Source of the DNA: a virus
Direction: 5' to 3' (one strand)
Length of the DNA: 64,000 nt
Virus record (IMG/VR): IMGVR_UViG_3300013014_000024
Location: 1 to 64,000 of that record
Shown here: in pieces, positions 1 to 64,000 of the stretch
Numbering within the stretch: the first letter of the stretch is position 1
Layout: each line of letters begins with the position of its first letter
Position numbers and translations under genes: made by a program
Notes under the pieces: generated by a model
The model's database searches: none
What the model saw: only the letters and a program-made list of their open reading frames with translations
Told to the model about the DNA's origin: nothing

Positions 1-2
1 GA

Positions 3-119
3 ATATTCATTATGGGTGAATCATTTAATTCGGGACCAACCGAATTATTTAACTTGGAACCATCCGACATAAATGGAACATTTGTGAGAAATAAAACTAT
101 TAGAGCAATATTAATTTAA
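3..119 (+). CDS. C-terminal end of an unidentified protein (partial)
   Basis: An open frame enters from the left edge and stops with TAA at 117-119. The last residues read ...GPTELFNLEPSDING..., ending RAILI. Too little is present to assign a family. A terminator hairpin follows at once, which supports this being the end of a real gene. Confidence 0.5.
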   Translation: MFIMGESFNSGPTELFNLEPSDINGTFVRNKTIRAILI

Positions 120-123
120 TCCC

Positions 124-147
124 CCCTCCCTTAAAGAGGGTTTTTTT
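124..147 (+). terminator. Rho-independent terminator
   Basis: Stem CCCTC (124-128) pairs with GAGGG (136-140) and is followed by seven T. It ends the partial gene at the left edge. Confidence 0.65.
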
Positions 148-153
148 ATTTAC

Positions 154-214
154 AAAACACGACCCCTATTCTATAATTTATTCTTATATCTGAAAAAAAA
201 TTTTGGGGAAATTT
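154..214 (+). repeat. Intergenic repeat, copy 1
   Basis: This stretch begins AAAACACGACCCC and ends with a G-A8-T4-G4-A3-T5 block. A second copy with the same two ends and a diverged middle lies at 773-834. Both copies sit just upstream of a gene and just after a gene end, so they may be a shared upstream element. Confidence 0.45.
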
Positions 215-250
215 TTAAGATTCTTACTACCTTTGTTTAAAATTCATTTT

Positions 251-541
251 ATGGAACGTGGTACATTTCAAATTAAGGGAAAACCTACAAGATTTACAGT
301 GGAATTATATTTAAAGTATTTTGAATTAGGTGGGAAACCTGACGACAAAAAAATGAATCCATTTATTTCTTCTCGTATTAAAGATATTATGGGATGGAAG
401 GAAGGGGAAGGAACTGTTAGTCTTATGTGGGCATTTTCTCCTGAGAAAAAAGTTGCCAAGAGACATGAATATTATATTGCAATGGTTAAAGCAAAAGAAC
501 TTGCTTGGGAAATTCATAATAGTTGTGCTCCCATTCAATGA
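251..541 (+). CDS. Hypothetical protein, 96 aa
   Basis: Soluble protein beginning MERGTFQIKGKPTRF. I chose the ATG at 251 because the upstream extension (start at 203) is a hydrophobic run rich in A/T codons and looks like leader DNA. The middle is basic and aromatic (IKDIMGWKEGEGTVSLMW). No family is recognised. It is followed by a short lipoprotein gene on the same strand. Confidence 0.6.
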   Translation: MERGTFQIKGKPTRFTVELYLKYFELGGKPDDKKMNPFISSRIKDIMGWKEGEGTVSLMWAFSPEKKVAKRHEYYIAMVKAKELAWEIHNSCAPIQ

Positions 542-582
542 GGGTTTTTTTATTTCATGGGTTATTCATATATTTAAATCTT

Positions 583-774
583 ATGAAAAAGATATTATTG
601 TTGTGTATTGTTTTTTTGATATGTTCATGTAATCCGAAGATGCATATTGTTGGAGCGGGGATGAGGTATCATAATTTATCACAGAACAAATATCAACCTA
701 AGAAGGAAAGGAAAAAGATTAATATTGGGAAATCACCTGTGTCACCTTTTTGGTTTATAATTGGTAGGTTCTAA
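583..774 (+). CDS. Small lipoprotein
   Basis: A 63-residue protein with a signal sequence MKKILLLCIVFLICSC in which LICSC serves as a lipobox, so the mature protein would start at a lipidated Cys. The remainder is short and basic and ends in FWFIIGRF. The ATG at 583 puts the signal peptide at the N terminus; a longer frame upstream is rejected for that reason. Function unknown; a small envelope lipoprotein is the natural reading. Confidence 0.6.
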   Translation: MKKILLLCIVFLICSCNPKMHIVGAGMRYHNLSQNKYQPKKERKKINIGKSPVSPFWFIIGRF

Positions 775-834
775 AACACGACCCCCATTATTAATTTACC
801 CCCTCAACGAGAAAAAAAATTTTTGGGAAATTTT
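773..834 (+). repeat. Intergenic repeat, copy 2
   Basis: Second copy of the element at 154-214: the AAAACACGACCCC head is conserved and the tail is an A8-T5-G3-A3-T6 block. A TATTTAT promoter box and a tagged gene follow directly. Confidence 0.45.
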
Positions 835-837
835 TTG

Positions 838-844
838 TATTTAT
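838..844 (+). promoter_or_regulatory. TATTTAT box, close-spaced class
   Basis: TATTTAT ends 4 nt before the ATG at 849. The same 4-6 nt spacing is seen before about twenty genes here (for example boxes at 1196, 2725, 4536, 8473, 9091, 10346, 12884, 19666, 21403, 33450, 45713, 46187, 54116 and 58728). I infer a phage promoter giving leaderless transcripts. Confidence 0.55.
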
Positions 845-848
845 TAGT

Positions 849-1190
849 ATGAAAAAATTGACTGAACAAGATATGAACCGATTGGTTAAAAAAATCCTCA
901 AAGAAGATGAGGATATTAATATGGAAGTTCTCAGAAAATCGGTGGAAGATTATAAGCAAAGGAGTGGTCAGTCAATGTCCAAAAAAACAGGGGAACCATT
1001 AAGAACTAACGAAGTTCCTTTTCACGGTTATTATAATATTAAGGATACTGACCTACCACTTAATGTAAGGTCTTTTTTTAATGACTTCAAAAAAAAATTG
1101 GGGGTTTTTAATATAAAACCATCCAAAATAAGGAAAGAAAAAATTCTTGAGGTAATTGACCAAATTTTAACATTAAACGGTTTTGAATAA
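849..1190 (+). CDS. Tagged internal-virion candidate, 113 aa
   Basis: The N terminus is MKKLTEQDMNRLVKKILKED, one of the recurring LTE..L..LVKKILKE tags. By analogy with the T4 capsid-targeting sequence the ILKE end could be the prohead-protease site, leaving a mature protein of about 93 residues. The body is charged and has no recognised domain. A TATTTAT box lies 4 nt upstream. Packaging in the head is inference from the tag only. Confidence 0.65.
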   Translation: MKKLTEQDMNRLVKKILKEDEDINMEVLRKSVEDYKQRSGQSMSKKTGEPLRTNEVPFHGYYNIKDTDLPLNVRSFFNDFKKKLGVFNIKPSKIRKEKILEVIDQILTLNGFE

Positions 1191-1207
1191 TATTGTATTT
1201 ATTTGTT

Positions 1208-1504
1208 ATGGAAAAAGGAATTCAGAAATTGTTAAGAAAATTGGTATTGAAAAAATATCCTATGTATTTGGATGTTCAAGTTGTTGCAGGAATTACTGGT
1301 CACCCCTACGCCCATTTGAGGGCTTGTTCTGAAGTATTCCTTATTACTTTTGACCAAGAGTATAAAGAAGATATACATGTTGAAGTTAAAAATTATATTA
1401 ATAATCTTGGAAAATATATGGATGAGAGAATATGTGGAGTTTGGAGAGAAGTTGTTACTGAGGAAGAATGGGAAGAAATGAAATCAGATGAAACCCCTCC
1501 ATAG
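1208..1504 (+). CDS. Hypothetical protein, 98 aa
   Basis: Begins MEKGIQKLLRKLVLKKYPMYLD, a basic amphipathic N terminus vaguely like the tagged proteins but without the LTE/ITE core. Ends with an acidic tail (EEEWEEMKSDETPP) whose codons form one arm of the terminator hairpin at 1481-1524. TATTTAT box at 1196-1202, 5 nt before the start. No family recognised. Confidence 0.6.
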   Translation: MEKGIQKLLRKLVLKKYPMYLDVQVVAGITGHPYAHLRACSEVFLITFDQEYKEDIHVEVKNYINNLGKYMDERICGVWREVVTEEEWEEMKSDETPP

Positions 1505-1524
1505 TGAGGGGTTTCATCTGATTT
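1481..1524 (+). terminator. Terminator hairpin overlapping a gene end
   Basis: Arms 1481-1499 and 1506-1524 are perfect 19-base reverse complements with a 6-nt loop. The left arm encodes the last residues of the upstream gene. No long U run follows on the plus strand, so it could also protect an RNA end. Confidence 0.6.
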
Positions 1525-1537
1525 CATATAATATTTT

Positions 1538-1545
1538 TATATTTG
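1538..1545 (+). promoter_or_regulatory. Bacteroidota-type -7 box, leaderless gene
   Basis: TATATTTG ends 4 nt before the ATG at 1550. It matches the TAnnTTTG consensus. Confidence 0.55.
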
Positions 1546-1549
1546 TAAT

Positions 1550-1744
1550 ATGCACCCGAATAAAAAAGATAGTGTTTTTGATATGTACGAACATAAAAAG
1601 ATTATGTTAGAGTATTGTATTAATGCGGAAGAATTTAAAAAGACCATGAACGAGTTTTCTACTGTAATGGCTCGTGCTGATATGGGTGGAAGTGAGGGTA
1701 TTCATAAACCGACCTCCGGTAACCCCGACCGACTTCGTCGGTAG
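1550..1744 (+). CDS. Hypothetical protein, 64 aa
   Basis: Short soluble protein (MHPNKKDSVFDMYEHKK...) ending in a basic Arg-rich tail. The TATATTTG box exactly 4 nt before the start supports expression. No domain is recognised. Confidence 0.5.
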   Translation: MHPNKKDSVFDMYEHKKIMLEYCINAEEFKKTMNEFSTVMARADMGGSEGIHKPTSGNPDRLRR

Positions 1745-1817
1745 TCAATCCCCCCGCCCCCTTTTTTCTGAAGAAAATTTTTAGATTTTTTTTGTATTTA
1801 TTGTAAATAAAAAAATT

Positions 1818-2363
1818 ATGAGAAAGATAGTAAGACTAACAGAATCAGATTTGATTCGTATAATTAAAAAAATATTAAAAGAAGACTGTGAAGATGGGAG
1901 TTGTGTACCTTCAAACCCAGAAGGTGGAGATTGGGATGATATGTTTAAAAAAAGTAAGGAATCCTACCAAGAATATCTAAGAAAAAATGATGAACTTGAT
2001 GGTGAGTTATTTGATGAGTTGTATGACGACATATCAAAAGGTACATTTTTTTCTTTTGAAAATTATGATAGGTGGACTAATGAAATTGGTGAAGGATTAA
2101 TCGATAATGAGGCAAAAATAGTTAAAACATTTCCAACAATTGATACCATATCTAGTTGGAGGGATTGGGTTAATTCTAAATGGTTTAAAACCACACATTT
2201 ATCCTTTTCAAAAAAGGCAACAAAAAACCCAATCATGATATATGTTGGAGGAAAAGAAAATGGGGGTTATGTCGAACATCCGGAAGCTTCAATTGTATTT
2301 AAAAAATCAATGTTTGATAAATATATTAATACATTTGGACCCTTGATTGTTAAGAAAAAATAA
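1818..2363 (+). CDS. Tagged internal-virion candidate, 181 aa
   Basis: Carries a textbook tag: MRKIVRLTESDLIRIIKKIL followed by KED. Possible cleavage after ILKE would leave a Cys- and Asp-rich body (DCEDGSCVP). The rest is acidic, with aromatic residues, and ends FGPLIVKKK. The downstream gene at 2372 has a similar GPAIVR segment near its end, so the two may be related. TATTTAT box at 1795-1801 with a 16-nt A-rich leader. Function unknown. Confidence 0.7.
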   Translation: MRKIVRLTESDLIRIIKKILKEDCEDGSCVPSNPEGGDWDDMFKKSKESYQEYLRKNDELDGELFDELYDDISKGTFFSFENYDRWTNEIGEGLIDNEAKIVKTFPTIDTISSWRDWVNSKWFKTTHLSFSKKATKNPIMIYVGGKENGGYVEHPEASIVFKKSMFDKYINTFGPLIVKKK

Positions 2364-2371
2364 ATTATTAA

Positions 2372-2701
2372 ATGAAAAAAGTATTTTATAGTTTTGAGGG
2401 ATTGCCAGGGCAATGGGTAAGTTCAGAAGACAAATCATACCCCGAATCATATTTTTCTGATAAGAAGTATGACGAATATGTTTTCCATGATTTTTTTGAA
2501 ATGGATAATACTATTGGACTTGAAAATACTATATTTGGTACAAGAGGTTTGCCGATAGGACATCCCAAAAGGACATCTCGTTCCTTTGACCAATATTACA
2601 AATCATATGGTCCCGCCATTGTTAGGGTGATTAATTCATATGACGATAGATTGCAAGAGGAAATTTTATGGATAAAGAAAAAAATAAATATTTTAAAATA
2701 A
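2372..2701 (+). CDS. Hypothetical protein, 109 aa
   Basis: Starts MKKVFYSFEGLPGQWVSSED, 8 nt after the previous stop, so it is probably co-transcribed with the tagged gene. It lacks the tag. The segment YKSYGPAIVRVI resembles the end of its neighbour. No family recognised. Confidence 0.6.
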   Translation: MKKVFYSFEGLPGQWVSSEDKSYPESYFSDKKYDEYVFHDFFEMDNTIGLENTIFGTRGLPIGHPKRTSRSFDQYYKSYGPAIVRVINSYDDRLQEEILWIKKKINILK

Positions 2702-2736
2702 AGTAGGGGGTTTTTATTTAATTATATTTATAATAC

Positions 2737-3738
2737 ATGAAGATTATTATCAGTGAAAATCAATACAATTTAATTTTGGAAAGCAAGGAATTGGTTTCCT
2801 CTTTTGATAAATCAATTTCTAATTTGGCTAAAGCAAATTATTTTGGTTCAAATTTTTTTAATCTCGGAACTGAAGGTAGACCTTGGTGGGCATTTCTTGT
2901 GTTTGATAAACAAAATAGAAAAAAAATATTGAAATCAATAAATGATTGGAAAATTAATAATGATGTTGATATTAGTATATCTGATGAAAATTCATTAAGA
3001 AATAATAACCATAGGCATGGTATTTCCTTGTATAATGATATTAAAAACACTCCATCGGTGAGAGAGATGATAAGTTCTTCTCAATTGCAGAATCCCGATT
3101 CAATTGCGGTTTTCATTAGTCCAAAGAAAGAAATTGTTGATACCACAGGAAAAGTTTTTTATCATACTTCAAACACTCCTGATTTAGATAAAATTGGACT
3201 TAAACCATTTTCTCCCAATATGAAATATACAAAAAATATATATTTTTGGGATGATATTGCAACCGCTAGATTCTATGGTGCAAACAACGCAATTGATTAC
3301 TTTTATATATATAAAGTTAATTTGGATGGATATGATGTTTTTAAAGATACTGAAGAATCATATGACGCTTATTTTATTAATTTACCAGTAAGTCCCAATC
3401 GAGTTGAATTAGTTGAATCCCACAACAAATTTGATGAAAAAAAGGTAAATGCGTATGAAAAGAAAAACAAAGAAATAGAAGAAAAAATTAAAAGATTTGG
3501 TATAAAGTCTTCAAAAATTTTACCTTATATTAAATACGTAAAAAAAGGATTTGATATGTGTGATAGTTTTGATAATGGAGACGAGTATGGGGAATATATC
3601 ATTAATTCTGCTTTAGAAATTTTATTTAAAGAAATATCCGAAGATTTATCTTCTGATTTTGGTTTTAAGGTTCAAGATTTATGTGGTGAATGGTTTTTTC
3701 ATAAGTTAGTTATGGAGTTTGAAGATGAATGTTTTTAA
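2737..3738 (+). CDS. Tagged ADP-ribosyltransferase-like protein
   Basis: N terminus MKIIISENQYNLILES is the second tag type (MK.II(T/S)E.QY). Around residues 140-190 the segment YHTSNTPDLDKIGLKP followed by KNIYFWDDIATARFYG matches the usual layout of ART/RNA 2'-phosphotransferase folds: an H-T-S strand, a 'GL.P' turn, then an aromatic strand before an 'A..YG' helix. T4 packages an ADP-ribosyltransferase (Alt) in its head by a comparable tag, so a role modifying host proteins on injection is plausible. The catalytic Glu is not assigned. The ART call is from motif reading only. TATTTAT box at 2725-2731. Confidence 0.5.
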   Translation: MKIIISENQYNLILESKELVSSFDKSISNLAKANYFGSNFFNLGTEGRPWWAFLVFDKQNRKKILKSINDWKINNDVDISISDENSLRNNNHRHGISLYNDIKNTPSVREMISSSQLQNPDSIAVFISPKKEIVDTTGKVFYHTSNTPDLDKIGLKPFSPNMKYTKNIYFWDDIATARFYGANNAIDYFYIYKVNLDGYDVFKDTEESYDAYFINLPVSPNRVELVESHNKFDEKKVNAYEKKNKEIEEKIKRFGIKSSKILPYIKYVKKGFDMCDSFDNGDEYGEYIINSALEILFKEISEDLSSDFGFKVQDLCGEWFFHKLVMEFEDECF

Positions 3739-3789
3739 TGCCCCTCCATTGATAGTATTGATGGACTGACACTAATGGTGTTTCATTAT

Positions 3790-3817
3790 CCTCACAATAA
3801 AATGTGGGGATTTTTTT
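3790..3817 (+). terminator. Rho-independent terminator
   Basis: CCTCACA (3790-3796) pairs with TGTGGGG (3803-3809), followed by seven T. Confidence 0.7.
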
Positions 3818-3832
3818 ATTAGAACATTTTCT

Positions 3833-3840
3833 TATCTTTG
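3833..3840 (+). promoter_or_regulatory. Bacteroidota-type -7 box, leaderless gene
   Basis: TATCTTTG ends 4 nt before the ATG at 3845. The paralogous gene at 7725 has the identical box and spacing. Confidence 0.6.
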
Positions 3841-3844
3841 TAAT

Positions 3845-4252
3845 ATGATACACGATAAATTAAAGAAAATTATTTTTAATAAATTATATAAGGACTTATC
3901 TCATGTGGAAATTATCCCATATGAGGATTCAATATGGTTTATTGATAGGGAGAATAAGTATTGGTATTTTGAATATCAAAGGCCAGATATATTGTGGTGG
4001 AGATTTGGATATTTCAATGATTTCTTTACATTGTTTTCATTGGAACGTGAAGAATTCCAATGGGTTCTATCTGAGTGGGTGGAAGAGGTGTTAAATTGCA
4101 AGGTAAATACAACTGCAACTCATGCGCCATCCTCAATCCCAAAGGTGGAAGAGGTGTTAAATTTCAAGGTAACCAAACCCAATTTTGCAAGTACAAATTT
4201 GTTAAATCTGGTTGATAATGTTTTGGATTGTAGGGTAAATAAAACTTTCTAA
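3845..4252 (+). CDS. Repeat-tailed protein, short paralog
   Basis: The first 85 or so residues (MIHDKLKKIIFNKLYKDLS, IWFIDRENKYWYFEY, FSLERE.F) are nearly the same as the protein at 7725. The C-terminal part is a chain of short units of the form VEEVLN(C/F)KV separated by 12-20 variable residues; about three units are present. After the stop, at about 4276, another unit (VEDVLNVNK) is still readable, so the tail appears to have been shortened by mutation. The N domain has a W/Y-rich strand pattern, possibly a small beta fold. Function unknown. Confidence 0.65.
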   Translation: MIHDKLKKIIFNKLYKDLSHVEIIPYEDSIWFIDRENKYWYFEYQRPDILWWRFGYFNDFFTLFSLEREEFQWVLSEWVEEVLNCKVNTTATHAPSSIPKVEEVLNFKVTKPNFASTNLLNLVDNVLDCRVNKTF

Positions 4253-4310
4253 CTTGGTGTTGATGCTTTTAAAAAGGTGGAAGACGTTTTAAATGTAAAT
4301 AAATAAAGAT

Positions 4311-4526
4311 ATGGATATTCATTATAAATTTTGGAGACAGAATATCTATAAAAATAGATGCCAGTTACAGGTTGGGTCCACATTTATTTTTAAGGGAAAT
4401 TACTGTGAGGTAATAAAAATGAGATTTAATTATTTTGTCTATAAAAAACAAATAGATGGTCTGACTTTTAGTATGGACTACCAAGATTATCTAAAAACCC
4501 CATCTGCTAAGGGTAGAAAATTATAA
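4311..4526 (+). CDS. Hypothetical protein, 71 aa
   Basis: Small basic protein (MDIHYKFWRQNIYKNRCQLQVGS). It lies between the repeat-tailed gene and a tagged gene on the same strand. No promoter box or family is evident, and a remnant repeat unit lies just upstream. Coding status is moderately likely. Confidence 0.4.
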   Translation: MDIHYKFWRQNIYKNRCQLQVGSTFIFKGNYCEVIKMRFNYFVYKKQIDGLTFSMDYQDYLKTPSAKGRKL

Positions 4527-4547
4527 AGTTTTTTGTATTTATCTGAT

Positions 4548-4877
4548 ATGAAATATGTTATTACAGAATCTCGTATTGATGAATTGGTTCAAAAATATAT
4601 AACCAATTATGTTGGTCCGTTGGAAAAACATACATCTCCCTCATTTGGTCAAACATATATTTGGTATACCAACTTAAATGGTGGTATGGTATTTGAAATT
4701 AGTGATAGTCTTTATCATGGTGTTGGATTGGGAGTTTTTGAACCTATGTGGAATACAGTTAAGGGGGTGTTTTCATTGTCTGATAATGATACAGATAAGT
4801 CATTTATGGTATGGATGTCAAATTATCTCGGAAAAAAAGAATATATTGAAGGAGTTTATACCTTTGAGAAAGATTAA
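4548..4877 (+). CDS. Tagged protein, 109 aa
   Basis: Starts MKYVITESRIDELVQKY, the MKY(I/V)ITES tag. The ATG at 4548 is chosen because the tag begins there and a TATTTAT box ends 5 nt before it (4536-4542). The body has two aromatic strands and a short acidic end. Unknown function; it sits in a run of tagged genes. Confidence 0.65.
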   Translation: MKYVITESRIDELVQKYITNYVGPLEKHTSPSFGQTYIWYTNLNGGMVFEISDSLYHGVGLGVFEPMWNTVKGVFSLSDNDTDKSFMVWMSNYLGKKEYIEGVYTFEKD

Positions 4878-4883
4878 ATTAAT

Positions 4884-5189
4884 ATGAAATACCTTATTAC
4901 AGAAGACCAATATGATAGACTAGTTCAATCTCCTAATAAGCTTTGGATATTAAGAAGATATGATTTGGTTAAGAAAACATCTATTGAAGTCTTGAAGTAT
5001 GTTAATCCTTGTAAGTTTAATAATTTTGATGATTATGAATCTGTTTTTTATAATCATTTAATGGACGATATTCATGAAGAATATTATCTGATTGATGATT
5101 TTGATTATGCTGGAGTCGTAAAAGAATTGGAGGAGCTATTTTATGTTGATGTCACTGAAAAATACTACGATGGTAGAAGAAGATGTTGA
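4884..5189 (+). CDS. Tagged protein, 101 aa
   Basis: Starts MKYLITEDQYDRLVQSPNK, the MKY.ITE.QY tag, 6 nt after the previous stop and so in the same transcript. The body is acidic and rich in Asp and Tyr (FDDYESVFYNHL, YLIDDFDYAG). No known domain. Confidence 0.65.
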   Translation: MKYLITEDQYDRLVQSPNKLWILRRYDLVKKTSIEVLKYVNPCKFNNFDDYESVFYNHLMDDIHEEYYLIDDFDYAGVVKELEELFYVDVTEKYYDGRRRC

Positions 5190-5210
5190 TGGGTTTTTTG
5201 TTTTTATCAG

Positions 5211-5217
5211 TATTTAT
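5211..5217 (+). promoter_or_regulatory. TATTTAT box, A-rich leader class
   Basis: TATTTAT lies 16 nt before the ATG at 5234, with an A/T-only leader. The same 13-16 nt arrangement precedes 1818, 6224, 16199, 20887, 31355, 44195 and 28159 (minus). Confidence 0.5.
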
Positions 5218-5233
5218 AATAAATTAATTTGTT

Positions 5234-6127
5234 ATGGGTAAAATAGTAAGGTTAACAGAATCTGATTTAGCTAAAATTATAAGTAGAATACTTAAGGAGT
5301 CAGACCCAAAAGTAGGAACTGGGAAAAAACCAAAGGATTCCGACCGAAGATTGTATACTGATGAAAACCCTAAGGATACTGTTACGGTAAAGTTCAGAAC
5401 CAAACAAGATATTATTGATACCTTGAGTAAAGATAGTTTCAAATCCAAATCACACGCCAGACAATCTCAAATTATTAATTTAATTCATCAAAGACTTAGA
5501 GTCGCTTTAGAAATAGCAAAAGACCCTGAGGTTAAAGATAGACTTAGAACCGCATTTGAATACATCAAAACTCGTAAAGAAAATTCCAAAAAGAAAACTG
5601 AGGAAATGAAAGAGGGTGAAATCACTGAAAAGTGCTGGAAAGGTTATACTCAAAAGGGAATGAAGACAATGTTTGGCAAAAAATATCCAAACTGTGTAAA
5701 AAAAGAATCTGTTGGAGAAACCGATGAGGCATCAAGTCCTGCACAACAAGCAGCAATTGCAATCAATATGAAGAAGAAGGGTATAAAACCCAAAAATGAA
5801 ACTTTATATGAAGATGACTATGGTTCAGTTGAAGAAACCAACTTTGTTGTTGGTGACTTATTGACTGAAGCGGAATATCAAGGTAGAAAAGTTCAACTTG
5901 GTAAAGTTATGCAAGGAGATGTGAAGAAGTCTAAGGTATATGTTAAAAACGATAAGGGTAAGGTTGTAAAAGTTAATTTTGGTTTTGGTGGAAGCTCTGC
6001 TCACGGTAAGAGAATGACAATCAAAAAAAATAATCCTGAACGTAGAAAATCGTTTAGAGCAAGACATAATTGCGATAATCCTGGACCAAGATGGAAACCA
6101 AGATATTGGTCTTGCAGAGCGTGGTGA
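5234..6127 (+). CDS. Tagged virion-associated protein with C-terminal RRKSFRARHNC domain
   Basis: The tag MGKIVRLTESDLAKIISRIL-KE is followed by a long basic protein of 297 residues. Residues about 140-160 hold a Cys-containing basic stretch (EKCWKGYTQKGMKTMFGKK). The last 60 residues (KVNFGFGG, then NNPERRKSFRARHNCDNPG, then YWSCRAW) form a conserved basic, Cys-bearing domain that I recall from structural or head-associated proteins of large T4-like phages. This supports the idea that the tag marks virion proteins. Exact role unknown. Confidence 0.65.
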   Translation: MGKIVRLTESDLAKIISRILKESDPKVGTGKKPKDSDRRLYTDENPKDTVTVKFRTKQDIIDTLSKDSFKSKSHARQSQIINLIHQRLRVALEIAKDPEVKDRLRTAFEYIKTRKENSKKKTEEMKEGEITEKCWKGYTQKGMKTMFGKKYPNCVKKESVGETDEASSPAQQAAIAINMKKKGIKPKNETLYEDDYGSVEETNFVVGDLLTEAEYQGRKVQLGKVMQGDVKKSKVYVKNDKGKVVKVNFGFGGSSAHGKRMTIKKNNPERRKSFRARHNCDNPGPRWKPRYWSCRAW

Positions 6128-6223
6128 TGAAATTGTATCTTATATTCGGAATATTAGTAAGGTTGCTAGTGTTGAAAATGATTTTAATATATATCCATAG
6201 TATTTATATTAAAATAAAATAAT

Positions 6224-6862
6224 ATGAAGCACTTATTAAATAACATGACGGAATCTGAAAAGAATGCAATCCGTGAACAACATACAGGTGGAATGAAAGT
6301 ATCTATAGATAATTTCTCAAAACTAGTTGAATCAAAACTTGGTAATGTAAAACCATTGGTTAATGAACAAGGATGGATGAAAACCATTAAAAATTTGGTA
6401 TCACCTGAATTAAAAACATTAAGTAAAAGTAAAGGTATGAATCATATTAACGCACCTGAATATATTAAAAACCTTATGTCAAAATATAGCTCTGTTAAAA
6501 TGACAGATTATGTTAGGTCATTGTTAAAACCTGTTCAGGATGAGGTTGCGGTTATAATGAATGATATTAAAAGAATGAAGCAATTTAAAAATCCTGTAAA
6601 GGCCGGAGAATATGACTATGTTGATTTTCTTATAGGTAATGCCTCTCAAATACCTAAAAAATTAAATGTTGCACCGGGACAACCGATTTATTTAGACTAT
6701 ATATATCAAGAAATAAGTGAGTTAAAAACTTATTTTGATGAAATCAAGGAAAAAAATCTATTAACCCAACAAGGATTGGTTATTTTAAATGATATGAGTA
6801 AAAATATTGATGATGCTATAGAAAACATACACACCGCACTCAGTAAAATGGCTGTAAAATAA
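6224..6862 (+). CDS. Tagged helical protein, 212 aa
   Basis: N terminus MKHLLNNMTESEKNAIREQH belongs to the third tag type ((L/M)(S/T)E.EK..IR.Q). The rest is predicted helical (EISELKTYFDEIKEKN, IDDAIENIHTALSKM). It is followed 8 nt later by a tagged hydrophobic protein, suggesting a partnership. Promoter box TATTTAT at 6201-6207, 16 nt before the start. Function unknown. Confidence 0.65.
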   Translation: MKHLLNNMTESEKNAIREQHTGGMKVSIDNFSKLVESKLGNVKPLVNEQGWMKTIKNLVSPELKTLSKSKGMNHINAPEYIKNLMSKYSSVKMTDYVRSLLKPVQDEVAVIMNDIKRMKQFKNPVKAGEYDYVDFLIGNASQIPKKLNVAPGQPIYLDYIYQEISELKTYFDEIKEKNLLTQQGLVILNDMSKNIDDAIENIHTALSKMAVK

Positions 6863-6870
6863 TATTATTT

Positions 6871-7653
6871 ATGAAAATAATAATTACAGAAACTCAATAT
6901 AAACTTTTAATGGGTGAACAATTGCAAATTGCTCAACCTAGTAACCCTTCGGATTATTTGGGGAAAGGAAGACAATTTGAAAAAACAAATAAAATCCAAG
7001 ACCCATTAAGAATACCTTTAAATAAAGGGTCAAATCTAAACGAAATAATGGAAAGTTTCAGAGAAAAACTATTTTCACCCGCAGGAGTGGCGATTGAGGT
7101 TTTTTTAACATCGTTAGGTTGGACTGCACCCGCAGTTATGACAGCATATGGAGCTCTATTATCATTTGACATTTATAAAGCTGTAATTGGAGAAACAGAC
7201 TGGTTTAATATTGTTGTTGATGTTATCGGCATTGTAACTTCTGGTGCATTTTCAGGACTATTCGCGCCACTTATGAGAGGAGCGAAAAAAAGATTCAATT
7301 CAATATCCGAAGTCTTTAAATGGTTAAAAACAAATAAAATTTGGGCATCATTAAAACCATATTTATCAAAAATTATATCTGAATTATCGAATGTTGGTAA
7401 ATGGTTGTCAACAGGAATAAAATGGATTGCAGATAACACTGGATTAACTTTTCTTTTAAAATGGTCTTCTAAGATTTTAAGTTTTTTTAATAATATTTCA
7501 AAAGAAATTTTAAATTCTATAAGTGAAGTAACTTCAGAAGTTGTGGGTTCAATTATAAATAATAATAAAGTGGCTCAATCTGCAGGAACTGCCTCAAAAG
7601 CAGGAACTATTCAGTTGGCGCTTAATAAAGGTTCAAGTTATTTGGAAAAGTAA
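6871..7653 (+). CDS. Tagged membrane-active protein, 260 aa
   Basis: Starts MKIIITETQYKLLMGEQ (tag, with a possible MGE cleavage point). Residues about 70-140 are strongly hydrophobic (GVAIEVFLTSLGWTAPAVMTAYG, DVIGIVTSGAFSGLFAPL), followed by amphipathic helices rich in Trp and Lys. This layout resembles the product of 46199 and suggests a protein that inserts into membrane, perhaps during genome entry. No homology call can be made. Confidence 0.6.
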   Translation: MKIIITETQYKLLMGEQLQIAQPSNPSDYLGKGRQFEKTNKIQDPLRIPLNKGSNLNEIMESFREKLFSPAGVAIEVFLTSLGWTAPAVMTAYGALLSFDIYKAVIGETDWFNIVVDVIGIVTSGAFSGLFAPLMRGAKKRFNSISEVFKWLKTNKIWASLKPYLSKIISELSNVGKWLSTGIKWIADNTGLTFLLKWSSKILSFFNNISKEILNSISEVTSEVVGSIINNNKVAQSAGTASKAGTIQLALNKGSSYLEK

Positions 7654-7665
7654 CTAAATATAACT

Positions 7666-7695
7666 AACCCCTCACCCAAAATGAGGGGTTTTTTT
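7666..7695 (+). terminator. Rho-independent terminator
   Basis: AACCCCTCA (7666-7674) pairs with TGAGGGGTT (7682-7690), followed by a T run. Confidence 0.75.
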
Positions 7696-7712
7696 ATTTC
7701 AAAAACAATTAT

Positions 7713-7720
7713 TATCTTTG
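7713..7720 (+). promoter_or_regulatory. Bacteroidota-type -7 box, leaderless gene
   Basis: TATCTTTG ends 4 nt before the ATG at 7725. Confidence 0.6.
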
Positions 7721-7724
7721 CAAT

Positions 7725-8429
7725 ATGATACACGATAAATTAAAGAAAATTATTTTTAATAAGTTATATAAGGATTTATCCAAAGCTGAAATAATTGACT
7801 ATAATGATTCAATATGGTTTATTGACAGGGAGAATAAGTATTGGTATTTTGAATATGAAAAAGTGGGAAGGTTGTATTGGAGATATGATTTCTTTCCTAA
7901 TTTTTTTTCTGTATTCTCTTTGGAAAGGGATGAATTTGAATCTATTATGTCAGAATGGATAGAAGAGGTGTTAAATTGTAAGGTACATGCAAAAAGTAGT
8001 GGTTTGTTGTGTAATAACAGTTGGGTGGAAGAGGCATTAAATTACAAGGTAAACAAAACTACAGGAAATTATGGTGTCTCAACTCAGTGGGTAGAAGAGG
8101 TGTTAGATTGCAAGGTGGATACAATCCAACCTCATAAGTTATACAGAGAAAGAACGGTAGAAGATATGTTGAATATAACTTTAATTAGAGGTCAAAATCT
8201 GCGTAATGTGGATGAGGTATTAGATTATAATGTAACTAGAACTGCATCCACTGGTCACCAAATTGGTAAGGTTAATCAGGTGTTAAATTACAAGGTAGAT
8301 ACAACACATGTTTCAATATCTAATGAAGCGACAAAAGTGGAATGGGTGTTAAATAAATTAAATATGGATTTTAACGATGATATTTCAGATTGGGATTGCA
8401 CCCTAATGGATGGATTGGAAGATGAATGA
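7725..8429 (+). CDS. Repeat-tailed protein, long paralog
   Basis: Same N-terminal domain as the product of 3845 (MIHDKLKKIIFNKLYKDLS; IWFIDRENKYWYFEYEK). The tail from about residue 78 holds seven degenerate units of the form (V/I)E(E/D)(V/A/M)LN(C/Y)KV, spaced by 14-20 variable residues, starting near nucleotides 7962, 8025, 8091, 8158, 8207, 8272 and 8337. The unit number differs from the paralog (about 3), which suggests expansion and contraction. It ends in an acidic tail (DDISDWDCTLMDGLEDE). Function unknown. Confidence 0.7.
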   Translation: MIHDKLKKIIFNKLYKDLSKAEIIDYNDSIWFIDRENKYWYFEYEKVGRLYWRYDFFPNFFSVFSLERDEFESIMSEWIEEVLNCKVHAKSSGLLCNNSWVEEALNYKVNKTTGNYGVSTQWVEEVLDCKVDTIQPHKLYRERTVEDMLNITLIRGQNLRNVDEVLDYNVTRTASTGHQIGKVNQVLNYKVDTTHVSISNEATKVEWVLNKLNMDFNDDISDWDCTLMDGLEDE

Positions 8430-8484
8430 TATATTAACCCCACTTATTGGTAGGGTTTTTTATTTATTTGGGTATTTATTCTTA

Positions 8485-9009
8485 ATGAAATATATCATAA
8501 CAGAAGACCAGTTAGAAAAAGTAAAAGATAAAATTCTTAAATTATCATTTGATTTATTTGATAATAATTGGGATGATTTACAAGTTTTTTTAAAAAGAAA
8601 AGGTAATCCACCTTATATTCTTATTGGTACAGTTGAGTTAACTGATAGAAGAGATGTTGAAACTCTCGGTTCAGTTGTTGAAATATGGGGTAATCTAAGA
8701 GCCAATCACACTTCACTTCGTTCTTTGGGGAACCTAACAAAAGTTAGTGGTAATGTGAGTTTTTTTAAATCACCTATCCAATCTCTTGGAAATCTAACAT
8801 ATGTTTTTGGTAAAGTTGGTTTAAATTTAGCAGGTACAGATATCAAATCTCTTGGAAACTTAACCTTTGTTGCCGATGATTTAAATTTGAAAGGGACCCC
8901 ATTCTCAAGAGCCGCCAATCTCAATACAAGACAAGATATCTTAAATAAAGTTTTTGTTGGCGGAACAGTATTTTTGGACATGGAGGCGTTCAGAGGTTCT
9001 ATGAAATAA
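8485..9009 (+). CDS. Tagged LRR-like solenoid protein
   Basis: The ATG at 8485 begins the tag MKYIITEDQLEKVKDKIL and lies 5 nt after a TATTTAT box (8473-8479); a longer frame upstream is ignored. Residues about 60-150 contain a four-fold repeat of the type (I/L).SLGNLT.V.G.(V/L)... with about 22-residue spacing, as in bacterial leucine-rich-like solenoids. Such folds usually bind protein, so this may be an injected binder of a host target. That role is inference. Confidence 0.6.
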   Translation: MKYIITEDQLEKVKDKILKLSFDLFDNNWDDLQVFLKRKGNPPYILIGTVELTDRRDVETLGSVVEIWGNLRANHTSLRSLGNLTKVSGNVSFFKSPIQSLGNLTYVFGKVGLNLAGTDIKSLGNLTFVADDLNLKGTPFSRAANLNTRQDILNKVFVGGTVFLDMEAFRGSMK

Positions 9010-9090
9010 ATTAAAAGTGTTGCGTTCCCTTATGATGGAAACAATTATGATTAACAAATAGTGGGTTTTTCATTTTTATGTGAAATAATA

Positions 9091-9097
9091 TATTTAT
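9091..9097 (+). promoter_or_regulatory. TATTTAT box, close-spaced class
   Basis: TATTTAT ends 4 nt before the ATG at 9102. It heads a tight run of six genes (9102-11505). Confidence 0.5.
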
Positions 9098-9101
9098 TTT
9101 T

Positions 9102-9980
9102 ATGGCGAAAATACTCACACTACAAGAATCTCAACTAATTAATATGGTAAAAACTATTGTTGAACAAGTTAATCAGGATTTGAGCAAATATGATGATAAT
9201 GATTTTACCGATTTATTTATTTTCTTATTTAGAAATTGGCTTGGAGATAAATTGGGTGAAGAAGTTAAGAAATATCCTTTTTCTTTTTTGTTAAAAAAGT
9301 TTGGTCAAGAGTTTTTGATACAAACTTTTGGTGATAAATATAGGAGATATTTTGGTGAAGTAGATGTTAATTTTAATAGATTTAGAATACCACATTATGG
9401 AAAATACTTGGCAGAAATTGGTGCATATACTCTTCCATCATTAAGAAGCGAAGAAAAGTTTACCGAACAATACAAAAGACATATTCCACGTTTAATTAAA
9501 CAATTGGAAATACCTAGTTGGGTTAGAGTTGAACTTAAAGAAGATGAACCATATGAGGTTGAAGTAAATTTGTATGTTGATTATCCTTCTTATTTAAAAA
9601 AGGACCCATCCTCCTTAAATTTAGACCAATATGGATTACAAAAAAAGTTAATACAGCTTTTTGAAGATTATTTGGGTATAGAATATGGTAACGTTGCTCA
9701 TGGAAAACTTAATCTTAGTCTTGATATATTATCTGAAAATGAAGAAGCTTGGATTAAAAACGTTTTAAACAAAGAAATCAAAAAACACATTAAGGCAATG
9801 CCTGACGGTAAGTATGTTCATTCAATCAGATTTGAACCAAAAGTTACTGGTAACTCTAATATGAAAATAATATATAAAGAAAACGCACACAGAGAAACTC
9901 ATTTATATGCGTTTAGAAATAAAGTTAGGGAATACCTTAAAGAGTTGGGATACACTAAAATAAATGTTGAGAACGCTTAA
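9102..9980 (+). CDS. Tagged protein, 292 aa
   Basis: N terminus MAKILTLQESQLINMVKTIV-EQ is a variant of the LTESDL tag (LQESQL), with VEQ in place of LKE. The body is mixed alpha/beta with many Lys, Tyr and Phe and has no motif I recognise. First gene of a compact run with 2-27 nt gaps. Confidence 0.6.
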   Translation: MAKILTLQESQLINMVKTIVEQVNQDLSKYDDNDFTDLFIFLFRNWLGDKLGEEVKKYPFSFLLKKFGQEFLIQTFGDKYRRYFGEVDVNFNRFRIPHYGKYLAEIGAYTLPSLRSEEKFTEQYKRHIPRLIKQLEIPSWVRVELKEDEPYEVEVNLYVDYPSYLKKDPSSLNLDQYGLQKKLIQLFEDYLGIEYGNVAHGKLNLSLDILSENEEAWIKNVLNKEIKKHIKAMPDGKYVHSIRFEPKVTGNSNMKIIYKENAHRETHLYAFRNKVREYLKELGYTKINVENA

Positions 9981-9982
9981 TT

Positions 9983-10330
9983 ATGAAATACATTATATCA
10001 GAATCTCAGGTTAAAAACTTAATAAAAAAATATTTTAAGAAGGACCTTTCTAATAACATAGAAATGATAACTGATTACTGGGATTTACCTATTGAATTTA
10101 GACACATGATGAGTAAAAATGCTGGAAATCATTTTCTTAATATGTTTGGACCTATGTTTTTGATTAAAGCCGGTGGTAAAGAATATTTGGCTCAAGATAG
10201 GATTGAAAAATGGTTAATTGCGGACACGAGTGACGCTGAAATTAGTGAGGAAAAATTAATGAATCTTCTTGGAATTGATACATTAGGTTTATCCATGCAA
10301 GAACTTATTGATGCTTACATTGACGAGTAA
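9983..10330 (+). CDS. Tagged protein, 115 aa
   Basis: Starts MKYIISESQVKNLIKKYFKKD (tag), 2 nt after the previous stop. The C terminus reads NLLGIDTLGLSMQELIDAYI, similar to the LLGIDPL segment of the product of 10641, so the two may be distant paralogs. Function unknown. Confidence 0.6.
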   Translation: MKYIISESQVKNLIKKYFKKDLSNNIEMITDYWDLPIEFRHMMSKNAGNHFLNMFGPMFLIKAGGKEYLAQDRIEKWLIADTSDAEISEEKLMNLLGIDTLGLSMQELIDAYIDE

Positions 10331-10357
10331 TTTTACTTGCAATCATATTTATATTTT

Positions 10358-10639
10358 ATGAGATATATTATATCCGAATCTAGATTGAGTACCATAATGG
10401 TTAAATTTCTTGATGACTACCTTTCAAAATATGAAGTCATAGAGGCAAAGGACATCCTCAGTTGGGGTACAGGTCAGGACAATCAAATGGTATATGATAA
10501 GGATAATGAATTACTGTTTGTTCGTGAATCTTTATATCAATTAATAAGAGATGTTTTTGGTGTGGAACATCACGACTACGTTGAATTCATTAAATCTTAT
10601 ATGGCCAATATGGGATATTTTGTTAAAAGAATTGTTTAA
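10358..10639 (+). CDS. Tagged protein, 93 aa
   Basis: Starts MRYIISESRLSTIMVKFLDD (tag). The ATG at 10358 lies 5 nt after a TATTTAT box (10346-10352). The body holds a possible coiled or helical region and ends FIKSYMANMGYFVKRIV. Unknown. Confidence 0.6.
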   Translation: MRYIISESRLSTIMVKFLDDYLSKYEVIEAKDILSWGTGQDNQMVYDKDNELLFVRESLYQLIRDVFGVEHHDYVEFIKSYMANMGYFVKRIV

Positions 10640-10640
10640 T

Positions 10641-10928
10641 ATGGAATACACAATATCAGAAGAACGATTAACAAAATTGATTATGAAAATAATTAAACCC
10701 ATGGAAATTGAGGGTCTTTACAGAGTACAAATTAATTTTACAAAAAAATCAACTGACCACATTGTTGTTGCCCTTTTCTTTGATATTGTTAGGGACTCTG
10801 GTTTTTTCAAAAAAATAGATAATGATGTTACTAATAGACTTGAGGATTTATTGGGTATAGACCCATTAGTAGTAACAATTCCTTATAGTGAAGATAAATA
10901 CCATTTAAATGAACCTAGAAATATATAG
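10641..10928 (+). CDS. Tagged protein, 95 aa
   Basis: Starts MEYTISEERLTKLIMKII (tag), one base after the previous stop. Contains LEDLLGIDPLVV, matching the neighbour at 9983. The upstream in-frame extension lies inside the previous gene and is ignored. Unknown. Confidence 0.6.
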   Translation: MEYTISEERLTKLIMKIIKPMEIEGLYRVQINFTKKSTDHIVVALFFDIVRDSGFFKKIDNDVTNRLEDLLGIDPLVVTIPYSEDKYHLNEPRNI

Positions 10929-10930
10929 TA

Positions 10931-11185
10931 ATGGATACTACTCAAATAAAAAATCAATTTAGTAAATACATAAGAAAAATAATATTACCAAAATATGAAG
11001 ATATTATTGATTTTGAAATTATCATCAAAGATGATTTTGGTGATAAACTTTTTGTTGACTTTATTTTTCAAATGGACGGAACTGAATATGAAATAGAACA
11101 GGAAATTATTGAAGATTTTCACACTATGATAGATTTATTTGGTATGGATAAAATAAACTATGGATTTAAATTTGATACCTTATGA
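10931..11185 (+). CDS. Hypothetical protein, 84 aa
   Basis: Begins MDTTQIKNQFSKYIRKIILP, basic and amphipathic but without the tag core. The body is acidic (YEIEQEIIEDFHTMIDLFGM). The stop overlaps the start of the next gene, so the two are translationally coupled. Unknown. Confidence 0.55.
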   Translation: MDTTQIKNQFSKYIRKIILPKYEDIIDFEIIIKDDFGDKLFVDFIFQMDGTEYEIEQEIIEDFHTMIDLFGMDKINYGFKFDTL

Positions 11186-11505
11186 AAGATAAAAAAACAG
11201 CCGCTGACTCAGTAAAGAAATTTATATCTGTATTTTATAAAGATATGAATATTGAAGAGATTAGTGTTGCCTATAACATGTATAATCTTCCATATATCAT
11301 TGTTTGGTATAATCAGGAAGACCCAAACGTTAGAAATGATAGTAGAGTGTTCAGAGAAACTATAATTAAAGATATTAACGACTATTTGGGTTATAAATTA
11401 TCTCCTGACCCACCCTCAACTATGGGTATTCCACCTTTTATGCTAAAAAAGTATGAAAATTCAGATTTTTACATTGATGTTCGGTCAAATAATGTTGCTT
11501 ATTAA
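11182..11505 (+). CDS. Hypothetical protein, 107 aa
   Basis: ATGA overlap with the preceding gene. Starts MKDKKTAADSVKKFISVFYKD. Resembles its neighbour in size and layout (helix, two strands, helix), so it may be a related copy. No domain recognised. Confidence 0.55.
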   Translation: MKDKKTAADSVKKFISVFYKDMNIEEISVAYNMYNLPYIIVWYNQEDPNVRNDSRVFRETIIKDINDYLGYKLSPDPPSTMGIPPFMLKKYENSDFYIDVRSNNVAY

Positions 11506-11549
11506 AAATTTTAACTAAACAAAATGTATTTATATGTAAACAATACATT

Positions 11550-11885
11550 ATGAAAAAGTTATTCGCATTTTTGAAATCATTATTTAGTAAAATTGATGTT
11601 TTAGAAGAAAAGGCAAATAAATTTGTTGATGAGACAACATTATTATCTGCCGAACAAAAAAAGAAAGCTAAAAAAACATTAAGCGACATTGATAAGATTG
11701 AAGAAAATCTTGAAGATGTAGTTGAGACAGCTGAAATTGCCGCAGATAAAGTTATTGATGTTGTAGAACATAAAAACATTGGAGCGGTTGGAGAAGCAAT
11801 AAACTCAGTTAAAGATGTTATTGCCGAAGCAAAAGATGTTCAACAAGACGCTCAGGATGTTGCCGATTTAGTAAAAAAAAAATAA
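11550..11885 (+). CDS. Coiled-coil protein, 111 aa
   Basis: Starts MKKLFAFLKSLFSKIDVLEE, then an Ala/Glu/Lys/Asp-rich heptad pattern nearly to the end (EEKANKFVDETTLLSAEQKK, VDLVKKK), so it should be one long helix or coiled coil. Similar small Ala-rich helical proteins occur in phage heads and as phasin-like proteins. Role unknown. TATTTAT lies about 18 nt upstream. Confidence 0.6.
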   Translation: MKKLFAFLKSLFSKIDVLEEKANKFVDETTLLSAEQKKKAKKTLSDIDKIEENLEDVVETAEIAADKVIDVVEHKNIGAVGEAINSVKDVIAEAKDVQQDAQDVADLVKKK

Positions 11886-11964
11886 AATACTCTGCACGTA
11901 ATTAAAAAAAATGAATATCATAAGGTATTCATTTTTTTTTTATATTTGCATAACATTACATAAT

Positions 11965-12156
11965 ATGAATTTAACAAATGAACAAAGGGCTCTTATATAC
12001 AATGAAGGTATTAGGAGATATAATTTAATTGAAGAACAGATTAGAGAAATAAAAAGTAAATCTTTTGAAGTTTCAGAAGAGGACCAAAAGATTATTGAAC
12101 AATTGAAAGTCAAAATGAATATTATCTTTAACCAAACACAAAAACTACATCAATAA
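11965..12156 (+). CDS. Hypothetical helical protein, 63 aa
   Basis: Starts MNLTNEQRALIYNEGIRRYN, a short charged helical protein. A TATATTTG box lies about 15 nt upstream. No family recognised. Confidence 0.5.
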   Translation: MNLTNEQRALIYNEGIRRYNLIEEQIREIKSKSFEVSEEDQKIIEQLKVKMNIIFNQTQKLHQ

Positions 12157-12162
12157 TTTATT

Positions 12163-12390
12163 ATGAGTATTTTTAAAAAAATTGATACTTTACAAAAAGT
12201 TCCATGTAAAAAATGTAATTTTTGTTTTAAGATGAGATTAGTTGAAATGGGATTTATTTCTGAAGAAAAAATAGAAGTTACTGACTATAAATTTGGATTA
12301 TGGACTGTAAATATTCTATCTGAAATAGGTGAAAAAATATCAACATTTGCCATCAGAAAAGAAGAAATGAATAATACTTGTATTTTGTGA
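12163..12390 (+). CDS. Hypothetical protein with Cys pair, 75 aa
   Basis: Starts MSIFKKIDTLQKVPCKKCNF; the motif C-K-K-C plus a later Cys (FCF) could bind a metal or form a disulfide. It lies just ahead of the cyclophilin gene. Unknown. Confidence 0.5.
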   Translation: MSIFKKIDTLQKVPCKKCNFCFKMRLVEMGFISEEKIEVTDYKFGLWTVNILSEIGEKISTFAIRKEEMNNTCIL

Positions 12391-12419
12391 TTTTTACTAT
12401 TATATTTAAAAAAAAAATT

Positions 12420-12851
12420 ATGAGCAGAGTAAAAATTTCAACAGAAAAAGGGGATATGATTGCAGAATTATATGACAATGAAACCCCAATCACAGTAAAA
12501 AACTTTTTAGACCTTATTGGTAAAAAATTCTATGATGGATTGAACTTTCATAGGGTTATTCCTGGATTTGTTGCTCAAGGAGGGTGTCCAAATGGGATTG
12601 GTAATGGTGGACCTGGTTATACTATTGAGTGTGAGGTATCATCACCAAAGCAATTCCACGATAAAGGTGTTCTTTCTATGGCACATGCAGGTAGAAACAC
12701 AGGTGGTTCACAATTCTTTATTTGCCACAGTAGACAAAACACACAACATCTTGATGGAAATCATACTTGTTTTGGTAGAATAGTTGATGGTTTAGAAATA
12801 ATAGACCAAATACAACAAGGAAATAAAATAAATTCAATAGAATTAATTTAA
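12420..12851 (+). CDS. Cyclophilin-type peptidyl-prolyl isomerase
   Basis: A compact cyclophilin of 143 residues. It has the typical order of motifs: FHRVIPGFVAQGG (about 41-53, catalytic Arg and Phe), then MAHAGRNTGGSQFFI (about 80-95), then LDGNHTCFGRIVDGL near the end. It catalyses cis-trans isomerisation of prolyl bonds, presumably in the cytoplasm since no signal peptide is present. The ATG at 12420 removes a spurious hydrophobic extension. A terminator follows at 12856. Cyclophilins are uncommon in phages; a folding aid for virion proteins is a reasonable guess. Confidence 0.9.
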   Translation: MSRVKISTEKGDMIAELYDNETPITVKNFLDLIGKKFYDGLNFHRVIPGFVAQGGCPNGIGNGGPGYTIECEVSSPKQFHDKGVLSMAHAGRNTGGSQFFICHSRQNTQHLDGNHTCFGRIVDGLEIIDQIQQGNKINSIELI

Positions 12852-12855
12852 TGTT

Positions 12856-12881
12856 AAACTCCTTATTTACGTAAGGGGTTT
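12856..12881 (+). terminator. Rho-independent terminator
   Basis: AAACTCCTTA (12856-12865) pairs with TAAGGGGTTT (12872-12881). It lies right after the cyclophilin stop. Confidence 0.6.
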
Positions 12882-12895
12882 AATATTTATAAGAT

Positions 12896-13435
12896 ATGAA
12901 AAAAAAATTATTAATAATTACAGGAATAATACTTTCAATATTTTTGATTGGAGCACTTTATTTAACGGTATCTGCGGAGGAAGATTATGGGTATTTTAAT
13001 CAAGTTGAATTATTTGAATCAAATGGTAATACAATTACAAACAACAGATTGCCTTCATATTATGACACAATATTGAGTGTTGGATTGTCATCACAAGGTA
13101 TCATGGGCTCATATGTTGTTATTGACAAATTAAGTGATGAAGCTAAAGAACAATTTAATGGTGAATTAAAAGCTCATGTTCGTTTTTTTGATGGAGTGTA
13201 TTATTTATACATTGACGAAATGAGTAGGGGCGAGGCGATTAAAGTAATTTCACATGAAATTATTCACATATATCAGTATAACTCAGGACAATTGTTTTAT
13301 GAAAATGGTGAAATAACTTGGAATTTAAAAAAATATGATTTGTCTTCCCTTGATTATGATAATAGGCCTTGGGAAAAAGAAGCCTTTGACAACGAAGATA
13401 TGTTATCAAAAAAAATATTTGAAACTCTTTATTAA
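12896..13435 (+). CDS. Membrane-anchored HExxH metallopeptidase-like protein
   Basis: A signal anchor at the N terminus (KKKLLIITGIILSIFLIGAL) is followed by an exported domain of about 155 residues. HEIIHIYQY at about residue 120 gives the HExxH zinc motif, and a downstream E (RPWEKEAFDNE) could be the third ligand in a gluzincin arrangement. Short size suggests a minimal peptidase or an immunity-type binder. TATTTAT box at 12884-12890, 5 nt from the start. Substrate unknown. Confidence 0.65.
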   Translation: MKKKLLIITGIILSIFLIGALYLTVSAEEDYGYFNQVELFESNGNTITNNRLPSYYDTILSVGLSSQGIMGSYVVIDKLSDEAKEQFNGELKAHVRFFDGVYYLYIDEMSRGEAIKVISHEIIHIYQYNSGQLFYENGEITWNLKKYDLSSLDYDNRPWEKEAFDNEDMLSKKIFETLY

Positions 13436-13438
13436 AAG

Positions 13439-13463
13439 AAAACCACCTTACGGTGGTTTTTTT
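13439..13463. terminator. Bidirectional terminator
   Basis: AAAACCACC pairs with GGTGGTTTT around a TTAC-type loop, between two convergent genes, with A and T runs on both sides. Confidence 0.75.
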
Positions 13464-14643
13464 ATTTTACTTTGAATTTAATTTCTGTTGTTAAGTTCTT
13501 ATCTGTGTTATTAACTTTGTGGTATAAATCCCAATCTTTAATTGATTTGTTTTCTGATTTTGTCATGTCATAAAGTTTTGATATTTTTTTAATCATGTTA
13601 TTTGCAACAAATTTAAATAATTTTTCTTCATTTTTAAAAAAATATTTAGTATTATTAAATTTTTGTATTTTTCTGAGAAATTTTTGAAAGTGTTCTCCCT
13701 TTTTACCCTGCAAACCAAGCATTTTTTCTATAATGTTTGAAGTCATTAGGTTAACATAAGACTGAGCTTTATTATTAATTAAGTTAACATAAACTATTCT
13801 TAATATCTCATCTATTTTTTCTTCATCATTTGAACCCATATTATGGTTCATTTTTTTTCCGATTTTATCTATGTTAGGAATAAAGTCCTTTAATTCCTTT
13901 CTTAGTTTTTCATATGAAAAATTTTTGGCTTCGTCTAACATTTTATATGTTTCATTATCTTTCAAGAAATTTAAAAAATTTTTTTGACTAACCTTACCTG
14001 ATTTAATTGCCATTGCAATTTCAGTTGGTCTAACCACATTTTCTGTCGCATGTGTAAAATATAAAAAATGTAAAAATTTATCTATTGGTTCAATTCCAAA
14101 AGATATACTTTGTGCAGCTTGATATGTTGCTCTTTCAGATGCGTCATCATATCCGGATTTATGAGAATCATACGCATGCATTAATTCATGAGATAGAGAA
14201 TTAAGAATATCCAATTTATCTTTCTTAATTAGATTAACCAATTCTTCAAATTTCCAATTCTGTGGAACTAAAAATTTAAATTTAATTATAAATTCATCAA
14301 ATGAAGTAACAATTGTTAACTTTTCACTATCATTATAAGAAGTACTTTCAAATGGAGTTGCAAATCCCAATATCACGTAATCTTTTTTGGAGGTGTTATT
14401 CCACTTATTTATTTCAAAATAAACTTTTACAGAATCTATATCCAAATCACTTATCTTGTAATTTACATTAAAATCAAATTCATATTCTTTTTCATTTTCG
14501 TCAAAAGTATTTTGGTCTAATTCTCTAATTATATCATCATATAACTTTTCGGCCGTTTCCAATATTCCTTCAGGAACTCCTAATCTTTCTAGTAAAACTT
14601 TTTTAATAGATAATCTTAATTCTGATTCTTTTAATATTTTCAT
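13462..14643 (-). CDS. Tagged HExxH metallopeptidase
   Basis: Starts MKILKESELRLSIKKVLLER, a tag variant ending in LLE. At about residue 155 the motif SLSHELMHAYDSHKSGY gives a HExxH zinc site with the 'HAYD' continuation seen in several zincins. The remaining 220 residues are helical and Lys-rich with no known domain. With its tag, it may be packaged and act on a host or capsid protein after entry. The start overlaps the stop of the secreted nuclease gene by one base, so the two are one transcript. Confidence 0.65.
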   Translation of the reverse strand: MKILKESELRLSIKKVLLERLGVPEGILETAEKLYDDIIRELDQNTFDENEKEYEFDFNVNYKISDLDIDSVKVYFEINKWNNTSKKDYVILGFATPFESTSYNDSEKLTIVTSFDEFIIKFKFLVPQNWKFEELVNLIKKDKLDILNSLSHELMHAYDSHKSGYDDASERATYQAAQSISFGIEPIDKFLHFLYFTHATENVVRPTEIAMAIKSGKVSQKNFLNFLKDNETYKMLDEAKNFSYEKLRKELKDFIPNIDKIGKKMNHNMGSNDEEKIDEILRIVYVNLINNKAQSYVNLMTSNIIEKMLGLQGKKGEHFQKFLRKIQKFNNTKYFFKNEEKLFKFVANNMIKKISKLYDMTKSENKSIKDWDLYHKVNNTDKNLTTEIKFKVK

Positions 14644-15278
14644 TATAAACTTAATTTTAACTTGATTAATTTTTTAAATTCTACCTGACTAACTTCATTA
14701 TTTAACATACCATCAGGTTTTGATTGGTCGTTATTGAAAATATAGTAATAATATTTCTTTTGATTTTTTATGTAAATAACTTTCCAACATTTCTCAGGTA
14801 TTGATAACTTGCCTATTTTTTTAACTTCCCCAATATTACCACACCAAACTCTAATTGAATCATATTTCAATGCAGATTCTCTTGTAAACGTCTCCAATGA
14901 TTTCCAATCACCGGCGTTTAATGAATGATATTGTGGTGACATATTAGAAAAATAAAAACATTCGTTCATTACCAATTCTCCGTCACATAAATTGTCCGCC
15001 GCTGGTGACATATGTCCTCTATCAAGTCCACTTCCTTTATAATACATAGCCAAATCAGTTTCTTTTGGTAATAAAGGGTCAGGAACAAATCTGTCATTTC
15101 TTTTTAATGGAGTTGGACAGGAAACTTGTTTTTTTGTAACCCACCATTGTACTAATACTGGATACGCTTTAGATTTTGAGTAAATTGTCGTAAACTTATT
15201 ATGTGTTAATCTAACAGTGTCTTGACTAAATGATAAAAAAGTCAATAATAATAACGGAATAATAATTATTTTTTTCAT
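14643..15278 (-). CDS. Secreted DNA/RNA non-specific endonuclease (DRGH type)
   Basis: N-terminal signal peptide MKKIIIIPLLLLTFLSFS. The catalytic DRGHMSPAADN motif (about residues 97-107) is the hallmark of the beta-beta-alpha-metal non-specific nucleases (NucA/EndA family), with the His acting as general base and the Asn binding Mg. An MNECFYFSNMSPQ segment follows, also typical. The protein would work in the periplasm or outside, degrading nucleic acid, for nucleotide scavenging or attack on competing DNA. Confidence 0.88.
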   Translation of the reverse strand: MKKIIIIPLLLLTFLSFSQDTVRLTHNKFTTIYSKSKAYPVLVQWWVTKKQVSCPTPLKRNDRFVPDPLLPKETDLAMYYKGSGLDRGHMSPAADNLCDGELVMNECFYFSNMSPQYHSLNAGDWKSLETFTRESALKYDSIRVWCGNIGEVKKIGKLSIPEKCWKVIYIKNQKKYYYYIFNNDQSKPDGMLNNEVSQVEFKKLIKLKLSL

Positions 15279-15304
15279 AATAATAATTATTTAATTAGAT
15301 AGAA

Positions 15305-15311
15305 TATTTAT
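15305..15311 (+). promoter_or_regulatory. TATTTAT box that decides a start
   Basis: TATTTAT overlaps the first possible ATG (15310) and lies 4 nt before the second (15316). The usual spacing therefore favours 15316. Confidence 0.45.
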
Positions 15312-15315
15312 GTAT

Positions 15316-15819
15316 ATGAACAGGAGATTTATATTAACAGAAGAAGAAAAAACAAGTATTAGAAATCAATATTTTTTTGAACAATCAGAATCATCTAAAA
15401 AAGAAGAAAGGTTATTCTGTCACAAAGGAAATACAAAGAGTTTAGACGAAATTGTTGGTGGAGATGATGTAGAGGATTATATTGAAGGTGTACAACTTAG
15501 AAAGTCGGGAATTAACGCACTTACAGACGTTCTTGAGCTATTAAAAACAGCAAGATTACATCCTAAAATTACTGATGGTGGTGAAGATTTGGCGTTTAAA
15601 CTTGTTAACAATCTTAAATCATATAAGCCTTACAATTATTTTGACGAAACAAAGAAAGAATGTAATAAATCAATGGATAAAATTATTGAACTTTACAAAG
15701 AAAACAAACACGGTGAAGAACTTGTTAAAGATATTGAAAAAGTTTTTGAAATGGACCACGTATCAAACAGAGCCAAAGAATATATCAAACACGGCTTGGC
15801 AATGATTAAAGGCCAGTAA
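15316..15819 (+). CDS. Tagged helical protein, 167 aa
   Basis: Starts MNRRFILTEEEKTSIRNQYF, the third tag type (LTEEEK..IR.Q) with FEQ as a possible cleavage point. The body is Lys/Glu-rich and helical (DVLELLKTARLHPK, DKIIELYKENKHGEEL). No family recognised. Confidence 0.65.
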   Translation: MNRRFILTEEEKTSIRNQYFFEQSESSKKEERLFCHKGNTKSLDEIVGGDDVEDYIEGVQLRKSGINALTDVLELLKTARLHPKITDGGEDLAFKLVNNLKSYKPYNYFDETKKECNKSMDKIIELYKENKHGEELVKDIEKVFEMDHVSNRAKEYIKHGLAMIKGQ

Positions 15820-15849
15820 TTGAATTTGTCTCATTTATTTTATAATATT

Positions 15850-15876
15850 AATGTCCCATATGGGACATTTTTTTTT
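15850..15876 (+). terminator. Palindromic terminator
   Basis: TGTCCCAT/ATGGGACA is a perfect palindrome followed by nine T. Confidence 0.65.
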
Positions 15877-15897
15877 AATAACTATTATATATAAATC

Positions 15898-16149
15898 ATG
15901 TCAAAAAATAAGGAATCAATAATAAAATTTGTGAAAAAAATATGTAAAAAGTATTATCCTAATTTAATATTAATAAATGAAATTGAATGTGGTGAAAAAA
16001 GTAGATTTCACAATTCAACAAGTTCTTGGATTACAGATTACTATTATATTTTTATTTGCGTTAAACATACTTTGGAATATAATATTTCTGATATTGAATA
16101 TTTTATTGAGTCTATGATGGGTTCGGAAGTTATAATAACGGAAATATAA
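15898..16149 (+). CDS. Hypothetical protein, 83 aa
   Basis: Starts MSKNKESIIKFVKKICKKYY, an amphipathic N terminus like the LVKKI tags but without LTE. The rest has alternating hydrophobic strands and ends in an acidic helix. Unknown. Confidence 0.5.
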   Translation: MSKNKESIIKFVKKICKKYYPNLILINEIECGEKSRFHNSTSSWITDYYYIFICVKHTLEYNISDIEYFIESMMGSEVIITEI

Positions 16150-16178
16150 TTAATCAAAGATTTTTTATTAGAATGAGG

Positions 16179-16185
16179 TATTTAT
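16179..16185 (+). promoter_or_regulatory. TATTTAT box, A-rich leader class
   Basis: TATTTAT followed by a 13-nt A/T leader before the ATG at 16199. It heads the peptidoglycan-active operon 16199-18555. Confidence 0.45.
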
Positions 16186-16198
16186 AATAAAATTGTTA

Positions 16199-16507
16199 AT
16201 GGATAATTCATCAATATGGGCAGTAATGATTACAGCAATTACCGTTTTAGGCTCCACAAGCGGATGGAGATATTGGGAAAAAAGAGCAATGAGAAAAGAA
16301 AAGGATGAAGATTTTATGAAGAACGATTGCAGAGATAGAATCATAAAACTTGAAACCTTATTATCAGACGGTAGTAAAGAAAAAGATGAAATGAGACAAT
16401 TAATATTACAATTAACTGAAAAAGTTGCCGCATTATCAGTTAAAGTTGAATTCTTGCAAAAAGAAAATAATGAATTGCATAGTAGAATAAATTCCGGAGC
16501 AATATAA
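16199..16507 (+). CDS. Small membrane protein with coiled coil
   Basis: One N-terminal membrane helix (SIWAVMITAITVLGSTSGW) followed by a long charged coiled coil (MRQLILQLTEKVAALSVKV). This layout fits a phage membrane-tethered accessory or spanin-like component. It is followed 3 nt later by a tagged peptidoglycan-binding protein, so a role at the cell envelope is likely. The exact function is not established. Confidence 0.6.
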   Translation: MDNSSIWAVMITAITVLGSTSGWRYWEKRAMRKEKDEDFMKNDCRDRIIKLETLLSDGSKEKDEMRQLILQLTEKVAALSVKVEFLQKENNELHSRINSGAI

Positions 16508-16510
16508 ATT

Positions 16511-17554
16511 ATGAAGAAAGTAATAAAACTGACTGAGGAAGATTTAAAAAAAATTGTTAAAAAAGTTTTGAATGAGCAATCTAAGTTTCTCATACCCACA
16601 TATTCACCTTTAAACCCAAATGCAAATAAAGAAAATATTAACCCAAAAAACTTGAAACTAGGTGACGGAGGAAGAAATAATCCAAAACAAATTAATGATG
16701 TAAAAGAATTACAGTCAAAATTATTTAAATTAGGATTTTTAAAAACTAAATCGATGACCCCAACAGGGTATTTTGGTACTCTAACAAAAGCAGCATTAAA
16801 AAGATACGAAAGTAAGAATTCACTAAAAGTTGAACCTAAACAAGAAAAATATACATGTGTTGGAATTTCAAAAGAAGAATGTTCAAAAATAAATTCTAAA
16901 CAAGACACAATAATTAGCACTGGTGACGATAAAAGGTGTGCTGCGTATATGATAAAATGTTTATCAACATACAATGAAGAATTGGTTAAGCGTAAATCAA
17001 ATGCATGGTTTGCTTTTCAAAATATGAAAGCTAAAGGTGTTGAAAAATACAACATGTTTGGAACTGATGATATTAAATGGAATGAAATTTATACCAATTT
17101 AGTTAAAAACAAAGTAAGTCCTCAGATATGTGATTGTTATAAAGATGACCACATGGATGGAAAATGCAAAGGAAATATTCCTCAAATAGTTACAAATAGT
17201 TATCCACAAAGAACTTCATTTAATTATAAAAATTTACAGCTTGGAGATATTGTAGGGATGTATTATAATGCATCAACAAATAAAGGGCAAGCATTCTGTC
17301 AGAGAATTAAATTACAAGGTTTACAGAACGACGGTAATGTGAAAGTGAAAGGTAAATTCACTTTTAACACTCATGTTGGGTTTGTCACAGCAATTAAGGA
17401 TGGTATGCCGATAATATTACACAACATTGGCAACGAAACCCAAGGTTTACATCATGCAACCCCGGCTAATAAATTATTAAGTAAAAATGATGCTATGATA
17501 GTTTGGGTTGTGTCTGATAATGAAGTGTCAAAAAATATTAACTCTACTAAATGA
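16511..17554 (+). CDS. Tagged peptidoglycan-binding protein
   Basis: Tag MKKVIKLTEEDLKKIVKKVL-NEQ. Residues about 65-105 (VKELQSKLFKLGFLKT...TGYFGTLTKAALKRYE) form a PG_binding_1 repeat. The C-terminal half contains four or more Cys and a late GFVTAI...LHNIG segment that resembles the strand around the catalytic His of NlpC/P60 or CHAP folds, but the catalytic triad is not proven. The stop overlaps the next start by 4 nt. A packaged cell-wall enzyme used for entry is the likely role. Confidence 0.65.
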   Translation: MKKVIKLTEEDLKKIVKKVLNEQSKFLIPTYSPLNPNANKENINPKNLKLGDGGRNNPKQINDVKELQSKLFKLGFLKTKSMTPTGYFGTLTKAALKRYESKNSLKVEPKQEKYTCVGISKEECSKINSKQDTIISTGDDKRCAAYMIKCLSTYNEELVKRKSNAWFAFQNMKAKGVEKYNMFGTDDIKWNEIYTNLVKNKVSPQICDCYKDDHMDGKCKGNIPQIVTNSYPQRTSFNYKNLQLGDIVGMYYNASTNKGQAFCQRIKLQGLQNDGNVKVKGKFTFNTHVGFVTAIKDGMPIILHNIGNETQGLHHATPANKLLSKNDAMIVWVVSDNEVSKNINSTK

Positions 17555-18555
17555 AAAGAATTATAAAGTTAACAGAGGAGGATTTAGGTGAAATAATTAA
17601 AAGAATTTTATCTGAACAACCTGACGAAAAAATGCCAGGACATATAGAAAGATTTGGGTACAAGTCCAATAACCCAAAAAGTATTGGCCCTGCAATCGAA
17701 GCTCAAGATAAATACTTTAAAGAAATAAATACTGGTGTTAATAATTTCATTAAAAGTTTTGGTATTATAAGTTGCGTACCATATACAATGGTTCCACTAG
17801 TTGTTTATGTGATGATAAATAAAAAATACATAATTTCAAAATTAGGAATTACTGAAAAAGAATTAATAATGTTTTTAAAAGCATCTATTGGAATTATCGG
17901 TAGGGAATCTAATTTTACCAAATTTATTAGTTTTAGTAAAGGTCAGTTTGAAATCACCCCAAGGTATTTTAAAAAAAATGTGTACAATTTTTTAAACAGA
18001 TATGAATGGGCAAGAAAACACAAGTTGGGTGGTAGAACAGGTAGTTATGGTCCGGCACAAATACGTTTATCAACATGGAATAATCTTAATATGGAAAAAT
18101 TGTTCAACATAAATGGAGACCAAATATATACTGTAATTGGCGCCGGAATGGGGGCAATAGTTAATCTAGTAAATAATTATAAATTAGCAAAAACGGTAGG
18201 ATATTCATCATCAAAAGCAACAAACACTCCTGGAACAGGTAACGGGGCGTTAGATATTTCAATAGCCGCACATAATATCGGAAAACCAATTAAATGGTGT
18301 AAAACAAATGATAAAAATTATGCAGCACCATGTAATGCAAAAGACCATAAATATTTACCATACCCTAAGAAACAACCAAATTTAATTTTAACGGTATTAC
18401 CTCAAGAAATACCAAACTATATTCCGAACAAAATGACTGAAAAGTATAAAGGAGAATATGAGGGAGTCCCATTAACTACTCACAATTATGTTAAAGAAGT
18501 CGCAGGGTATATGTCAAATTATGAATGTTTAAATGGTATTGAAAAAATCAATTAA
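17551..18555 (+). CDS. Tagged transglycosylase/lysozyme-like protein
   Basis: Tag MKRIIKLTEEDLGEIIKRIL-SEQ. The core has IIGRESNFTKF (about 112-122, with the candidate catalytic Glu), then TGSYGPAQIRLSTWNN (about 163-178), matching the ES.F ... GPAQI pattern of SLT-type lytic transglycosylases. It would cleave the glycan strand of peptidoglycan. ATGA overlap with the PG-binding gene implies joint production. The tag suggests a virion enzyme rather than the late endolysin. Confidence 0.7.
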   Translation: MKRIIKLTEEDLGEIIKRILSEQPDEKMPGHIERFGYKSNNPKSIGPAIEAQDKYFKEINTGVNNFIKSFGIISCVPYTMVPLVVYVMINKKYIISKLGITEKELIMFLKASIGIIGRESNFTKFISFSKGQFEITPRYFKKNVYNFLNRYEWARKHKLGGRTGSYGPAQIRLSTWNNLNMEKLFNINGDQIYTVIGAGMGAIVNLVNNYKLAKTVGYSSSKATNTPGTGNGALDISIAAHNIGKPIKWCKTNDKNYAAPCNAKDHKYLPYPKKQPNLILTVLPQEIPNYIPNKMTEKYKGEYEGVPLTTHNYVKEVAGYMSNYECLNGIEKIN

Positions 18556-19276
18556 ATTTTCCTGTTATATATGTAAATGGCTTATGTATTTTTAGTCTTT
18601 TTTTATCTATGTCAGATACCGAATGATAACAATGAGTATAATTACCATCTTTAACTAAAACCTCAATAGAAGACCCCCCATCAAATATAAGGGCATCTAT
18701 CATCCCTTCAGACTTACCCATGATAGAAATATCTTTAATACTAACTAAACCATTTCTTCCTGAATGTATTAATATTAAATTACCATCTTTGTCTTTACCT
18801 AATAAAGTTCTGTATGTTTTCCATTTAGAAAGTCTTGATTTAAAAATTGATTCGTTTAAAACACCATTCTTTATTCCTATGTATTTTGTTTGAGTAGAGT
18901 ATAAAGACGAAGGTCTACTATATAAAGTTATTGTTGGGTTACCTCCGTTTGAAGTAAAATATCCTCCCATCTTTACTTTTTTATTTATTAATTTCCCATT
19001 AACTAAAACTTCTCCAATTGGGGATTGATTTGTGAAAAAATTAGAATTTAGATAAAAATCAACATTTTCGTCATTTTTACTATCTACTTTATAGCTCATT
19101 TTATTTTTGAAAATTTTTACAATAAAAATATCTCCGGTTCCAAAAGATATTTTTTTTACAGTACATCTTTTAGAAGTGTGTAAAAAATCATTCTTAATTG
19201 ATTTATCAGATGAATTTGCAAAAATTCCTACAAATAAAATAAATGTTAAAATGAATAACGATATTTTTGTTTTCAT
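18548..19276 (-). CDS. Secreted NAGPA-domain (phosphodiester glycosidase-like) protein
   Basis: Signal peptide MKTKISLFILTFILFVGIFA. The C-terminal part has ALIFDGGSSIEVLV, the D-G-G-S-S motif of the NAGPA family, and the preceding SGRNGLVSIKDI segment fits too. Family members remove sugar phosphodiester caps. On the host surface or outside it may modify exopolysaccharide. The ATG at 19276 lies 4 nt after a TATATTTG box on the minus strand, so expression is probably early and leaderless. It overlaps the preceding gene end by 8 nt, convergent. Confidence 0.7.
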   Translation of the reverse strand: MKTKISLFILTFILFVGIFANSSDKSIKNDFLHTSKRCTVKKISFGTGDIFIVKIFKNKMSYKVDSKNDENVDFYLNSNFFTNQSPIGEVLVNGKLINKKVKMGGYFTSNGGNPTITLYSRPSSLYSTQTKYIGIKNGVLNESIFKSRLSKWKTYRTLLGKDKDGNLILIHSGRNGLVSIKDISIMGKSEGMIDALIFDGGSSIEVLVKDGNYTHCYHSVSDIDKKRLKIHKPFTYITGKFN

Positions 19277-19280
19277 GATG

Positions 19281-19288
19281 CAAATATA
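19281..19288 (-). promoter_or_regulatory. Bacteroidota-type -7 box, leaderless gene
   Basis: Minus-strand TATATTTG ends 4 nt before the ATG at 19276. Confidence 0.6.
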
Positions 19289-19316
19289 TGAAAACAAATT
19301 TAAATTAGAAAAAAAA

Positions 19317-19604
19317 TTAAACATCCCATCTTACCATACACTTAATAGATGCTTCAGGAAAAATGAGATATACGATGTCTTGGATTAGGTAATCAGCTAA
19401 AGACCTATCCAAGACTTCTTCATTTATGGAATCTCCCAAAATAATCACAGACTCAACCAATATAGAATTAGTCGTTATAGACGGATTTAAGGTATGTATT
19501 TTGATTTTAGAACCTTTACCATACATCAACTCCACTTCCTCCTTTTTAAGGACGTTAAGGTACTTCTCAATGATGTTTATATACCTTTGTTTTGGAGTTT
19601 TCAT
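19317..19604 (-). CDS. Hypothetical protein, 95 aa
   Basis: Starts MKTPKQRYINIIEKYLNVLK with a helical front, then beta strands (NSILVESVIILGD). No domain recognised. It lies back-to-back with a tagged plus-strand gene. Confidence 0.55.
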   Translation of the reverse strand: MKTPKQRYINIIEKYLNVLKKEEVELMYGKGSKIKIHTLNPSITTNSILVESVIILGDSINEEVLDRSLADYLIQDIVYLIFPEASIKCMVRWDV

Positions 19605-19676
19605 ATTGAAATATAATAAAATACTAATTTATTTCATATATACCTTTTGAAGATAAATATTGATATATTTATTTAT

Positions 19677-19967
19677 ATGATATTATCAGAGCAAGAAAAA
19701 GAAGATATTCGTAAGAAATATGAAGGAAATTATTCAAATGAAATTTTAATTCATTTGAGGAGGAATTACCCTGTTTATGAATTCAATATGAAATTTATGG
19801 ACTCTCCAGTCAAACAGATTTTAGTGGATGACAAATTGTATATGCTTTCTCAAAATAAGAAGTATTTGGTTAATAAAATATCTTCCGTATTAGAAGATAC
19901 ATTCACATCAGTAGAAAAACCTATCTTAAGAAGAACGGTAAAATTTTATTTAGATATGTTAAGATAA
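19677..19967 (+). CDS. Tagged protein, 96 aa
   Basis: Starts MILSEQEKEDIRKKYEGN, the third tag type. The ATG at 19677 is 4 nt after a TATTTAT box (19666-19672), which settles the start. The body has strands and a helical end. Unknown. Confidence 0.6.
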   Translation: MILSEQEKEDIRKKYEGNYSNEILIHLRRNYPVYEFNMKFMDSPVKQILVDDKLYMLSQNKKYLVNKISSVLEDTFTSVEKPILRRTVKFYLDMLR

Positions 19968-19993
19968 AATTTGATTGGTTCAAAAATACTTCA

Positions 19994-20001
19994 TACATTT
20001 G
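19994..20001 (+). promoter_or_regulatory. Bacteroidota-type promoter for tRNA-like gene
   Basis: TACATTTG, with TTG about 20 nt upstream. A perfect 8-bp hairpin (GAATTGAG/CTCAATTC) follows in the leader before the tRNA-like gene at 20069. Confidence 0.55.
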
Positions 20002-20068
20002 TAAAAGAATTGAGGCCCATAGGTAATGAAAGATACTCAGGTTACTCAATTCAAGTTTTTTCACATAT

Positions 20069-20161
20069 GGTTGTGGTAGCTCAGTTGTGAAGCATGACTT
20101 CACATAGGTAGAGCATCGGTGTGAAAGCCGTGTGCCAGTGGTTCGATTCCACTCCCAACCA
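20069..20161 (+). tRNA. tRNA-like gene with D-loop hairpin insertion
   Basis: D-arm parts TAGCTCAG and GGTAGAGC are present but separated by an inserted perfect hairpin TGTGAAG/CTTCACA. The T-arm AGTGG-TTCGATT-CCACT is perfect and the acceptor strands GGTTG/CAACC pair. The anticodon region CGGTGTGAAAGCCG does not give a clean 5-bp stem with a 7-nt loop; a His (GTG) or Phe (GAA) reading is possible, so I leave the identity open. Followed by CA. Confidence 0.55.
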
Positions 20162-20204
20162 CAGAAATTTCTTTAATAAATTTGACAGGTTGTAAAATCT
20201 CTCG

Positions 20205-20212
20205 TATATTTG
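20205..20212 (+). promoter_or_regulatory. Bacteroidota-type promoter for a noncoding unit
   Basis: TATATTTG with TTTG 20 nt upstream (20181-20184), close to the -33/-7 consensus. The bases that follow (TAAAAGAA) match those after the 19994 box. Confidence 0.6.
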
Positions 20213-20216
20213 TAAA

Positions 20217-20528
20217 AGAAATAAGGACAGAGGAATTTTTTTTGGTTGTTTCCCTATACTCACCAAAGTTACTTTTTCTCCTCTCTAAATATTAAAAATA
20301 TAACTTGAATAAATGCGGGCGGACCTACAGATTGGTAATCTAACTCCTTCCGAAATTGGAAAAACATAACCAGGTCTTTTTTGTATAGGTTTTTGTTCAG
20401 ACTTTAAATTGAATAAAAAGGAGAGCGTCCTTCTCTAACGGCACCGTTTAAATTGCCGAACCTTTAAAATTAAACACACATTGTCCTGACGGGGACTAAA
20501 AAAAGGGAGGCGACGGTCTCCCTTTTTT
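20217..20528 (+). ncRNA. Structured noncoding transcription unit
   Basis: About 310 nt lie between a good promoter (20205) and a terminator (20498-20528) with no gene. Hairpins include AGAGGA/TCCTCT (from 20226), a three-way candidate GGACCT...AGGTCT enclosing AGATT/AATCT and TTCC/GGAA (20315-20378), CGGCA/TGCCG near 20440, and GTCC/GGAC near 20483. It lacks tmRNA or RNase P signatures I can recognise. It may be one RNA or two. Confidence 0.5.
20498..20528 (+). terminator. Rho-independent terminator
   Basis: GGGAG (20505-20509) pairs with CTCCC (20518-20522) between A7 and T6 runs. It ends the noncoding unit. Confidence 0.75.
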
Positions 20529-20562
20529 GTTATATTTATTGGTAAGTAAATTACCAAATACT

Positions 20563-20817
20563 ATGAAAAAATTTCTATCGTCAATGTTTAGCGATGACAA
20601 TTCAATTAACGAAAAAGCCGTTATCGGAGTTATGTCATTTATTATGATGTCTATGTTTGCTCTTGCAGATATTATTACAGGTGCCATAGGTAAGGATTTA
20701 GTTATAAATGAATTTATTTATGACTCATTCAAATGGTTAACAATAGCCTGTTTTGGTATTGCAAGTGTTGATAAGTTCATCAACAAAAAAGACACAGGGG
20801 AAAATCCTGAAAGTTAA
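20563..20817 (+). CDS. Holin-like membrane protein
   Basis: An 84-residue protein with two hydrophobic helices (AVIGVMSFIMMSMFALADII; WLTIACFGIASV) and charged ends, the usual form of a small holin. Start at 20563 (MKKFLSSMF). No endolysin is adjacent; the nearest wall enzymes are at 16511-18555. Terminator at 20824. Confidence 0.55.
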   Translation: MKKFLSSMFSDDNSINEKAVIGVMSFIMMSMFALADIITGAIGKDLVINEFIYDSFKWLTIACFGIASVDKFINKKDTGENPES

Positions 20818-20823
20818 TTTAAG

Positions 20824-20850
20824 TCCCCCTCTTTATTGTAGGGGGATTTT
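20824..20850 (+). terminator. Rho-independent terminator
   Basis: TCCCCCT pairs with AGGGGGA followed by T4-A-T8. A closely similar terminator (same loop start TTTATTG) recurs at 21365, suggesting duplication. Confidence 0.7.
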
Positions 20851-20863
20851 TATTTTTTTTGAG

Positions 20864-20870
20864 TATTTAT
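20864..20870 (+). promoter_or_regulatory. TATTTAT box, A-rich leader class
   Basis: TATTTAT lies 16 nt before the ATG at 20887. Leader AATAAAATAAAAATTT resembles that at 5218. Confidence 0.5.
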
Positions 20871-20886
20871 AATAAAATAAAAATTT

Positions 20887-21339
20887 ATGAAAAGAATAGT
20901 AAGATTAACTGAATCTGATTTAGTCAGATTGGTTAAAAGAGTAATTAAAGAACAAGATGATAGTTTTTTTGACGAACTTGAAAATGATTTAGATAATGAC
21001 AATTTTGAATCCGATTTTTCATATGATAGTGAAAGAAATGACATTCGTAGTATGGGAAAATCAGGAAATTTAAAACACGAATCTAATAAAGATTTTGTTG
21101 TTTTAGATGGATTTAATTCTAAATCAGTACAAAAAGCAATTTCAAAGTTACCTAAAACCGTTAAATTTATTAATTTTAGTAATTGTGAAAATGCTGATTT
21201 TAGTGGAGTTAATTTATGTGAATATCCAGAATTAGTATTTGTAAACGTTAAAGGAACTCCAAACAATTTTGAAGAAACTCAAGAAGATTGTTATGAAACA
21301 CTTGGCAATGGTTATAGTTTTAATAGTGATAAGGATTAA
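20887..21339 (+). CDS. Tagged protein with short solenoid-like region
   Basis: Tag MKRIVRLTESDLVRLVKRVI-KEQ. After an acidic linker, residues about 88-125 (VKFINFSNCENADFSGVNLC, LVFVNVKGTP) look like two to three turns of a leucine-rich or pentapeptide-type solenoid. It may bind a host protein after delivery; that is inference. Confidence 0.6.
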   Translation: MKRIVRLTESDLVRLVKRVIKEQDDSFFDELENDLDNDNFESDFSYDSERNDIRSMGKSGNLKHESNKDFVVLDGFNSKSVQKAISKLPKTVKFINFSNCENADFSGVNLCEYPELVFVNVKGTPNNFEETQEDCYETLGNGYSFNSDKD

Positions 21340-21364
21340 TAATCAATAATGTTTATATTTTAAG

Positions 21365-21390
21365 TCCCCTCTTTATTGGAGGGGATTTTT
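21365..21390 (+). terminator. Rho-independent terminator
   Basis: TCCCCTC pairs with GAGGGGA followed by T5. Near copy of the terminator at 20824. Confidence 0.7.
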
Positions 21391-21414
21391 ATTTACATTA
21401 GATATTTATTATTA

Positions 21415-22548
21415 ATGAAAATTATTATTACTGAAAGTCAGTATCTGACTCTTTTAATTGAAGAAAAAAAATCTAAAGAGATTGAAGGGTGCACGGTATT
21501 TAAAGACATCAATCTAAGAGAGTTTTGTAAATCTGTAGAATCACATATATCAGAAAATCTTTCAGAATATTCTCCCTATATGGAATCTTTGATTAAAACG
21601 TATTTTTCGAGTAACAAGAGAATATCCAAAATCCAAATGGAAGAATTAAATAATGAGTCTGACATTGTAAAAAATGGATTAGATGAAATTGACGAAGTTG
21701 TTAAAGATTTATCAAAGAATTGTCCGAATGCAGAAAATATCGCAAAAGAGTTGAGAGAAAAATGGATGTCTAAATACAACGTTTATTTCAAAGATGGGAA
21801 CGGTAATTATCACTTAATCAATAGATTAAATACCAATTATACCGCTATGGCGGTTTTGGTGACCTTTTTCTATGAAGATTTAATAGAACAAGTAAGAACT
21901 TGGACTACAAGACAAAAAACACCAAGTAAATTTTTTATAGAAAATTGGGTCGACCATTTTTTTTATCCAAATGTTCAACTTATTGACCCTAGAAAAGGAA
22001 TTGAAAATGATAAAGTGGGTGAAAACAAAAAATTAGTCAAGACTCCGAATAAAATTTTACTATTAAATAAAATTTTAAACCCACAAGAATTCAAAGTCGA
22101 AAAATCAGAATATCATGATAATTTCATGAGAGCCCTTGTACAAGTAAGGGAAAAAGGTTTTCAAACTGAACAATTATTTGAAAATATGTTAAAAGATAAT
22201 AAAATTGTTTATAAAAAATATAACTATGACTATTCTTTTGTTGATATGATTTTAGGTATTGATTTTCTTATAAAACAAATGAGAGATAATTCAGATTATT
22301 GGGTTCCAGTACAAGTTAAAAGTACGTTTAGAGAAAAATACAACTTGATTGATAAATTTAAATGTACAAAAGTTATCAAACCCGAACTTTCGAAGGTTAA
22401 TGATAAGTATGATTTTGAAATAGGCGGAATTAGAGGATTTGAAGAATATTTTTGTAAGGAACACAGTTATTGTAGAAAAAAAGAAAAGGAAAAAGTTTAT
22501 GCTCCTCTATCAGTAGACTATTTCTCTTCAAGAGAAGGAAAAATATAA
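21415..22548 (+). CDS. Tagged PD-(D/E)XK-like nuclease candidate
   Basis: Tag MKIIITESQYLTLLIEE; TATTTAT box 5 nt upstream (21403-21409). Residues about 255-310 contain TEQLFENMLKDNKIVYKKYN, MILGIDFLI and then WVPVQVKST: an acidic residue in GID followed about 20 residues later by Q-V-K fits the D...(E/Q)xK core of the PD-(D/E)XK fold. The 377-residue protein could be an injected nuclease that attacks host or competitor DNA. The product of 22783 has the same core. Confidence 0.5.
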   Translation: MKIIITESQYLTLLIEEKKSKEIEGCTVFKDINLREFCKSVESHISENLSEYSPYMESLIKTYFSSNKRISKIQMEELNNESDIVKNGLDEIDEVVKDLSKNCPNAENIAKELREKWMSKYNVYFKDGNGNYHLINRLNTNYTAMAVLVTFFYEDLIEQVRTWTTRQKTPSKFFIENWVDHFFYPNVQLIDPRKGIENDKVGENKKLVKTPNKILLLNKILNPQEFKVEKSEYHDNFMRALVQVREKGFQTEQLFENMLKDNKIVYKKYNYDYSFVDMILGIDFLIKQMRDNSDYWVPVQVKSTFREKYNLIDKFKCTKVIKPELSKVNDKYDFEIGGIRGFEEYFCKEHSYCRKKEKEKVYAPLSVDYFSSREGKI

Positions 22549-22555
22549 TTTTTCA

Positions 22556-22563
22556 TATCTTTG
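22556..22563 (+). promoter_or_regulatory. Bacteroidota-type -7 box, leaderless gene
   Basis: TATCTTTG ends 4 nt before the ATG at 22568. Confidence 0.6.
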
Positions 22564-22567
22564 TAAC

Positions 22568-22777
22568 ATGCCATTCGAAAAAAAATTAGAATCAAAACCC
22601 GTTAAATGGGAAGTCGTTTATGAGGACGAAGAATCTATTTCCATTTGGAGATATGATACAAGGAAAACTACATTTGGACCTGTTGAAGTAGAGTATAAAT
22701 GGAAACGCTCATTCAAACCTTGGAATAATAAGAAAAAAACGATGGGTGAAATAGTTAAGGATATGAAAAATAAATAA
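22568..22777 (+). CDS. Hypothetical protein, 69 aa
   Basis: Small basic protein (WEVVYEDEESISIWRYDTRK), one beta-hairpin-like region and a Lys-rich end. Host-type promoter box exactly 4 nt upstream. Next gene starts 5 nt downstream. Unknown. Confidence 0.6.
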   Translation: MPFEKKLESKPVKWEVVYEDEESISIWRYDTRKTTFGPVEVEYKWKRSFKPWNNKKKTMGEIVKDMKNK

Positions 22778-22782
22778 AAAAT

Positions 22783-23595
22783 ATGATGATGGACGAAACC
22801 ATATTAAGGAAAAAAATAAAAATTTTATTAGAATCTTACAAGTCTTCATACAGTATACCTGCACTCATAAGACACCAATTAGAATTGATATATAAACCTC
22901 TCGGAATGTGGGGGAAAGCACCTAATCCTGATGATAATTGTCAAACAGGTTTTGGGGTGATAAATATATTTCCACATTCAGAAAATGACAAATGGTCAAT
23001 ACTGAATCGTTTTGATACAAATTTTAAAGTCAAAGAAAGATTAGAATTCTTATTTTCTGAAAATAACAAACAAACTTTAAACCCAATTTCATTTGAAAGT
23101 TGGATTGAAGAAAATAGAAACGATTTGTTTGGTCCTGACGGAAAGTATACAGAAGAATTGGTGGATTTGAATATGCATACAATAATGATTGGTAATAAGA
23201 ATGAAGATTTCGCTGTTGAAGTACTAAAAGGACGATTTCCAAACACAAAAATTATAAGGTATTGTTCTGGAGATTTTAGAGACACTATACAAGGTATTGA
23301 TATAAGAATTGATTATAAACCTACTCCATATAATGTACAGGTCAAACCACTTATAAGTGTTAGTTCATATATAGATTCAGAGGGGAATATTTTTTTTGAG
23401 GTGACTTGTTATTTGAATACTAGTAAATATTCTGAAAAGAATGTGGACGTTTTTATGTTTGTTAATCCAATGACAAATCAGTTCATTTTATTTAAAAATA
23501 AAAAAGATAAAATTACTCAAATAGAAAATAACTTAATAAGATTTTACGAACGTCCAGTGTATACCAACATAACCGTAGAAACAGAAGAAAAATAA
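22783..23595 (+). CDS. PD-(D/E)XK-like protein with LLES-ending N terminus
   Basis: N terminus MMMDETILRKKIKILLES is a weak tag variant. The centre reads NEDFAVEVLKGRFPNTKIIR (helix with acidic residue), then QGIDIRIDYK...YNVQVKPL: GID followed by Q-V-K, the same active-site pattern as in the gene at 21415. This supports a shared restriction-endonuclease-like fold. The C terminus has aromatic strands. Function uncertain. Confidence 0.5.
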   Translation: MMMDETILRKKIKILLESYKSSYSIPALIRHQLELIYKPLGMWGKAPNPDDNCQTGFGVINIFPHSENDKWSILNRFDTNFKVKERLEFLFSENNKQTLNPISFESWIEENRNDLFGPDGKYTEELVDLNMHTIMIGNKNEDFAVEVLKGRFPNTKIIRYCSGDFRDTIQGIDIRIDYKPTPYNVQVKPLISVSSYIDSEGNIFFEVTCYLNTSKYSEKNVDVFMFVNPMTNQFILFKNKKDKITQIENNLIRFYERPVYTNITVETEEK

Positions 23596-23611
23596 ATAAC
23601 TTTTATGATAC

Positions 23612-23643
23612 AAAAAAAGGTCAGATTATTCTGACCTTTTTTT
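23612..23643. terminator. Bidirectional terminator
   Basis: Perfect 14-bp stem (A7-GGTCAGA with TCTGACC-T7) around TTAT, between convergent genes. Confidence 0.8.
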
Positions 23644-24022
23644 ATTGATTTAACTGTTTTTCATAGTTCCTCAATAAAAATGTAATATTTTCTTTTCCTA
23701 CAGGATTTGCCGAATGTACATTCCATTTAGGAATCGGTAATTCATTTTTTAAACAATAATTACACACCCATTTTGCCGCATCATAACCTGTTTTTTCATT
23801 AAACTCTGTTTCTTGTGGATTTGGCGGATTTTCATGACCTCCATTATTAAAAAAATATTTGGTGTGTTCTTTTGATAAATCGTGGTCAAAAGAAATTTCA
23901 TCAGGCATCCCGTTTAGTAGAATGTAATCAACAAATTCTTCGTAAGACCTAACAATATCCCAACCCTCAGTCTTTGGAGTTCTTATGTCGTCTAAATATA
24001 GTTTTTTGTATTCCATTTTCAT
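23642..24022 (-). CDS. Cyclic-phosphate-processing receiver-like (cREC) protein
   Basis: Shows KLYLDDIRTPKTEGW at the N terminus, then DEISFDHDLSKEHTK and, near the end, WNVHSANPVGKENI. These three blocks (LDD.R.P; SFDHDL; HSANP.G) define the receiver-like domain linked to RNA-end cyclic phosphate processing. It would act on RNA termini made by ribonuclease damage. It could pair with the RNA ligase (38900) and HAD protein (61196). Start at 24022 or 24016. Confidence 0.75.
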   Translation of the reverse strand: MKMEYKKLYLDDIRTPKTEGWDIVRSYEEFVDYILLNGMPDEISFDHDLSKEHTKYFFNNGGHENPPNPQETEFNEKTGYDAAKWVCNYCLKNELPIPKWNVHSANPVGKENITFLLRNYEKQLNQ

Positions 24023-24218
24023 TTTTTTTTACTGATTCGTTACCAATTTCTTGGTATGCGTCCCATAGTTGCCCTAAAGCGTATTCTAACTTAAATTTTA
24101 TTTCTTTATTTTTTTTGGATACAGGATGTTTTACACAATGGTCTTCCAAATTACACATTAATACATGTAACCTATCCATTAACTCCAAATAGTGACCATC
24201 ATTTATTTTATTTTTCAT
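23967..24218 (-). CDS. Hypothetical helical protein, 83 aa
   Basis: Mostly helical (MDRLHVLMCNLEDHCVKHPV; EIKFKLEYALGQLWDAYQEI) with a basic tail that overlaps the start of the next gene by about 56 nt. The stop of the upstream phosphoesterase overlaps its start. Looks like a genuine phage gene of unknown role. Confidence 0.55.
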   Translation of the reverse strand: MKNKINDGHYLELMDRLHVLMCNLEDHCVKHPVSKKNKEIKFKLEYALGQLWDAYQEIGNESVKKNENGIQKTIFRRHKNSKD

Positions 24219-24889
24219 GGATAATCAATTTGTTTTGTTTCAACATCAAAATCAACAACAATTGGTTTGTTTTCATACTCATATCTTTCATTAAGAACAG
24301 ATGCGTTTAAGAATTCAACACCATTAAAGTTTTTTTGACCATAAGCCCAATGTATATGACCACAAACATGAATTTTAGGTTGAACTTCCATGATTCTGTG
24401 AAACAAATCCTGACAACCAACTTGTTGACCTGAGATTGTATGGTCTAACATGCCAAAAGCAGGTCCGTGAGTTATCAATACATCTGTGTTTGGAGGTATT
24501 TTAGACCATTTTTCAGCCAATTTTTCCCCTCTTGGAAGATTGAATGCCCAATTATAGAATTCAGGTTGCCAAGGACTACCATAGAACTTTACCCCATCAA
24601 TTACAACCTCACTATCAAAAAGATAATGAACTCCCTTTTCTTTGAACTCATCTGCAATGTCAGTATGTAATTCAAATCCAAAGTCATGATTTCCTGCAAT
24701 GAAGATTTTGTGAGTAAAATCAGTATTACTGAACCAATCCAAAAAATTAACAATTTCGTGACTCTTACCCACACTAGTACAATCACCAGCATGGACAAGA
24801 ACATGACCACTTCCAAGTATATTACCATAGGCATTACTTGTGAGATGCTTGTGTTTGTTGTGAGTGTCGCTGATGAATGTTATTTTCAT
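24215..24889 (-). CDS. Calcineurin-like metallophosphoesterase
   Basis: Blocks in order: ISDTHNKH (metal site), VHAGDCTSVG (D..GD), IAGNHDFGF (GNHD), ITHGPAFG and CGHIHWAYG. This is the full metallophosphoesterase signature, close to the MPPED-like group. Cytoplasmic, two-metal hydrolase of phosphodiester or phosphomonoester bonds. The ATG at 24889 overlaps the stop of a small membrane protein gene. Substrate unknown; an RNA-end repair or nucleotide-signal role is possible. Confidence 0.85.
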   Translation of the reverse strand: MKITFISDTHNKHKHLTSNAYGNILGSGHVLVHAGDCTSVGKSHEIVNFLDWFSNTDFTHKIFIAGNHDFGFELHTDIADEFKEKGVHYLFDSEVVIDGVKFYGSPWQPEFYNWAFNLPRGEKLAEKWSKIPPNTDVLITHGPAFGMLDHTISGQQVGCQDLFHRIMEVQPKIHVCGHIHWAYGQKNFNGVEFLNASVLNERYEYENKPIVVDFDVETKQIDYP

Positions 24890-25038
24890 AAAATGTCGTT
24901 TTTTTCGTCTTCTGTCCAATTTAAAAAATCTTCTCCTTTGTAATCATGGTGGTTTTTTAACATGTAGTCAATTCCACCAGCCCATAACCATACGAGAGAT
25001 AATACTAACGCTAAGATAAACAATATAATTCCAATCAT
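24886..25038 (-). CDS. Small membrane protein, 50 aa
   Basis: An intact short gene: MIGIILFILALVLSLVWLWA (membrane helix), then a charged end GEDFLNWTEDEKNDIL. Its TGA overlaps the ATG of the phosphoesterase, which is strong evidence that it is a real gene. Role unknown. Confidence 0.6.
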   Translation of the reverse strand: MIGIILFILALVLSLVWLWAGGIDYMLKNHHDYKGEDFLNWTEDEKNDIL

Positions 25039-25068
25039 AAAATAATTTTATTTGTATTTAAATATCCA

Positions 25069-25701
25069 CTAATCCCACCAATGTTTAGCGCCGCTACCAT
25101 CAAACCATTTATACCACAAATCAGTTTTCTTTCTATCCTCATCACTTGTTGATTCCACCAATTTAACATACTCACTATGGTCTTGACCTTCAAGGATTCT
25201 CCAAATCTCTTTCCATTCTTCTTTTTCAATCTCGTCCGCTCTATTATAGACATTTCTGTTATGTTCTTTTTCTTCAGAATTTGGTTCAATGAGTTGAAAA
25301 TAATCGGGATTATCTTTAACCTCTTCAAAATCCCAATCAATATCTTTAATTTTACCCAATTCTTTTTCTGCCATTTCAATGTATGAATCAGAACGAAGAT
25401 GACCAAGTAATTCAATAACTCGTTTCATTTTTTGAACTTTCTTCATTCTTGAATCATCTACCTCATGACCATGATATTCAATGGTATTGACAGTTTTTTC
25501 AAGAGAGCGACCAAGCATTTGAAGATTAAATGAATAATCCCAAGACCTAAATTCCCAAAGTGATTTTCTAAAAAACCAAAGGTTCTCAAAAAACATTGGA
25601 ATCTTGTATCTGAATAATTCATAAACTTTATAGATTGGTTTTTGATGCCAAACCAATCTTTTTAGTGACTTTCCGAAACTGTCTGCAAATAATATTTTCA
25701 T
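25069..25701 (-). CDS. Hypothetical protein, 210 aa
   Basis: Starts MKILFADSFGKSLKRLVWHQ. The middle is aromatic and helical (MFFENLWFFRKSLWEFRSWD), and the end is charged. I recall similar phage proteins of unknown function but cannot name a family. The start overlaps the stop of the small membrane gene upstream. Confidence 0.6.
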   Translation of the reverse strand: MKILFADSFGKSLKRLVWHQKPIYKVYELFRYKIPMFFENLWFFRKSLWEFRSWDYSFNLQMLGRSLEKTVNTIEYHGHEVDDSRMKKVQKMKRVIELLGHLRSDSYIEMAEKELGKIKDIDWDFEEVKDNPDYFQLIEPNSEEKEHNRNVYNRADEIEKEEWKEIWRILEGQDHSEYVKLVESTSDEDRKKTDLWYKWFDGSGAKHWWD

Positions 25702-25862
25702 TTTTTTCTTCTTTTAAAAAAGTTAGATAATTTTTTTGTTGGTTCTATCTCAGTGTATTTACCATTAGATTTGTCATCATATGTAGGAGCTCTCCAAACC
25801 TCAAACGCCATCCAAACAAATGTACATAAAAAAAATATTCCAATAATTTTTATTTCTTCCAT
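25698..25862 (-). CDS. Small membrane protein, 54 aa
   Basis: MEEIKIIGIFFLCTFVWMAF gives one membrane helix, followed by a basic tail (NFFKRRKK). TATATTTG box 4 nt before the start, and TGA overlaps the next ATG. Both features support expression. Unknown role. Confidence 0.6.
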   Translation of the reverse strand: MEEIKIIGIFFLCTFVWMAFEVWRAPTYDDKSNGKYTEIEPTKKLSNFFKRRKK

Positions 25863-25866
25863 ATAG

Positions 25867-25874
25867 CAAATATA
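25867..25874 (-). promoter_or_regulatory. Bacteroidota-type -7 box, leaderless gene
   Basis: Minus-strand TATATTTG ends 4 nt before the ATG at 25862. It would drive the run 25862 to 23642. Confidence 0.6.
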
Positions 25875-25884
25875 CAAAAAAAAT

Positions 25885-25915
25885 AAGACCCGTCAAATAA
25901 ATTTGCGGGTCTTTT
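25885..25915. terminator. Terminator hairpin
   Basis: AAGACCCG (25885-25892) pairs with CGGGTCTT (25906-25913). It lies in the 180-nt gap between the GIY-YIG gene and the small-gene operon. A short palindrome CACTCCGGGAGTG follows near 25935. Confidence 0.55.
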
Positions 25916-26042
25916 GGAAAGGATATATGAGAACACTCCGGGAGTGATAGCGATAATAAATATTAAAAAAAATCAAAAAAATCAACTTGCTGACATCACA
26001 GGAAGTATTATTTTAATAAATTATAAAATTCGTTAAAGTGTT

Positions 26043-26690
26043 TTACAAAAATTTAAATATATATCCTTTAGTTTGTTTCCGTTTACCATTTGCAACTAAA
26101 CTAGCTTTAGAATTATATTTTATATCTATTCCTAAATGTCTAAGAGCATCATTTAAAGAATTAAAAATTCCAATTTCTTCACCACTAACATAAGTTATAA
26201 CTAATGTTTTTTTTGCTTGTCCAGATTTAATTGCACCTAAAATACGATTACGTATAGATTCCTCAGACGCTTTTCTTCCCTTTTTATATATTCCTCTTTT
26301 AATTTTTATTTCTTCACTTTGTTTTTTTCCATATTGAGGATTTTTACTACCTAGTTTTTGTTGTCTTAATTTTTCTTTGGTAAAAGACGTTCTTTTACAA
26401 TTCCAAATTCCATCTCCACCATCTGTCATATTACATAATAAACCAGTATTTAAATCTTTTCTACCATATAATTTTATAAATTCCTGTTCTTTAACTGATG
26501 CCTCATCTTTTGTTATATTATCAAATAAAATATCAACCTCAATATTTGTTTTTTTATAAATTTTTTTCCAAATTTCATTCCTTTTTTCCACATCGTATGC
26601 ACGTAAATAATTTTTTTTATTACCAATACCGATGTAAAATGGTTCATTTTTATCTAGTCTTATATGTCTATATACATACCAATTGTTCAT
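26043..26690 (-). CDS. GIY-YIG homing endonuclease with NUMOD3-type motif
   Basis: N-terminal domain NWYVYRHIRLDKNEPFYIGI is the GIY-YIG core (here YVY ... YIG), with a catalytic Arg in the helix and Glu in KEQEFIKLYG. Residues about 110-150 (KLGSKNPQYGKKQSEEIKIK) match NUMOD3 DNA-binding repeats. The C terminus may be a helix-turn-helix module. Freestanding, at the 3' end of the lysis cassette. No intron ends are recognised around it. Confidence 0.85.
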   Translation of the reverse strand: MNNWYVYRHIRLDKNEPFYIGIGNKKNYLRAYDVEKRNEIWKKIYKKTNIEVDILFDNITKDEASVKEQEFIKLYGRKDLNTGLLCNMTDGGDGIWNCKRTSFTKEKLRQQKLGSKNPQYGKKQSEEIKIKRGIYKKGRKASEESIRNRILGAIKSGQAKKTLVITYVSGEEIGIFNSLNDALRHLGIDIKYNSKASLVANGKRKQTKGYIFKFL

Positions 26691-26702
26691 AATTATATGT
26701 AT

Positions 26703-27539
26703 TTAAAATAATAATTTATAAAATTTTTGAAACTCTTGAATACGTTGACTCAACCCAATAGTGCCGCCATTAACACATTTAGATACTGCTGTTATAGCTT
26801 CAGTTGAAGAACCTAAATCACATTTTGGTAAACATCTTTGGAAGAACCAAGCAGCGCTCAATAATGGATATTTTGTTGATACCAAATCAGGATTTGAAAT
26901 AACATCTTCATTTATTGCTTTACCAAAAGCGTTATAGTTATCTTTACCAGTAAGTTGTAAGTGTCCCCTCCCTCTAAATCTATAACCTTCTTTTGTTGCC
27001 TCCGAGCCATTTCCCATTCTACCACCATAAACCCTTGAACCTATTTTTTCAGCTTGTCTTGCGTATGATTCTGCTAAATTTCCAGGAAAATATTTTGAGA
27101 ACGTATTTTTTAAACCGGTGGATGAATAATTCAAATTTTCTTGAACTATTTTAAATCCGCCAGATTCATGACTACATTGAGCCAAAAAATGTGCCAATCT
27201 TAATGGTGTATTAATTTTAAATTTTGATGCCGTATCAGGTATTTGTGCAATAACTGAGTCAGGTATATGACCTTTTAAATTTTTTAGTTTTAACCCACTA
27301 ACACTTGATATTGAAGAAGTTTGAGGTTGTTTTGGTTCGGTTATAATTTGTGGTGGTGGACCAAACATTTTATTCCATGTTTCACTACCCACAATACCAT
27401 CAGGATTTGCGTCATTATCTATTTGCCATTTTTTAACTGCTTTAGCAGTTCCCTGACCAAATACACCATCTGCGGTTAACCCTAATTTTGCTTGGAGTTT
27501 TTTTACGTCATCTCCTTGTGACCCTACTTTAAATAACAT
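26703..27539 (-). CDS. Endolysin: peptidoglycan-binding plus GH19-type domain
   Basis: Residues 1-60 (GSQGDDVKKLQAKLGLTADG, TWNKMFG) form a PG_binding_1 repeat. From about residue 85 the domain is glycoside hydrolase 19-like: LAHFLAQCSHESGGF with the catalytic Glu, then YRFRGRGHLQLTGKDNY, the R-G-R-G-.-.-Q-L-T-G hallmark, and AAWFFQ. It would cleave glycan strands at the end of infection. It lies 5 nt after a holin-like gene. Start set at 27539 where the PG-binding domain begins. Confidence 0.88.
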   Translation of the reverse strand: MLFKVGSQGDDVKKLQAKLGLTADGVFGQGTAKAVKKWQIDNDANPDGIVGSETWNKMFGPPPQIITEPKQPQTSSISSVSGLKLKNLKGHIPDSVIAQIPDTASKFKINTPLRLAHFLAQCSHESGGFKIVQENLNYSSTGLKNTFSKYFPGNLAESYARQAEKIGSRVYGGRMGNGSEATKEGYRFRGRGHLQLTGKDNYNAFGKAINEDVISNPDLVSTKYPLLSAAWFFQRCLPKCDLGSSTEAITAVSKCVNGGTIGLSQRIQEFQKFYKLLF

Positions 27540-27544
27540 ACTTA

Positions 27545-28159
27545 TTAATTTTCTTTGATTATTCCACAAACTAAACACTCTTCCTGTCCGTCACCATCTT
27601 TATCCCCCCAAACGTGGTCGCAATATCTGTGTGCAAAGTATTCGTCTATATCACCATCACCATCCTTATCTATACCGTCCATAGTACCATCACCATCTTC
27701 GTCAATTTCCACTTCGACTTGGGGGGCGACTTGGGGGGAGACTTGGGGGGTATCTTCTGTGGTGAATTGTGGGTCGACTTGGGGGGTACTTTCCATTGCA
27801 TTTTGTATATCTTCAGGTATAATCGGTGTTGGTTCTGGATTTGTTAAATCCATTTGTGAGGTATCTGATAATGAAACACCATCTTCTTCGTCCATTTTTT
27901 GGACCAACATTTTATCTTTATCATTATCTTTAAACCAATAGTCAATTATCTTTCCATAACTACCAATAAAGGCTCCTAATAGTAGGAGAAGTAATTCTTT
28001 CCATTGTTCGGCCATTTCAGTATGCATTGAAATTGCAAAACCAATACCTCCGATTATTCCTAAAAATGTTATTAGAACTGTTATACTAATAAACAATCTC
28101 TTGTTCATTATTGAGGATAATAATTTTTCAAATTCTTTCGGTGATGTTTTCTCTGACAT
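27545..28159 (-). CDS. Holin-like protein with calcium-binding-type tail
   Basis: N-terminal half has two membrane helices (LFISITVLITFLGIIGGIGF; LLLLLLGAFIGSYGKIIDYW). A Pro/Gln/Val-rich linker follows, then Asp-rich loops DEDGDGTMDG, DKDGDGDIDE and DKDGDGQEE, each of the D.D.DG type found in EF-hand, dockerin and thrombospondin-3 repeats, plus three Cys (CDHV, CLVCG). A paralog without this tail is at 30224. TATTTAT box at 28176-28182. Calcium control of the pore is a speculation. Confidence 0.65.
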   Translation of the reverse strand: MSEKTSPKEFEKLLSSIMNKRLFISITVLITFLGIIGGIGFAISMHTEMAEQWKELLLLLLGAFIGSYGKIIDYWFKDNDKDKMLVQKMDEEDGVSLSDTSQMDLTNPEPTPIIPEDIQNAMESTPQVDPQFTTEDTPQVSPQVAPQVEVEIDEDGDGTMDGIDKDGDGDIDEYFAHRYCDHVWGDKDGDGQEECLVCGIIKEN

Positions 28160-28175
28160 ATCTTATCTTTTATTA

Positions 28176-28182
28176 ATAAATA
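28176..28182 (-). promoter_or_regulatory. TATTTAT box, lysis genes
   Basis: Minus-strand TATTTAT lies 16 nt before the ATG at 28159. Confidence 0.45.
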
Positions 28183-28203
28183 CTTTTATTTTAGGCACAA
28201 AAA

Positions 28204-28238
28204 AAATATTTATAATGTTTATTACATTATAAATATTT
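28204..28238. repeat. Perfect 14-bp inverted repeat
   Basis: AAATATTTATAATG and its exact reverse complement flank a 7-nt loop. TATTTATA is present on both strands. It may be a divergent promoter pair, an operator or an AT-rich terminator. Confidence 0.45.
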
Positions 28239-28265
28239 AATCATTTTTAATTGATGAGAGTTTAG

Positions 28266-28661
28266 TTATCTTTTATATCTATCTTCTAATACTTGTAAAC
28301 GAGCTTTAATATCAGCTCTTTCTTGCATTGCATTTTCTTTAACTTCATATATTACGTTGTATAAATCCATTTTCATATCTGACCTAGCTTGCATAGCATT
28401 AGCTCTCAACTGCTCAAGTTCAATTGTAGTCCCTTGTACAGGAATTGCTTTATTTTCTGCATTTACAACTATGGCAACTTTATTTTCTAGCACAGTAATT
28501 TTATCATTCAACACATTTACTTGAGTTAATAGCCATCCGATTGCCGATACACATACTGGAAATAAAATAAAAACTAATTTTTCTACTAAATCGGATTTAC
28601 CTTTATCAATTGCCATTTCTTTTTCTAAATCAATAGTTCTTTGTTCTTGATTTGTTGCCAT
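28266..28661 (-). CDS. Coiled-coil membrane protein in lysis cassette
   Basis: One membrane helix (LVFILFPVCVSAIGWLLTQV) between a charged N terminus and a long C-terminal coiled coil (ITVLENKVAIVVNAENK, then two near-copies of NAMQ(A/E)R(S/A)D(M/I)K). Start at 28661. It sits between the PAS protein and the holin, so a lysis-related or signalling role is likely. No family is recognised. Confidence 0.6.
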   Translation of the reverse strand: MATNQEQRTIDLEKEMAIDKGKSDLVEKLVFILFPVCVSAIGWLLTQVNVLNDKITVLENKVAIVVNAENKAIPVQGTTIELEQLRANAMQARSDMKMDLYNVIYEVKENAMQERADIKARLQVLEDRYKR

Positions 28662-28665
28662 TTTA

Positions 28666-29781
28666 TTATTTTTTGTCTTTTTTATCATCTGATGTGGCGT
28701 ACTTAATACCCATAATTGTGCCAACTATTGAGAAGGCGTTTGTAAGTAATACGCTGAACATATTACTCCAAGTTGAACCAATTATTTGAGTATCTTTCTG
28801 TGTAAGAAGTGCAAATGAGTACATTATTGTAGTTATGAATCCAACACTAATAATAACTCCCAATGCACATTTAACGATAATTTTTATGAGTTCGTTTTGA
28901 CTCTTTTTAAGAGTTGCATCTAAATCGTTCAAAGCAACATTTTTCTCCTTTTCGATGGCATCTTTTAGTTTCTCCGATTCCTTTAACTGTAGTTGCAAAT
29001 CTTTTGATAATAAATCAATTTCCTTTTTATTATTTACCGATTCAGTAACGTCAGTCGCAATTTTAATTACATTTGTGACATTTCCTTTACTATCAAAGAC
29101 AGGATTGTATGTTGCTTGTAAATAGATAGTAGAACCATCTACTTTTTTTCTTTCAAATATCCCATCTAAAAATTTACCATTATTTAAGTTCTGCCAAAAC
29201 TTAATATACTCATCGGATTTTGAATATTCATAACTGACAAAAATACTATGGTGTTTTCCAACAACTTGATTTTTTTCATTAGATTTGAAACCCATTGTTT
29301 CTAAGAAAATAGAATTAGCATCCAAAATAAAACCATTCATATCAAAAGTAATAGTGGCAGTACTTTTGTTAATTGCGTCCACTTGTTTTTTACTATTAAC
29401 AATTGCAGTAATGTCAGTAGCAACTTTCATTACTTTAGTAATTGTACCACTCTCATCAAAAATAGGGTTGTATGTCGCCTGTAAGTTGATAAGACTACCA
29501 TCTCTTTTCCTTCTTTCAAATTCTCCTTTATAATACTTACCACTTCTTAATATGTCCCAAAACTTTTCGTACTCCAACGACCTTGCATAATCTTCACATA
29601 CAAAAATACTATGATGTTTACCAACAATTTCCGCGTGCTCATCTTCCCCATATCCCATTGCTTTCAAAAAAATCGCATTAACACCCAAAATTTTTCCAGT
29701 AAGGTCAAAATAAATAAGGGCGTTACTTCTATTAATCGCCTCCATCCTACTCAATAACTCTTCTTTGGATAGATTTTTCAT
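28666..29781 (-). CDS. Tandem PAS-domain protein with C-terminal membrane region
   Basis: Two PAS domains (about residues 13-125 and 135-247) of the type found in chemotaxis-like sensors: each has a KHHSIFV motif, then GKY/GKF..G.F.R....DG, then LQATYNP(I/V)FD and an ATD(I/V)T end. A coiled coil (LQLQLKESEKLKDAIEKEKN) and two membrane helices (ALGVIISVGFITTIMYSFAL; VLLTNAFSIVGTIMGIKY) follow. PAS domains bind small ligands or cofactors, so this may sense a cell condition and act on the membrane in the lysis cassette. An alternative start is 29826. Confidence 0.8.
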   Translation of the reverse strand: MKNLSKEELLSRMEAINRSNALIYFDLTGKILGVNAIFLKAMGYGEDEHAEIVGKHHSIFVCEDYARSLEYEKFWDILRSGKYYKGEFERRKRDGSLINLQATYNPIFDESGTITKVMKVATDITAIVNSKKQVDAINKSTATITFDMNGFILDANSIFLETMGFKSNEKNQVVGKHHSIFVSYEYSKSDEYIKFWQNLNNGKFLDGIFERKKVDGSTIYLQATYNPVFDSKGNVTNVIKIATDVTESVNNKKEIDLLSKDLQLQLKESEKLKDAIEKEKNVALNDLDATLKKSQNELIKIIVKCALGVIISVGFITTIMYSFALLTQKDTQIIGSTWSNMFSVLLTNAFSIVGTIMGIKYATSDDKKDKK

Positions 29782-29864
29782 TTTATATCTTGGTTTTACA
29801 TTAATACCAAAGACACGGCAATCCACTGAAATTCTAAATTTCTTAGGTTAGTATCTTGGTTTCT

Positions 29865-29871
29865 ATAAATA
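29865..29871 (-). promoter_or_regulatory. TATTTAT box upstream of PAS gene
   Basis: Minus-strand TATTTAT about 80 nt before the ATG at 29781, or about 40 nt before the alternative start at 29826. Possible start of the lysis operon transcript. Confidence 0.35.
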
Positions 29872-29907
29872 TCAAGAAAAAACTTATCTTATAATTTTTA
29901 TAATTAA

Positions 29908-30114
29908 TTAATCTTCAACTTTTCTTATAACAATTTCAGTACTGTTGGATAACAACCAAATATCCAACAAAATTATTACAAGATAAACTTCTATTTCTGA
30001 AATAGGATGAGGTATATTATTAAAAAAATTTAATATTAACCAAGAAATTACTTTTACAGATACTAAAAGTCTTACTATTATTAAAATAAGGGCAAAAAGT
30101 GATTTAAAAAACAT
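29908..30114 (-). CDS. Small membrane protein, 68 aa
   Basis: Two hydrophobic helices (LFALILIIVRLLVSVKVISW; VYLVIILLDIWLLS) with a short charged end. It lies upstream of the PAS gene on the same strand. Unknown role. Confidence 0.5.
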   Translation of the reverse strand: MFFKSLFALILIIVRLLVSVKVISWLILNFFNNIPHPISEIEVYLVIILLDIWLLSNSTEIVIRKVED

Positions 30115-30223
30115 AACTCAAGTTTAAAACTATTTATTAAAAAAAACAATAACGATGGTTAATTTAGAGATATTCAAAACAACTATGTTTGTCTTAATCA
30201 AACTCTTGGTAAAAATTTAAATT

Positions 30224-30535
30224 ATGAAAAAAAATACAGATGGTCACTCGTTCAGAAGATTGTTAAGTTCAGTGATGAAAAAAAGATTAGTTATTAGTGC
30301 GATTGTACTTTTAACTTTTTTAGGATTGATATTAGGAATTGGGTTTGCGATATCTTCAAATACAACAATGTCCGAACAATGGAAAGAACTACTTCTTTTA
30401 ATGTTGGGAGCATTTATTGGTAGTTACGGTAAAATTATTGATTATTGGTTTAGTGACACGGATAAAGATAAAATGTTGGTCCAAAAAATGGATGAAGAAG
30501 ATGGAACTACCTTATTAAAAGAAGATAAGAAATAA
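30224..30535 (+). CDS. Holin-like protein, tail-less paralog
   Basis: Closely similar to the first 105 residues of the product of 27545: RRLLSSVMKKRLVISAIVLL, EQWKELLLLMLGAFIGSYGK and DKDKMLVQKMDEEDG are shared. It lacks the Pro-rich linker and the Asp-rich loops. Two membrane helices. It may be the plain pore, or an antagonist of the tailed form. Confidence 0.65.
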   Translation: MKKNTDGHSFRRLLSSVMKKRLVISAIVLLTFLGLILGIGFAISSNTTMSEQWKELLLLMLGAFIGSYGKIIDYWFSDTDKDKMLVQKMDEEDGTTLLKEDKK

Positions 30536-30536
30536 T

Positions 30537-31310
30537 CTATAATAATTCTTTAACTTTAAACTTATCAACAAAAGTAGGAAAAGCATCTTTATATGATTCT
30601 TGAGTTTCATCAGTGATTTTGGTTGTGTATTGCCAATTCCAATAAAATTTATCATTAGGTTTGAAACCATAAAATGTATGAACTTTTCTTTGTGTATCAA
30701 CAACATCAACACCTTTCCAGTTTTGTCCAACACAAATAAATCCTGACTGTATATTTTCAACAATATTACTTTCGCCTAAAGTAGCATGTCTATTCTCAAT
30801 CCAAGTTAATCTTTCTATTAATTTTTGATAAAACATATTTGCTTGGCCCCATCTTACCGAAGTAAAAAATATTACAGCATTTGAGTCAAACAATTCTTTG
30901 GTTATTTTCCAAAGTTCATCAGATTTCTCATTAAGACTAGCCCAACATCTGTGATATCCTGATGGATTTTTTGTATCACTCTTAAGAAGAGCCTTTTTTA
31001 ATCCGCAATTATTACCATCTTTTCTTGAAACATTTCCTTCACAAGGAACTATATTAAGTTCAGGAACATCAATAAGGACTCCCTTATTTCCAAGATATTC
31101 TTGGATAATCATAGCTAAAATAGTTGATTTAGGTATATCAACATTGTTCTCATCCCAATTATATCTATTTGAACAGGTTAACAATAAAACTTTATCCAAT
31201 TTTTCTAACTCGGATATTGTTTTTTCCAATTTCTTAAAGTTACCTGTGGACATATTCTTTTCAGTAACCTGATATTTGTCGTATAGTTCTTGCAAATTTG
31301 CCATATTCAT
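30537..31310 (-). CDS. Flavodoxin-fold / NAD(P)H-FMN reductase-like protein
   Basis: A strand VLLLTCSNR followed by KSTILAMIIQEYLGNKGVLI gives the phosphate-binding loop and helix of a flavodoxin-like fold. Later VIFFTSVRWGQANMFYQKLIERL resembles the second FMN-contacting loop of NADPH-dependent FMN reductases. Possible redox helper, perhaps for ribonucleotide reductase or DNA precursor synthesis. The ATG at 31310 is used. Confidence 0.55.
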   Translation of the reverse strand: MNMANLQELYDKYQVTEKNMSTGNFKKLEKTISELEKLDKVLLLTCSNRYNWDENNVDIPKSTILAMIIQEYLGNKGVLIDVPELNIVPCEGNVSRKDGNNCGLKKALLKSDTKNPSGYHRCWASLNEKSDELWKITKELFDSNAVIFFTSVRWGQANMFYQKLIERLTWIENRHATLGESNIVENIQSGFICVGQNWKGVDVVDTQRKVHTFYGFKPNDKFYWNWQYTTKITDETQESYKDAFPTFVDKFKVKELL

Positions 31311-31332
31311 CAATAAATAGTCTGATTATAAC

Positions 31333-31339
31333 TATTTAT
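31333..31339 (+). promoter_or_regulatory. TATTTAT box, A-rich leader class
   Basis: TATTTAT lies 15 nt before the ATG at 31355. Confidence 0.45.
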
Positions 31340-31354
31340 AATAAAATAGTATAA

Positions 31355-31672
31355 ATGAAAAAGATAGTAAAATTAACTGAATCAGAATTAGTTCAAATAA
31401 TTAAAAAAATCATAAATGAAGATTTTGAGTCTGATTTTGAAGATGAGTATATTGATGACGAAAATGATGAGATTCAAGATTACGGATTTGATTATGAAGA
31501 AGATGATGATGAAAATGATATAACAAATATGAAAATGAGAAAAAACTTTAAACCTTCACCTGTTCAATACGAAAGAGGTGAGTGGAGAAAAGAGTGGGAA
31601 AAACCATATAGTCCAATAAAACCAAGCGATTTACCGTTAGACAAATATTTAGCCAGTAAGAAAAAGAAATAA
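31355..31672 (+). CDS. Tagged acidic protein, 105 aa
   Basis: Tag MKKIVKLTESELVQIIKKII-NED, then an Asp/Glu-rich stretch (about 25-55) and a basic C-terminal third (RKNFKPSPVQYERGEWRKEW). Small, highly charged packaged proteins are typical of T4 internal proteins. Function unknown. Confidence 0.65.
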   Translation: MKKIVKLTESELVQIIKKIINEDFESDFEDEYIDDENDEIQDYGFDYEEDDDENDITNMKMRKNFKPSPVQYERGEWRKEWEKPYSPIKPSDLPLDKYLASKKKK

Positions 31673-31681
31673 CTTTATTAA

Positions 31682-31706
31682 AAAACCCACCAATAAGTTG
31701 GGTTTT
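31682..31706. terminator. Bidirectional terminator
   Basis: AAAACCCA (31682-31689) pairs with TGGGTTTT (31699-31706), between convergent genes. Confidence 0.7.
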
Positions 31707-31713
31707 CAATTAA

Positions 31714-32781
31714 TTAAGCTCTCATATTAGGAACTGGTTCTGGTGGTGGTATAAAATTGTTGTTTAAATTGTTGTTTGTAACGGTAAGTCGGTCAGTAAA
31801 ATCTCCATTAAAAGTTACGGCTAAATTAGCATCAAAAGTTGTGCTTATGGGTGGAGCTATGTATAATGTGGTAGTACCGGGAGTATCCGCTACACTAAGT
31901 TCTCCTTCGGCTATTAAGTTATCATTATAATAATTTTCTTCAAGCCTTATTCTGGATTCATTGTAAATGACACCACAATAATTACAAACTTTAATTCTCA
32001 TATCTTTATCCAAATACTCTGAATTAGTTTTTTCTGAATTAAGAATTTCTTTAATAATTGAATACATATAACCATCAATATTGAGGTTCATAGAATCAAC
32101 TCTATTATCTGACGCAGTCCAAAAAGTTACTCCTTCTTCGTCGCCATCTAATGCTTTAAATGACGCAAACTTATATCCAGTTTTTTTATTAATATAATAC
32201 GCCAAAATACCTCTATTCCAATATTTTGCAAAATATTGTTTTTCGTTTTTAAATGTTGTACACCATTTAGTACCGGCTCCGTATTTTATTGAAGATTCAA
32301 AAGTTAAAGGTAAAACAACAACCCAATTTTCATCATCGTACACCTTTTGTATTTGACTTTCCATTTCTTTTTCAATCTCTAGTAAAGATGAGAGAGAAAG
32401 TGCTGAACTTATATCATCAAATGTTGAGTATTTACATACGTCATTTTCCGGAATTATTCCTTTTTCCATGTGATGAATAAAACTTTTAATGTCTTCAAAT
32501 TGGGATGGAGAATAATATTGAAATAACATATCTCTTATTAAAAATAACTGAGATTTAGAAAGGTTTTTATCGTCAACTCCTACCATTTTTGAGATTTCAC
32601 CTAATTCTCTTATAGAACTTTTGTCTTTTACCACATTATCGTCCCTATATCTTTTTGAGAATAATTTACAAAAAAGTTGTAAATATTTGTTTGTATTAGT
32701 TGGGTCCATCATTTGAAAAATATCAATTAGGGACATGTCTAACTCAGGAAATTGTTTTTTTAAAGTATCTATTCTTGACAT
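31714..32781 (-). CDS. WCT-motif protein, shorter relative
   Basis: The centre holds SSIKYGAGTKWCTTFKNEKQ followed by GILAYYINKKTGYKFASFKA; the same block, (Y)G..T(K/R)WCTT......YF..Y..G.L.Y.I, is in the protein at 62092. I know this motif as a recurring domain in phage proteins but not its activity. The N-terminal 120 residues are helical. The last 80 residues switch to a beta-rich, Thr/Pro-rich tail (FDANLAVTFNGDFTDRLTVT) that looks like a separate adhesin- or collagen-like end. Confidence 0.55.
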   Translation of the reverse strand: MSRIDTLKKQFPELDMSLIDIFQMMDPTNTNKYLQLFCKLFSKRYRDDNVVKDKSSIRELGEISKMVGVDDKNLSKSQLFLIRDMLFQYYSPSQFEDIKSFIHHMEKGIIPENDVCKYSTFDDISSALSLSSLLEIEKEMESQIQKVYDDENWVVVLPLTFESSIKYGAGTKWCTTFKNEKQYFAKYWNRGILAYYINKKTGYKFASFKALDGDEEGVTFWTASDNRVDSMNLNIDGYMYSIIKEILNSEKTNSEYLDKDMRIKVCNYCGVIYNESRIRLEENYYNDNLIAEGELSVADTPGTTTLYIAPPISTTFDANLAVTFNGDFTDRLTVTNNNLNNNFIPPPEPVPNMRA

Positions 32782-32831
32782 ATGTATTTTTTTAAAAAAA
32801 TAATAAATTTAAAGTTTTAAGTCAAATAAAG

Positions 32832-32979
32832 CTGTAAGGGGAGGATTTGAACCTCCATACTGAGATTTAGTAATGAACAAATCTATGACAGCTTGTTGTC
32901 AATCTATATTCATTACCTACTTTCTTTTTTCAGCGCCCCCGTGACTGAATGGTATGTCTGCCAGTTTCACCACCTTACA
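32832..32979 (-). tRNA. tRNA-like gene with long insertion (type II, identity open)
   Basis: Acceptor TGTAAGG/CCTTACA is perfect, the D-region TGGTGAAACTGGCAGACAT is Leu-like, and the T-arm GGAGG-TTCAAAT-CCTCC is perfect. In between lie about 100 nt, far more than a type II tRNA needs. They include TTCAG/CTGAA around an 11-nt loop and a perfect 8-bp stem GTAATGAA/TTCATTAC enclosing TGACA/TGTCA. No clean anticodon arm is found. It may be intron-bearing or decayed. Confidence 0.5.
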
Positions 32980-33069
32980 ATTGAAGAGAAGCAGGATTTA
33001 CATTTCTGACAGAGACCATTATGTCAAAAAAGACCTAAATACCGAATGGCTTGCGGTTGCTTCTCTAAG

Positions 33070-33156
33070 CGGAAAGATAGGGATTCGAACCCCAGTTACC
33101 CTTTCAAGTAATTCGGTTTTCAAGACCGACGCATTCGACCGCTCTGCCATCTTTCC
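33070..33156 (-). tRNA. tRNA-Ser (TGA)
   Basis: Acceptor GGAAAGA/TCTTTCC with discriminator G; anticodon arm TCGGT-CTTGAAA-ACCGA gives TGA; type II variable arm; T-arm GGG-containing with TTCGAAT loop. All parts are canonical. Confidence 0.93.
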
Positions 33157-33164
33157 TAATATTT

Positions 33165-33389
33165 TTATAAAGAACTATTATTTCTTCTTGCTTTTTCGGC
33201 TTCACTATACAAACGAATCCAAGTTAATGTTACATCAACAACCATAAGTACGGGTGCCATTACAATAATTGCGAGTGTTTCAAGACCCGGAGTTGCATAT
33301 ACCACATCACCACCATTTCTTTTAACATAACTACGAACCATCCTCCAAATACAATAAAAAACTGAAACCAAATAAATAACTAAAAACAT
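33165..33389 (-). CDS. Small membrane protein, 74 aa
   Basis: Two hydrophobic segments (MFLVIYLVSVFYCIW; LETLAIIVMAPVLMVVDVTL) and a basic tail. It ends 9 nt before tRNA-Ser on the same strand and is probably co-transcribed with it. Unknown role. Confidence 0.55.
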   Translation of the reverse strand: MFLVIYLVSVFYCIWRMVRSYVKRNGGDVVYATPGLETLAIIVMAPVLMVVDVTLTWIRLYSEAEKARRNNSSL

Positions 33390-33461
33390 ATTTTGTAATT
33401 TAGAATAAAGTTAATCAATTACATTTATAAAAACAACTATAATATGTAGTATTTATTAAGG

Positions 33462-34424
33462 ATGAAAGATATTGAAATATATAACAAATACTTAGATAAG
33501 AAAACATTTACAATTGAGAACCCAATGGGACCTCATCTTCCTGGACTTCCTGCAAAAGTTAAAATGAAGATTGTAGGAACCAACAATTATATCACTGTTG
33601 GTAAAGAAACAGAATATCTAACTTATAAAATGACAATTTTACCTACAGGACGATTGAACTCGCTTATCAACTCATTAATGGGAGGTAAAACACATAAGGT
33701 TGTAACAACTTCAACAAGTGATTTCTACCCATTAAGAGTGGAAAGTATGATACAATTAAAAGACTTTTTGTCTTTAATGGGTGAAGAAAGACCTGTAATG
33801 TGTATTGGGATAGAAAATGTTTATAGTAAGGAGATTAATGAAAACATAAAAGAAATACTAACTGAGGATGTTTATGATAATATAACTAATAAAATAGTTC
33901 ATGATATTATCTATCTCGTAAAATACCAAAGAAGTGGAGATTTTGAATTACCTTCGGATATAAGTGGGGGCGAATTTTATAAATTTGATAACTTACTAAA
34001 TAATTTTAATATTGAATTATTTTTAAGAGAATCAGATAAAGTGGATACTTTTGATGCTGATGCGGACTATTATAGAGATGATGATGTAATACAGATAATG
34101 ATAGTTACCAATCCCAATTCAAAAAATACAATACTACAAGACCTTGTTTATGAATTAAATGAATTGGTTAGACATGAACTTGAACATGTTAAACAACATG
34201 AATCAGGATATGAATTCCCTAAAAGTCCTAAATCTTCTCATAAATATTATGGTCAATCTCACGAATTGGAGGCACTTAGAGCCGGATTCAGAAAGAGGGC
34301 AAAAAAAGAAAGAAAAGATTTGGAATTTGTTGTTAGAGACTGGTTTAAAAAAAACCAACACAAGTACACTATGAAACCAAAACAAACTGAAAATATAATT
34401 AATAAAATATTGGGGAAAAACTAA
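33462..34424 (+). CDS. HExxH metallopeptidase-like protein
   Basis: At about residue 235 LNELVRHELEHVKQHESGYE gives HELEH with a further His (HVKQH), a zinc site; the downstream HELEAL may hold the third ligand. The N-terminal half contains a helix-rich region with no known domain, and the last 60 residues are very basic. TATTTAT box 5 nt upstream (33450-33456). It is followed 2 nt later by another gene, likely a partner or substrate. It lacks the tag at its N terminus, although KEILTEDVYDNITNKI lies internally. Confidence 0.6.
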   Translation: MKDIEIYNKYLDKKTFTIENPMGPHLPGLPAKVKMKIVGTNNYITVGKETEYLTYKMTILPTGRLNSLINSLMGGKTHKVVTTSTSDFYPLRVESMIQLKDFLSLMGEERPVMCIGIENVYSKEINENIKEILTEDVYDNITNKIVHDIIYLVKYQRSGDFELPSDISGGEFYKFDNLLNNFNIELFLRESDKVDTFDADADYYRDDDVIQIMIVTNPNSKNTILQDLVYELNELVRHELEHVKQHESGYEFPKSPKSSHKYYGQSHELEALRAGFRKRAKKERKDLEFVVRDWFKKNQHKYTMKPKQTENIINKILGKN

Positions 34425-34426
34425 AA

Positions 34427-35167
34427 ATGGAAGGTATATTTAATGGAGTTTCAAAGTATTTGAAAAGAAAAAAATGGATTTATGGTGGAACTCAATATGT
34501 GTTCAGAACCGTAGAACCAAGAGATTCATATATTAAATGTGAAATAGATTGTGTTTTACCTAAAGAAGGTCAATCATACACTGTATTAAAATTTAGATAT
34601 GATTTAGATACTATTATGGAAGACGTTCATGATATGTTCGGTGAAAAAATTGCTTATCAATCTGATTTTTTTGTTGATGGTAAAAAACCCGAAGATGTTT
34701 ATTTAAGTGAGGAAACAAAAAATAAAATAAGAACTGAACTTAAATCTTTGACTGGATTCAAAAGACAAATGTCTGGTAACAGTCCCATCAATATTAAATT
34801 TTCTTGTGATACAAACGTATTTCCGGCTTTCAATAAAAAAACATATATGGAATCTGATAATATCAGCCTTCCTTTCTTTGTTGACATTTCCAATTTAATT
34901 TATGATGATAGACATGTTACCTTGAAAGACTCTTTTACTTCCGAGGGTAAATCATGGATTGAATCTTTTATGTGGGACAATGATTTTGCCACAGATGTTG
35001 CTGACATATTTTATACTGCATGCGAACCAGATTTTAAATTCTATGACACTGAATTATTCATAAATGCTTCAGGATACGTTAGAAAAATTGATGGAGTTGT
35101 TGCAGGTGATAAGTGGAGTAATTGGTGGGATGAGTCCAGAGTGCCTACTTTTTTTGAAGATATCTAA
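34427..35167 (+). CDS. Hypothetical protein, 246 aa
   Basis: Begins MEGIFNGVSKYLKRKKWIYG, 2 nt after the metallopeptidase gene. Alternating strands and acidic loops, no membrane helix, no recognised domain. Its fixed position suggests it works with the peptidase. Confidence 0.55.
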   Translation: MEGIFNGVSKYLKRKKWIYGGTQYVFRTVEPRDSYIKCEIDCVLPKEGQSYTVLKFRYDLDTIMEDVHDMFGEKIAYQSDFFVDGKKPEDVYLSEETKNKIRTELKSLTGFKRQMSGNSPINIKFSCDTNVFPAFNKKTYMESDNISLPFFVDISNLIYDDRHVTLKDSFTSEGKSWIESFMWDNDFATDVADIFYTACEPDFKFYDTELFINASGYVRKIDGVVAGDKWSNWWDESRVPTFFEDI

Positions 35168-35170
35168 ATT

Positions 35171-35791
35171 TTACGATACTCTTTTGAGTATTTTGTTAAT
35201 AACTTCAATCAAAATCTGTCCCGAAACTATAACAACACCAGAAGCTAATAATCTTTCAACTATCATTTCTGATGCTCCCAAAAAATTTTGTGTACCGTGT
35301 GCTACGTTGATTAAATCTGTAACTAAAGGAAGTAAAAATGCGTATGAAATAATTTCTTGTACAGAACCTAATGTTAATGAAAGACCTTCTAAAAAAGAAA
35401 CAAAAGAATTTTTTAATTTATCTGACTTTTCTAACACGGATTTAAAATAATCAGATAATCCTTCTTCTTTTATTTTGTTAATTATATTTGACACATTTCT
35501 TTTGTTATTGTAAAATGTAATTGATGCAATACCTGTTAAAATTAGAGCGATTTGGTCATCATTTAATTCAAATGAACCTTCTTTTAAATACCTGTCCAAT
35601 GGAAGCAAAAATCCACCTATTGCAGTTCCCATAGTTAGTAAAAATCTTACATTAAGTCCATATTTTTTCTTAGAGATTGAAGCAATTTTATAAGTAAACG
35701 AATACATTTCTTTCATGTAGTTAGTTAACTTTGAATCTTTCTCTTCTTTAATGATAATTCTTAATTGTTCTTCAGTTATTAAATAATTCAT
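35171..35791 (-). CDS. Tagged membrane-associated protein, 206 aa
   Basis: Tag MNYLITEEQLRIIIKEEKD. Start at 35791, 5 nt after a minus-strand TATTTAT box. Residues about 45-75 and 120-190 are hydrophobic (VRFLLTMGTAIGGFLLPL; LTLGSVQEIISYAFLLPLVT; GVVIVSGQILIEVI), so it probably inserts in membrane. It may act in entry together with the products of 6871 and 46199. Confidence 0.6.
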   Translation of the reverse strand: MNYLITEEQLRIIIKEEKDSKLTNYMKEMYSFTYKIASISKKKYGLNVRFLLTMGTAIGGFLLPLDRYLKEGSFELNDDQIALILTGIASITFYNNKRNVSNIINKIKEEGLSDYFKSVLEKSDKLKNSFVSFLEGLSLTLGSVQEIISYAFLLPLVTDLINVAHGTQNFLGASEMIVERLLASGVVIVSGQILIEVINKILKRVS

Positions 35792-35796
35792 ACACA

Positions 35797-35803
35797 ATAA
35801 ATA
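35797..35803 (-). promoter_or_regulatory. TATTTAT box, minus strand
   Basis: Minus-strand TATTTAT ends 5 nt before the ATG at 35791. It is divergent from the plus-strand box at 35816, only 12 nt away. Confidence 0.5.
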
Positions 35804-35815
35804 CTTAATAATATA

Positions 35816-35822
35816 TATTTAT
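35816..35822 (+). promoter_or_regulatory. TATTTAT box, plus strand
   Basis: TATTTAT ends 4 nt before the ATG at 35827. Confidence 0.5.
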
Positions 35823-35826
35823 TATC

Positions 35827-36429
35827 ATGATAAATCCAGAATTAAAAGAAGGTGACAGAATAGTCTGTTATTTAATGGAAGGTGAAATATCAGTTCCTCC
35901 AGGAACTAAAGGAACTGTAACGAAAATACAAAGGGACCCATATGATGAAAACGATAAGCTTATTAGCGTAAAGTGGGATAATGGGAGTACAATGTCATTA
36001 ATATCCTCAGTAGACAAATGGAAACTAGTAAAACAAAAAATCCAAGAACAACCTAACAGAGAAGATGACCCTCACACTCACTTTATGGCTACAAATAGAG
36101 AGTTAAGAAGGTCAATGGACTTACCTTATTTTCTTGAATATTTCAAATTATTACAAAAAAGTGGTATTACCAATATGTTTGGTTCGTCCCCTTTTGTTTA
36201 TATGGATTCTGAACATTTGGATAGGTATTATGGTGAAAAAAGAGGAGATAATGAAGATTTTCAAAATCTCCTTGAGATTCAGGATGAGGCTAGAAGTAAA
36301 TTTTTGAGCGGATTGGTTAAATTTGCTGAGTTAAAAAATATTGAGTTATCCGATGATTCAAAAATCAATTCATTGGCGAGAAAATTGGGTATTAGTTTGC
36401 TTCAATACTATATGACATTTTACCATTAA
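35827..36429 (+). CDS. Protein with N-terminal SH3-like domain, 200 aa
   Basis: Residues 1-65 (LKEGDRIVCYLMEG...PPGTKGTVTKIQ...ISVKWDNGSTMSL) look like the small SH3-type barrel of DUF4314-like proteins. The rest is helical and charged (YFLEYFKLLQKSGITNMFG) with no motif. Overlaps the convergent gene at 36426 by 4 nt. TATTTAT box 4 nt upstream. Confidence 0.55.
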   Translation: MINPELKEGDRIVCYLMEGEISVPPGTKGTVTKIQRDPYDENDKLISVKWDNGSTMSLISSVDKWKLVKQKIQEQPNREDDPHTHFMATNRELRRSMDLPYFLEYFKLLQKSGITNMFGSSPFVYMDSEHLDRYYGEKRGDNEDFQNLLEIQDEARSKFLSGLVKFAELKNIELSDDSKINSLARKLGISLLQYYMTFYH

Positions 36430-36683
36430 AGTTGTTCTACATCCAAATCCTTATCTTCCCACTCATAAATACTATTCTGTGTTTCTAAAATATTGAATTG
36501 TACGTATTCTTCCATTTCTTCCATCAAAGATATTAATTTTTTTCTTTTATCATGAAACTCTTCATCTTTGATTTCTTCAAAATGACTATAGTGTTTGAAG
36601 CAATATTCAATACCTTCATTTTCCATTCTATATCTAACGGCTTTCCAATTATCTAATTGTTCTTCTAATTGTTCTATTTTCAT
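36426..36683 (-). CDS. Hypothetical helical protein, 85 aa
   Basis: Charged and helical throughout (KIEQLEEQLDNWKAVRYRME; RKKLISLMEEMEEYVQFNIL), probable coiled coil. It lies 5 nt downstream of the thymidylate synthase stop in the same transcript. Unknown. Confidence 0.55.
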   Translation of the reverse strand: MKIEQLEEQLDNWKAVRYRMENEGIEYCFKHYSHFEEIKDEEFHDKRKKLISLMEEMEEYVQFNILETQNSIYEWEDKDLDVEQL

Positions 36684-36688
36684 AATTT

Positions 36689-37819
36689 TTAATTTGATAA
36701 AGGTGCTTTAATACTTGGATGTGATTCGTAACCTATCAATTCAAAACAATCCGGTCTATAACTCATTATTTTTTCATTGAATTTTTTTTCACCCAAGTGT
36801 TCCTTAACTGATTCGTGCATGTACCAATTTCTTTCAGTAATTTTTACTTTAGGTAATTCGTATGGGGTCCTAAGAATTTGTTCTTTTGCTTGTTCGATAT
36901 GATTCGAATATAAATGAACATCTCCTAAGTTACCAATCAATTCATCGGGAACCATGTTTACTTCTTTAGCAATAATCTCTAGTAGTAAACCGTAGGATGC
37001 TATGTTAAATGGTAAACCTAAAAATGTATCTACTGAGCGTTGATTCCACATTAATGAGATTGCTCGTTTAGGAATAGTGTTATCCATATCAACTGTCTCC
37101 TTTATCATATTCCATCCTATGCCGCCTCTATTTTCATAGTCGTACCCTGCAAGAATGATTCTTTCTTTCTCACTCAACTCTCTTGTATAAACTTGAAATC
37201 CATAATGACAAGGCGGTAATACCATTTGGTCTAACTCACCTACATTCCAAGCACTAACCATTAATCTTCTACTATCAGGATTTGTTTTGAGTTCGTTGAT
37301 TAGGTTTGCGATTTGGTCTACCTTTCCATTTACGTAAGCAATTTGTTCTCCATTTGTAAACTTATCTGTGAACTTCCAACTTCTCCATTGCTTACCATAA
37401 ATTGGACCTAATTCACCCCACTTCTTAGCAAACTTATCATCGGTTTTAATTTTATTTATGAATTCTTCTTTAGTCATTTTCCTTACTTCAATATCACTAC
37501 CTTCATATTTAAATGTTTTTTCTACATTGGGGTAAGCATTGCAATAATTCTTATAAGCATCACCATCCCAAATATGACAACCATTATCAACAAGGAATTT
37601 GATATTAGTATCTCCTCTCAAGAACCATAACAATTCAGTCACCATAGTTTTCCAAGCCATCTTCTTTGTGGTTAGTAATGGAAAACCTTCACTCATTTTA
37701 TGACGGATTTGTCTTCCGAATACTGATATAGTACCAGTTCCTGTCCTATCTGTTTTTTCAACACCCCAATGAAGAATGTCTTCAAGTAATGCTTGATATC
37801 TTGCGTCTAAATTATTCAT
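36689..37819 (-). CDS. thyA: Thymidylate synthase
   Basis: Makes dTMP from dUMP with methylene-tetrahydrofolate. Clear motifs: DRTGTGTISVFGRQIRHKM (N-terminal Arg-loop), FPLLTTKKMAWKTMVTELLW, LPPCHYGFQVY with the catalytic Cys, MWNQRSVDTFLGLPFNIASY, then HLYSNHIEQ. At 376 residues it is longer than the usual 264-residue bacterial enzyme because of extra loops (around residues 90-140 and 220-240), as in many phage versions. It supplies thymidine for AT-rich phage DNA. Confidence 0.96.
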   Translation of the reverse strand: MNNLDARYQALLEDILHWGVEKTDRTGTGTISVFGRQIRHKMSEGFPLLTTKKMAWKTMVTELLWFLRGDTNIKFLVDNGCHIWDGDAYKNYCNAYPNVEKTFKYEGSDIEVRKMTKEEFINKIKTDDKFAKKWGELGPIYGKQWRSWKFTDKFTNGEQIAYVNGKVDQIANLINELKTNPDSRRLMVSAWNVGELDQMVLPPCHYGFQVYTRELSEKERIILAGYDYENRGGIGWNMIKETVDMDNTIPKRAISLMWNQRSVDTFLGLPFNIASYGLLLEIIAKEVNMVPDELIGNLGDVHLYSNHIEQAKEQILRTPYELPKVKITERNWYMHESVKEHLGEKKFNEKIMSYRPDCFELIGYESHPSIKAPLSN

Positions 37820-37825
37820 AACTTC

Positions 37826-38596
37826 TTATTGTTTTTTTTTAAAAAAACTTTTTAATAAAGATAATTCTTTTTTTCCATCTGACAAACCAAAATAGTTAGT
37901 TTTTCTACCATTCCAATTTTTACCCATTTCATTAATTGTAGAATTTTCTGAATCTAAATGAACGCCAATTATTTCGGGTATCAACCCTCTATCTTTTCTT
38001 GCCCATTTTTTGGCGAAAAGAACATCGGTTCTATCCGCAGCTCCGTGAAATTCGGGGTATAAGTATATTCCCGAAGCTTTAGGATTCCACATTTGAAAAA
38101 ACCCAATTGGTTCATACCCTTCAGACATATATTCTCCAATCCTAACACCTATTGGAAATGCGGTAGGATGAATATAAACCCAACCCGTATGAGTTTGTCT
38201 TGGACAAGAAATGAACTTAATCCATTCTTCAAAATTTGGACACATCATACGGTCTATTCCGTATATATTTTTTGGCTCCAAAGATATTCTTTCTAAGATT
38301 CCTCTGGTTAATGGAGGTAAGTACATATCAGCATCCAAATGAATTACCCAATCTTTTCTTGATAATTTATTTAGTCCGGCATTAATACCTTTAGCCTTAT
38401 TAAATGAGTCACCATTTTTAGTGAATTCATCGGTTACCAAACATTCAACATTGTAATACTCACATAAATTTTTAGTTTTTTCGTCTTCAGGTGAAGTAAC
38501 AACAATTAAATGATTAAATAATGGCTTGTTAAATGGTAATGTGTGTGATAAAAAATCACTGTAATTTACACACACTATAATTCCTTCTAAATACAT
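37826..38596 (-). CDS. Family 2-type glycosyltransferase
   Basis: IIVCVNYSDFLSHTLPFN, then LIVVTSPEDEKT, then KAKGINAGLNKLSRKDWVIH and LDADMYLPP: the D-A-D motif binds the metal and nucleotide sugar. Fold is GT-A. Its acceptor could be phage DNA, a virion protein or a host surface glycan. It lies 7 nt upstream of thyA in the same operon. A TATTTAT-like box is upstream near 38625. Confidence 0.75.
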   Translation of the reverse strand: MYLEGIIVCVNYSDFLSHTLPFNKPLFNHLIVVTSPEDEKTKNLCEYYNVECLVTDEFTKNGDSFNKAKGINAGLNKLSRKDWVIHLDADMYLPPLTRGILERISLEPKNIYGIDRMMCPNFEEWIKFISCPRQTHTGWVYIHPTAFPIGVRIGEYMSEGYEPIGFFQMWNPKASGIYLYPEFHGAADRTDVLFAKKWARKDRGLIPEIIGVHLDSENSTINEMGKNWNGRKTNYFGLSDGKKELSLLKSFFKKKQ

Positions 38597-38657
38597 AAAA
38601 TATTGGTTTAATTAATCATAAATAGGGTAGGAATTTAACTCAAATATTAATTTATTA

Positions 38658-38921
38658 TCAATAAATCCCCGCCCTTTTTTCCCAATCTTCCATGAATAGA
38701 GTTAATGCTTTATTTGGTCTACAAGTGTGAGCGTGCTCATGTAGTAATGATTGAAATGTTTCTTTCAGTTGAGTAAACTCTCCATCGGAACTTTTTTTCC
38801 CAATATTGTAGGATTCTTCAAGTGCAACTAAAATTGAGCCTTCATCCAAGAAAGAATTATGGGTCTGATGTTTTTTTAATAATTTTTTAAAATCTGGTTT
38901 CATTCTGTTTCTTTTTGCCAA
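38658..38921 (-). CDS. Hypothetical protein, 87 aa
   Basis: Small basic helical protein (MAKRNRMKPDFKKLLKKHQT...). Contains HEHAHTC, a possible metal-binding patch, and ends FMEDWEKRAGIY. Start lies 22 nt inside the RNA ligase gene end. Unknown. Confidence 0.5.
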   Translation of the reverse strand: MAKRNRMKPDFKKLLKKHQTHNSFLDEGSILVALEESYNIGKKSSDGEFTQLKETFQSLLHEHAHTCRPNKALTLFMEDWEKRAGIY

Positions 38922-40024
38922 AACGGTTTAGAGTATTTAGGTTTTATTAACTTAAAAATTAATTCATTTACTTTATCTCTCTTACCATCCCACATTGCAA
39001 ACATAATTGCATGTAGGTTAGGGTCAACAACTTTTTTAAGATGTTCCGCAAATTCTTTTTTAGAAGGCTCAGGGTCAACGTCACTATACTTACCATATCT
39101 AAAATAATCGTGGGCTTTCCCACAATATTCAGAGACACTAAAATGACCATATTTCAAAGCACTTACCTGTTCTTTAACCCATTTATCAAATTCATCAGGA
39201 ACTTTTTCTACCAATTCCATAACGTCTTTACCATCCTTCAAATATTCCCAAATATCATAGGTAGAAAATCCAGTTAATATTCTATGTAATCTAACATATT
39301 CTTCTCCCTTGATTTTCATTCTAACACCATTTTCAAATTTGATAACAAATCCTTCCGCGTTTTGCAAAATTTTGGACTTTAATTCGGAATAATCCCGAAC
39401 TCCATCATATTTTTTAACAACTTTGAATCCCAAGTTATTATATAGGTTTCTGAATCTTATTCCTTCAAGATGAATATTATCATCGTGTATTCTTAATTCA
39501 TAACCATCTTTATTATCCACAACAGCAAGAAGTATCAAATCTTCAAAATCATATTCGCAAACTATTCTATTTTCAGGATAGATTATTTCAAATAGATAGG
39601 TAAATCCTTTGATTAATTTTTCATATCTATATTTTTTAAGTATTTCCATACCTCTGATTGCTTGTTTAGAAGTGAAAGAACCCTTGGTTGCCAATATCCA
39701 TTCGTTATTGTAATTAAACAATATACCCAAAGACCCATCCATCTTTTCAAATACTTCAAAAGGTTCATTTGGTATTTTGGACTCAACCCATTTATTACCA
39801 ACCAACTCCTCATAGTTAAAGAACTTATCAAAAGCCTTTGCCACAACGTTTCCCTCATTATCTAAAACGAGTCCACGAGTTTTCAAAGTTATATCATCCC
39901 ACTTTCCTTCGTATTGAGTTTTACGAGAGTAGTTGTAGATTGATATAGGTAAAGATGGGTGGTCATTTCTTTCCACCCATCCATCTTTGACATATTGGTT
40001 CAATATTTCTAAATCAAATTTCAT
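38900..40024 (-). CDS. rnlA: RNA ligase, T4 Rnl1 type
   Basis: Motif I FEKMDGSLGILFNYNNEWIL (about residue 90) has the Lys that accepts AMP (E-K-M-D-G-S). Further nucleotidyltransferase motifs follow: ATKGSFTSKQA, YLFEIIYPENRIV (motif IIIa/IV region) and EGFVIKFENGVRMKIKGEEY (motifs IV-V: EG...K...K.K). Length of 374 is near T4 RNA ligase 1. It seals 5'-phosphate to 3'-hydroxyl RNA ends, classically repairing cleaved tRNA. Neighbouring kinase-like and cREC genes suit that role. Confidence 0.9.
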   Translation of the reverse strand: MKFDLEILNQYVKDGWVERNDHPSLPISIYNYSRKTQYEGKWDDITLKTRGLVLDNEGNVVAKAFDKFFNYEELVGNKWVESKIPNEPFEVFEKMDGSLGILFNYNNEWILATKGSFTSKQAIRGMEILKKYRYEKLIKGFTYLFEIIYPENRIVCEYDFEDLILLAVVDNKDGYELRIHDDNIHLEGIRFRNLYNNLGFKVVKKYDGVRDYSELKSKILQNAEGFVIKFENGVRMKIKGEEYVRLHRILTGFSTYDIWEYLKDGKDVMELVEKVPDEFDKWVKEQVSALKYGHFSVSEYCGKAHDYFRYGKYSDVDPEPSKKEFAEHLKKVVDPNLHAIMFAMWDGKRDKVNELIFKLIKPKYSKPFWQKETE

Positions 40025-40230
40025 TATCTTTTTATCTCCATATTGGTGTTAGAAATTGGCAACCTAAATACAGGAAAATTCTTGTCTTCAAATTCATCTT
40101 TTTGCATTACCTCATAAAACCCTTCTTCTCGCACTTTAACGGTAGGAACGTCATTGTAATTCTTTATCAATCCGTCTTCAAAGGTAATCTCTACGGTCTT
40201 TGTCGTTGTGTTAAATACTAATTTTTGCAT
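40024..40230 (-). CDS. Hypothetical protein, 68 aa
   Basis: Small beta-rich protein (MQKLVFNTTTKTVEITFEDG) that precedes RNA ligase with a one-base overlap. Reminiscent of small phage KTSC-like proteins but not assigned. Confidence 0.5.
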   Translation of the reverse strand: MQKLVFNTTTKTVEITFEDGLIKNYNDVPTVKVREEGFYEVMQKDEFEDKNFPVFRLPISNTNMEIKR

Positions 40231-40241
40231 ATGTGTTTGTT

Positions 40242-40472
40242 TTAAATTTCTTCATATCTTATTGTTGCATCACCGGCAACGTGGTCAAAACTAACCCATC
40301 GCGTAAATCCTTCATGTTTGGGTAATAAATGATGTTCTCTGTGTCCGCAAGAAACACATTCTCTAACAGGAACCCTTACACAATCTCTCCCTAAAGGATG
40401 ATTTGTAACTTTATGTTTTTCTCTTTTATATTTCCAAAAATGTAATCCAAAAAAACAAAAAAATCTCTTCAT
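40242..40472 (-). CDS. Small zinc-binding-like protein, 76 aa
   Basis: CFFGLHFW at the N terminus and RECVSCGHREHH in the middle give Cys and His residues in a C..C / H..H-like pattern. Likely a structural zinc site. Lies between the P-loop gene and RNA ligase. Unknown function. Confidence 0.5.
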   Translation of the reverse strand: MKRFFCFFGLHFWKYKREKHKVTNHPLGRDCVRVPVRECVSCGHREHHLLPKHEGFTRWVSFDHVAGDATIRYEEI

Positions 40473-40474
40473 TG

Positions 40475-40921
40475 TTAAAGTTTAATTTCAAAACGATTTT
40501 TCATTATTTCCAATTTGTCTTCAGGAACCCCATGAACATTCTTACCACCGTGACGATTTTCAACAATCAAAGATACAACTTTATAGTTATACTTTTCAGC
40601 CAATTTATAATAATCTTCCATTTCCCATTCTTGGGTAAAGGTATTTGAAACCGCAATTTCAGGGTAATACTGTTCATTGAGTTGGTGGTCTCCCATCATA
40701 GTCTCAACTTTATTCTTACACCAAGCATGAGCATCTTTAATCTTTGAGGGGTCAAAATTATAATTCCCTTCTTTATCATAAAAATATTGGTCTGCCTCCA
40801 CAACAGCATACTCGTTCCAAATGTGTATTGCAAAAGATGTTTTACCTGACCCTAGTTACGGAACCCCTCTAATCAGGAATAAAATTCCTGTAGAGGGGTT
40901 CTTAATTTTTTCATTATTCAT
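40475..40921 (-). pseudogene. P-loop kinase-like gene interrupted by in-frame stop
   Basis: Read from the ATG at 40921 the frame gives ...TGILFLIRGVP, then TAA (40856-40858) and CTA, then GSGKTSFAIHIWNE. Without these six bases the sequence would be RGVPGSGKT, an intact Walker A motif of the AAA_33/polynucleotide-kinase type. Downstream VSNTFTQEWEMEDYYKLA and IVENRHGGKNVHGVP fit this family. So the gene is complete except for a 6-nt insertion carrying a stop exactly in the P-loop. It may be dead, read through or bypassed. It lies beside RNA ligase and a homing endonuclease gene. Confidence 0.7.
40861..40901. repeat. Long hairpin inside the 5' part of the P-loop gene
   Basis: GAACCCCTCTA and TAGAGGGGTTC are exact complements and enclose a second stem CAGGAAT/ATTCCTG. 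On the minus-strand mRNA it spans codons just before the stop-bearing insertion. It is too perfect to be chance; it may be a regulator of translation or a terminator on the plus strand. Confidence 0.55.
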
Positions 40922-40990
40922 AATATTTATTGTTAGAGGTTTTCCTGACTATGAATACAAAAATAGTAATTAATTTATTAAAATCAAAAT

Positions 40991-41881
40991 ATGTTTTATA
41001 GAAATTGTCCTTCTTGTAATAATGTTATAGAATATAAATCAAAATATACTCACGAAAAAGGTTTAAAATCAAACACTGAATGTAAAAAATGTTACCTTAA
41101 AAAAATAATTACACCAGAAAGAAGAAAAAAGATGTCTGAAAATATGAAAGGGGATAAAAATCCAATGTTTGGTAAAACTGGTGAAAAAAATCCTTTTTTT
41201 GGTAAAAATCATACCGAAGAAACTAAGAAAAAAATGAATAGTAATAAGGATTATTCGGTATACAAAACCGATGAATTCAGAAATAAAATGTCAAAAACAA
41301 CCAAAGGAAATAAAAATCCTATGTACGGAAAAAACTTCTATCAAGTATGGGTTGAAAACTTTGGAGAAACAATTGCGAACGAAAAATTAGCTCAATTCAA
41401 ACTAAAGGTATCAACTAATTCTTCAGGAAATAGAAATCCTATGTATGGAAAAATAACTCCACAAGGTTCTGGAAATGGATGGAGTGGATGGTATAATGGA
41501 TGGTTTTTTAGAAGTATTAAAGAATTAACTTATATGATAAAAATCATAGAGAGATTTAACTTATCCTGGAAAACCGCCGAAAGTTCGGAGTATTCAATTA
41601 ACTATATGTTTAACAATAGTTCAAGAACTTACCATCCTGACTTTGTCATTAACAATAAATATTTGGTTGAAATTAAACCCAAAAGACTATGGAATAGTCT
41701 TTTGGTTAATCAAAAAACAATCGCGGCAAAATTGTTTTGTGAAAAAAATGGGTTGATATACAAACTTGTAGATATTACTTCAATAGATGAAAAATTGATA
41801 ATTGAATTATATAATTCAAAAAAAATAAAATTTACAGAACGATATGAAAAAAAATTTCGTGAACGTTTTTTAACAAAATAA
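40991..41881 (+). CDS. NUMOD3-containing homing endonuclease with PD-(D/E)XK-type C terminus
   Basis: N terminus has a zinc-type knuckle (CPSCNNV...CKKC). NUMOD3 repeats follow (GDKNPMFGKTGEKNPFFGKN; GNKNPMYGKN; GNRNPMYGK). The C terminus has TYHPDFVINNKYLVEIKPKR, where PDF...EIK fits the D...(E)xK core of PD-(D/E)XK nucleases. It is divergent from the interrupted P-loop gene and may target that site. Freestanding; no intron is seen. Confidence 0.75.
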   Translation: MFYRNCPSCNNVIEYKSKYTHEKGLKSNTECKKCYLKKIITPERRKKMSENMKGDKNPMFGKTGEKNPFFGKNHTEETKKKMNSNKDYSVYKTDEFRNKMSKTTKGNKNPMYGKNFYQVWVENFGETIANEKLAQFKLKVSTNSSGNRNPMYGKITPQGSGNGWSGWYNGWFFRSIKELTYMIKIIERFNLSWKTAESSEYSINYMFNNSSRTYHPDFVINNKYLVEIKPKRLWNSLLVNQKTIAAKLFCEKNGLIYKLVDITSIDEKLIIELYNSKKIKFTERYEKKFRERFLTK

Positions 41882-41889
41882 TATTCCGC

Positions 41890-42135
41890 TCATTTGTAAT
41901 AATTTTTTATTTTTCTAAAATTAATCTCAACTAACTTTCCGTCGGGTCTTATTGACCCATAGTGCAAACTACTATCTTCTTCAACCCTAACTACAACATC
42001 GTAGGTTAGGACTTGATTAAATCCATTTTTGTTAGACTCGATTGTATCTATAACAACATATTCATTTTTTTCTAAAACTGCCTCAGAGCAACTTGTAAAA
42101 AAGATAAGACCTAAAATACATAAAAATTTATTCAT
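41890..42135 (-). CDS. Small lipoprotein, 81 aa
   Basis: Signal MNKFLCILGLIFFTSCS with the lipobox FTSC, then a domain of strands (YVVIDTIESNKNGFNQVLTY). Similar in style to other phage- or host-encoded lipoproteins. Possible superinfection-related surface protein; unproven. Confidence 0.6.
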   Translation of the reverse strand: MNKFLCILGLIFFTSCSEAVLEKNEYVVIDTIESNKNGFNQVLTYDVVVRVEEDSSLHYGSIRPDGKLVEINFRKIKNYYK

Positions 42136-42146
42136 AATTACTTTTT

Positions 42147-42341
42147 TTAATATCCTTTTTGAATAGTTAATCCGTATGTAAAGTTAAGAAAAGAAATTTG
42201 AATTACAAAAGCCGGAGAGGTAACTCCTGTCTCAAGAAAATAATCTTTAAAATACAACATTGAAACACAGGGTATTATCCAATACATTCCTTTAATTTTT
42301 CTAATTCTATTACTTGCTATAAACCATTTTTTCATCACCAA
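42147..42341 (-). CDS. Small membrane protein, 64 aa
   Basis: Hydrophobic stretches (GMYWIIPCVSMLYFKDYFL; SPAFVIQISFLNFTYGL). Its start overlaps the stop of the next upstream gene. Unknown. Confidence 0.45.
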   Translation of the reverse strand: MVMKKWFIASNRIRKIKGMYWIIPCVSMLYFKDYFLETGVTSPAFVIQISFLNFTYGLTIQKGY

Positions 42342-42526
42342 GTTTCTATTTCTGTTAAATCTAATTTTTTATTCGGAACCAAACTACATTCTACTGTAAC
42401 CACATCACCGATACCTGTTGGTCTAAAACAATACGTGTAAGAACCATATTCACCATAAATGGTTTTAATGGCTTCATTCCATTCTTTCAATTTAGACATT
42501 TGAGTTTCAGATAATTCAAATTTCAT
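42335..42526 (-). CDS. Hypothetical protein, 63 aa
   Basis: MKFELSETQMSKLKEWNEAI is followed by beta-strands with YGSYTYCFRPTGIGD. The 'FELSETQ..KL..W' start is known to me from small phage proteins of unknown function. Part of a run of small minus-strand genes. Confidence 0.55.
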   Translation of the reverse strand: MKFELSETQMSKLKEWNEAIKTIYGEYGSYTYCFRPTGIGDVVTVECSLVPNKKLDLTEIETW

Positions 42527-42544
42527 CTTAATGTTTTTTTATGT

Positions 42545-42739
42545 TTATAACTCAATATAATATTCAATATCAGATATTATTGTTTTATCTATTGGATATA
42601 TTGCAACTTCTCTAAAATTAAGACTTTCTTTTTGATAAATCAAAAAATGGTAACATCCATTACTAATTTTAAATTCTTCCGCAATAACTTCTTTAATTGG
42701 CCATTGAGACCCCATTACTTCAATATGGTATTTATTCAT
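42545..42739 (-). CDS. Hypothetical protein, 64 aa
   Basis: Short beta-rich protein (MNKYHIEVMGSQWPIKEVIA). The start overlaps the stop of the gene upstream by 4 nt. Unknown. Confidence 0.5.
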   Translation of the reverse strand: MNKYHIEVMGSQWPIKEVIAEEFKISNGCYHFLIYQKESLNFREVAIYPIDKTIISDIEYYIEL

Positions 42740-43107
42740 AATTTTTGTTTTACTATTTCAATCAACTTTTTTAAGCAAGCAAGTTCTGCTTGTTCGTAGG
42801 TTTCATACTCATCAATACTAAAATTTTCAACTGATGAATATACAATGGCAACATATTTTTTATTATGTTGAATTGTTGAATCAAACTTATACTTCTCTCT
42901 AAACCATCTAAATGCTTGTTGGTATAGTGGTGCTTTTGTATTTTTTGCGGGTATAATTGAATTTCCAACCCATTTCCATCCATTTTCAGACGTTGAAGGG
43001 AAAGTTATGGTTAAATTATTATCTTCATAATACCCAAAGCATGGTTCATCAAACCCTAAACCTTTAAGAGATAATGATTGTTCGTATGGGACAAATTCTT
43101 TATCCAT
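42736..43107 (-). CDS. Hypothetical protein, 123 aa
   Basis: Contains PYEQSLSLKGLGFDEPCFGY and RWFREKYKFDSTI, a pattern I have met in phage hypothetical proteins ('..L..LGFDE.CF.YY'). Ends with a helical region (YEQAELACLKKLIEIVKQKL). Lies 5 nt after the phosphoesterase gene. Function unknown. Confidence 0.6.
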   Translation of the reverse strand: MDKEFVPYEQSLSLKGLGFDEPCFGYYEDNNLTITFPSTSENGWKWVGNSIIPAKNTKAPLYQQAFRWFREKYKFDSTIQHNKKYVAIVYSSVENFSIDEYETYEQAELACLKKLIEIVKQKL

Positions 43108-43112
43108 TTTTA

Positions 43113-43781
43113 TTATTTTGAGTTTAACAATCTTTCAACATGGTGGTCTTCTGGCATTTCAGACAATTTTTCTCTATGTCTCAACAAAGGAACAACTTCT
43201 CTATACACATTATAAGGTCTGAACTCAGGATGACCATCCATACCCACGTCCATTCTTTGTCCCCTACCAAACCTCATATGAGTTGGCAAATGGCAGTGTC
43301 CGTGTAAGTGCATTACACCCTTATTAAGACCATCCCAAGAACTTATGGGATAATGCATCAAACGGAACTTAAATTGTCCCATTTCAAGTGTATTGTAGTG
43401 TGAAACGGATTTAAACAAACCCTGGCTACCTTGCCTATTGTTTTCTATGTGGTGGTCGTGGTTCCCCAATACCAAATGTATGTTCTTACATACCAATCTA
43501 TCCCAAAATTCACGTATTTGCTCAAATCCACCGAAAGACCAGTCACCAAGATGTATCAATATATCATCTTGTTCAACAACTTCATTTATGTTATTGACTA
43601 TGGCGGCATTCATTTTTTCTACAGTAGCAAAATCACGAGTTTGAGATATGGGAACTTGTCCGTCTTGAGTTCTCCAAGCGGTTGTACCACGACATATGTT
43701 ATTATGGGAAAAGTGAGTATCGGAGGTTATCCATACATTAACTTCTGGTACATTTTTTGTATCTACAGGTATCTTTATCAT
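43113..43781 (-). CDS. Calcineurin-like metallophosphoesterase (second)
   Basis: Motifs WITSDTHFSHNNI, DILIHLGDWSFGG, HLVLGNHDHHIE, RLMHYP and LHGHCHLP make a complete metallophosphoesterase of the type frequent in large phages. Hydrolyses phosphoesters with two metals in the cytoplasm. TATCTTTG box exactly 4 nt before the start (43786-43793), so expression is host-type. Substrate unknown. Confidence 0.9.
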   Translation of the reverse strand: MIKIPVDTKNVPEVNVWITSDTHFSHNNICRGTTAWRTQDGQVPISQTRDFATVEKMNAAIVNNINEVVEQDDILIHLGDWSFGGFEQIREFWDRLVCKNIHLVLGNHDHHIENNRQGSQGLFKSVSHYNTLEMGQFKFRLMHYPISSWDGLNKGVMHLHGHCHLPTHMRFGRGQRMDVGMDGHPEFRPYNVYREVVPLLRHREKLSEMPEDHHVERLLNSK

Positions 43782-43785
43782 GACA

Positions 43786-43793
43786 CAAAGATA
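43786..43793 (-). promoter_or_regulatory. Bacteroidota-type -7 box, leaderless gene
   Basis: Minus-strand TATCTTTG ends 4 nt before the ATG at 43781. Confidence 0.6.
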
Positions 43794-43798
43794 AAAAA

Positions 43799-44056
43799 TT
43801 ATTTCATTGTAACCAAAAAAACTGCATTCTGTTCTCCGGCATGAAGACCTAAAATATTGTAGTCATAATATTCTTCTGCCTCTTGCTCGGTCATTAAATC
43901 TCTTTCTTGTAAAATTTGTAAAATCTTGGATTTACAATATAATATTCTTGGAGAATTACCAAACTCCTCTACTATACCGACAATTGCGTCTTCTAATCCG
44001 TCTAACATTATTGCACCTTCGCAATAAGATTCTATATCGTAGTTATTGATTATCAT
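43799..44056 (-). CDS. Hypothetical protein, 85 aa
   Basis: Contains YCEGAIMLDGLEDAIVGIVE and QERDLMTEQEAEEYYDYNIL, a combination seen in a family of small phage proteins (DGLD.AI.G and T.EEA.E.F.YN). Function unknown. Ends just inside the phosphoesterase promoter region. Confidence 0.65.
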   Translation of the reverse strand: MIINNYDIESYCEGAIMLDGLEDAIVGIVEEFGNSPRILYCKSKILQILQERDLMTEQEAEEYYDYNILGLHAGEQNAVFLVTMK

Positions 44057-44194
44057 AATAAAAAAAAAACAAGTGAATTCAAAAATAAGATAAGTAAATT
44101 ACCAAGATACTACCAAGAAATTTGAATTTCACTTGTTATACACAATATTAGTTATTTTATTCCATTACGTCAATATTTATTAAAAACATTTAAT

Positions 44195-45325
44195 ATGAAA
44201 CAATGGTCAATAGGATTAATGTCTAACGATGAAAAAAGAAACATCTTAGACCAACATAAAACTCTATACGATGGTTACAGAACCATGCAACCTCAAGTGT
44301 CAAATACACAACCACTTTATACTCAAGATTTTGCTAACGATAAAGTTGGTGTAACCGTAACTAATAAAGGCGATGTTAAGAGATACACGAATATGGGTAT
44401 TAACGAACAAGTTAAAAAAGAATCAATGTGTTCTGAGTGCGGAGGAATGGTATATGAAGGTGAATGTATGGAATGTGGTTATGGGGGTAGAGGAATGGGA
44501 GAAGAAATGGGAGAGGAGACACAACAAGTTAAAAACTTAAAAAAAGTTTATGATATAGACAAAAATAATAAGTTTGATTACGTTGAAGGTGAAATTGATG
44601 AGCTTAGCTCAAGTGAGCTTAAAAGAGGTAAAAAATATAAATATAAACACCCTGAATTTGACGATGATTTAGAATATGAAGATGAGTTTGAAGATAAACA
44701 TGGAGGTGATACCATGTATAAATTCAAATCAAAAGATAATACAACACACATGATGCCAAATAAATCTATTGAATACTTTATGGGTGATTTGGACGAAGAT
44801 GATGCTTTTGATGCAGACGCTTTACAAAATTTGACAGGTCAGGAAGCTCCACATATGTCAGATGATATGGCTCCTGATGGAATGGATGATGACAGCGATA
44901 ACGATAGAAAAATGATGGCGGATGGAGAAATGGAAGAAACATATCAAGGAAATCCTTACGATAATAGAGAAAGAGCATATACTTTCACATCCAAAGGACC
45001 AAAAGATAGTGGAGATACATATTCAATCAAAGCCGATGATATGGACTTGGATGATTCTGAAATTGAAAGACCATTTAATTTTTCATCAAATGGAGCGGTA
45101 AGAGAATTTGACCAAATGGAATCTGCCTTTGATGATGAGGATGATGATTTGGCAATTTTAGATTATAATCAAGATGAAGAAGATGATTATGATGATAATG
45201 ATTCTTGGGAAGAAATTACTTCTGACAAAGATTCATTAGACATTGATGACGATATCAGAGAAAGTGTAAATAAACAAAAAGGTCTGATTTTAGAGATGAT
45301 GAATAGAATGAAAGGAAGAAATTAA
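44195..45325 (+). CDS. Tagged large acidic protein with zinc ribbon
   Basis: N terminus MKQWSIGLMSNDEKRNILDQ belongs to the third tag type (S..EK..I..Q). Residues about 78-98 (CSECGGMVYEGECMECGYGG) form a CxxC...CxxC zinc ribbon. The rest is very acidic (many Asp, Met), and the last 20 residues (NKQKGLILEMMNRMKGRN) form an amphipathic helix. Acidic bulk with a helix end suggests a scaffold-like or DNA-mimic internal protein. TATTTAT at 44174-44180. Confidence 0.6.
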   Translation: MKQWSIGLMSNDEKRNILDQHKTLYDGYRTMQPQVSNTQPLYTQDFANDKVGVTVTNKGDVKRYTNMGINEQVKKESMCSECGGMVYEGECMECGYGGRGMGEEMGEETQQVKNLKKVYDIDKNNKFDYVEGEIDELSSSELKRGKKYKYKHPEFDDDLEYEDEFEDKHGGDTMYKFKSKDNTTHMMPNKSIEYFMGDLDEDDAFDADALQNLTGQEAPHMSDDMAPDGMDDDSDNDRKMMADGEMEETYQGNPYDNRERAYTFTSKGPKDSGDTYSIKADDMDLDDSEIERPFNFSSNGAVREFDQMESAFDDEDDDLAILDYNQDEEDDYDDNDSWEEITSDKDSLDIDDDIRESVNKQKGLILEMMNRMKGRN

Positions 45326-45330
45326 AAATA

Positions 45331-45358
45331 AATCCCCTATAAATTAGGGGATTTTTTT
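45331..45358 (+). terminator. Rho-independent terminator
   Basis: AATCCCCTA pairs with TAGGGGATT followed by T5. Confidence 0.75.
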
Positions 45359-45409
45359 GTTATATATGGATTTTCATCTTTTTTAAGATATTTCTTAATA
45401 AAAAAGTTT

Positions 45410-45703
45410 ATGGAAATCAAAGAAGTAGTTAATTATTTTCTTAATTCTGACAAGAATATTTTAGAGGTTACTTTCAGAACAATAGAAGATGATGAAGAAA
45501 ATGTTAGAATAGATAATATTGATTATAACCTTGTTGAAGAATATGGATATGAATTAGAATCATTCTCTTTATTTGATGAAGACGAAGATAGTGAAGAATA
45601 TAATGAAGATATTGTAGAACTAGATGAAGATGATTTAATTTCATTTTTAAATGAATACTATGAAGTTAATCCAAAGGCAATACCAAAATCCGAACCTTAT
45701 TAA
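45410..45703 (+). CDS. Acidic protein, 97 aa
   Basis: Glu/Asp content is extreme (LFDEDEDSEEYNEDIVELDE) with strand-like hydrophobics before it. Possible DNA-mimic or scaffold fragment. No family recognised. Confidence 0.55.
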   Translation: MEIKEVVNYFLNSDKNILEVTFRTIEDDEENVRIDNIDYNLVEEYGYELESFSLFDEDEDSEEYNEDIVELDEDDLISFLNEYYEVNPKAIPKSEPY

Positions 45704-45723
45704 CATATGAAGTATTTATTATC

Positions 45724-45966
45724 ATGGAACTAAATGTAGACACGTTAATTTTAATATACGAGAAATATACCTCTTCTAAAAAAGTAGAAGTAGATGAGCA
45801 AGACGCCGCCGCAGCAGGTGCAAGTACAGGTGGAGCATCAGCAAGTAGTGTACCTAAATGGGCTGATTTATACTCAATAAAAAGAGGTAAAGGTAATATG
45901 CTTGGTAAAGCTGGTGAAAAATGGAGTACTGGACTAAATAGAGGACTTGCCAATCAGATTTGGTAA
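45724..45966 (+). CDS. Small protein with conserved WADLYSIKRGKGNMLG end
   Basis: N terminus MELNVDTLILIYEKYTSSKK, an Ala/Gly/Ser linker (QDAAAAGASTGGASASS), then VPKWADLYSIKRGKGNMLGK and GLNRGLANQIW. The linker plus conserved basic C-terminal patch suggest a virion component that binds through its tail. I recall similar ends in other large phage structural proteins but cannot name the family. TATTTAT 4 nt upstream. Confidence 0.6.
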   Translation: MELNVDTLILIYEKYTSSKKVEVDEQDAAAAGASTGGASASSVPKWADLYSIKRGKGNMLGKAGEKWSTGLNRGLANQIW

Positions 45967-46150
45967 TCAACTTAAGTTCGTAATCCAAATTGTTATTTAT
46001 TAAGTTTGTTCTTGATAAAACTCTACAAACAATTTCATCTTCTTCATCGGTTGGGATTTGAGAATTAAAAACTTTGAGTAGTGCTCGGGAAAAAACTTTA
46101 CCATCTTTCAAAGATTGTACTTTTATTGTACCTGTTGTCATTTTTTTCAT
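45854..46150 (-). CDS. Hypothetical protein, 98 aa, overlapping convergently
   Basis: MTTGTIKVQSLKDGKVFSRA with a plausible beta-rich domain to about residue 70 (LKLITKSDWQVLYLVQ). The last 25 residues are hydrophobic and lie within the opposite-strand gene at 45724, so the true end may be different in relatives. The box upstream (CATCTTTA, 4 nt from the start) is a variant of TAnnTTTG. Confidence 0.5.
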   Translation of the reverse strand: MKKMTTGTIKVQSLKDGKVFSRALLKVFNSQIPTDEEDEIVCRVLSRTNLINNNLDYELKLITKSDWQVLYLVQYSIFHQLYQAYYLYLFLLSINQPI

Positions 46151-46198
46151 GATGTAAAGATGATGTTTAATTTTGAAAAAAACAAATATTTATAAAAA

Positions 46199-47056
46199 AT
46201 GAACAAAAATTATCTATTATATAAAGAAACGGAAAGAATAAAAGTTTTAATGTCCGAACAAATATTTTTGGGTGGTCCTACAATTGGGTTTTCACCTAAA
46301 AATGCCGTAAAAACTATTGACTGGATGAAAACTTGGAACAAGCATGATTGGTTGTCATTTATTGAAGTTACAAGTGGTATATTAGGGATGGTACCTACTC
46401 CCGCAACTCCAATTTTAATGTTTATATCCACAGCTGCGGCGGTATCAAATGCAACAGGATATTGGAAAGAGGGTCATCATTTTGAGGCTGGTTTAATATT
46501 ATCATTTAGTCTTTTAAGTACGGGAGTACTAATTAATCTTTTGAAGAATTCTGAAATTTTTATGAAATTGGGAGCAAAGGGTAGTACGGAGTTAATTGAG
46601 AATGTGGCATCTGGAACCGCATCAAGGGCCGAACAAGAAATGGCTAAGAAATTGGTTAAAGAAATTACTCCAGTTGCGGATAAATTAGCAAAGGAAACTT
46701 CGAAAGAAATTGTTAAAAGATTTATTGCTGAATTACCTAAAAAAAGTTTGATAGAACTTATAAAAATTTTAAGAGGTATATCTAAATTAGGTATCTACGG
46801 AATAAAAGAGGGTGTTGTGATTGCCGGAACTTTCATAACTTATGATAAAATGTATAGGGCTCTTAATTATAAAAACGAAAAAAATTTATCTGAAAGAGAT
46901 AAAAACCAATTGGTCAATTTGTATCAGTTGATTTTTAATAATCAAGATGAAATACAACAATCTATGTTAAGGGAAGTAAAAAAAGCACAACCAAAACTTT
47001 TTGAAAATCCTGATACCATCATACATAATGACACAACATTTAAAATCACATTTTAA
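46199..47056 (+). CDS. Tag-like membrane-active protein, 285 aa
   Basis: N terminus MNKNYLLYKETERIKVLMSEQ ends in MSEQ, a tag-like cleavage point. Residues about 55-130 carry hydrophobic helices (ILGMVPTPATPILMFISTAA; GLILSFSLLSTGVLINLL), then a helical, Lys/Glu-rich region. Same layout as the product of 6871. First of three large adjacent genes, probably virion proteins used in DNA entry; this is inference. Confidence 0.6.
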   Translation: MNKNYLLYKETERIKVLMSEQIFLGGPTIGFSPKNAVKTIDWMKTWNKHDWLSFIEVTSGILGMVPTPATPILMFISTAAAVSNATGYWKEGHHFEAGLILSFSLLSTGVLINLLKNSEIFMKLGAKGSTELIENVASGTASRAEQEMAKKLVKEITPVADKLAKETSKEIVKRFIAELPKKSLIELIKILRGISKLGIYGIKEGVVIAGTFITYDKMYRALNYKNEKNLSERDKNQLVNLYQLIFNNQDEIQQSMLREVKKAQPKLFENPDTIIHNDTTFKITF

Positions 47057-47065
47057 AAAAAAAAT

Positions 47066-48418
47066 ATGGAAAAAAAACTGATTACAGAAGTAGAAAAAAT
47101 TAAAAAAATGATGGGATTATTATTAGAAAATACAGGATTTTTTAATGGGATTACTGATGATATGGTGAAAGATATAATGTCAATATCTAAAGTAAGAGGT
47201 TTTAAATCTTGGTTTAAACAAAAGGATGTAAACCTTATGAAGGACCTTGAAAAACTTGAAGGAATTACAAGTGGTAAAATAAAATTAGATACACCGGCAG
47301 ATGTGGCCGCAAAGGACGGAATTATTAAAAGATTAATTCAAAATGAAGCTATCGCGGATTATTTGATACCAGAATTGTTAACCAAACATTTACCGACATT
47401 TAATAATATGAATTTAATCAAAGATGCAATCAAAAAAAACATTAAAAGTGGTGTAAAACCAAATGTCATTCTTAACGGAATACCAAACATAGTTCGAGTA
47501 AGATTTCCGCAAACCGATGATATAGTTAAAAAATATATCGTAAATGACCTGAAAAATTATACGGTATATATTACTGATTATATACCTGGTTCTGAATTTT
47601 TAAGTTCAAAATGGGGAAAACTTAAACAAGGTTGGTCAATTGGTAAAGACGCTAAATCAGGTGGATTAGCGGGAACAAAAAGTTTAATTGTGAGGGTACC
47701 ACCAATCAACTTTATAACAAAAGCAAGTGATAAATATTTCAAAACTTCTTTTAGAAAAAAATTGAACGAAGAAGAAGTAGAAATAGTTCGTAGATTTTTT
47801 TTGACTGGAGTTGCAGATTACCCATTATTAAGGAGGGTTTTTAAATCTTACGGTTTTGTTGGTGCAACAGGAAACTTAGCCAGACAACTTGTAAAAAAAA
47901 TAGCTTATTTAACACTTGTTAAATCGGCTTTAAATTTTTTGTACCAATCATTAGTTGATAATAAAGATAATCTTTCGGAATATGATGAAGAGAATATGCA
48001 CTGGTTTTTTGTAGTTTGTTATAGATTAGTTCATTCTATTGAATTTCCATCTTTAGGATGGGTAAGTCCGGCGGGTTGGCTTGCAGGTCTTTTAGGTTTT
48101 ACACTTAAACCCGCTGTTTATGGTAAGGGTAGAGATGCGATGTTGAAAGAATTTGAAAACTATTTGAAAGGAGGAAATGAAAAAAATTATCCTAAACTTT
48201 GGCATGGATATAAACTCAGTGATATTTATCAAGCAATTATGAATAGTATAAATTCGGAAATAGAAAAAATAGATGTAGAAATAAAACAACTTGAATCTGG
48301 TAAAAATATAGAACCACAAACTTTATCAAGACACGGAGTTAGGATAAATAATAATTCAAAACAAAAGACTAATGATGACGATGCAATAAATAATACTCCA
48401 GGTTGGAAGAAAAAATAA
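47066..48418 (+). CDS. Tag-like large protein, 450 aa
   Basis: Starts MEKKLITEVEKIKKMMGLLL-EN, the LITE..KI.KMMG..LE form of the tag. The middle is basic and mixed; residues about 320-360 (MHWFFVVCYRLVHSIEFPSL; WVSPAGWLAGLLGF) hold hydrophobic stretches. No domain recognised. Co-directional with 46199 (10 nt gap) and 48426 (8 nt gap), a probable ejection-protein operon. Confidence 0.6.
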   Translation: MEKKLITEVEKIKKMMGLLLENTGFFNGITDDMVKDIMSISKVRGFKSWFKQKDVNLMKDLEKLEGITSGKIKLDTPADVAAKDGIIKRLIQNEAIADYLIPELLTKHLPTFNNMNLIKDAIKKNIKSGVKPNVILNGIPNIVRVRFPQTDDIVKKYIVNDLKNYTVYITDYIPGSEFLSSKWGKLKQGWSIGKDAKSGGLAGTKSLIVRVPPINFITKASDKYFKTSFRKKLNEEEVEIVRRFFLTGVADYPLLRRVFKSYGFVGATGNLARQLVKKIAYLTLVKSALNFLYQSLVDNKDNLSEYDEENMHWFFVVCYRLVHSIEFPSLGWVSPAGWLAGLLGFTLKPAVYGKGRDAMLKEFENYLKGGNEKNYPKLWHGYKLSDIYQAIMNSINSEIEKIDVEIKQLESGKNIEPQTLSRHGVRINNNSKQKTNDDDAINNTPGWKKK

Positions 48419-48425
48419 AATTAAA

Positions 48426-49637
48426 ATGAATAAATTTCAAGTTGGTAAATTATGGTATTCAATAGTTGCAAAGTTCCCAAACTTCATGACTCTATCACAA
48501 TTTGAAGATGGTATGAGTACAAAGGAAGGTAGAAAACAATTTTATGATAACCAAAAAGAAAGATTAAAAAAAAGAGGAATAGATTTAGGAAATGATTACA
48601 CTGCTTATGAAAAAAAATATGGAGGAGGTTCTCCAACACCTACACCATCTCCAACACCAGTAGCCAAAACAGTATGGTCTTGTATTGAAAAGTCAGAAGA
48701 AAAACATGGAGTTAAAGATGAATATAAAACAAAACCTGTTAACAATACACAAAAAAAAATGACCCAACCAAGTGGAAATATATTTTACTATAATATTGAT
48801 TATACGTTTAAAATTGTGTTTAATGACGACAAAAAGAGTGAATTAGATGGTACATGGAAATGTGATGGAAATTCGGATTTTACAATACTAATGGACACTG
48901 GGGAAACATTTACAAGTACAACAGGAAAATGGACAATACCTGAACAAAATAAAACATCATTTTTTGGAAAAAAACTAATTGAAGAAAACATTAAAAATAA
49001 AAATTTTTCATTTAAATCTTTAATTAAGAAACATATTGTTGAAACAAAAGAAAAAAAAGATTCCTCAATTATTGAAAATAACTTAATTAATTCAAGATTA
49101 AAATTTGTTTTAGGTAATGATGATTTTAACAAATTATCAGGACATAAAAAGGTTAAAGTTAGTTTTGAACTATTTGAAGAAATTTCAACTTTATCAAATC
49201 AAGGATTCATTAATGAAGAAAATTTATTGAGTACATTTAAAGGTCTTTTTGGTAATGATGTACATTCTTTACCTGAAACTTTTTATAAACCTTGGATAGA
49301 TACAGTTTTGAAAACTTTGAATATGAGTGATTCATATTTAAAAAAATATTTAATTTCACAATTAACAAAAAATCCATCCGAAGTTTGGAATTCTTTTGAA
49401 GATTGTGAAAAAATGACCAATATGGTTGCAAAGGCTCTATCAGAAACATTAATTTTCCACTTAAAAATGGATAAAGATTTTAGTAGTCTTTCAGAAATTA
49501 GAAATTCTTTGGAAGAAACTATGAGAGAAGAAGTATTTATTAATAAAATAGAAGACAAAATAAGTGATATGATTTGTTCCTCATTTGAGAAATATTCATC
49601 AAAAGCTTCTAATGTTTTGGATAAGTTAAAACAATGA
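48426..49637 (+). CDS. Large protein with Pro/Thr linker, 403 aa
   Basis: Starts MNKFQVGKLWYSIVAKFPNF. A Pro/Thr/Ser linker (GSPTPTPSPTPVA) at about residues 70-83 separates a short helical head from a beta-rich domain (DYTFKIVFNDDKKSELDGTW), then a Lys/Glu-rich helical half. An internal SLIKKHIVETKEK resembles the tag. Last of the three-gene run; likely a virion protein. Confidence 0.6.
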   Translation: MNKFQVGKLWYSIVAKFPNFMTLSQFEDGMSTKEGRKQFYDNQKERLKKRGIDLGNDYTAYEKKYGGGSPTPTPSPTPVAKTVWSCIEKSEEKHGVKDEYKTKPVNNTQKKMTQPSGNIFYYNIDYTFKIVFNDDKKSELDGTWKCDGNSDFTILMDTGETFTSTTGKWTIPEQNKTSFFGKKLIEENIKNKNFSFKSLIKKHIVETKEKKDSSIIENNLINSRLKFVLGNDDFNKLSGHKKVKVSFELFEEISTLSNQGFINEENLLSTFKGLFGNDVHSLPETFYKPWIDTVLKTLNMSDSYLKKYLISQLTKNPSEVWNSFEDCEKMTNMVAKALSETLIFHLKMDKDFSSLSEIRNSLEETMREEVFINKIEDKISDMICSSFEKYSSKASNVLDKLKQ

Positions 49638-49703
49638 TAAATCTCAGAGCTAATCGCTCTTTGACTATAAATTAGAAAACAAAAAGGGGGTGTTCTAAAT
49701 TCT

Positions 49704-49733
49704 AAAAAGAAGGGTTATTTACCCTTCTTTTTT
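49704..49733. terminator. Bidirectional terminator
   Basis: AAAAAGAAGGGT (49704-49715) pairs with ACCCTTCTTTTT (49721-49732), between convergent genes. Confidence 0.8.
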
Positions 49734-50395
49734 GTTTTAACAATCTCGTCAATAATTCCGTATTGAAGAGCTTCTTCAGCATCCAACCACAAATCTCTTT
49801 GAGCATCATTCATAACTTGTTCTGTGGTTTTACCACAAAATTCACCCAAAAGGTCAAACAAAATCTTGTTTACTTTTTCCCACTCAATCATATTGATACG
49901 AGCGTCTTGAATGTTACCTCCAGTACCACCAGAACTTTGGTGTAACATCGTTTTAGAATATTTTAGAGAACTACGTTTTCCTTTGGTTCCCGCTCCGAGG
50001 AGAACCGAACCCATAGAAGCCGCCATACCCGTATTTACCGTTTTAATATCACAAGCGATATATTGCATTACATCTACCATAGACAATCCTGATTTAACAC
50101 TACCACCAGGAGAGTCAATATGCATTGTGATATCTGTTTTGTCTGAAGAATCCAAGAACATTAACTGAGCCTGAACAACAGTTGACATCCTGTCATCAAC
50201 TTCACCCGCAACCCACAGCAAACGGTCTCTCATGAGACGTGAGAATATATCCATCTGAGTTACTCTCATTTCTCTTTCTTCCAAAATGTATGGAGTCATT
50301 GAGTTTTTAATGTGAGCTCCAACATAATGAAGGTCAAGTGAGTTTTTCCCAAGATGTTTTGTGTAATAACTTTGAAATTCATTTCCCAAATTCAT
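49715..50395 (-). CDS. clpP: ClpP-like serine protease
   Basis: The ClpP fold is clear: IDSPGGSVKSGLSMVDVMQY, GMAASMGSVLLGAG with the nucleophilic Ser, MLHQSSGGTGGNIQDA with the catalytic His, and RDLWLDAEEALQYGIIDEIV with the Asp near the end. At 226 residues it matches the host-type enzyme, with an N-terminal extension of about 30. It would work with a Clp ATPase or alone on small substrates. Possible roles are host takeover or phage protein maturation. A TACCTTTG box lies 14 nt upstream. Confidence 0.93.
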   Translation of the reverse strand: MNLGNEFQSYYTKHLGKNSLDLHYVGAHIKNSMTPYILEEREMRVTQMDIFSRLMRDRLLWVAGEVDDRMSTVVQAQLMFLDSSDKTDITMHIDSPGGSVKSGLSMVDVMQYIACDIKTVNTGMAASMGSVLLGAGTKGKRSSLKYSKTMLHQSSGGTGGNIQDARINMIEWEKVNKILFDLLGEFCGKTTEQVMNDAQRDLWLDAEEALQYGIIDEIVKTKKKGK

Positions 50396-50427
50396 AATTT
50401 ATATTTTATCAAAGGTATAAAAAATAA

Positions 50428-50916
50428 TTAATTAAAAAAACTCTTTTGGAGGTCATCCCAAACATTTTGTAAAACATAATTATCGTTCATAATAGTAGGA
50501 ACAAATGGTATGTGGTTCATTTTCATTTTGGCTTCTTCAGGAGTTCTATTTGCCTTTTTCAGATTACAACTGAAACAAGATGTTACCAGATTTTCCCAAG
50601 TATTTGCACCTCCTCTTGATTTAGGTATTACATGGTCAAGTGTTAATGATTTTTTTGACCCACAATAAACACATTCGTATCCATCTCTTTTATAAATCCT
50701 TGTTCTGTTTGCTCTATACGCTCTTTTATGAAACTTAATATATGTCAATAATCTTATAACTATTGGTCTCACATATTTCTTAACCCCACTAATCATATCT
50801 TTCATGTCCGATTTAATAATTTCGGCTTTACCTTTATAAACAAGGTTAAATCCCCTCTGTATTGTTGTTACATTGATTGGGCTATAGTCAAAATTTAATA
50901 CAAGTACTTGTTCCAT
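50428..50916 (-). CDS. HNH endonuclease
   Basis: RIYKRDGYECVYCGSKKSLT followed by LDHVIPKSRGG and ENLVTSCFSCNLKKANRTP is a full HNH domain with zinc Cys pairs (CVYC; CFSC). Length 162, N-terminal half of unknown fold (QVLVLNFDYSPINVTTIQRG), as in the common 'HNH in large phages and bacteria' group. Could be a freestanding homing or DNA-packaging-linked nuclease. Runs in the same direction as clpP. Confidence 0.9.
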   Translation of the reverse strand: MEQVLVLNFDYSPINVTTIQRGFNLVYKGKAEIIKSDMKDMISGVKKYVRPIVIRLLTYIKFHKRAYRANRTRIYKRDGYECVYCGSKKSLTLDHVIPKSRGGANTWENLVTSCFSCNLKKANRTPEEAKMKMNHIPFVPTIMNDNYVLQNVWDDLQKSFFN

Positions 50917-51129
50917 TTTGATAAAAATAAAGTTTATTTTTGAATAAAAAAAGGGTCAGATAATTCCGACCCAATTTTTAATATATCACTTTTAACAATA
51001 GTTTATGGTTCGGGACTTTCCACGTCTCGTATTAACCAAGTTCTCATACGTAATCATCATATCCAAAAGACTACATTTTATCATAACAATAAATATCCAA
51101 AATATTTTTGGAAAATCAAAATAGTTTAT

Positions 51130-51137
51130 TACATTTG
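51130..51137 (+). promoter_or_regulatory. Bacteroidota-type promoter for tRNA gene
   Basis: TACATTTG lies 10 nt before the tRNA 5' half at 51148. Confidence 0.5.
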
Positions 51138-51147
51138 TAATCAATTA

Positions 51148-51931
51148 GGACTTGTAGCTCAGACGGTTAGAGCAGGAAACTCAATAAAACTATATAATAA
51201 TATATTTATAAATAAAAATATATGGAATGTAAATATTGTGAAAAATCTTGCAAAAATCGTAATAGTTTGATAAACCACGAGAGGTTATGTAATTTTAATA
51301 CTAACAGACAAATTATGGTAAGTAATTTAATAAATTACAATATTAAACGAAAGGAGTTAAAACTAAAAGGTACTAATCAATATATTAAATCCGAAAAATT
51401 AGGCTTACCAAAACCAATAGTTTCAGAAGAAACAAAGAAAAAAATATCTCAGAAAAAAAAAGGTATCAAATATTCTGAAGAACAAAAAATTAGATGGTCA
51501 GAAATAATGAAGTTGGCGGTTCAGAAATATCCGGAAAGTTATACTAAAAATAATGTAGTTGGGAGAGTTAAGAATATTGATTATAAAGGTATTAAATTAA
51601 AAGGTAGTTGGGAAGTTTTGGTTGCAAAATGGTTAGATAATAATCATATTGTTTGGGAACACGAAACAAAGTGTTTTGATTACGTTTGGAATGGAAATAG
51701 GAAATATTATCCTGATTTTTATCTACCTGATTTTAACATTTATATAGAAGTAAAAGGATATGAAACAGAAAGAGATTTGGAAAAATGGAAAAATATTCCT
51801 AATTTAGTTGTGTTCAAGTTAAATGAAATAAATCAAATAAAAAATAATCCTTTAGGACTCTTATCGGCTCTCGCTCATAACGAGTAGAAACCGTAATTGG
51901 TTACATACAGGTTCAAGTCCTGTAGAGTCCA
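51148..51931 (+). tRNA. tRNA (CAT?) interrupted by an endonuclease gene
   Basis: The 5' half at 51148-51175 has acceptor GGACTTG and a perfect D-arm GCTC-AGACGGTTA-GAGC. The 3' half at about 51870-51931 has the anticodon arm CTCG-CTCATAA-CGAG (CAT), a variable region with hairpin AACC/GGTT, T-arm ACAGG-TTCAAGT-CCTGT and acceptor AGAGTCC plus A. The gap of about 690 nt between D-arm and anticodon arm holds a nuclease gene whose end overlaps the 3' half. The bases GGACTCT (51855-51861) just before pair perfectly with AGAGTCC. Confidence 0.6.
51222..51887 (+). CDS. tRNA-inserted endonuclease (PD-(D/E)XK-type, zinc-finger N terminus)
   Basis: Starts MECKYCEKSCKNRNSLINHE with CxxC...H, a zinc finger. 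A NUMOD-like stretch (SEETKKKISQKKKGIKYSEE) follows. C-terminal part GSWEVLVAKWLDNNHIVWEH then RKYYPDFYLPDFNIYIEVKG shows PDF...EVK, the D...(E)xK nuclease core found also in the genes at 40991 and 56674. It lies inside a tRNA gene, the classic position of a homing element. Its last codons overlap the tRNA 3' half. Confidence 0.75.
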   Translation: MECKYCEKSCKNRNSLINHERLCNFNTNRQIMVSNLINYNIKRKELKLKGTNQYIKSEKLGLPKPIVSEETKKKISQKKKGIKYSEEQKIRWSEIMKLAVQKYPESYTKNNVVGRVKNIDYKGIKLKGSWEVLVAKWLDNNHIVWEHETKCFDYVWNGNRKYYPDFYLPDFNIYIEVKGYETERDLEKWKNIPNLVVFKLNEINQIKNNPLGLLSALAHNE

Positions 51932-51947
51932 CTAAATTTTTTTAAAA

Positions 51948-52322
51948 ATGTCATACAATCATTATCAAAACGAGTTGAATAAAATAGACCGTTCGGTTTC
52001 AAGAATGTTTTTAGTACTAACAATTACCGTGTCATCTTTGGTTATAATGTCGTCAGGATATTATTTATTAAATTTTAATTCAAAAAAAGAAATGAGTGGT
52101 ATAAATACGGTTACAAACAAAGTGGACACCGTATTAGTAAATCAATCTTCAATTGGAAGTAATTTAGAGTTAATTAATCAAAAACTAGATGAGAGTCTCC
52201 TTAATAATGAAATGGTTATGGATTCTATTGTTACAATTAAAAATGGTATTAGTAGGATTAATTATTCTGTAGGTAAAGTGAGCAAAAATATAGACACGAT
52301 TGTTCTTTACATAAAAAAATAA
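51948..52322 (+). CDS. Small membrane protein with coiled coil, 124 aa
   Basis: Begins MSYNHYQNELNKIDRSVSRM, one membrane helix (VLTITVSSLVIMSSGYYLLN), then a periplasmic or cytoplasmic coiled region (INQKLDESLLNNEMVMDSIV). Lies 17 nt after the tRNA 3' end. Unknown role. Confidence 0.55.
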   Translation: MSYNHYQNELNKIDRSVSRMFLVLTITVSSLVIMSSGYYLLNFNSKKEMSGINTVTNKVDTVLVNQSSIGSNLELINQKLDESLLNNEMVMDSIVTIKNGISRINYSVGKVSKNIDTIVLYIKK

Positions 52323-52349
52323 TTAATTTTAAATTAATCGTTTAGTTTC

Positions 52350-52390
52350 AAGGGGTTTATTATTATTTATATAATAAACCCCTTTTTTAT
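52350..52390 (+). terminator. Strong hairpin terminator
   Basis: Perfect 14-bp stem AAGGGGTTTATTAT / ATAATAAACCCCTT with loop TATTTAT and a T run. The loop equals the promoter box but is in a stem-loop here. Confidence 0.7.
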
Positions 52391-52393
52391 TAC

Positions 52394-53449
52394 ATGAAAA
52401 AAAACAAAATACTCTTCATTTTAAAAAGAAGAGAGGATTATAATCCTGATAAACATTCCCATGTCGGTTTAAGTACTGGCTTATATAATTCTGCATCTTT
52501 CATGAATAATATGTTAGTTGATGCAGGATTTGAATCAAATTTAGTTGTTGTTACTGATAACAATGATATTGACAGAGAAGTAACAAAGTATAAACCAACA
52601 CATGTAATTATTGAGGCTCTGTGGGTTGTTCCAACAAAGTTTAATGTTTTAACTGAATTACACCCAAATGTTAAATGGGTGATTCGTTTACATAGTGAAA
52701 TGCCATTCTTGGCAAATGAAGGAATGGCGATTGATTGGATTGGAGACTATGTTAATTTTGAAAACCTTATTATTGGTGTTAATGCCCCAAGAGCATTAGA
52801 CGAAGTTAAATATTTTATCAAATCATCAACAGGTTGGAGTGATTCCCAAGTAGATGAAAAAATAATATACCTTCCTAATTATTATCCTGAAGCGGTTATT
52901 CGTAAAAAATATGAATTAGATAGTGAATATGTTAACATTTCTTGTTTTGGGGCAATCAGACCTTTAAAAAATCACATAATTCAAGCAATAGCCGCAATAA
53001 AATTTGCAGAAAAAATTGGTAAAAAATTAAGGTTTCACATCAATGGAGGCAGAATTGAAATGAAAGGAGAACCTGTCATGAACAATTTGAAAGCCTTATT
53101 TTTGCATGTTTCAGATAGAGGACATCAACTTGTTAAACATGAATGGACACCAAGAGAAGAGTTTTTAAAGATTTGTGCTCAAATAGACATAGGTATGCAA
53201 GTTTCATTCTCTGAGACTTTCAATATTGTCGGAGCCGATTTAATAAGTCAAGGAGTTCCTTTGGTTGGTTCCGTAGAAATACCTTGGATAGAACAAAAAT
53301 TTGCAGCACCTGCAACAGAAACTGAAATTATTTATGAAAAATTGTTACTAACAAATAGGAAATCTAAAAAAAATGTTGAGTCCAATCAATATTTATTAAA
53401 TAGATATACAAATAAATCCAAAAAAATATGGCTGAAGTATTTTAGCTGA
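52394..53449 (+). CDS. Glycosyltransferase (GT4/GT-B-like)
   Basis: Starts MKKNKILFILKRREDYNPDK with LSTGLYNSASFMNNML, a nucleotide-sugar-binding start of GT-B enzymes. Later ISCFGAIRPLKNHIIQAIAA is the acceptor/donor linker of GT4, and LISQGVPLVGSVEIPW the donor-side motif. A very similar family occurs in large phages. Modifies DNA, virion or host surface; the target is unknown. Confidence 0.75.
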   Translation: MKKNKILFILKRREDYNPDKHSHVGLSTGLYNSASFMNNMLVDAGFESNLVVVTDNNDIDREVTKYKPTHVIIEALWVVPTKFNVLTELHPNVKWVIRLHSEMPFLANEGMAIDWIGDYVNFENLIIGVNAPRALDEVKYFIKSSTGWSDSQVDEKIIYLPNYYPEAVIRKKYELDSEYVNISCFGAIRPLKNHIIQAIAAIKFAEKIGKKLRFHINGGRIEMKGEPVMNNLKALFLHVSDRGHQLVKHEWTPREEFLKICAQIDIGMQVSFSETFNIVGADLISQGVPLVGSVEIPWIEQKFAAPATETEIIYEKLLLTNRKSKKNVESNQYLLNRYTNKSKKIWLKYFS

Positions 53450-53454
53450 AAATT

Positions 53455-53673
53455 ATGAAAAACGAAAAATCATTTAAAGTTAAGTTTGTTGAATGGAAGA
53501 GAGGGATTTTTTCCATTGCAGAAAAAATGTTTAGTTGTGAGGAAGATGCTGTAAAAGAGTCAGAAAAGTATAATGGTCAAGTTAAAATATATAACTCAAA
53601 AGGTCATTTAATTAAAAACAAACCTGAAAAACAGAAAGAGGATAAAAAACACAATGAAGATTCTTATTGTTGA
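53455..53673 (+). CDS. Hypothetical protein, 72 aa
   Basis: Small basic protein (KFVEWKRGIFSIAEKMFSCE) with a charged C-terminal tail (KPEKQKEDKKHNED). 5 nt after the glycosyltransferase stop. Unknown. Confidence 0.5.
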   Translation: MKNEKSFKVKFVEWKRGIFSIAEKMFSCEEDAVKESEKYNGQVKIYNSKGHLIKNKPEKQKEDKKHNEDSYC

Positions 53674-53755
53674 TTTTTTTCAAATAATTTATTTATATTT
53701 GTAACGTAGTTTTTAATAGAATCACACTATAACGTTGACATTTACAAATAAAATT

Positions 53756-54109
53756 ATGGCACATCCAAACATTCATGCAAAATCATCTGTTAAAAAATTT
53801 GGTGGAAAACCTGAAGATTATATCCATTTACATGAGTGGTTAGACGAAACAAAGGCTTGGTTTGGTGATTCACTTCATAGAATGTTTAGACATCATAGTG
53901 AAGGCATTTTTGAAATGGAAAAAAGGTTTGGGACTGAGTTTAAAAACTCTGATGGAAAGACCGTATACACTAGATATGTAGGAGAACAACATGTAAAAGA
54001 AGATTGTTACAATTACATTCCTTCCGCAAAAGAATGGGTAGAGAATATTACAAAAAATCAGAGACCCCAATGGATGATGAGGACTGTTAAACTTGAATTT
54101 GAAGATTAA
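53756..54109 (+). CDS. DUF6915-like protein
   Basis: MAHPNIHAKSSVKKFGGKPEDYIHLHEWLDETKAWFGDSL, then HRMFRHHSEGIFEMEKRFG and GEQHVKEDCYNYIPSAKEWV match a small conserved phage and bacterial family (His-rich, EQHVKED core, IPS end) that I know as DUF6915. Role unknown; the clustered His, Glu and Asp suggest metal binding. Start at 53756 drops an unsupported extension. Confidence 0.65.
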   Translation: MAHPNIHAKSSVKKFGGKPEDYIHLHEWLDETKAWFGDSLHRMFRHHSEGIFEMEKRFGTEFKNSDGKTVYTRYVGEQHVKEDCYNYIPSAKEWVENITKNQRPQWMMRTVKLEFED

Positions 54110-54126
54110 ATACTATATTTATTACT

Positions 54127-54843
54127 ATGGAAAAAAATTTTATGTCAGAAGAAGATAAAGTGGTGCTTCGCAAGGTTGCAAAATACATTAAATCAAACAA
54201 TATTAATTCTGGAATTATTGAAATAGTAAATGACTTTTATCATGACCCTCAAAGAGCTCTTAATAATGTGGGAAATTTTAGTAATCATTGGGGTGTTGAA
54301 GTACCTAACTTTTTTAAACATTATTTGGGTGAAATAATTGAAAGGGTACTGTCAAAAGTTGATTATTTGGATGAGGATGATGTTAATTATGACAACATAG
54401 AAATTGAAATAATTGCAGATAGTTCTATGTTAGAGGTTACTCGTCATTGGGGTTATGAACAACCTGGGGATAGCCGTGGTTTAACTTGGGGTGATGATAC
54501 TGAAGATACTGAATTAGTTAAAAGACTTATGGATGAAATAAGAGAATCTGGTGCAAGACCTGATAGTAATGGTATATTACAATTAGACTATAGTGGTGGT
54601 GGTGATAGTGGTTATATTGAATCGTCGTTTGTTGATGGTGGAAGAGTTCCTGCAAATATTGAAGATTGGTGTTATGAGGTGCTAGAAAACAATTACGGAG
54701 GTTGGGAAATTAATGAGGGGTCTCAAGGTTACTTTGTTTTTGATACACGAAAAAATACAATTGAGTTAGAGCTTACTTACAATGAATTGACTGAAGAAAC
54801 CGAAAACATTTTATCAGTTTATTTTGGAAAACCAAAAGAATAA
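54127..54843 (+). CDS. Hypothetical protein, 238 aa
   Basis: Start MEKNFMSEEDKVVLRKVAKY is loosely like the third tag type. The body is acidic (DEDDVNYDNIEIEIIADSSM; GDDTEDTELVKRL) and contains DYSGGGDSGYIESSFVDGG. Fold unknown. TATTTAT box 4 nt upstream (54116-54122). Confidence 0.55.
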   Translation: MEKNFMSEEDKVVLRKVAKYIKSNNINSGIIEIVNDFYHDPQRALNNVGNFSNHWGVEVPNFFKHYLGEIIERVLSKVDYLDEDDVNYDNIEIEIIADSSMLEVTRHWGYEQPGDSRGLTWGDDTEDTELVKRLMDEIRESGARPDSNGILQLDYSGGGDSGYIESSFVDGGRVPANIEDWCYEVLENNYGGWEINEGSQGYFVFDTRKNTIELELTYNELTEETENILSVYFGKPKE

Positions 54844-54846
54844 TAT

Positions 54847-54854
54847 TACATTTG
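54847..54854 (+). promoter_or_regulatory. Bacteroidota-type promoter for tRNA-Leu
   Basis: TACATTTG lies 12 nt before tRNA-Leu at 54867. Confidence 0.5.
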
Positions 54855-54866
54855 TATTGTATAGAT

Positions 54867-54952
54867 ACCAGGGTGTCGTAAAGGTAGCCGAGGAGGACTT
54901 AAAATCCTTTGGACAGAAAAAGTCCGTGCGGGTTCGAATCCCGCTCCTGGTA
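54867..54952 (+). tRNA. tRNA-Leu (TAA)
   Basis: Acceptor ACCAGGG/TCCTGGT, anticodon arm GAGGA-CTTAAAA-TCCTT (TAA), type II variable arm GGAC...GTCC, T-arm GCGGG-TTCGAAT-CCCGC, followed by CA. Complete and normal length. Confidence 0.93.
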
Positions 54953-54991
54953 CACTTGACTTTTTATATTTTTTAGACTATTTATTATAAC

Positions 54992-55087
54992 ATGAACAAC
55001 AGAGTGAAACATATTGTCATTAATAAACAACAATTTGGTTGTTGGTTTCGCAATATGCTCAAACGTAGTTCATCATTAGTTAGTTAA
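54992..55087 (+). CDS. Very small protein, 31 aa
   Basis: MNNRVKHIVINKQQFGCWFR followed by NMLKRSSSLVS. A TATTTAT box lies 6 nt before the ATG (54979-54985) and a strong terminator follows at 55110-55148. Basic and aromatic; role unknown. Real translation is likely but unproven. Confidence 0.45.
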   Translation: MNNRVKHIVINKQQFGCWFRNMLKRSSSLVS

Positions 55088-55109
55088 GTTCCTGAAGACT
55101 TATATACAT

Positions 55110-55148
55110 AACCCCGGACTACAGAAATGAGTTCGGGGTTTTTTTTTT
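55110..55148 (+). terminator. Strong Rho-independent terminator
   Basis: AACCCCG-g-ACT pairs with AGT-t-CGGGGTT followed by nine T. Separates the small gene from the next tRNA cluster. Confidence 0.8.
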
Positions 55149-55169
55149 GGTTCTTTGAAATATTGGTTG

Positions 55170-55177
55170 TAAATTTG
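55170..55177 (+). promoter_or_regulatory. Bacteroidota-type promoter for tRNA cluster
   Basis: TAAATTTG lies 9 nt before tRNA-Ile at 55187. Confidence 0.45.
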
Positions 55178-55186
55178 TAAAACAAT

Positions 55187-55258
55187 TGTCTCGTAGCTCA
55201 GTGGTAGAGTTCTATTCTGATACGATAGATGTCGTCGGTTCGATTCCGACCGAGACAA
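55187..55258 (+). tRNA. tRNA-Ile (GAT)
   Basis: Acceptor TGTCTCG/CGAGACA, anticodon arm CTATT-CTGATAC-GATAG (GAT), T-arm GTCGG-TTCGATT-CCGAC, discriminator A, then CA. Canonical. Confidence 0.92.
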
Positions 55259-55263
55259 CATTT

Positions 55264-55336
55264 GGTAATCAAGCTAACTTAGTAGAAGCGCTAGACTGAA
55301 AATCTAGAAGAGTTGGAGCGTAACCAACGATTACCA
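55264..55336 (+). tRNA. tRNA-Phe (GAA) with unusual T-loop
   Basis: Acceptor GGTAATC/GATTACC, anticodon arm CTAGA-CTGAAAA-TCTAG (GAA), D-arm present. The T-stem GTTGG/CCAAC is perfect but the loop is AGCGTAA instead of the usual TTCRANN. Discriminator A, followed by CA. Confidence 0.8.
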
Positions 55337-55386
55337 CAAAGGTCCGTTCCTTTTTAAAAACCGTTGGTTGTAACATAAGAACAGGA

Positions 55387-55488
55387 TGTTAGGTAGTGGA
55401 TATGTAAGCGGGCTCAAGCTCGGTAAGTCAAAAAGGTTATGATTCTCTTTACGAGACCACGTTGTCGGTTCGAGTCCGACCTTAACAA
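55387..55488 (+). tRNA. tRNA-like gene with extra hairpins (identity open)
   Basis: Acceptor TGTTAGG/CTTAACA pairs with one or two GT pairs; the T-arm GTCGG-TTCGAGT-CCGAC is perfect, followed by A then CA. The 5' half contains an extra hairpin CGGGC-TCAA-GCTCG flanked by a GTAAG duplication. The middle has TCTC-TTTAC-GAGA. At 102 nt it is longer than any normal tRNA and no canonical anticodon arm is found. Confidence 0.5.
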
Positions 55489-55501
55489 CAAAAAATAAAA
55501 T

Positions 55502-55687
55502 ATGAAAGTAGAAATAAAATTTGATAGTACGGATATATGTCCGTATCTTTACGAAGGTTCAGTACTACAACATGTGAGAGAGACAAAGAAAAATTATATC
55601 GGAATTTTTTCATCATTTGCAGGGTCTTATGAAGTAAAGGTTCCAAAAAAACGAGCTAAAATATTAAAAGATGAAAGCAATACTTGA
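55502..55687 (+). CDS. Hypothetical protein, 61 aa
   Basis: Small basic protein (KVEIKFDSTDICPYLYEGSV) ending KRAKILKDESNT. The next gene overlaps its end by 17 nt. It starts 13 nt after a tRNA-like gene. Unknown. Confidence 0.5.
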   Translation: MKVEIKFDSTDICPYLYEGSVLQHVRETKKNYIGIFSSFAGSYEVKVPKKRAKILKDESNT

Positions 55688-55904
55688 ATTTAACTTACCT
55701 GATGACCAACAAGATTTTGAAATGGCTAGTAATGCTATGAAATTTTGGTCTGTATTGTATGAGTTGGACCAAGACCTCAGGTCTAAAACCAAATATGCCC
55801 CTGATAGCTTGCCACAAGACAAATATGATGCATATGAGGAAGTTAGGGAAATGTTGCATGAGCTGATGAGAAATGAAAACATCAGTTTGGATATGGTGAG
55901 ATAA
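55671..55904 (+). CDS. Hypothetical phage protein, 77 aa
   Basis: Helical protein of a common small phage type: LEFNLPDDQQDFEMASNAMK, FWSVLYELDQDLRSKTKYAP and YDAYEEVREMLHELM. I have met this '..FN.P.D..D...A..' form often beside tRNA genes in phages, but its function is unknown. Confidence 0.7.
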   Translation: MKAILEFNLPDDQQDFEMASNAMKFWSVLYELDQDLRSKTKYAPDSLPQDKYDAYEEVREMLHELMRNENISLDMVR

Positions 55905-55917
55905 AAAAATAGATATT

Positions 55918-56133
55918 ATGGAGAGAACATTTAATAGTGATGATTTATCTTGGATTGCACTAAGCTTATTAGAATATAGTCGTTCAATGGAGTATGAAGG
56001 TGATTTCAGTGATTGTGGTAATGAAATTGGGAATATGGTTGGACTTAGATATAAAAATATGACTGAGGGTGAGATTGAAGATTTCATTACGGGAATAAGA
56101 CATGGGATTTCATTAACAAATGGAACTCATTAA
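55918..56133 (+). CDS. Hypothetical protein, 71 aa
   Basis: Acidic helical protein (MERTFNSDDLSWIALSLLEY; MTEGEIEDFITGIRHGI). It ends 7 nt before tRNA-Cys and is probably co-transcribed. Unknown. Confidence 0.6.
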   Translation: MERTFNSDDLSWIALSLLEYSRSMEYEGDFSDCGNEIGNMVGLRYKNMTEGEIEDFITGIRHGISLTNGTH

Positions 56134-56139
56134 AATAAT

Positions 56140-56210
56140 GGTCGGGTGGCCGAGTGGTTAGGCTGAAGTCTGCAAAACTTCCTACCCCAGTTCAAATCTG
56201 GGTCCGACCT
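56140..56210 (+). tRNA. tRNA-Cys (GCA)
   Basis: Acceptor GGTCGGG/TCCGACC, anticodon arm GAAGT-CTGCAAA-ACTTC (GCA), T-arm CCCAG-TTCAAAT-CTGGG, discriminator T as expected for Cys, then CA. Confidence 0.93.
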
Positions 56211-56217
56211 CAAAAAT

Positions 56218-56303
56218 ACGTGTGTGGCCGAGAGGTTTAGGCAACAGTCTCCAAAACTGTACGGACGAAAGTCCTAACGTGGGTTCGAATCCTACCATAC
56301 GTG
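56218..56303 (+). tRNA. tRNA-Trp (CCA) with hairpin in variable region
   Basis: Acceptor ACGTGTG/CATACGT, anticodon arm ACAGT-CTCCAAA-ACTGT (CCA), T-arm GTGGG-TTCGAAT-CCTAC, discriminator G. The variable region holds GGAC-GAAA-GTCC, a hairpin with a GNRA tetraloop, where a normal tRNA-Trp has about 5 nt. Confidence 0.88.
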
Positions 56304-56305
56304 CA

Positions 56306-56503
56306 AAAGGTTGATTGGGGAATGGGATATCGCAACCTGATGATGGAGGTTGGAGATTCTCGGAGTTGAAATCATCAAGTAATGCCAATCGTAAAAGGAG
56401 TTGTCCACTCGACCATCTTCTCCTTTCCTAACTTTTGGAAGTATTGTTTATTTTGAGTTATCCGCGGTTTGAGTATAGATACTCAACAATTAGTTCTTTG
56501 AAT
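56306..56503 (+). ncRNA. Structured spacer between tRNA-Trp and tRNA-Asn
   Basis: About 200 nt without a gene. Stems CAACCT/AGGTTG, GATGAT/ATCATC, GATTGG/CCAATC and AAAGGAG/CTCCTTT can form; the first three would nest in one domain (56309-56391). It has no T-arm, so it is not a tRNA. Role unknown. Confidence 0.4.
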
Positions 56504-56588
56504 TGCTTCGTTGCCGTAGTGGCCGAACGGTCCAGACTGTTAATCTGGTGTGTAAAAACCATCGTAGGTTCGAATCCTACCGAAGCAG
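56504..56588 (+). tRNA. tRNA-Asn (GTT) with long variable loop
   Basis: Acceptor TGCTTCG/CGAAGCA, D-stem GCCG/CGGT, anticodon arm CCAGA-CTGTTAA-TCTGG (GTT), T-arm GTAGG-TTCGAAT-CCTAC, discriminator G. The variable region is about 15 nt instead of 5. Confidence 0.9.
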
Positions 56589-56673
56589 CTTTAAATACGG
56601 AGATAAAAAAATAAAACTATACAAAGTATAGTTTTAGGGTTCAACTTACATATTTATATGTAAAGACTTAGTT

Positions 56674-57303
56674 ATGAAACATTGTGTAAAATGTAATAGA
56701 GAATTTGAACCAAAAAAGGGCCTCATAAATTATTGTAGTTTAGAGTGTAGAAACAGTAGAAGTTGGACAGAAAATGACAAAATTAAAAAATCTATTTCAG
56801 CAAAAAATTCAGATAAAGTAAAAATTGCAAATAAAAAAATAGGTTTATTAAATCATGAAAAGGCCACAATAAAAACTATGTGTCTACATTGTCAAGAACT
56901 AATAGTTCACACTAGATGGAAATCAAGAAAATATCACAAAGAATGCTGGTTGAAGTCATCTGGGGGATATAGGGAAAATTCAACTGTAAAACACAAATGT
57001 TTTTATAAAGGGGTTTGTATGGATTCTGGCTCTGAAAAAGAATTTGCCATAAAATGTGATGAACATAATATTGCTTGGGAAAAAAACAATATAATATACT
57101 TTGAATACATAGGGGTTGATGGTAAAAAACATAAATATTATCCTGATTTTTATATAAAAAAAAGTAATAAATGGGTTGAAATAAAAGGAAAATTATATGG
57201 TGAAAAAGATGTAAATTTGGAAAAAAAATTATTGTCAGTAGATAACATTATTTTGATATATTCTAAAGAAATTAAAAAATTTGATTTTGGTCTATTGGTG
57301 TAA
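56674..57303 (+). CDS. PD-(D/E)XK-type homing endonuclease candidate next to tRNA
   Basis: N-terminal zinc motif CVKCNREFEPKKGLINYCSL-EC and a second set CLHCQEL; then GSEKEFAIKCDEHNIAWEKN and HKYYPDFYIKKSNKWVEIKG. The PDF...EIK core is the same as in 40991 and 51222. It lies between tRNA-Asn and tRNA-Asp, and its TAA stop lies 15 nt inside tRNA-Asp. Likely a mobile element that targets tRNA genes. TATTTAT at 56651-56657. Confidence 0.75.
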   Translation: MKHCVKCNREFEPKKGLINYCSLECRNSRSWTENDKIKKSISAKNSDKVKIANKKIGLLNHEKATIKTMCLHCQELIVHTRWKSRKYHKECWLKSSGGYRENSTVKHKCFYKGVCMDSGSEKEFAIKCDEHNIAWEKNNIIYFEYIGVDGKKHKYYPDFYIKKSNKWVEIKGKLYGEKDVNLEKKLLSVDNIILIYSKEIKKFDFGLLV

Positions 57304-57361
57304 GGGCTAACATGTCGCACTGTCGATGCGAAGACTCTCGGTTCGAATCCGTGATAGACCG
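57289..57361 (+). tRNA. tRNA-Asp (GTC)
   Basis: Acceptor GGTCTAT/ATAGACC, anticodon arm TCGCA-CTGTCGA-TGCGA (GTC), T-arm CTCGG-TTCGAAT-CCGTG, discriminator G, then CA. The preceding gene overlaps it by 15 nt. Confidence 0.92.
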
Positions 57362-57641
57362 CAGTGAGTAAGAGATACTCAGAGTCTTTAATCCAAGACT
57401 TAAACAATGGGTAGATGTTTGGTAGTATCAGTCGTAAATGACTACTCATGGGAATAACGTTGATAAACCTATCCTCGCCCAGTAAAGGTTGACAGGTTTT
57501 TATGTGGTAAGACACTAATGAAAAAGACCTAATTCATGAGGTAACTATATGGGTTATCAAACAGATATAGGGGATATGGTTCTCGAACAGTCAGAGAAAC
57601 CCGTTAAAATCTACTCATCATCAATCTCATGATGGGGACAT
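57362..57641 (+). ncRNA. Structured spacer between tRNA-Asp and tRNA-Gly
   Basis: About 280 nt without a gene. Hairpins: AGTCTT/AAGACT, GTAGT/ACTAC or AGTC/GACT, AGGTTTTT/AAAAAGACCT, GGTTCTC/GAGAAACC and CATCAT/ATGATG. Density of stems is higher than in ordinary intergenic DNA here. Function unknown. Confidence 0.4.
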
Positions 57642-57714
57642 GCGGAAGTAGCTCATTCGGTAGAGCACAACCTTGCCAAGGTTGGGGTGGCCAGTTCGAG
57701 CCTGGTCTTCCGCT
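57642..57714 (+). tRNA. tRNA-Gly (GCC)
   Basis: Acceptor GCGGAAG/CTTCCGC, anticodon arm CAACC-TTGCCAA-GGTTG (GCC), T-arm GCCAG-TTCGAGC-CTGGT, discriminator T, CA. Confidence 0.92.
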
Positions 57715-57764
57715 CAAGGGGTGGTGGGAACCCATGAATATGTGATGAATATATACCCACAAAT

Positions 57765-57838
57765 GCGGATTTCGCCTAGTTGGTATGGCATCACACTTCC
57801 AATGTGAAATAGGGTCGGTTCGAGCCCGATAATCCGCT
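57765..57838 (+). tRNA. tRNA-Gly (TCC)
   Basis: Acceptor GCGGATT/AATCCGC, anticodon arm TCACA-CTTCCAA-TGTGA (TCC), T-arm GTCGG-TTCGAGC-CCGAT, discriminator T, CA. Confidence 0.92.
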
Positions 57839-57894
57839 CAAGTGGGCCTTTGTGGACGGCCGAAAGGAAAATAGGTTTTTTTCATCCACTATAT

Positions 57895-58019
57895 GGTCAG
57901 GTGGCGGAATTGGTATACGATGAAAAACTGCAATGAGGTAGGTCGAACCTCACATTAAACAAAAAAGGCATCAACGCAGGAGTGCGGAAGCGTTGCAGGT
58001 TCGAATCCTGTCCTGACTA
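57895..58019 (+). tRNA. tRNA-Leu-like gene with internal insertion
   Basis: Acceptor GGTCAGG/CCTGACT and T-arm GCAGG-TTCGAAT-CCTGT are good; D-region TGGCGGAATTGGTATACGA is Leu-like; variable arm CAACGC/GCGTTG present. A stem GATG/CATC in the anticodon position encloses about 45 nt with the hairpin AATGAGGT/ACCTCACATT, so the anticodon itself cannot be read. 125 nt long. Shares acceptor and T-arm with the gene at 58145. Confidence 0.55.
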
Positions 58020-58021
58020 CA

Positions 58022-58144
58022 GACTCTCGTCTATTGCTGTGAATAGAACTGACGAGAACCATTGAGGGACACAGACCTTATGAATGGTGGTTTAGGGCGA
58101 AGATAGCACCCCTATCACGAAGAGTACCTAAGCTCTTTAAACAT
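58022..58144 (+). ncRNA. Structured spacer between the two Leu-like tRNA genes
   Basis: About 120 nt without a gene; stems CTCGTC/GACGAG, AGAG/CTCT and TAGGG/CCCTA. No T-arm. Role unknown. Confidence 0.35.
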
Positions 58145-58303
58145 AGTCAGGTGGCGGAATGTTATTAACCCGTTCTAGACGTAAAAATAATGTGGTTAAA
58201 ATCCACTACGGGGTCAATGTAACTTGGTAGACGCTCGCTAGAAGGTGCGGTTAGTCAACGATAAGGTAAAGCTAACATACAGGTTCAAATCCTGTCCTGA
58301 CTA
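58145..58303 (+). tRNA. tRNA-Leu-like gene with 63-nt D-loop insertion
   Basis: Acceptor AGTCAGG/CCTGACT and T-arm ACAGG-TTCAAAT-CCTGT are perfect. The D-arm halves GGCGGAAT and TTGGTAGACGC are split by about 63 nt (58161-58223) that folds by itself: GTTA/TAAC closes the ends, then CCCGT/ACGGG, then GTGG/CCAC. Variable arm GTTAG/CTAAC. The sequence at the anticodon site (TCGC-TAGAAGGT-GCGG) lacks the usual T33. 159 nt long. Confidence 0.55.
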
Positions 58304-58556
58304 CACGTTCCGTCTAATCAACGGATAGTTCAATCCTGAACGATGAGAAATGGTGTGATAACCATATGGGTCAGTTCACCCTGAGTGGGGCGGTAAAGGG
58401 TACGGTTGACTGCCGTTAGATTGTATCTACAAAAGTCTATTCCTAACCTGTATGATAGAGAGTTGGTTGTATTAACACACCTTCATCAAAAATGCTAAAC
58501 TCTTTCTTAGGGACAGCCATAATACCTGTAAGTTGGATAAATTAGGGTGTTAGTTT
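58304..58556 (+). ncRNA. Structured spacer before tRNA-Arg
   Basis: About 250 nt with no gene; several short stems including TCCGT/ACGGA. Its base composition is richer in G and C than coding DNA nearby. No known RNA family recognised. Confidence 0.35.
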
Positions 58557-58629
58557 GGTCTTATAGTATAATGGATTAATACACTTCGATACGGACGAAG
58601 AAATTTGGGTTCAAATCCTAATAGGACCT
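58557..58629 (+). tRNA. tRNA-Arg (ACG)
   Basis: Acceptor GGTCTTA/TAGGACC, D-stem GTAT/ATAC, anticodon arm CTTCG-ATACGGA-CGAAG (ACG), T-arm TTGGG-TTCAAAT-CCTAA. Decoding of CGN would require A34-to-inosine editing by the host. Confidence 0.88.
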
Positions 58630-58635
58630 CATATG

Positions 58636-58711
58636 GTGGATATAGCTTAATTGGTAGAGCACTAGCTTGTGGCGCTAGTTGTTGCGGGTTCGAGTCCCGC
58701 TATTCACACCA
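58636..58711 (+). tRNA. tRNA-His (GTG) with encoded CCA
   Basis: Acceptor GTGGATA/TATTCAC, anticodon arm CTAGC-TTGTGGC-GCTAG (GTG), T-arm GCGGG-TTCGAGT-CCCGC; a G precedes the first base as in tRNA-His, and ACCA is encoded at the 3' end. It is the only tRNA in the window with a full CCA. Confidence 0.93.
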
Positions 58712-58738
58712 TTTTTGATTTGCCGCATATTTATCAAT

Positions 58739-59188
58739 ATGGAAAAATTAACATTAACTAAAGAACAATTATTTAAGGCAATGTACTTAAATGAGGAGGA
58801 AAATAAAATTGAAATTAAAAGTAATTCGGGTTTCAAAAATATGGTCTCAGTTTTATTGCATTCACAAACTCAAGTACACATATTTCATTTACAAACTAAA
58901 TCATTTTCTGAACATAAAGCATTACAAAAATATTATGAAGAAATTGATGGTTTAGTTGATGGAATTATTGAAAGTTACCAAGGTAAATACGAAATTATTA
59001 AAAATTATGATTCTGTGAAAACTGAGGATTATAAAAGTCTTGACCAAGTAATTAACTATTTCAAATCATTAGATACTATGATTGAAAAGGTTAGAAAAAA
59101 TGTTAAAGAGTCATTTATTCAAAATCAAATTGATACTGTTCAAGAATTAATATACTCCACATTGTACAAATTAAGATTTTTAAAATAA
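58739..59188 (+). CDS. Ferritin-like-fold phage protein (DUF5856 type)
   Basis: N terminus MEKLTLTKEQLFKAMYLNEE resembles the tags. The core LLHSQTQVHIFHLQTKSFSE followed by HKALQKYYEEIDGLVDGIIE matches a phage family with a Dps/ferritin-like four-helix fold, known to me as DUF5856. The H..T..E patterns could bind metal. TATTTAT box 4 nt upstream settles the start at 58739. Role may be DNA or iron protection; unproven. Confidence 0.7.
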   Translation: MEKLTLTKEQLFKAMYLNEEENKIEIKSNSGFKNMVSVLLHSQTQVHIFHLQTKSFSEHKALQKYYEEIDGLVDGIIESYQGKYEIIKNYDSVKTEDYKSLDQVINYFKSLDTMIEKVRKNVKESFIQNQIDTVQELIYSTLYKLRFLK

Positions 59189-59242
59189 TATTTGACTAAA
59201 TGGGATTTTCTCAGTATATTTACTTTATATAAAAACATAATT

Positions 59243-59404
59243 ATGAAAAAATTAGTCGCTTTCCTTGCAATTGTATCATTGGTATCATGTGGTGGAGATA
59301 GTTCCACAAATTCAAATGTAGACTCAACTGTAGTTGTAGATACTGTAATTGTTGATTCAACAGTGGTAGATTCAGTATCTGTTGATACTGTAGTTACTCA
59401 GTAA
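59243..59404 (+). CDS. Small Asp/Val/Thr-repeat lipoprotein
   Basis: 53 residues: signal MKKLVAFLAIVSLVSCGGDS with lipobox LVSC, then a mature tail built of VDST/VDT/VVD repeats. Probably a short surface-exposed lipoprotein. Start 59243 chosen for the signal peptide. Confidence 0.6.
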   Translation: MKKLVAFLAIVSLVSCGGDSSTNSNVDSTVVVDTVIVDSTVVDSVSVDTVVTQ

Positions 59405-59428
59405 TTTTTAATTACTAAAAAGAAATTT

Positions 59429-59457
59429 AAAACCCATCCTAAGATGGGTTTTTTTAT
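59429..59457. terminator. Bidirectional terminator
   Basis: AAAACCCATC (59429-59438) pairs with GATGGGTTTT (59443-59452), T run after, between convergent genes. Confidence 0.8.
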
Positions 59458-60695
59458 TTTAATAGTTTTCTAATTTTGTTGATATCTTTTTGTATTTTAT
59501 ATTCTTCTTTAAAATTGGCTGGATAATATACGGCATTAGGATTTATTTCACGAGATGGAAAATATACAGCATTAGCATCCGGTATTTTACTTGGATAATA
59601 CACTTTATTAGGGTCAATAATGGTTTTTCTTTTATAAGAACCTTTTTTACCGTCTCTTGAATATTTTTTATTATCACCCGAATATTCTTTTTCTCTATAA
59701 TAATCAATTCTACTTCTTTCTTTTGATGAATTATACAAAGTAACAGTTACATCATCATCACCAATTTCACCAATCATTTCGCCTTTAAAAACATCACCAC
59801 TATCTTTTGTATTTTTTAATCCACAATATTCTAAATAAAAATTTTTACCATCAATTTCGTGTGTAATATTTATTTTGTTTTTACAACCATAAGAAAATCC
59901 TTGTTTTGTTATTACCCCATCTACGGGTGATTTAATTTTAGAATTCTTATCTTTTGGTATTACAAGGACATAACCATTACTTGAAACTCCATTTCCAAAA
60001 CCACCATAAATTTTTTCTTCAAATATTATGTCATAACTTTCCGTTTTTACTGAACTTTGGTAATAAGTTTGGTTAGGGTCAATTAATTTTGGTTGATAAT
60101 ATGTTTGGTTAGGGTTAATTACTTTTGGTGTAAACGATGTAGTATCCGATGTTGTATTATTTGTGGATGTGGTACCCGTAGATGTACTATCTGTTGTATT
60201 TGAAACGTGTAGATGATTGTAATGGTTTCCATCTACATTTGTTTGCCATATAACGGCTTTATCGTTTCCCCTCTCAGAGTTCAGAGAATATCTCATAGAG
60301 ACTAAGATATCTTTTAATTTATTACCTAAATCTCTAAATTGAGCGTTTCCATTTGATGGACTAGTTGCATCTCCAGAATCTTGGTTATTTATTTTTCCAA
60401 TATCAACAGCGGTTTTTTGTCCATGTCGGCTTTCAGCTCCTGATGTTGTTCTAGTGTTGTGACCTGTTGATGCGGTTGTTATTGTAACAGTTACACCAGC
60501 TTTAGCTGCGGCAGTTTGTAAATCATCTAAAAGTGCCTTATTAACCGAATCTGAAGCCGCTTTAGTGTCGTAAAATACATTTTTATATCTAACAGTATTT
60601 AATGTGATTGGTTTAATCTCATTTAAAGTAATTATTTTTTTATTTTCTAAAATTGAATTATATATTGAAAGTATATTATTTATTTCATTTATCAT
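59454..60695 (-). CDS. Peptidoglycan peptidase-like protein (M15-like plus degenerate M23-like)
   Basis: Residues about 80-150 contain SGAESRHGQKTAVDIGKINN and later HYNHLHVS: SRHG...AVDIG and H.H are the metal ligands of M15 (VanY/D,D-carboxypeptidase-like) enzymes. A Thr/Ser linker follows, then GYVLVIPKD, KSPVDGVITKQGFSYGCKNK and NFYLEYCGLKN...GDVFKGEMIGEIGD, which look like an M23-type (lysostaphin-like) barrel without clear HxH. The C terminus is built of repeated (D/N)PN..Y(Y/F)P units. It may cleave host cell-wall peptides. Start at 60695, 4 nt after a minus-strand TATTTAT. Confidence 0.65.
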   Translation of the reverse strand: MINEINNILSIYNSILENKKIITLNEIKPITLNTVRYKNVFYDTKAASDSVNKALLDDLQTAAAKAGVTVTITTASTGHNTRTTSGAESRHGQKTAVDIGKINNQDSGDATSPSNGNAQFRDLGNKLKDILVSMRYSLNSERGNDKAVIWQTNVDGNHYNHLHVSNTTDSTSTGTTSTNNTTSDTTSFTPKVINPNQTYYQPKLIDPNQTYYQSSVKTESYDIIFEEKIYGGFGNGVSSNGYVLVIPKDKNSKIKSPVDGVITKQGFSYGCKNKINITHEIDGKNFYLEYCGLKNTKDSGDVFKGEMIGEIGDDDVTVTLYNSSKERSRIDYYREKEYSGDNKKYSRDGKKGSYKRKTIIDPNKVYYPSKIPDANAVYFPSREINPNAVYYPANFKEEYKIQKDINKIRKLLK

Positions 60696-60699
60696 GAAT

Positions 60700-60706
60700 A
60701 TAAATA
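60700..60706 (-). promoter_or_regulatory. TATTTAT box, minus strand
   Basis: Minus-strand TATTTAT ends 4 nt before the ATG at 60695. A second copy lies at about 60710-60716. Confidence 0.5.
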
Positions 60707-60723
60707 TGTTATAAATAAAAAAA

Positions 60724-60803
60724 GTGGTCAGGGACAAGTGGGAACAACCCTTGGAGTCGACTTCCTTTCACTGCTGCAGGCAGTTACACTTGTATGACCA
60801 CTA
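60724..60803. ncRNA. Long-hairpin structured RNA
   Basis: AGTGGTCA/TGACCACT (8 bp) encloses ACAAGTG/CACTTGT (7 bp) and, inside, CTGC/GCAG and a GGAGTC-GACTTCC palindrome. About 80 nt in all. tRNA-like ends but no T-arm, so not a tRNA. It could be transcribed on either strand. Unknown. Confidence 0.5.
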
Positions 60804-60807
60804 CACG

Positions 60808-60903
60808 TTAAAAATAGATAATGTCTCCTAATTCCCAATCTTCTTGGGAATCTTCTTGTGGTTCCGGGTCAAGTTCTACCTTGGTTTGCAAAATCACTAA
60901 CAT
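60808..60903 (-). CDS. Very small acidic protein, 31 aa
   Basis: MLVILQTKVELDPEPQEDSQ then EDWELGDIIYF. Codon use and the Pro/Glu/Asp composition look coding. It lies between the structured RNA and tRNA-Thr. Unproven. Confidence 0.4.
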   Translation of the reverse strand: MLVILQTKVELDPEPQEDSQEDWELGDIIYF

Positions 60904-60924
60904 ACTATACTAACGGATTTTATG

Positions 60925-60996
60925 AGCCCCCGCCCGGAATCGAACCGAGTTATCATGATTACAAGTCATGCGCATCGCCTGCAATGCTTAAAGGGC
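60925..60996 (-). tRNA. tRNA-Thr (TGT)
   Basis: Acceptor GCCCTTT/CGGGGGC (one mismatch), D-stem GCAT/ATGC, anticodon arm CATGA-CTTGTAA-TCATG (TGT), T-arm CTCGG-TTCGATT-CCGGG. Confidence 0.9.
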
Positions 60997-61005
60997 TTGT
61001 TTTTA

Positions 61006-61203
61006 TTAAGTATCTTGAAAATTTAATTTGTTCATCTCCTCGATACTTTTAAGACCATTTTTCCACTCTCTCCATATTTCAAAATCCTGAAGGTCTTGTA
61101 AGGTTTTTTCGTGTACCAAGACAAAACCTTCAGGTGCCACTCCTACAAATCTACGAACATTTCCCTCTTCTTCCAAAATTTTTTCAATATTTATTTTACT
61201 CAT
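61006..61203 (-). CDS. Hypothetical protein, 65 aa
   Basis: Small helical protein: MSKINIEKILEEEGNVRRFV, then a coil (EIWREWKNGLKSIEEMNKLN). It overlaps the HAD gene upstream by 8 nt, so the two form one transcript. Unknown. Confidence 0.6.
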   Translation of the reverse strand: MSKINIEKILEEEGNVRRFVGVAPEGFVLVHEKTLQDLQDFEIWREWKNGLKSIEEMNKLNFQDT

Positions 61204-61795
61204 CTTTTTTATTTAAATATTTTAGAATAGATTCTTTAATTCCTGTTTGTTTAATCCCCTCATTATCTTTTTCGGTCAATACAAAGTTATCTAATCCCCA
61301 CTCATGTTCGAACTCCATAGAGTAATATAAACCCGTTTTACCCATGTTTAAATCATCTACAGCCACCCAATTTGTTATCTCAGGATGGTCAACTAAATAT
61401 TGTTTAATTTCAATAGACCTAGATTGTTCTAAATCCCATTGTCTTTCCCAAGGAAACACATTATTGTCATACCACTTACATTCATACGATTTAAGAGTAA
61501 ACGAAATAGGTTTTTTTATAATTCCTTGTGATTCATAGTATTCACCCATTTCTTCAAGATTACAATGAAGTTTCCAATCAGAACTAACAACAATCTCAGC
61601 TCCAGTTTCTTCTAAAATCTCATTTAAAACTTTTACCGCTTTTTTGTTAAAGTTATCAAACCTATATTCAAGTGGAATTTCTCCATTAGACATAGACAAT
61701 TTTCTACCGCCCCATTTTTTTTGTTTTTTATAACGACCACCCCATTCTGTTGATAAACAGATTACTCCGTCATGGTCTAAAAATAGAATTTTCAT
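61196..61795 (-). CDS. HAD-superfamily phosphatase-like protein of RNA-repair type
   Basis: Starts MKILFLDHDGVICLSTEWGG, with D-H-D-G as motif I (DxD). Then NKKAVKVLNEILEETGAEIV and VSSDWK (motif II, Ser) are in order, and WVAVDDLNMG supplies motif IV. This layout, with LDHDGV and the long insert, resembles the HAD domain found in RNA repair proteins. It may dephosphorylate RNA ends. TACTTTTG box 4 nt upstream. Confidence 0.75.
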   Translation of the reverse strand: MKILFLDHDGVICLSTEWGGRYKKQKKWGGRKLSMSNGEIPLEYRFDNFNKKAVKVLNEILEETGAEIVVSSDWKLHCNLEEMGEYYESQGIIKKPISFTLKSYECKWYDNNVFPWERQWDLEQSRSIEIKQYLVDHPEITNWVAVDDLNMGKTGLYYSMEFEHEWGLDNFVLTEKDNEGIKQTGIKESILKYLNKKDE

Positions 61796-61799
61796 AACA

Positions 61800-61807
61800 C
61801 AAAAGTA
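61800..61807 (-). promoter_or_regulatory. Bacteroidota-type -7 box, leaderless gene
   Basis: Minus-strand TACTTTTG ends 4 nt before the ATG at 61795. Confidence 0.55.
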
Positions 61808-61870
61808 GATATTTATTATTAAAACACCAAAAGTCTTAGGACATAAATTTTAAACCCACACAGATGGAAG

Positions 61871-62095
61871 ATGGAGAAAAACAAGTTTACGTGGCAGAGA
61901 ACGTTTCAAGACAACCTGTCACAAATATTTCTAATGTTAGCACTATTTTTCAACCCATTCGGGTTCGATGCCGTTCAATATTCTATAATATCATGGACAG
62001 GAAGTTTATGGAAAGCCAACTTCGTTTTGTATTGTATTGCGGGATTCTTTTTTGGTCTTTATTTCTACTTTCGCAAGTTATCTAACAAACCTTAA
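61871..62095 (+). CDS. Small membrane protein, 74 aa
   Basis: MEKNKFTWQRTFQDNLSQIF followed by two hydrophobic segments (LMLALFFNPFGFDAVQYSII; FVLYCIAGFFFGLYFYF) and a basic tail. Another frame overlaps at 61864 but its composition is less protein-like. It overlaps the opposite-strand gene end by 4 nt. Unknown. Confidence 0.5.
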   Translation: MEKNKFTWQRTFQDNLSQIFLMLALFFNPFGFDAVQYSIISWTGSLWKANFVLYCIAGFFFGLYFYFRKLSNKP

Positions 62096-63561
62096 AGTGC
62101 TTTAAGTTCACCGTTTTTATATGCTTCAAAATTAGGTCCTTTCATTAAAAAAAATTGGTTTCCTATTTTTCTATATTTCAAAATGCCAGCATTTTTTGCT
62201 GATGCAAAAAAGGATGAAAAATGACCTCTCCATTTTGAGGATTGATGCCAATTATTCATACCTTGTTGGGAGTACCAAACTGAACCATTCTCTGAAACCT
62301 TTCCTTCAAGTTTACCAATCTCAACAAGAAAATCTAACTTTGTTCCAATTTTTCCTTCATCTAACCAATCAACTAACTTTTTAATCAAACCTTTATTTTT
62401 TTCAAAAGTATATCCGTAATGGAGTCTATCAGGTGTCCATACGGGTGTCTTATGAATATGTTGTAAAAGAATTGAATTATTTTCTAAGATTCGTCTAACA
62501 GAATTTAAGATGTAAGTTGCTATTGTAGAACTAATATTAGTTGTGTGATGTACAATAACATTAAAACTACCCCCAAAACCATCAAAACCTAAATCAACTT
62601 TAAATTCTGAACCAACGTCACCAAAGTTATAATTAATCTCTAAACCGTATGACGAATCTCTTTTTCTTAAATTAGCACTAATAATAATTAAATATTCATC
62701 CAACAAACCTTGTTGTTTTTCTTTTCTTTCATATATCTTCAAACCAGAATGAACTATGAAGGTGTTTTCATAATGGTCCATAAGTTCAAATCCGTTTATT
62801 GTTGTCGTTATTATAACATCAGAAATTATAATACTTTCAGTAAAAACATCGTTTGTTGTAAGTGATTGTTTTATTTTATCGACTGTTTCATCTGGATGAG
62901 CATCATCGTGATATTCTTTAATGGTTTTCCACATTTCAGAATATGCATTTTTAAAAAATACTTTTTCTCTACTACTTAAAGTGCTATCGGCAGCATCGTA
63001 GAATGTTTCCTCACCTTGATTACTAATGTGAATTGCAATTTTATATAGATTTTCATCCATATCTTTTTTTGAAATTACATAGTAAAGACCTTGATTACCT
63101 GAAGTATACCTGTTAAAGTAATCATCGTTATTTTTATTTGTTGTACACCATCTTGTTTTTGAACCGTATTTACAAGATGCCGCAAAGTTTTGAGGTTCAA
63201 CAACAACAAATTTATCATCTTCGTATATTTTTTTTGATTTTGGTTTCTCTTTGTTTCTAGTGTATTCACTAATTCTTGAAATCAAATCAAAAAATCCTGT
63301 ATAATCATTTATGTCTTTTTTTTCTAAATTGTTTTGTACTTTATCAAACTTTTGTAATGCCTCAATTACCTCTTCAAGTTCTCTAAATGAATAATTAGAA
63401 TTTAAATTTTTTAAAATAAAATCGGCGTATTTGTAGTTAGTTTGCTTAATGAATTGGTCCGCAAAAACGTTACTAAGACCCTCATCTGAGAATTTTGATT
63501 CGTATTTTTTCATGAGGTCTTCTTTTCTTCCCTCCCTTAATAAAATGGTCATGAATTTCAT
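62092..63561 (-). CDS. WCT-motif protein, 489 aa
   Basis: N terminus MKFMTILLREGRKEDLMKKY recurs in phage head-type proteins and lies 5 nt after a minus-strand TATTTAT box. At about residue 130 AASCKYGSKTRWCTTNKNND followed by YFNRYTSGNQGLYYVISKKD matches the product of 31714 (GTKWCT). A long beta-rich second half follows, and a final 60-residue winged-helix-like end (WYSQQGMNNWHQSSKWRGHF). Role unknown. Confidence 0.6.
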   Translation of the reverse strand: MKFMTILLREGRKEDLMKKYESKFSDEGLSNVFADQFIKQTNYKYADFILKNLNSNYSFRELEEVIEALQKFDKVQNNLEKKDINDYTGFFDLISRISEYTRNKEKPKSKKIYEDDKFVVVEPQNFAASCKYGSKTRWCTTNKNNDDYFNRYTSGNQGLYYVISKKDMDENLYKIAIHISNQGEETFYDAADSTLSSREKVFFKNAYSEMWKTIKEYHDDAHPDETVDKIKQSLTTNDVFTESIIISDVIITTTINGFELMDHYENTFIVHSGLKIYERKEKQQGLLDEYLIIISANLRKRDSSYGLEINYNFGDVGSEFKVDLGFDGFGGSFNVIVHHTTNISSTIATYILNSVRRILENNSILLQHIHKTPVWTPDRLHYGYTFEKNKGLIKKLVDWLDEGKIGTKLDFLVEIGKLEGKVSENGSVWYSQQGMNNWHQSSKWRGHFSSFFASAKNAGILKYRKIGNQFFLMKGPNFEAYKNGELKAL

Positions 63562-63566
63562 ATGAT

Positions 63567-63573
63567 ATAAATA
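63567..63573 (-). promoter_or_regulatory. TATTTAT box, minus strand
   Basis: Minus-strand TATTTAT ends 5 nt before the ATG at 63561. Confidence 0.5.
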
Positions 63574-63577
63574 TGCG

Positions 63578-63601
63578 AAAAGGGAGATTACTCTCCCTTT
63601 T
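63578..63601. terminator. Terminator hairpin
   Basis: AAAAGGGAGA (63578-63587) pairs with TCTCCCTTTT (63592-63601), between tRNA-Arg and the WCT gene. Confidence 0.7.
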
Positions 63602-63604
63602 ATG

Positions 63605-63676
63605 TGGTCTCGTCAAGAATCGAACTTGAATCTGGAGATTAGAAGTCACCCGTTCTATCCGTTGAACTACGAGACC
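63605..63676 (-). tRNA. tRNA-Arg (TCT)
   Basis: Acceptor GGTCTCG/CGAGACC, anticodon arm GGTGA-CTTCTAA-TCTCC (TCT, one mismatch), T-arm with TTCGATT loop, discriminator A. Confidence 0.9.
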
Positions 63677-63677
63677 A

Positions 63678-64000
63678 TTATTTCCAAAATAATTGTATCA
63701 ACAATATACAAAAACTTAAAGATAAACAAATAATTGTTTTAATAGTAAAACTTTCTTTAAATAAAATAACGGACATAAATGTAAACACAACCATACCAAT
63801 TGAAAATCCTAACAACCTTCCTGGCCATATCTGACCACCAAACCCATCCGCAATAAAACTAACTGATTTAATATATAACCAACTTGTAAAAATACTACTA
63901 AAAAGTATTACCCATAAATATTTTTCATACCAATTATACTTTATTGCAACCTGTAATTGTATAAAGGAACCTATTTGTCCTAATAAGGCAAAAAATATTC
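63678..64000 (-). CDS. Membrane protein, N terminus beyond window (partial)
   Basis: An open frame runs in from the right edge and stops at 63678-63680. About 106 residues form hydrophobic segments (FFALLGQIGSFIQLQVAI; WVILFSSIFTSWLYI; RLLGFSIGMVVFTFMSVILF; IICLSLSFCILLIQLFW). Four-helix layout recalls small multidrug-type or phage-encoded transport-like proteins, but no call is justified. It ends next to tRNA-Arg. Confidence 0.6.
   Translation of the reverse strand, partial: IFFALLGQIGSFIQLQVAIKYNWYEKYLWVILFSSIFTSWLYIKSVSFIADGFGGQIWPGRLLGFSIGMVVFTFMSVILFKESFTIKTIICLSLSFCILLIQLFWK

Follow-up and report, generated by a model that had tools for sequence, protein, structure and literature searches.

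Why would a phage place a protein with two PAS domains and a membrane hairpin among its lysis genes, and what might such a protein do there? The usual account of lysis timing is that a holin builds up until it reaches a threshold, and to our knowledge few natural signals for this timing are known. The gene in question lies in positions 1 to 64,000 of IMG/VR record IMGVR_UViG_3300013014_000024 (this 64-kb stretch is the window), and the 97.7-kb source record carries terminase, portal and major head protein genes, indicating a tailed phage. An earlier reading of the sequence (the original prediction) had proposed that the protein senses a cell state and sets lysis timing. The gene, its parts and the neighbouring lysis genes are as follows.

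28666..29781, minus strand: PAS-PAS-coiled coil-TM hairpin protein, 371 aa (open reading frame and start, Pfam PAS, AlphaFold2, 203 viral stretches with a relative)
29413..29724, minus strand: PAS domain 1, residues 20-123, with H57 and W75 at FAD-contact positions
29050..29361, minus strand: PAS domain 2, residues 141-244, with H178 and W196 at FAD-contact positions
28888..29046, minus strand: signal helix and coiled coil, residues 246-298, running on into TM1 (AlphaFold2 helix 246-327)
28801..28887, minus strand: TM1, residues 299-327 (AlphaFold2 model and sequence; start of the membrane part set by hydrophobicity)
28693..28791, minus strand: TM2, residues 331-363, invariant block TQIIGSTWSNMFSVLLTNAFSIVGTIMGIKYAT (identical in 80/80 loci)
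28266..28661, minus strand: coiled-coil protein with one N-terminal TM helix (no family match in Pfam or PHROG)
27545..28159, minus strand: holin-like protein with two TM helices, a Pro/acidic tail, DxDGDG repeats and a Cys/His cluster (topology, weak phrog_1544)
26703..27539, minus strand: endolysin, PG_binding_1 and GH19 (Pfam 6.4e-12 and 4.7e-10; phrog_181 endolysin 1.4e-61; ATG at 27539)

The sensor gene runs on the minus strand from an ATG at 29781 to a stop at 28666. Pfam finds two PAS stretches in its product (PAS_3, 2.7e-23; PAS_9, 4.4e-20), PAS_3 scoring 82.5 bits against a curated cut-off of 25.6, and two motifs occur twice each, KHHSIFV (residues 55-61 and 176-182) and LQATYNP[IV]FD. 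The AlphaFold2 model, computed from 18 aligned sequences (the window protein and viral relatives), has a mean pLDDT of 82 (about 90 in the PAS domains) and contains two confident PAS folds, a single unbroken helix (246-327) in which the signal helix and coiled coil run on into TM1, and then TM2 as a helix of its own (331-363). The open reading frame call, Pfam, the motif repeats and the model thus bear out the anatomy given in the original prediction (tandem PAS, coiled coil, two membrane helices), and the structure prediction it had suggested for the PAS pockets returns two PAS folds. In the model, a signal could pass along the unbroken helix from the second PAS domain to TM1. TM1 is preceded and TM2 followed by positive charges, a pattern that points to a hairpin with both ends in the cytoplasm and a very short turn on the outside.

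A scan of IMG/VR with the sensor protein found 203 stretches that encode a relative, of which we read 80 loci (the PAS-seeded set); all data come from metagenomic contigs. TM2 (33 residues) is identical in all 80 of these loci, at third codon positions that are 62% identical, indicating strong purifying selection on the protein. The number of viral relatives and the conservation of TM2 at this level of third-position identity show that the open reading frame did not arise by chance, and together with the Pfam match they rule out loose homology as well. The family has no Pfam entry and, beyond rejected hits, no match in 50,697 phage records. One hit, MT836939, was rejected as a phage relative (a PAS-PAS-MCP gene on an apparently bacterial scaffold), and two Listeria 'phage' matches are weak and partial, in unannotated records. 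Among deposited proteins, a structure search returned viral kinases that are uncharacterised and, in a protein from an uncultured phage, a stretch of 49% identity, so relatives are present in databases without a described function. As a separate observation, MT836939.1 (L281) is titled 'Bacteriophage sp.', encodes a GGDEF/EAL protein as well as the PAS-PAS-MCP chemoreceptor, and looks bacterial.

The original prediction had described transcription from the PAS gene toward a coiled-coil membrane gene, a holin-like gene and a GH19 endolysin gene; all lie on one strand in that order, and Pfam and phrog_181 support the endolysin. The coiled-coil gene starts 4 nt past the stop of the PAS gene, and its product has a topology that may be i-spanin-like. 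For the product of 27545..28159 the sole family signal is a weak phrog_1544 match (E 0.07), and the label 'holin-like' therefore reflects topology and position. This gene has a paralogue on the other side of the PAS gene and on the opposite strand (30224-30535, plus strand; 74% identical over 94 aa), relative to which it carries an extra tail with DxDGDG calcium-loop-like repeats and the Cys/His cluster. Neither paralogue was found in the other loci read, nor the 30224-30535 protein in phage records. A NUMOD-type homing endonuclease gene (26043-26690, minus strand; phrog_314, 1.3e-18) lies directly behind the endolysin gene, and a scan for promoters and terminators gave nothing above chance.

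We evaluated whether this neighbourhood recurs, using 45 loci that are non-redundant at 95%, 42 of which were scored for neighbours. The flanks of PAS-gene loci are otherwise divergent, and an endolysin or holin-like gene nearly always adjoins the PAS gene: an endolysin gene lies within 1 kb in 36/42 loci, compared with 81/568 (14%) of other genes at the same loci (p = 2e-22). The possibility that the PAS gene lies outside lysis cassettes in all relatives, which the original prediction had named as damaging to it, is accordingly rejected for the PAS form. Pairing with holins, for which it had suggested a survey, is also common (a holin-like gene within 1 kb in 27/42 loci, compared with 46/568 other genes of the same loci). 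One cluster of these holin-like proteins matches Phage_holin_4_1 and phrog_199; the other, which has no family match, owes its name to size and topology. Several kinds of endolysin are represented (GH19, Peptidase_M15_3, Phage_lysozyme and phrog_33083-like), and they stand on either side of the PAS gene, depending on the locus.

Is the hairpin simply a holin? Profile searches found no detectable relation of the hairpin to any named family, and neither the hairpin nor the full protein matches a Pfam or PHROG holin family. Kinship with the neighbouring holins was rejected (hhalign probability <1%), as was phrog_1544 as a named relative (weak matches only, best E 3.5e-4). The protein stands outside the holin families tested and resembles a sensor of the Aer type with a membrane output attached. 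We consider it quite improbable that the hairpin itself is a holin or pinholin, with the PAS domains acting as a dimerisation scaffold and sensing nothing; by general knowledge, two TM helices, a short turn, a Lys-rich C-terminus and an endolysin neighbour do resemble a class II holin, but a separate holin-like gene so often stands within 1 kb (the 27 loci above) that no hairpin is needed for that purpose alone. A different role is rather unlikely though it carries real weight: the protein could be a late membrane effector for a task other than lysis (for example, excluding superinfection or regulating the energetics of the host membrane), placed beside lysis genes because late membrane genes cluster. 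The absence of a relation between the hairpin and known holins fits such an effector, but the adjoining of PAS-type genes to several unrelated kinds of endolysin, far over background, does not. The reading that we prefer, a sensor whose output acts on lysis, most likely holds at the output end because of these gene neighbours.

What the sensor might read is indicated by its pockets. The best fold match of the protein is MmoS, a tandem-PAS FAD redox sensor (3ewk, E 2.7e-16), and alignment to Aer (8DIK) and MmoS (3EWK) places H57 and H178 at the flavin-stacking His (Aer H53) and W75 and W196 at the F-alpha Trp (residue roles in Aer from PMC9668731). In all 117 relatives examined, the PAS domains retain both of these FAD-pocket residues, the Trp and the His; in the alignment to Aer and MmoS, the flavin H-bonding Asn (Aer N85) is not kept, Arg standing in its place (R90 and R211), and the position of Aer Arg115 is Ala in the window PAS domains. 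Pockets too degenerate to bind a ligand, the other weakness named in the original prediction, are not what we find. In a classification of PAS domains, Trp is the primary determinant of FAD binding, the Asn is kept in some FAD-binding clusters, and each FAD cluster has at least two of Trp, His and Asn (PMC10468136); the window domains, with Trp and His, follow this rule. BdlA and McpS, which also have tandem PAS domains, are predicted FAD binders (PMC8694187). Because the Trp and His are kept, the two-of-three rule holds and BdlA and McpS are likewise predicted to bind FAD, we take FAD as the leading guess rather than as a result: the PAS pair probably binds FAD and probably senses the cell's redox or energy state. 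The retention of cofactor-contact residues in every PAS domain also argues against a scaffold that senses nothing.

Several known sensors resemble the protein in part. Aer, the aerotaxis and energy receptor of Escherichia coli, pairs a PAS domain of the FAD type, in the cytoplasm, with a membrane hairpin. The window protein shares this combination, and the His and Trp of the FAD pocket align (PMC9668731), but it has two PAS domains, no HAMP or MCP domain, and a hairpin that is C-terminal and invariant, and it lacks the Asn and Arg115 of the FAD site. MmoS is similar in its tandem PAS domains, of which PAS-A alone binds FAD (PMC8694187), and differs in feeding a kinase. The PAS-PAS-MCP chemoreceptors BdlA and McpS have tandem PAS domains of the same HH..F...W type (42.5% identity to the one on MT836939), whereas the window protein has the phage membrane hairpin in place of the MCP output, PAS domains being the only ones that Pfam finds. 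That chemoreceptor is the closest match in phage records, which could hint at a captured decoy, a truncated receptor of the BdlA/McpS type that disturbs host aerotaxis or biofilm signalling; this is hardly credible, given that Pfam finds no MCP or HAMP domain, that the invariant part is the phage hairpin and that linkage to lysis genes would be left unexplained.

The hairpin also occurs in a second architecture, which we found by seeking the TM2 block at the DNA level. The N-terminal part ahead of the block is of three kinds: a pair of PAS domains, a single PAS domain, or a non-PAS domain of about 70 aa that we name LEGN. At LEGN loci the gene order is a histidine kinase gene upstream (two TM helices plus variable PAS or GAF domains), a single-domain response regulator gene and then the LEGN-hairpin gene. 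In a test free of the motif, a scan of IMG/VR with the response regulator alone returned at least 549 stretches encoding a relative, and among the best 80 of these regulator-seeded loci the hairpin gene is present in 78, the other two ending just past the regulator at contig ends. The catalytic parts are intact: D9, D10, D63 and K116 of the receiver domain (acidic pair, phospho-Asp and Lys; Response_reg 4.4e-8) are invariant in 16 regulators, and a pattern search of 100 kinases, which match HATPase_c, found the H box and G2 in 100, the N box in 99 and G1 in 92. The model of the LEGN protein has one long helix (37-150) and the hairpin, as in the PAS form. The hairpin is therefore an output module common to the PAS form and to a phage-encoded kinase-regulator pair in sister phages, which the original prediction had missed. 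Feeding a mere scaffold from an intact kinase and regulator would be pointless, a further argument against the hairpin as a holin with inert PAS domains.

The two architectures are kept apart in the records examined. Each virus record has exactly one hairpin gene (20/20), a profile search found the regulator in none of 15 PAS-type records, and no kinase or regulator was found elsewhere in PAS-type records; the profile search is valid, since the same profile gives a match in a sample of Bacteroidota genomes (1/296). In a tree of the coiled coil and hairpin (112 columns, many forks unresolved), a single change with support of 99 separates LEGN from PAS types, and one-PAS and two-PAS forms interchange several times. 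Such easy switching of PAS number is what a dimerisation scaffold would allow. Because the set seeded with the TM2 motif is biased for TM2 conservation in the LEGN class, we claim invariance of TM2 for the PAS-seeded set only, and in effectors found through the regulator TM2 is more variable. The link to lysis is weaker for the kinase type than for the PAS form: among loci with enough flank, 16/27 have a recognised lysis gene within 3.5 kb (an endolysin gene in 7). The remaining 11/27, in a class that often adjoins tail or structural genes, speak for a late effector with another task; their lysis genes may have gone unrecognised, or their role may be a different one. DUF5675 genes recur near the kinase-regulator-hairpin genes (8/80 loci; for example, L195 2946-3416).

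Relatives of the regulator are rare in bacterial genomes, occurring on three contigs in the GTDB collection, one of which (L275) carries the viral hairpin. On a Bacteroidetes contig (L276, 5709-9090), the kinase and regulator genes are followed by a third gene in which LEGN (76.7 bits) is fused to HisKA and HATPase_c, with no hairpin; because LEGN is joined here to a kinase instead, it looks like a signal-input domain able to serve different outputs, in a module common to phages and bacteria. A further Bacteroidetes contig (L277, 5032-8432) has a kinase and regulator close to the phage ones and is without a third gene of the LEGN kind. A single query found no hairpin relatives in bacterial genomes, and the effector profile matched 1/395 Bacteroidota genomes, through the LEGN part only. 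To judge from these bacterial relatives, the host phylum is probably Bacteroidota.

We propose that the window protein couples a tandem PAS sensor in the cytoplasm directly to a membrane hairpin specific to phages. Its two PAS domains would bind FAD and sense the redox or energy state of the cell, and their state would travel through one continuous helix to TM1 and the invariant TM2; the hairpin would then affect the moment at which the adjoining lysis proteins act, either through the holin or as part of the membrane lesion. A relay in sister phages would reach the same hairpin from the histidine kinase through the single-domain response regulator, which when phosphorylated would bind LEGN as a docking domain. 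Most simply read, a single output would be served by either of two inputs, the built-in PAS pair or the phosphorylated regulator. We give a redox or energy PAS sensor acting on lysis through the hairpin, with a kinase-relay counterpart in sister phages, an even chance of being right. The sensor-hairpin adjoins lysis genes and sister phages would drive the hairpin by a two-component relay, so these phages may check on the state of their host before they lyse it. What stands of the original prediction is a sensor with its pockets kept and its linkage to lysis genes; control of lysis timing and redox sensing keep their conditional status, the lysis link of the kinase type being the weaker one.

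Phage holin-antiholin control, as in T4 T/RI, likewise involves a membrane protein of the lysis cassette that may respond to a signal. We found no sequence relation to such proteins, and the sensor here is a cytoplasmic PAS pair or a kinase relay. The kinases (HATPase_c) and Response_reg proteins of the sister phages, with catalytic residues kept, are those of two-component systems, which differ in that these are phage-encoded and in that their output would be LEGN on a membrane hairpin instead of DNA binding or a motor. As summarised in PMC10468136 (citing Silpe and Bassler 2019), VqmA of phage VP882 is a phage-borne PAS-family sensor tied to a lysis decision; it is a DNA-binding lysis-lysogeny regulator, whereas the window protein is a membrane protein in a lysis cassette. 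Sensor and two-component signalling are known in themselves; a membrane-hairpin output has no described precedent for phages in the open-access literature, where we found nothing relevant on phage PAS, kinase or lysis sensors. It is possible, and we suggest it tentatively, that a phage-owned pathway of one protein (PAS-hairpin) or three (kinase-regulator-hairpin) reads host redox or energy and decides when the hairpin permits lysis. This would be the first phage-encoded two-component system in control of lysis, and the presence of the sensor-hairpin in hundreds of viral contigs, with a relay on the same hairpin, would open signal-controlled lysis to direct testing. The work also defines a family, a single-copy, strongly conserved phage protein without a Pfam entry.

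Other features of the window were recorded in passing. A short repeated motif like LTESELVQIIKKIINE / LKESDLNRLVKKIISE occurs in several unrelated proteins of this phage (window 31355-31672, plus strand; L083 12464-12928 and 12930-13673, minus strand). The window proteins 31714-32781 and 62092-63561 (both minus strand) match the same uncharacterised families, phrog_28193 and phrog_17056. Fourteen tRNA genes lie within 33069-63676 of the window, most of them clustered at 54.8-58.7 kb.
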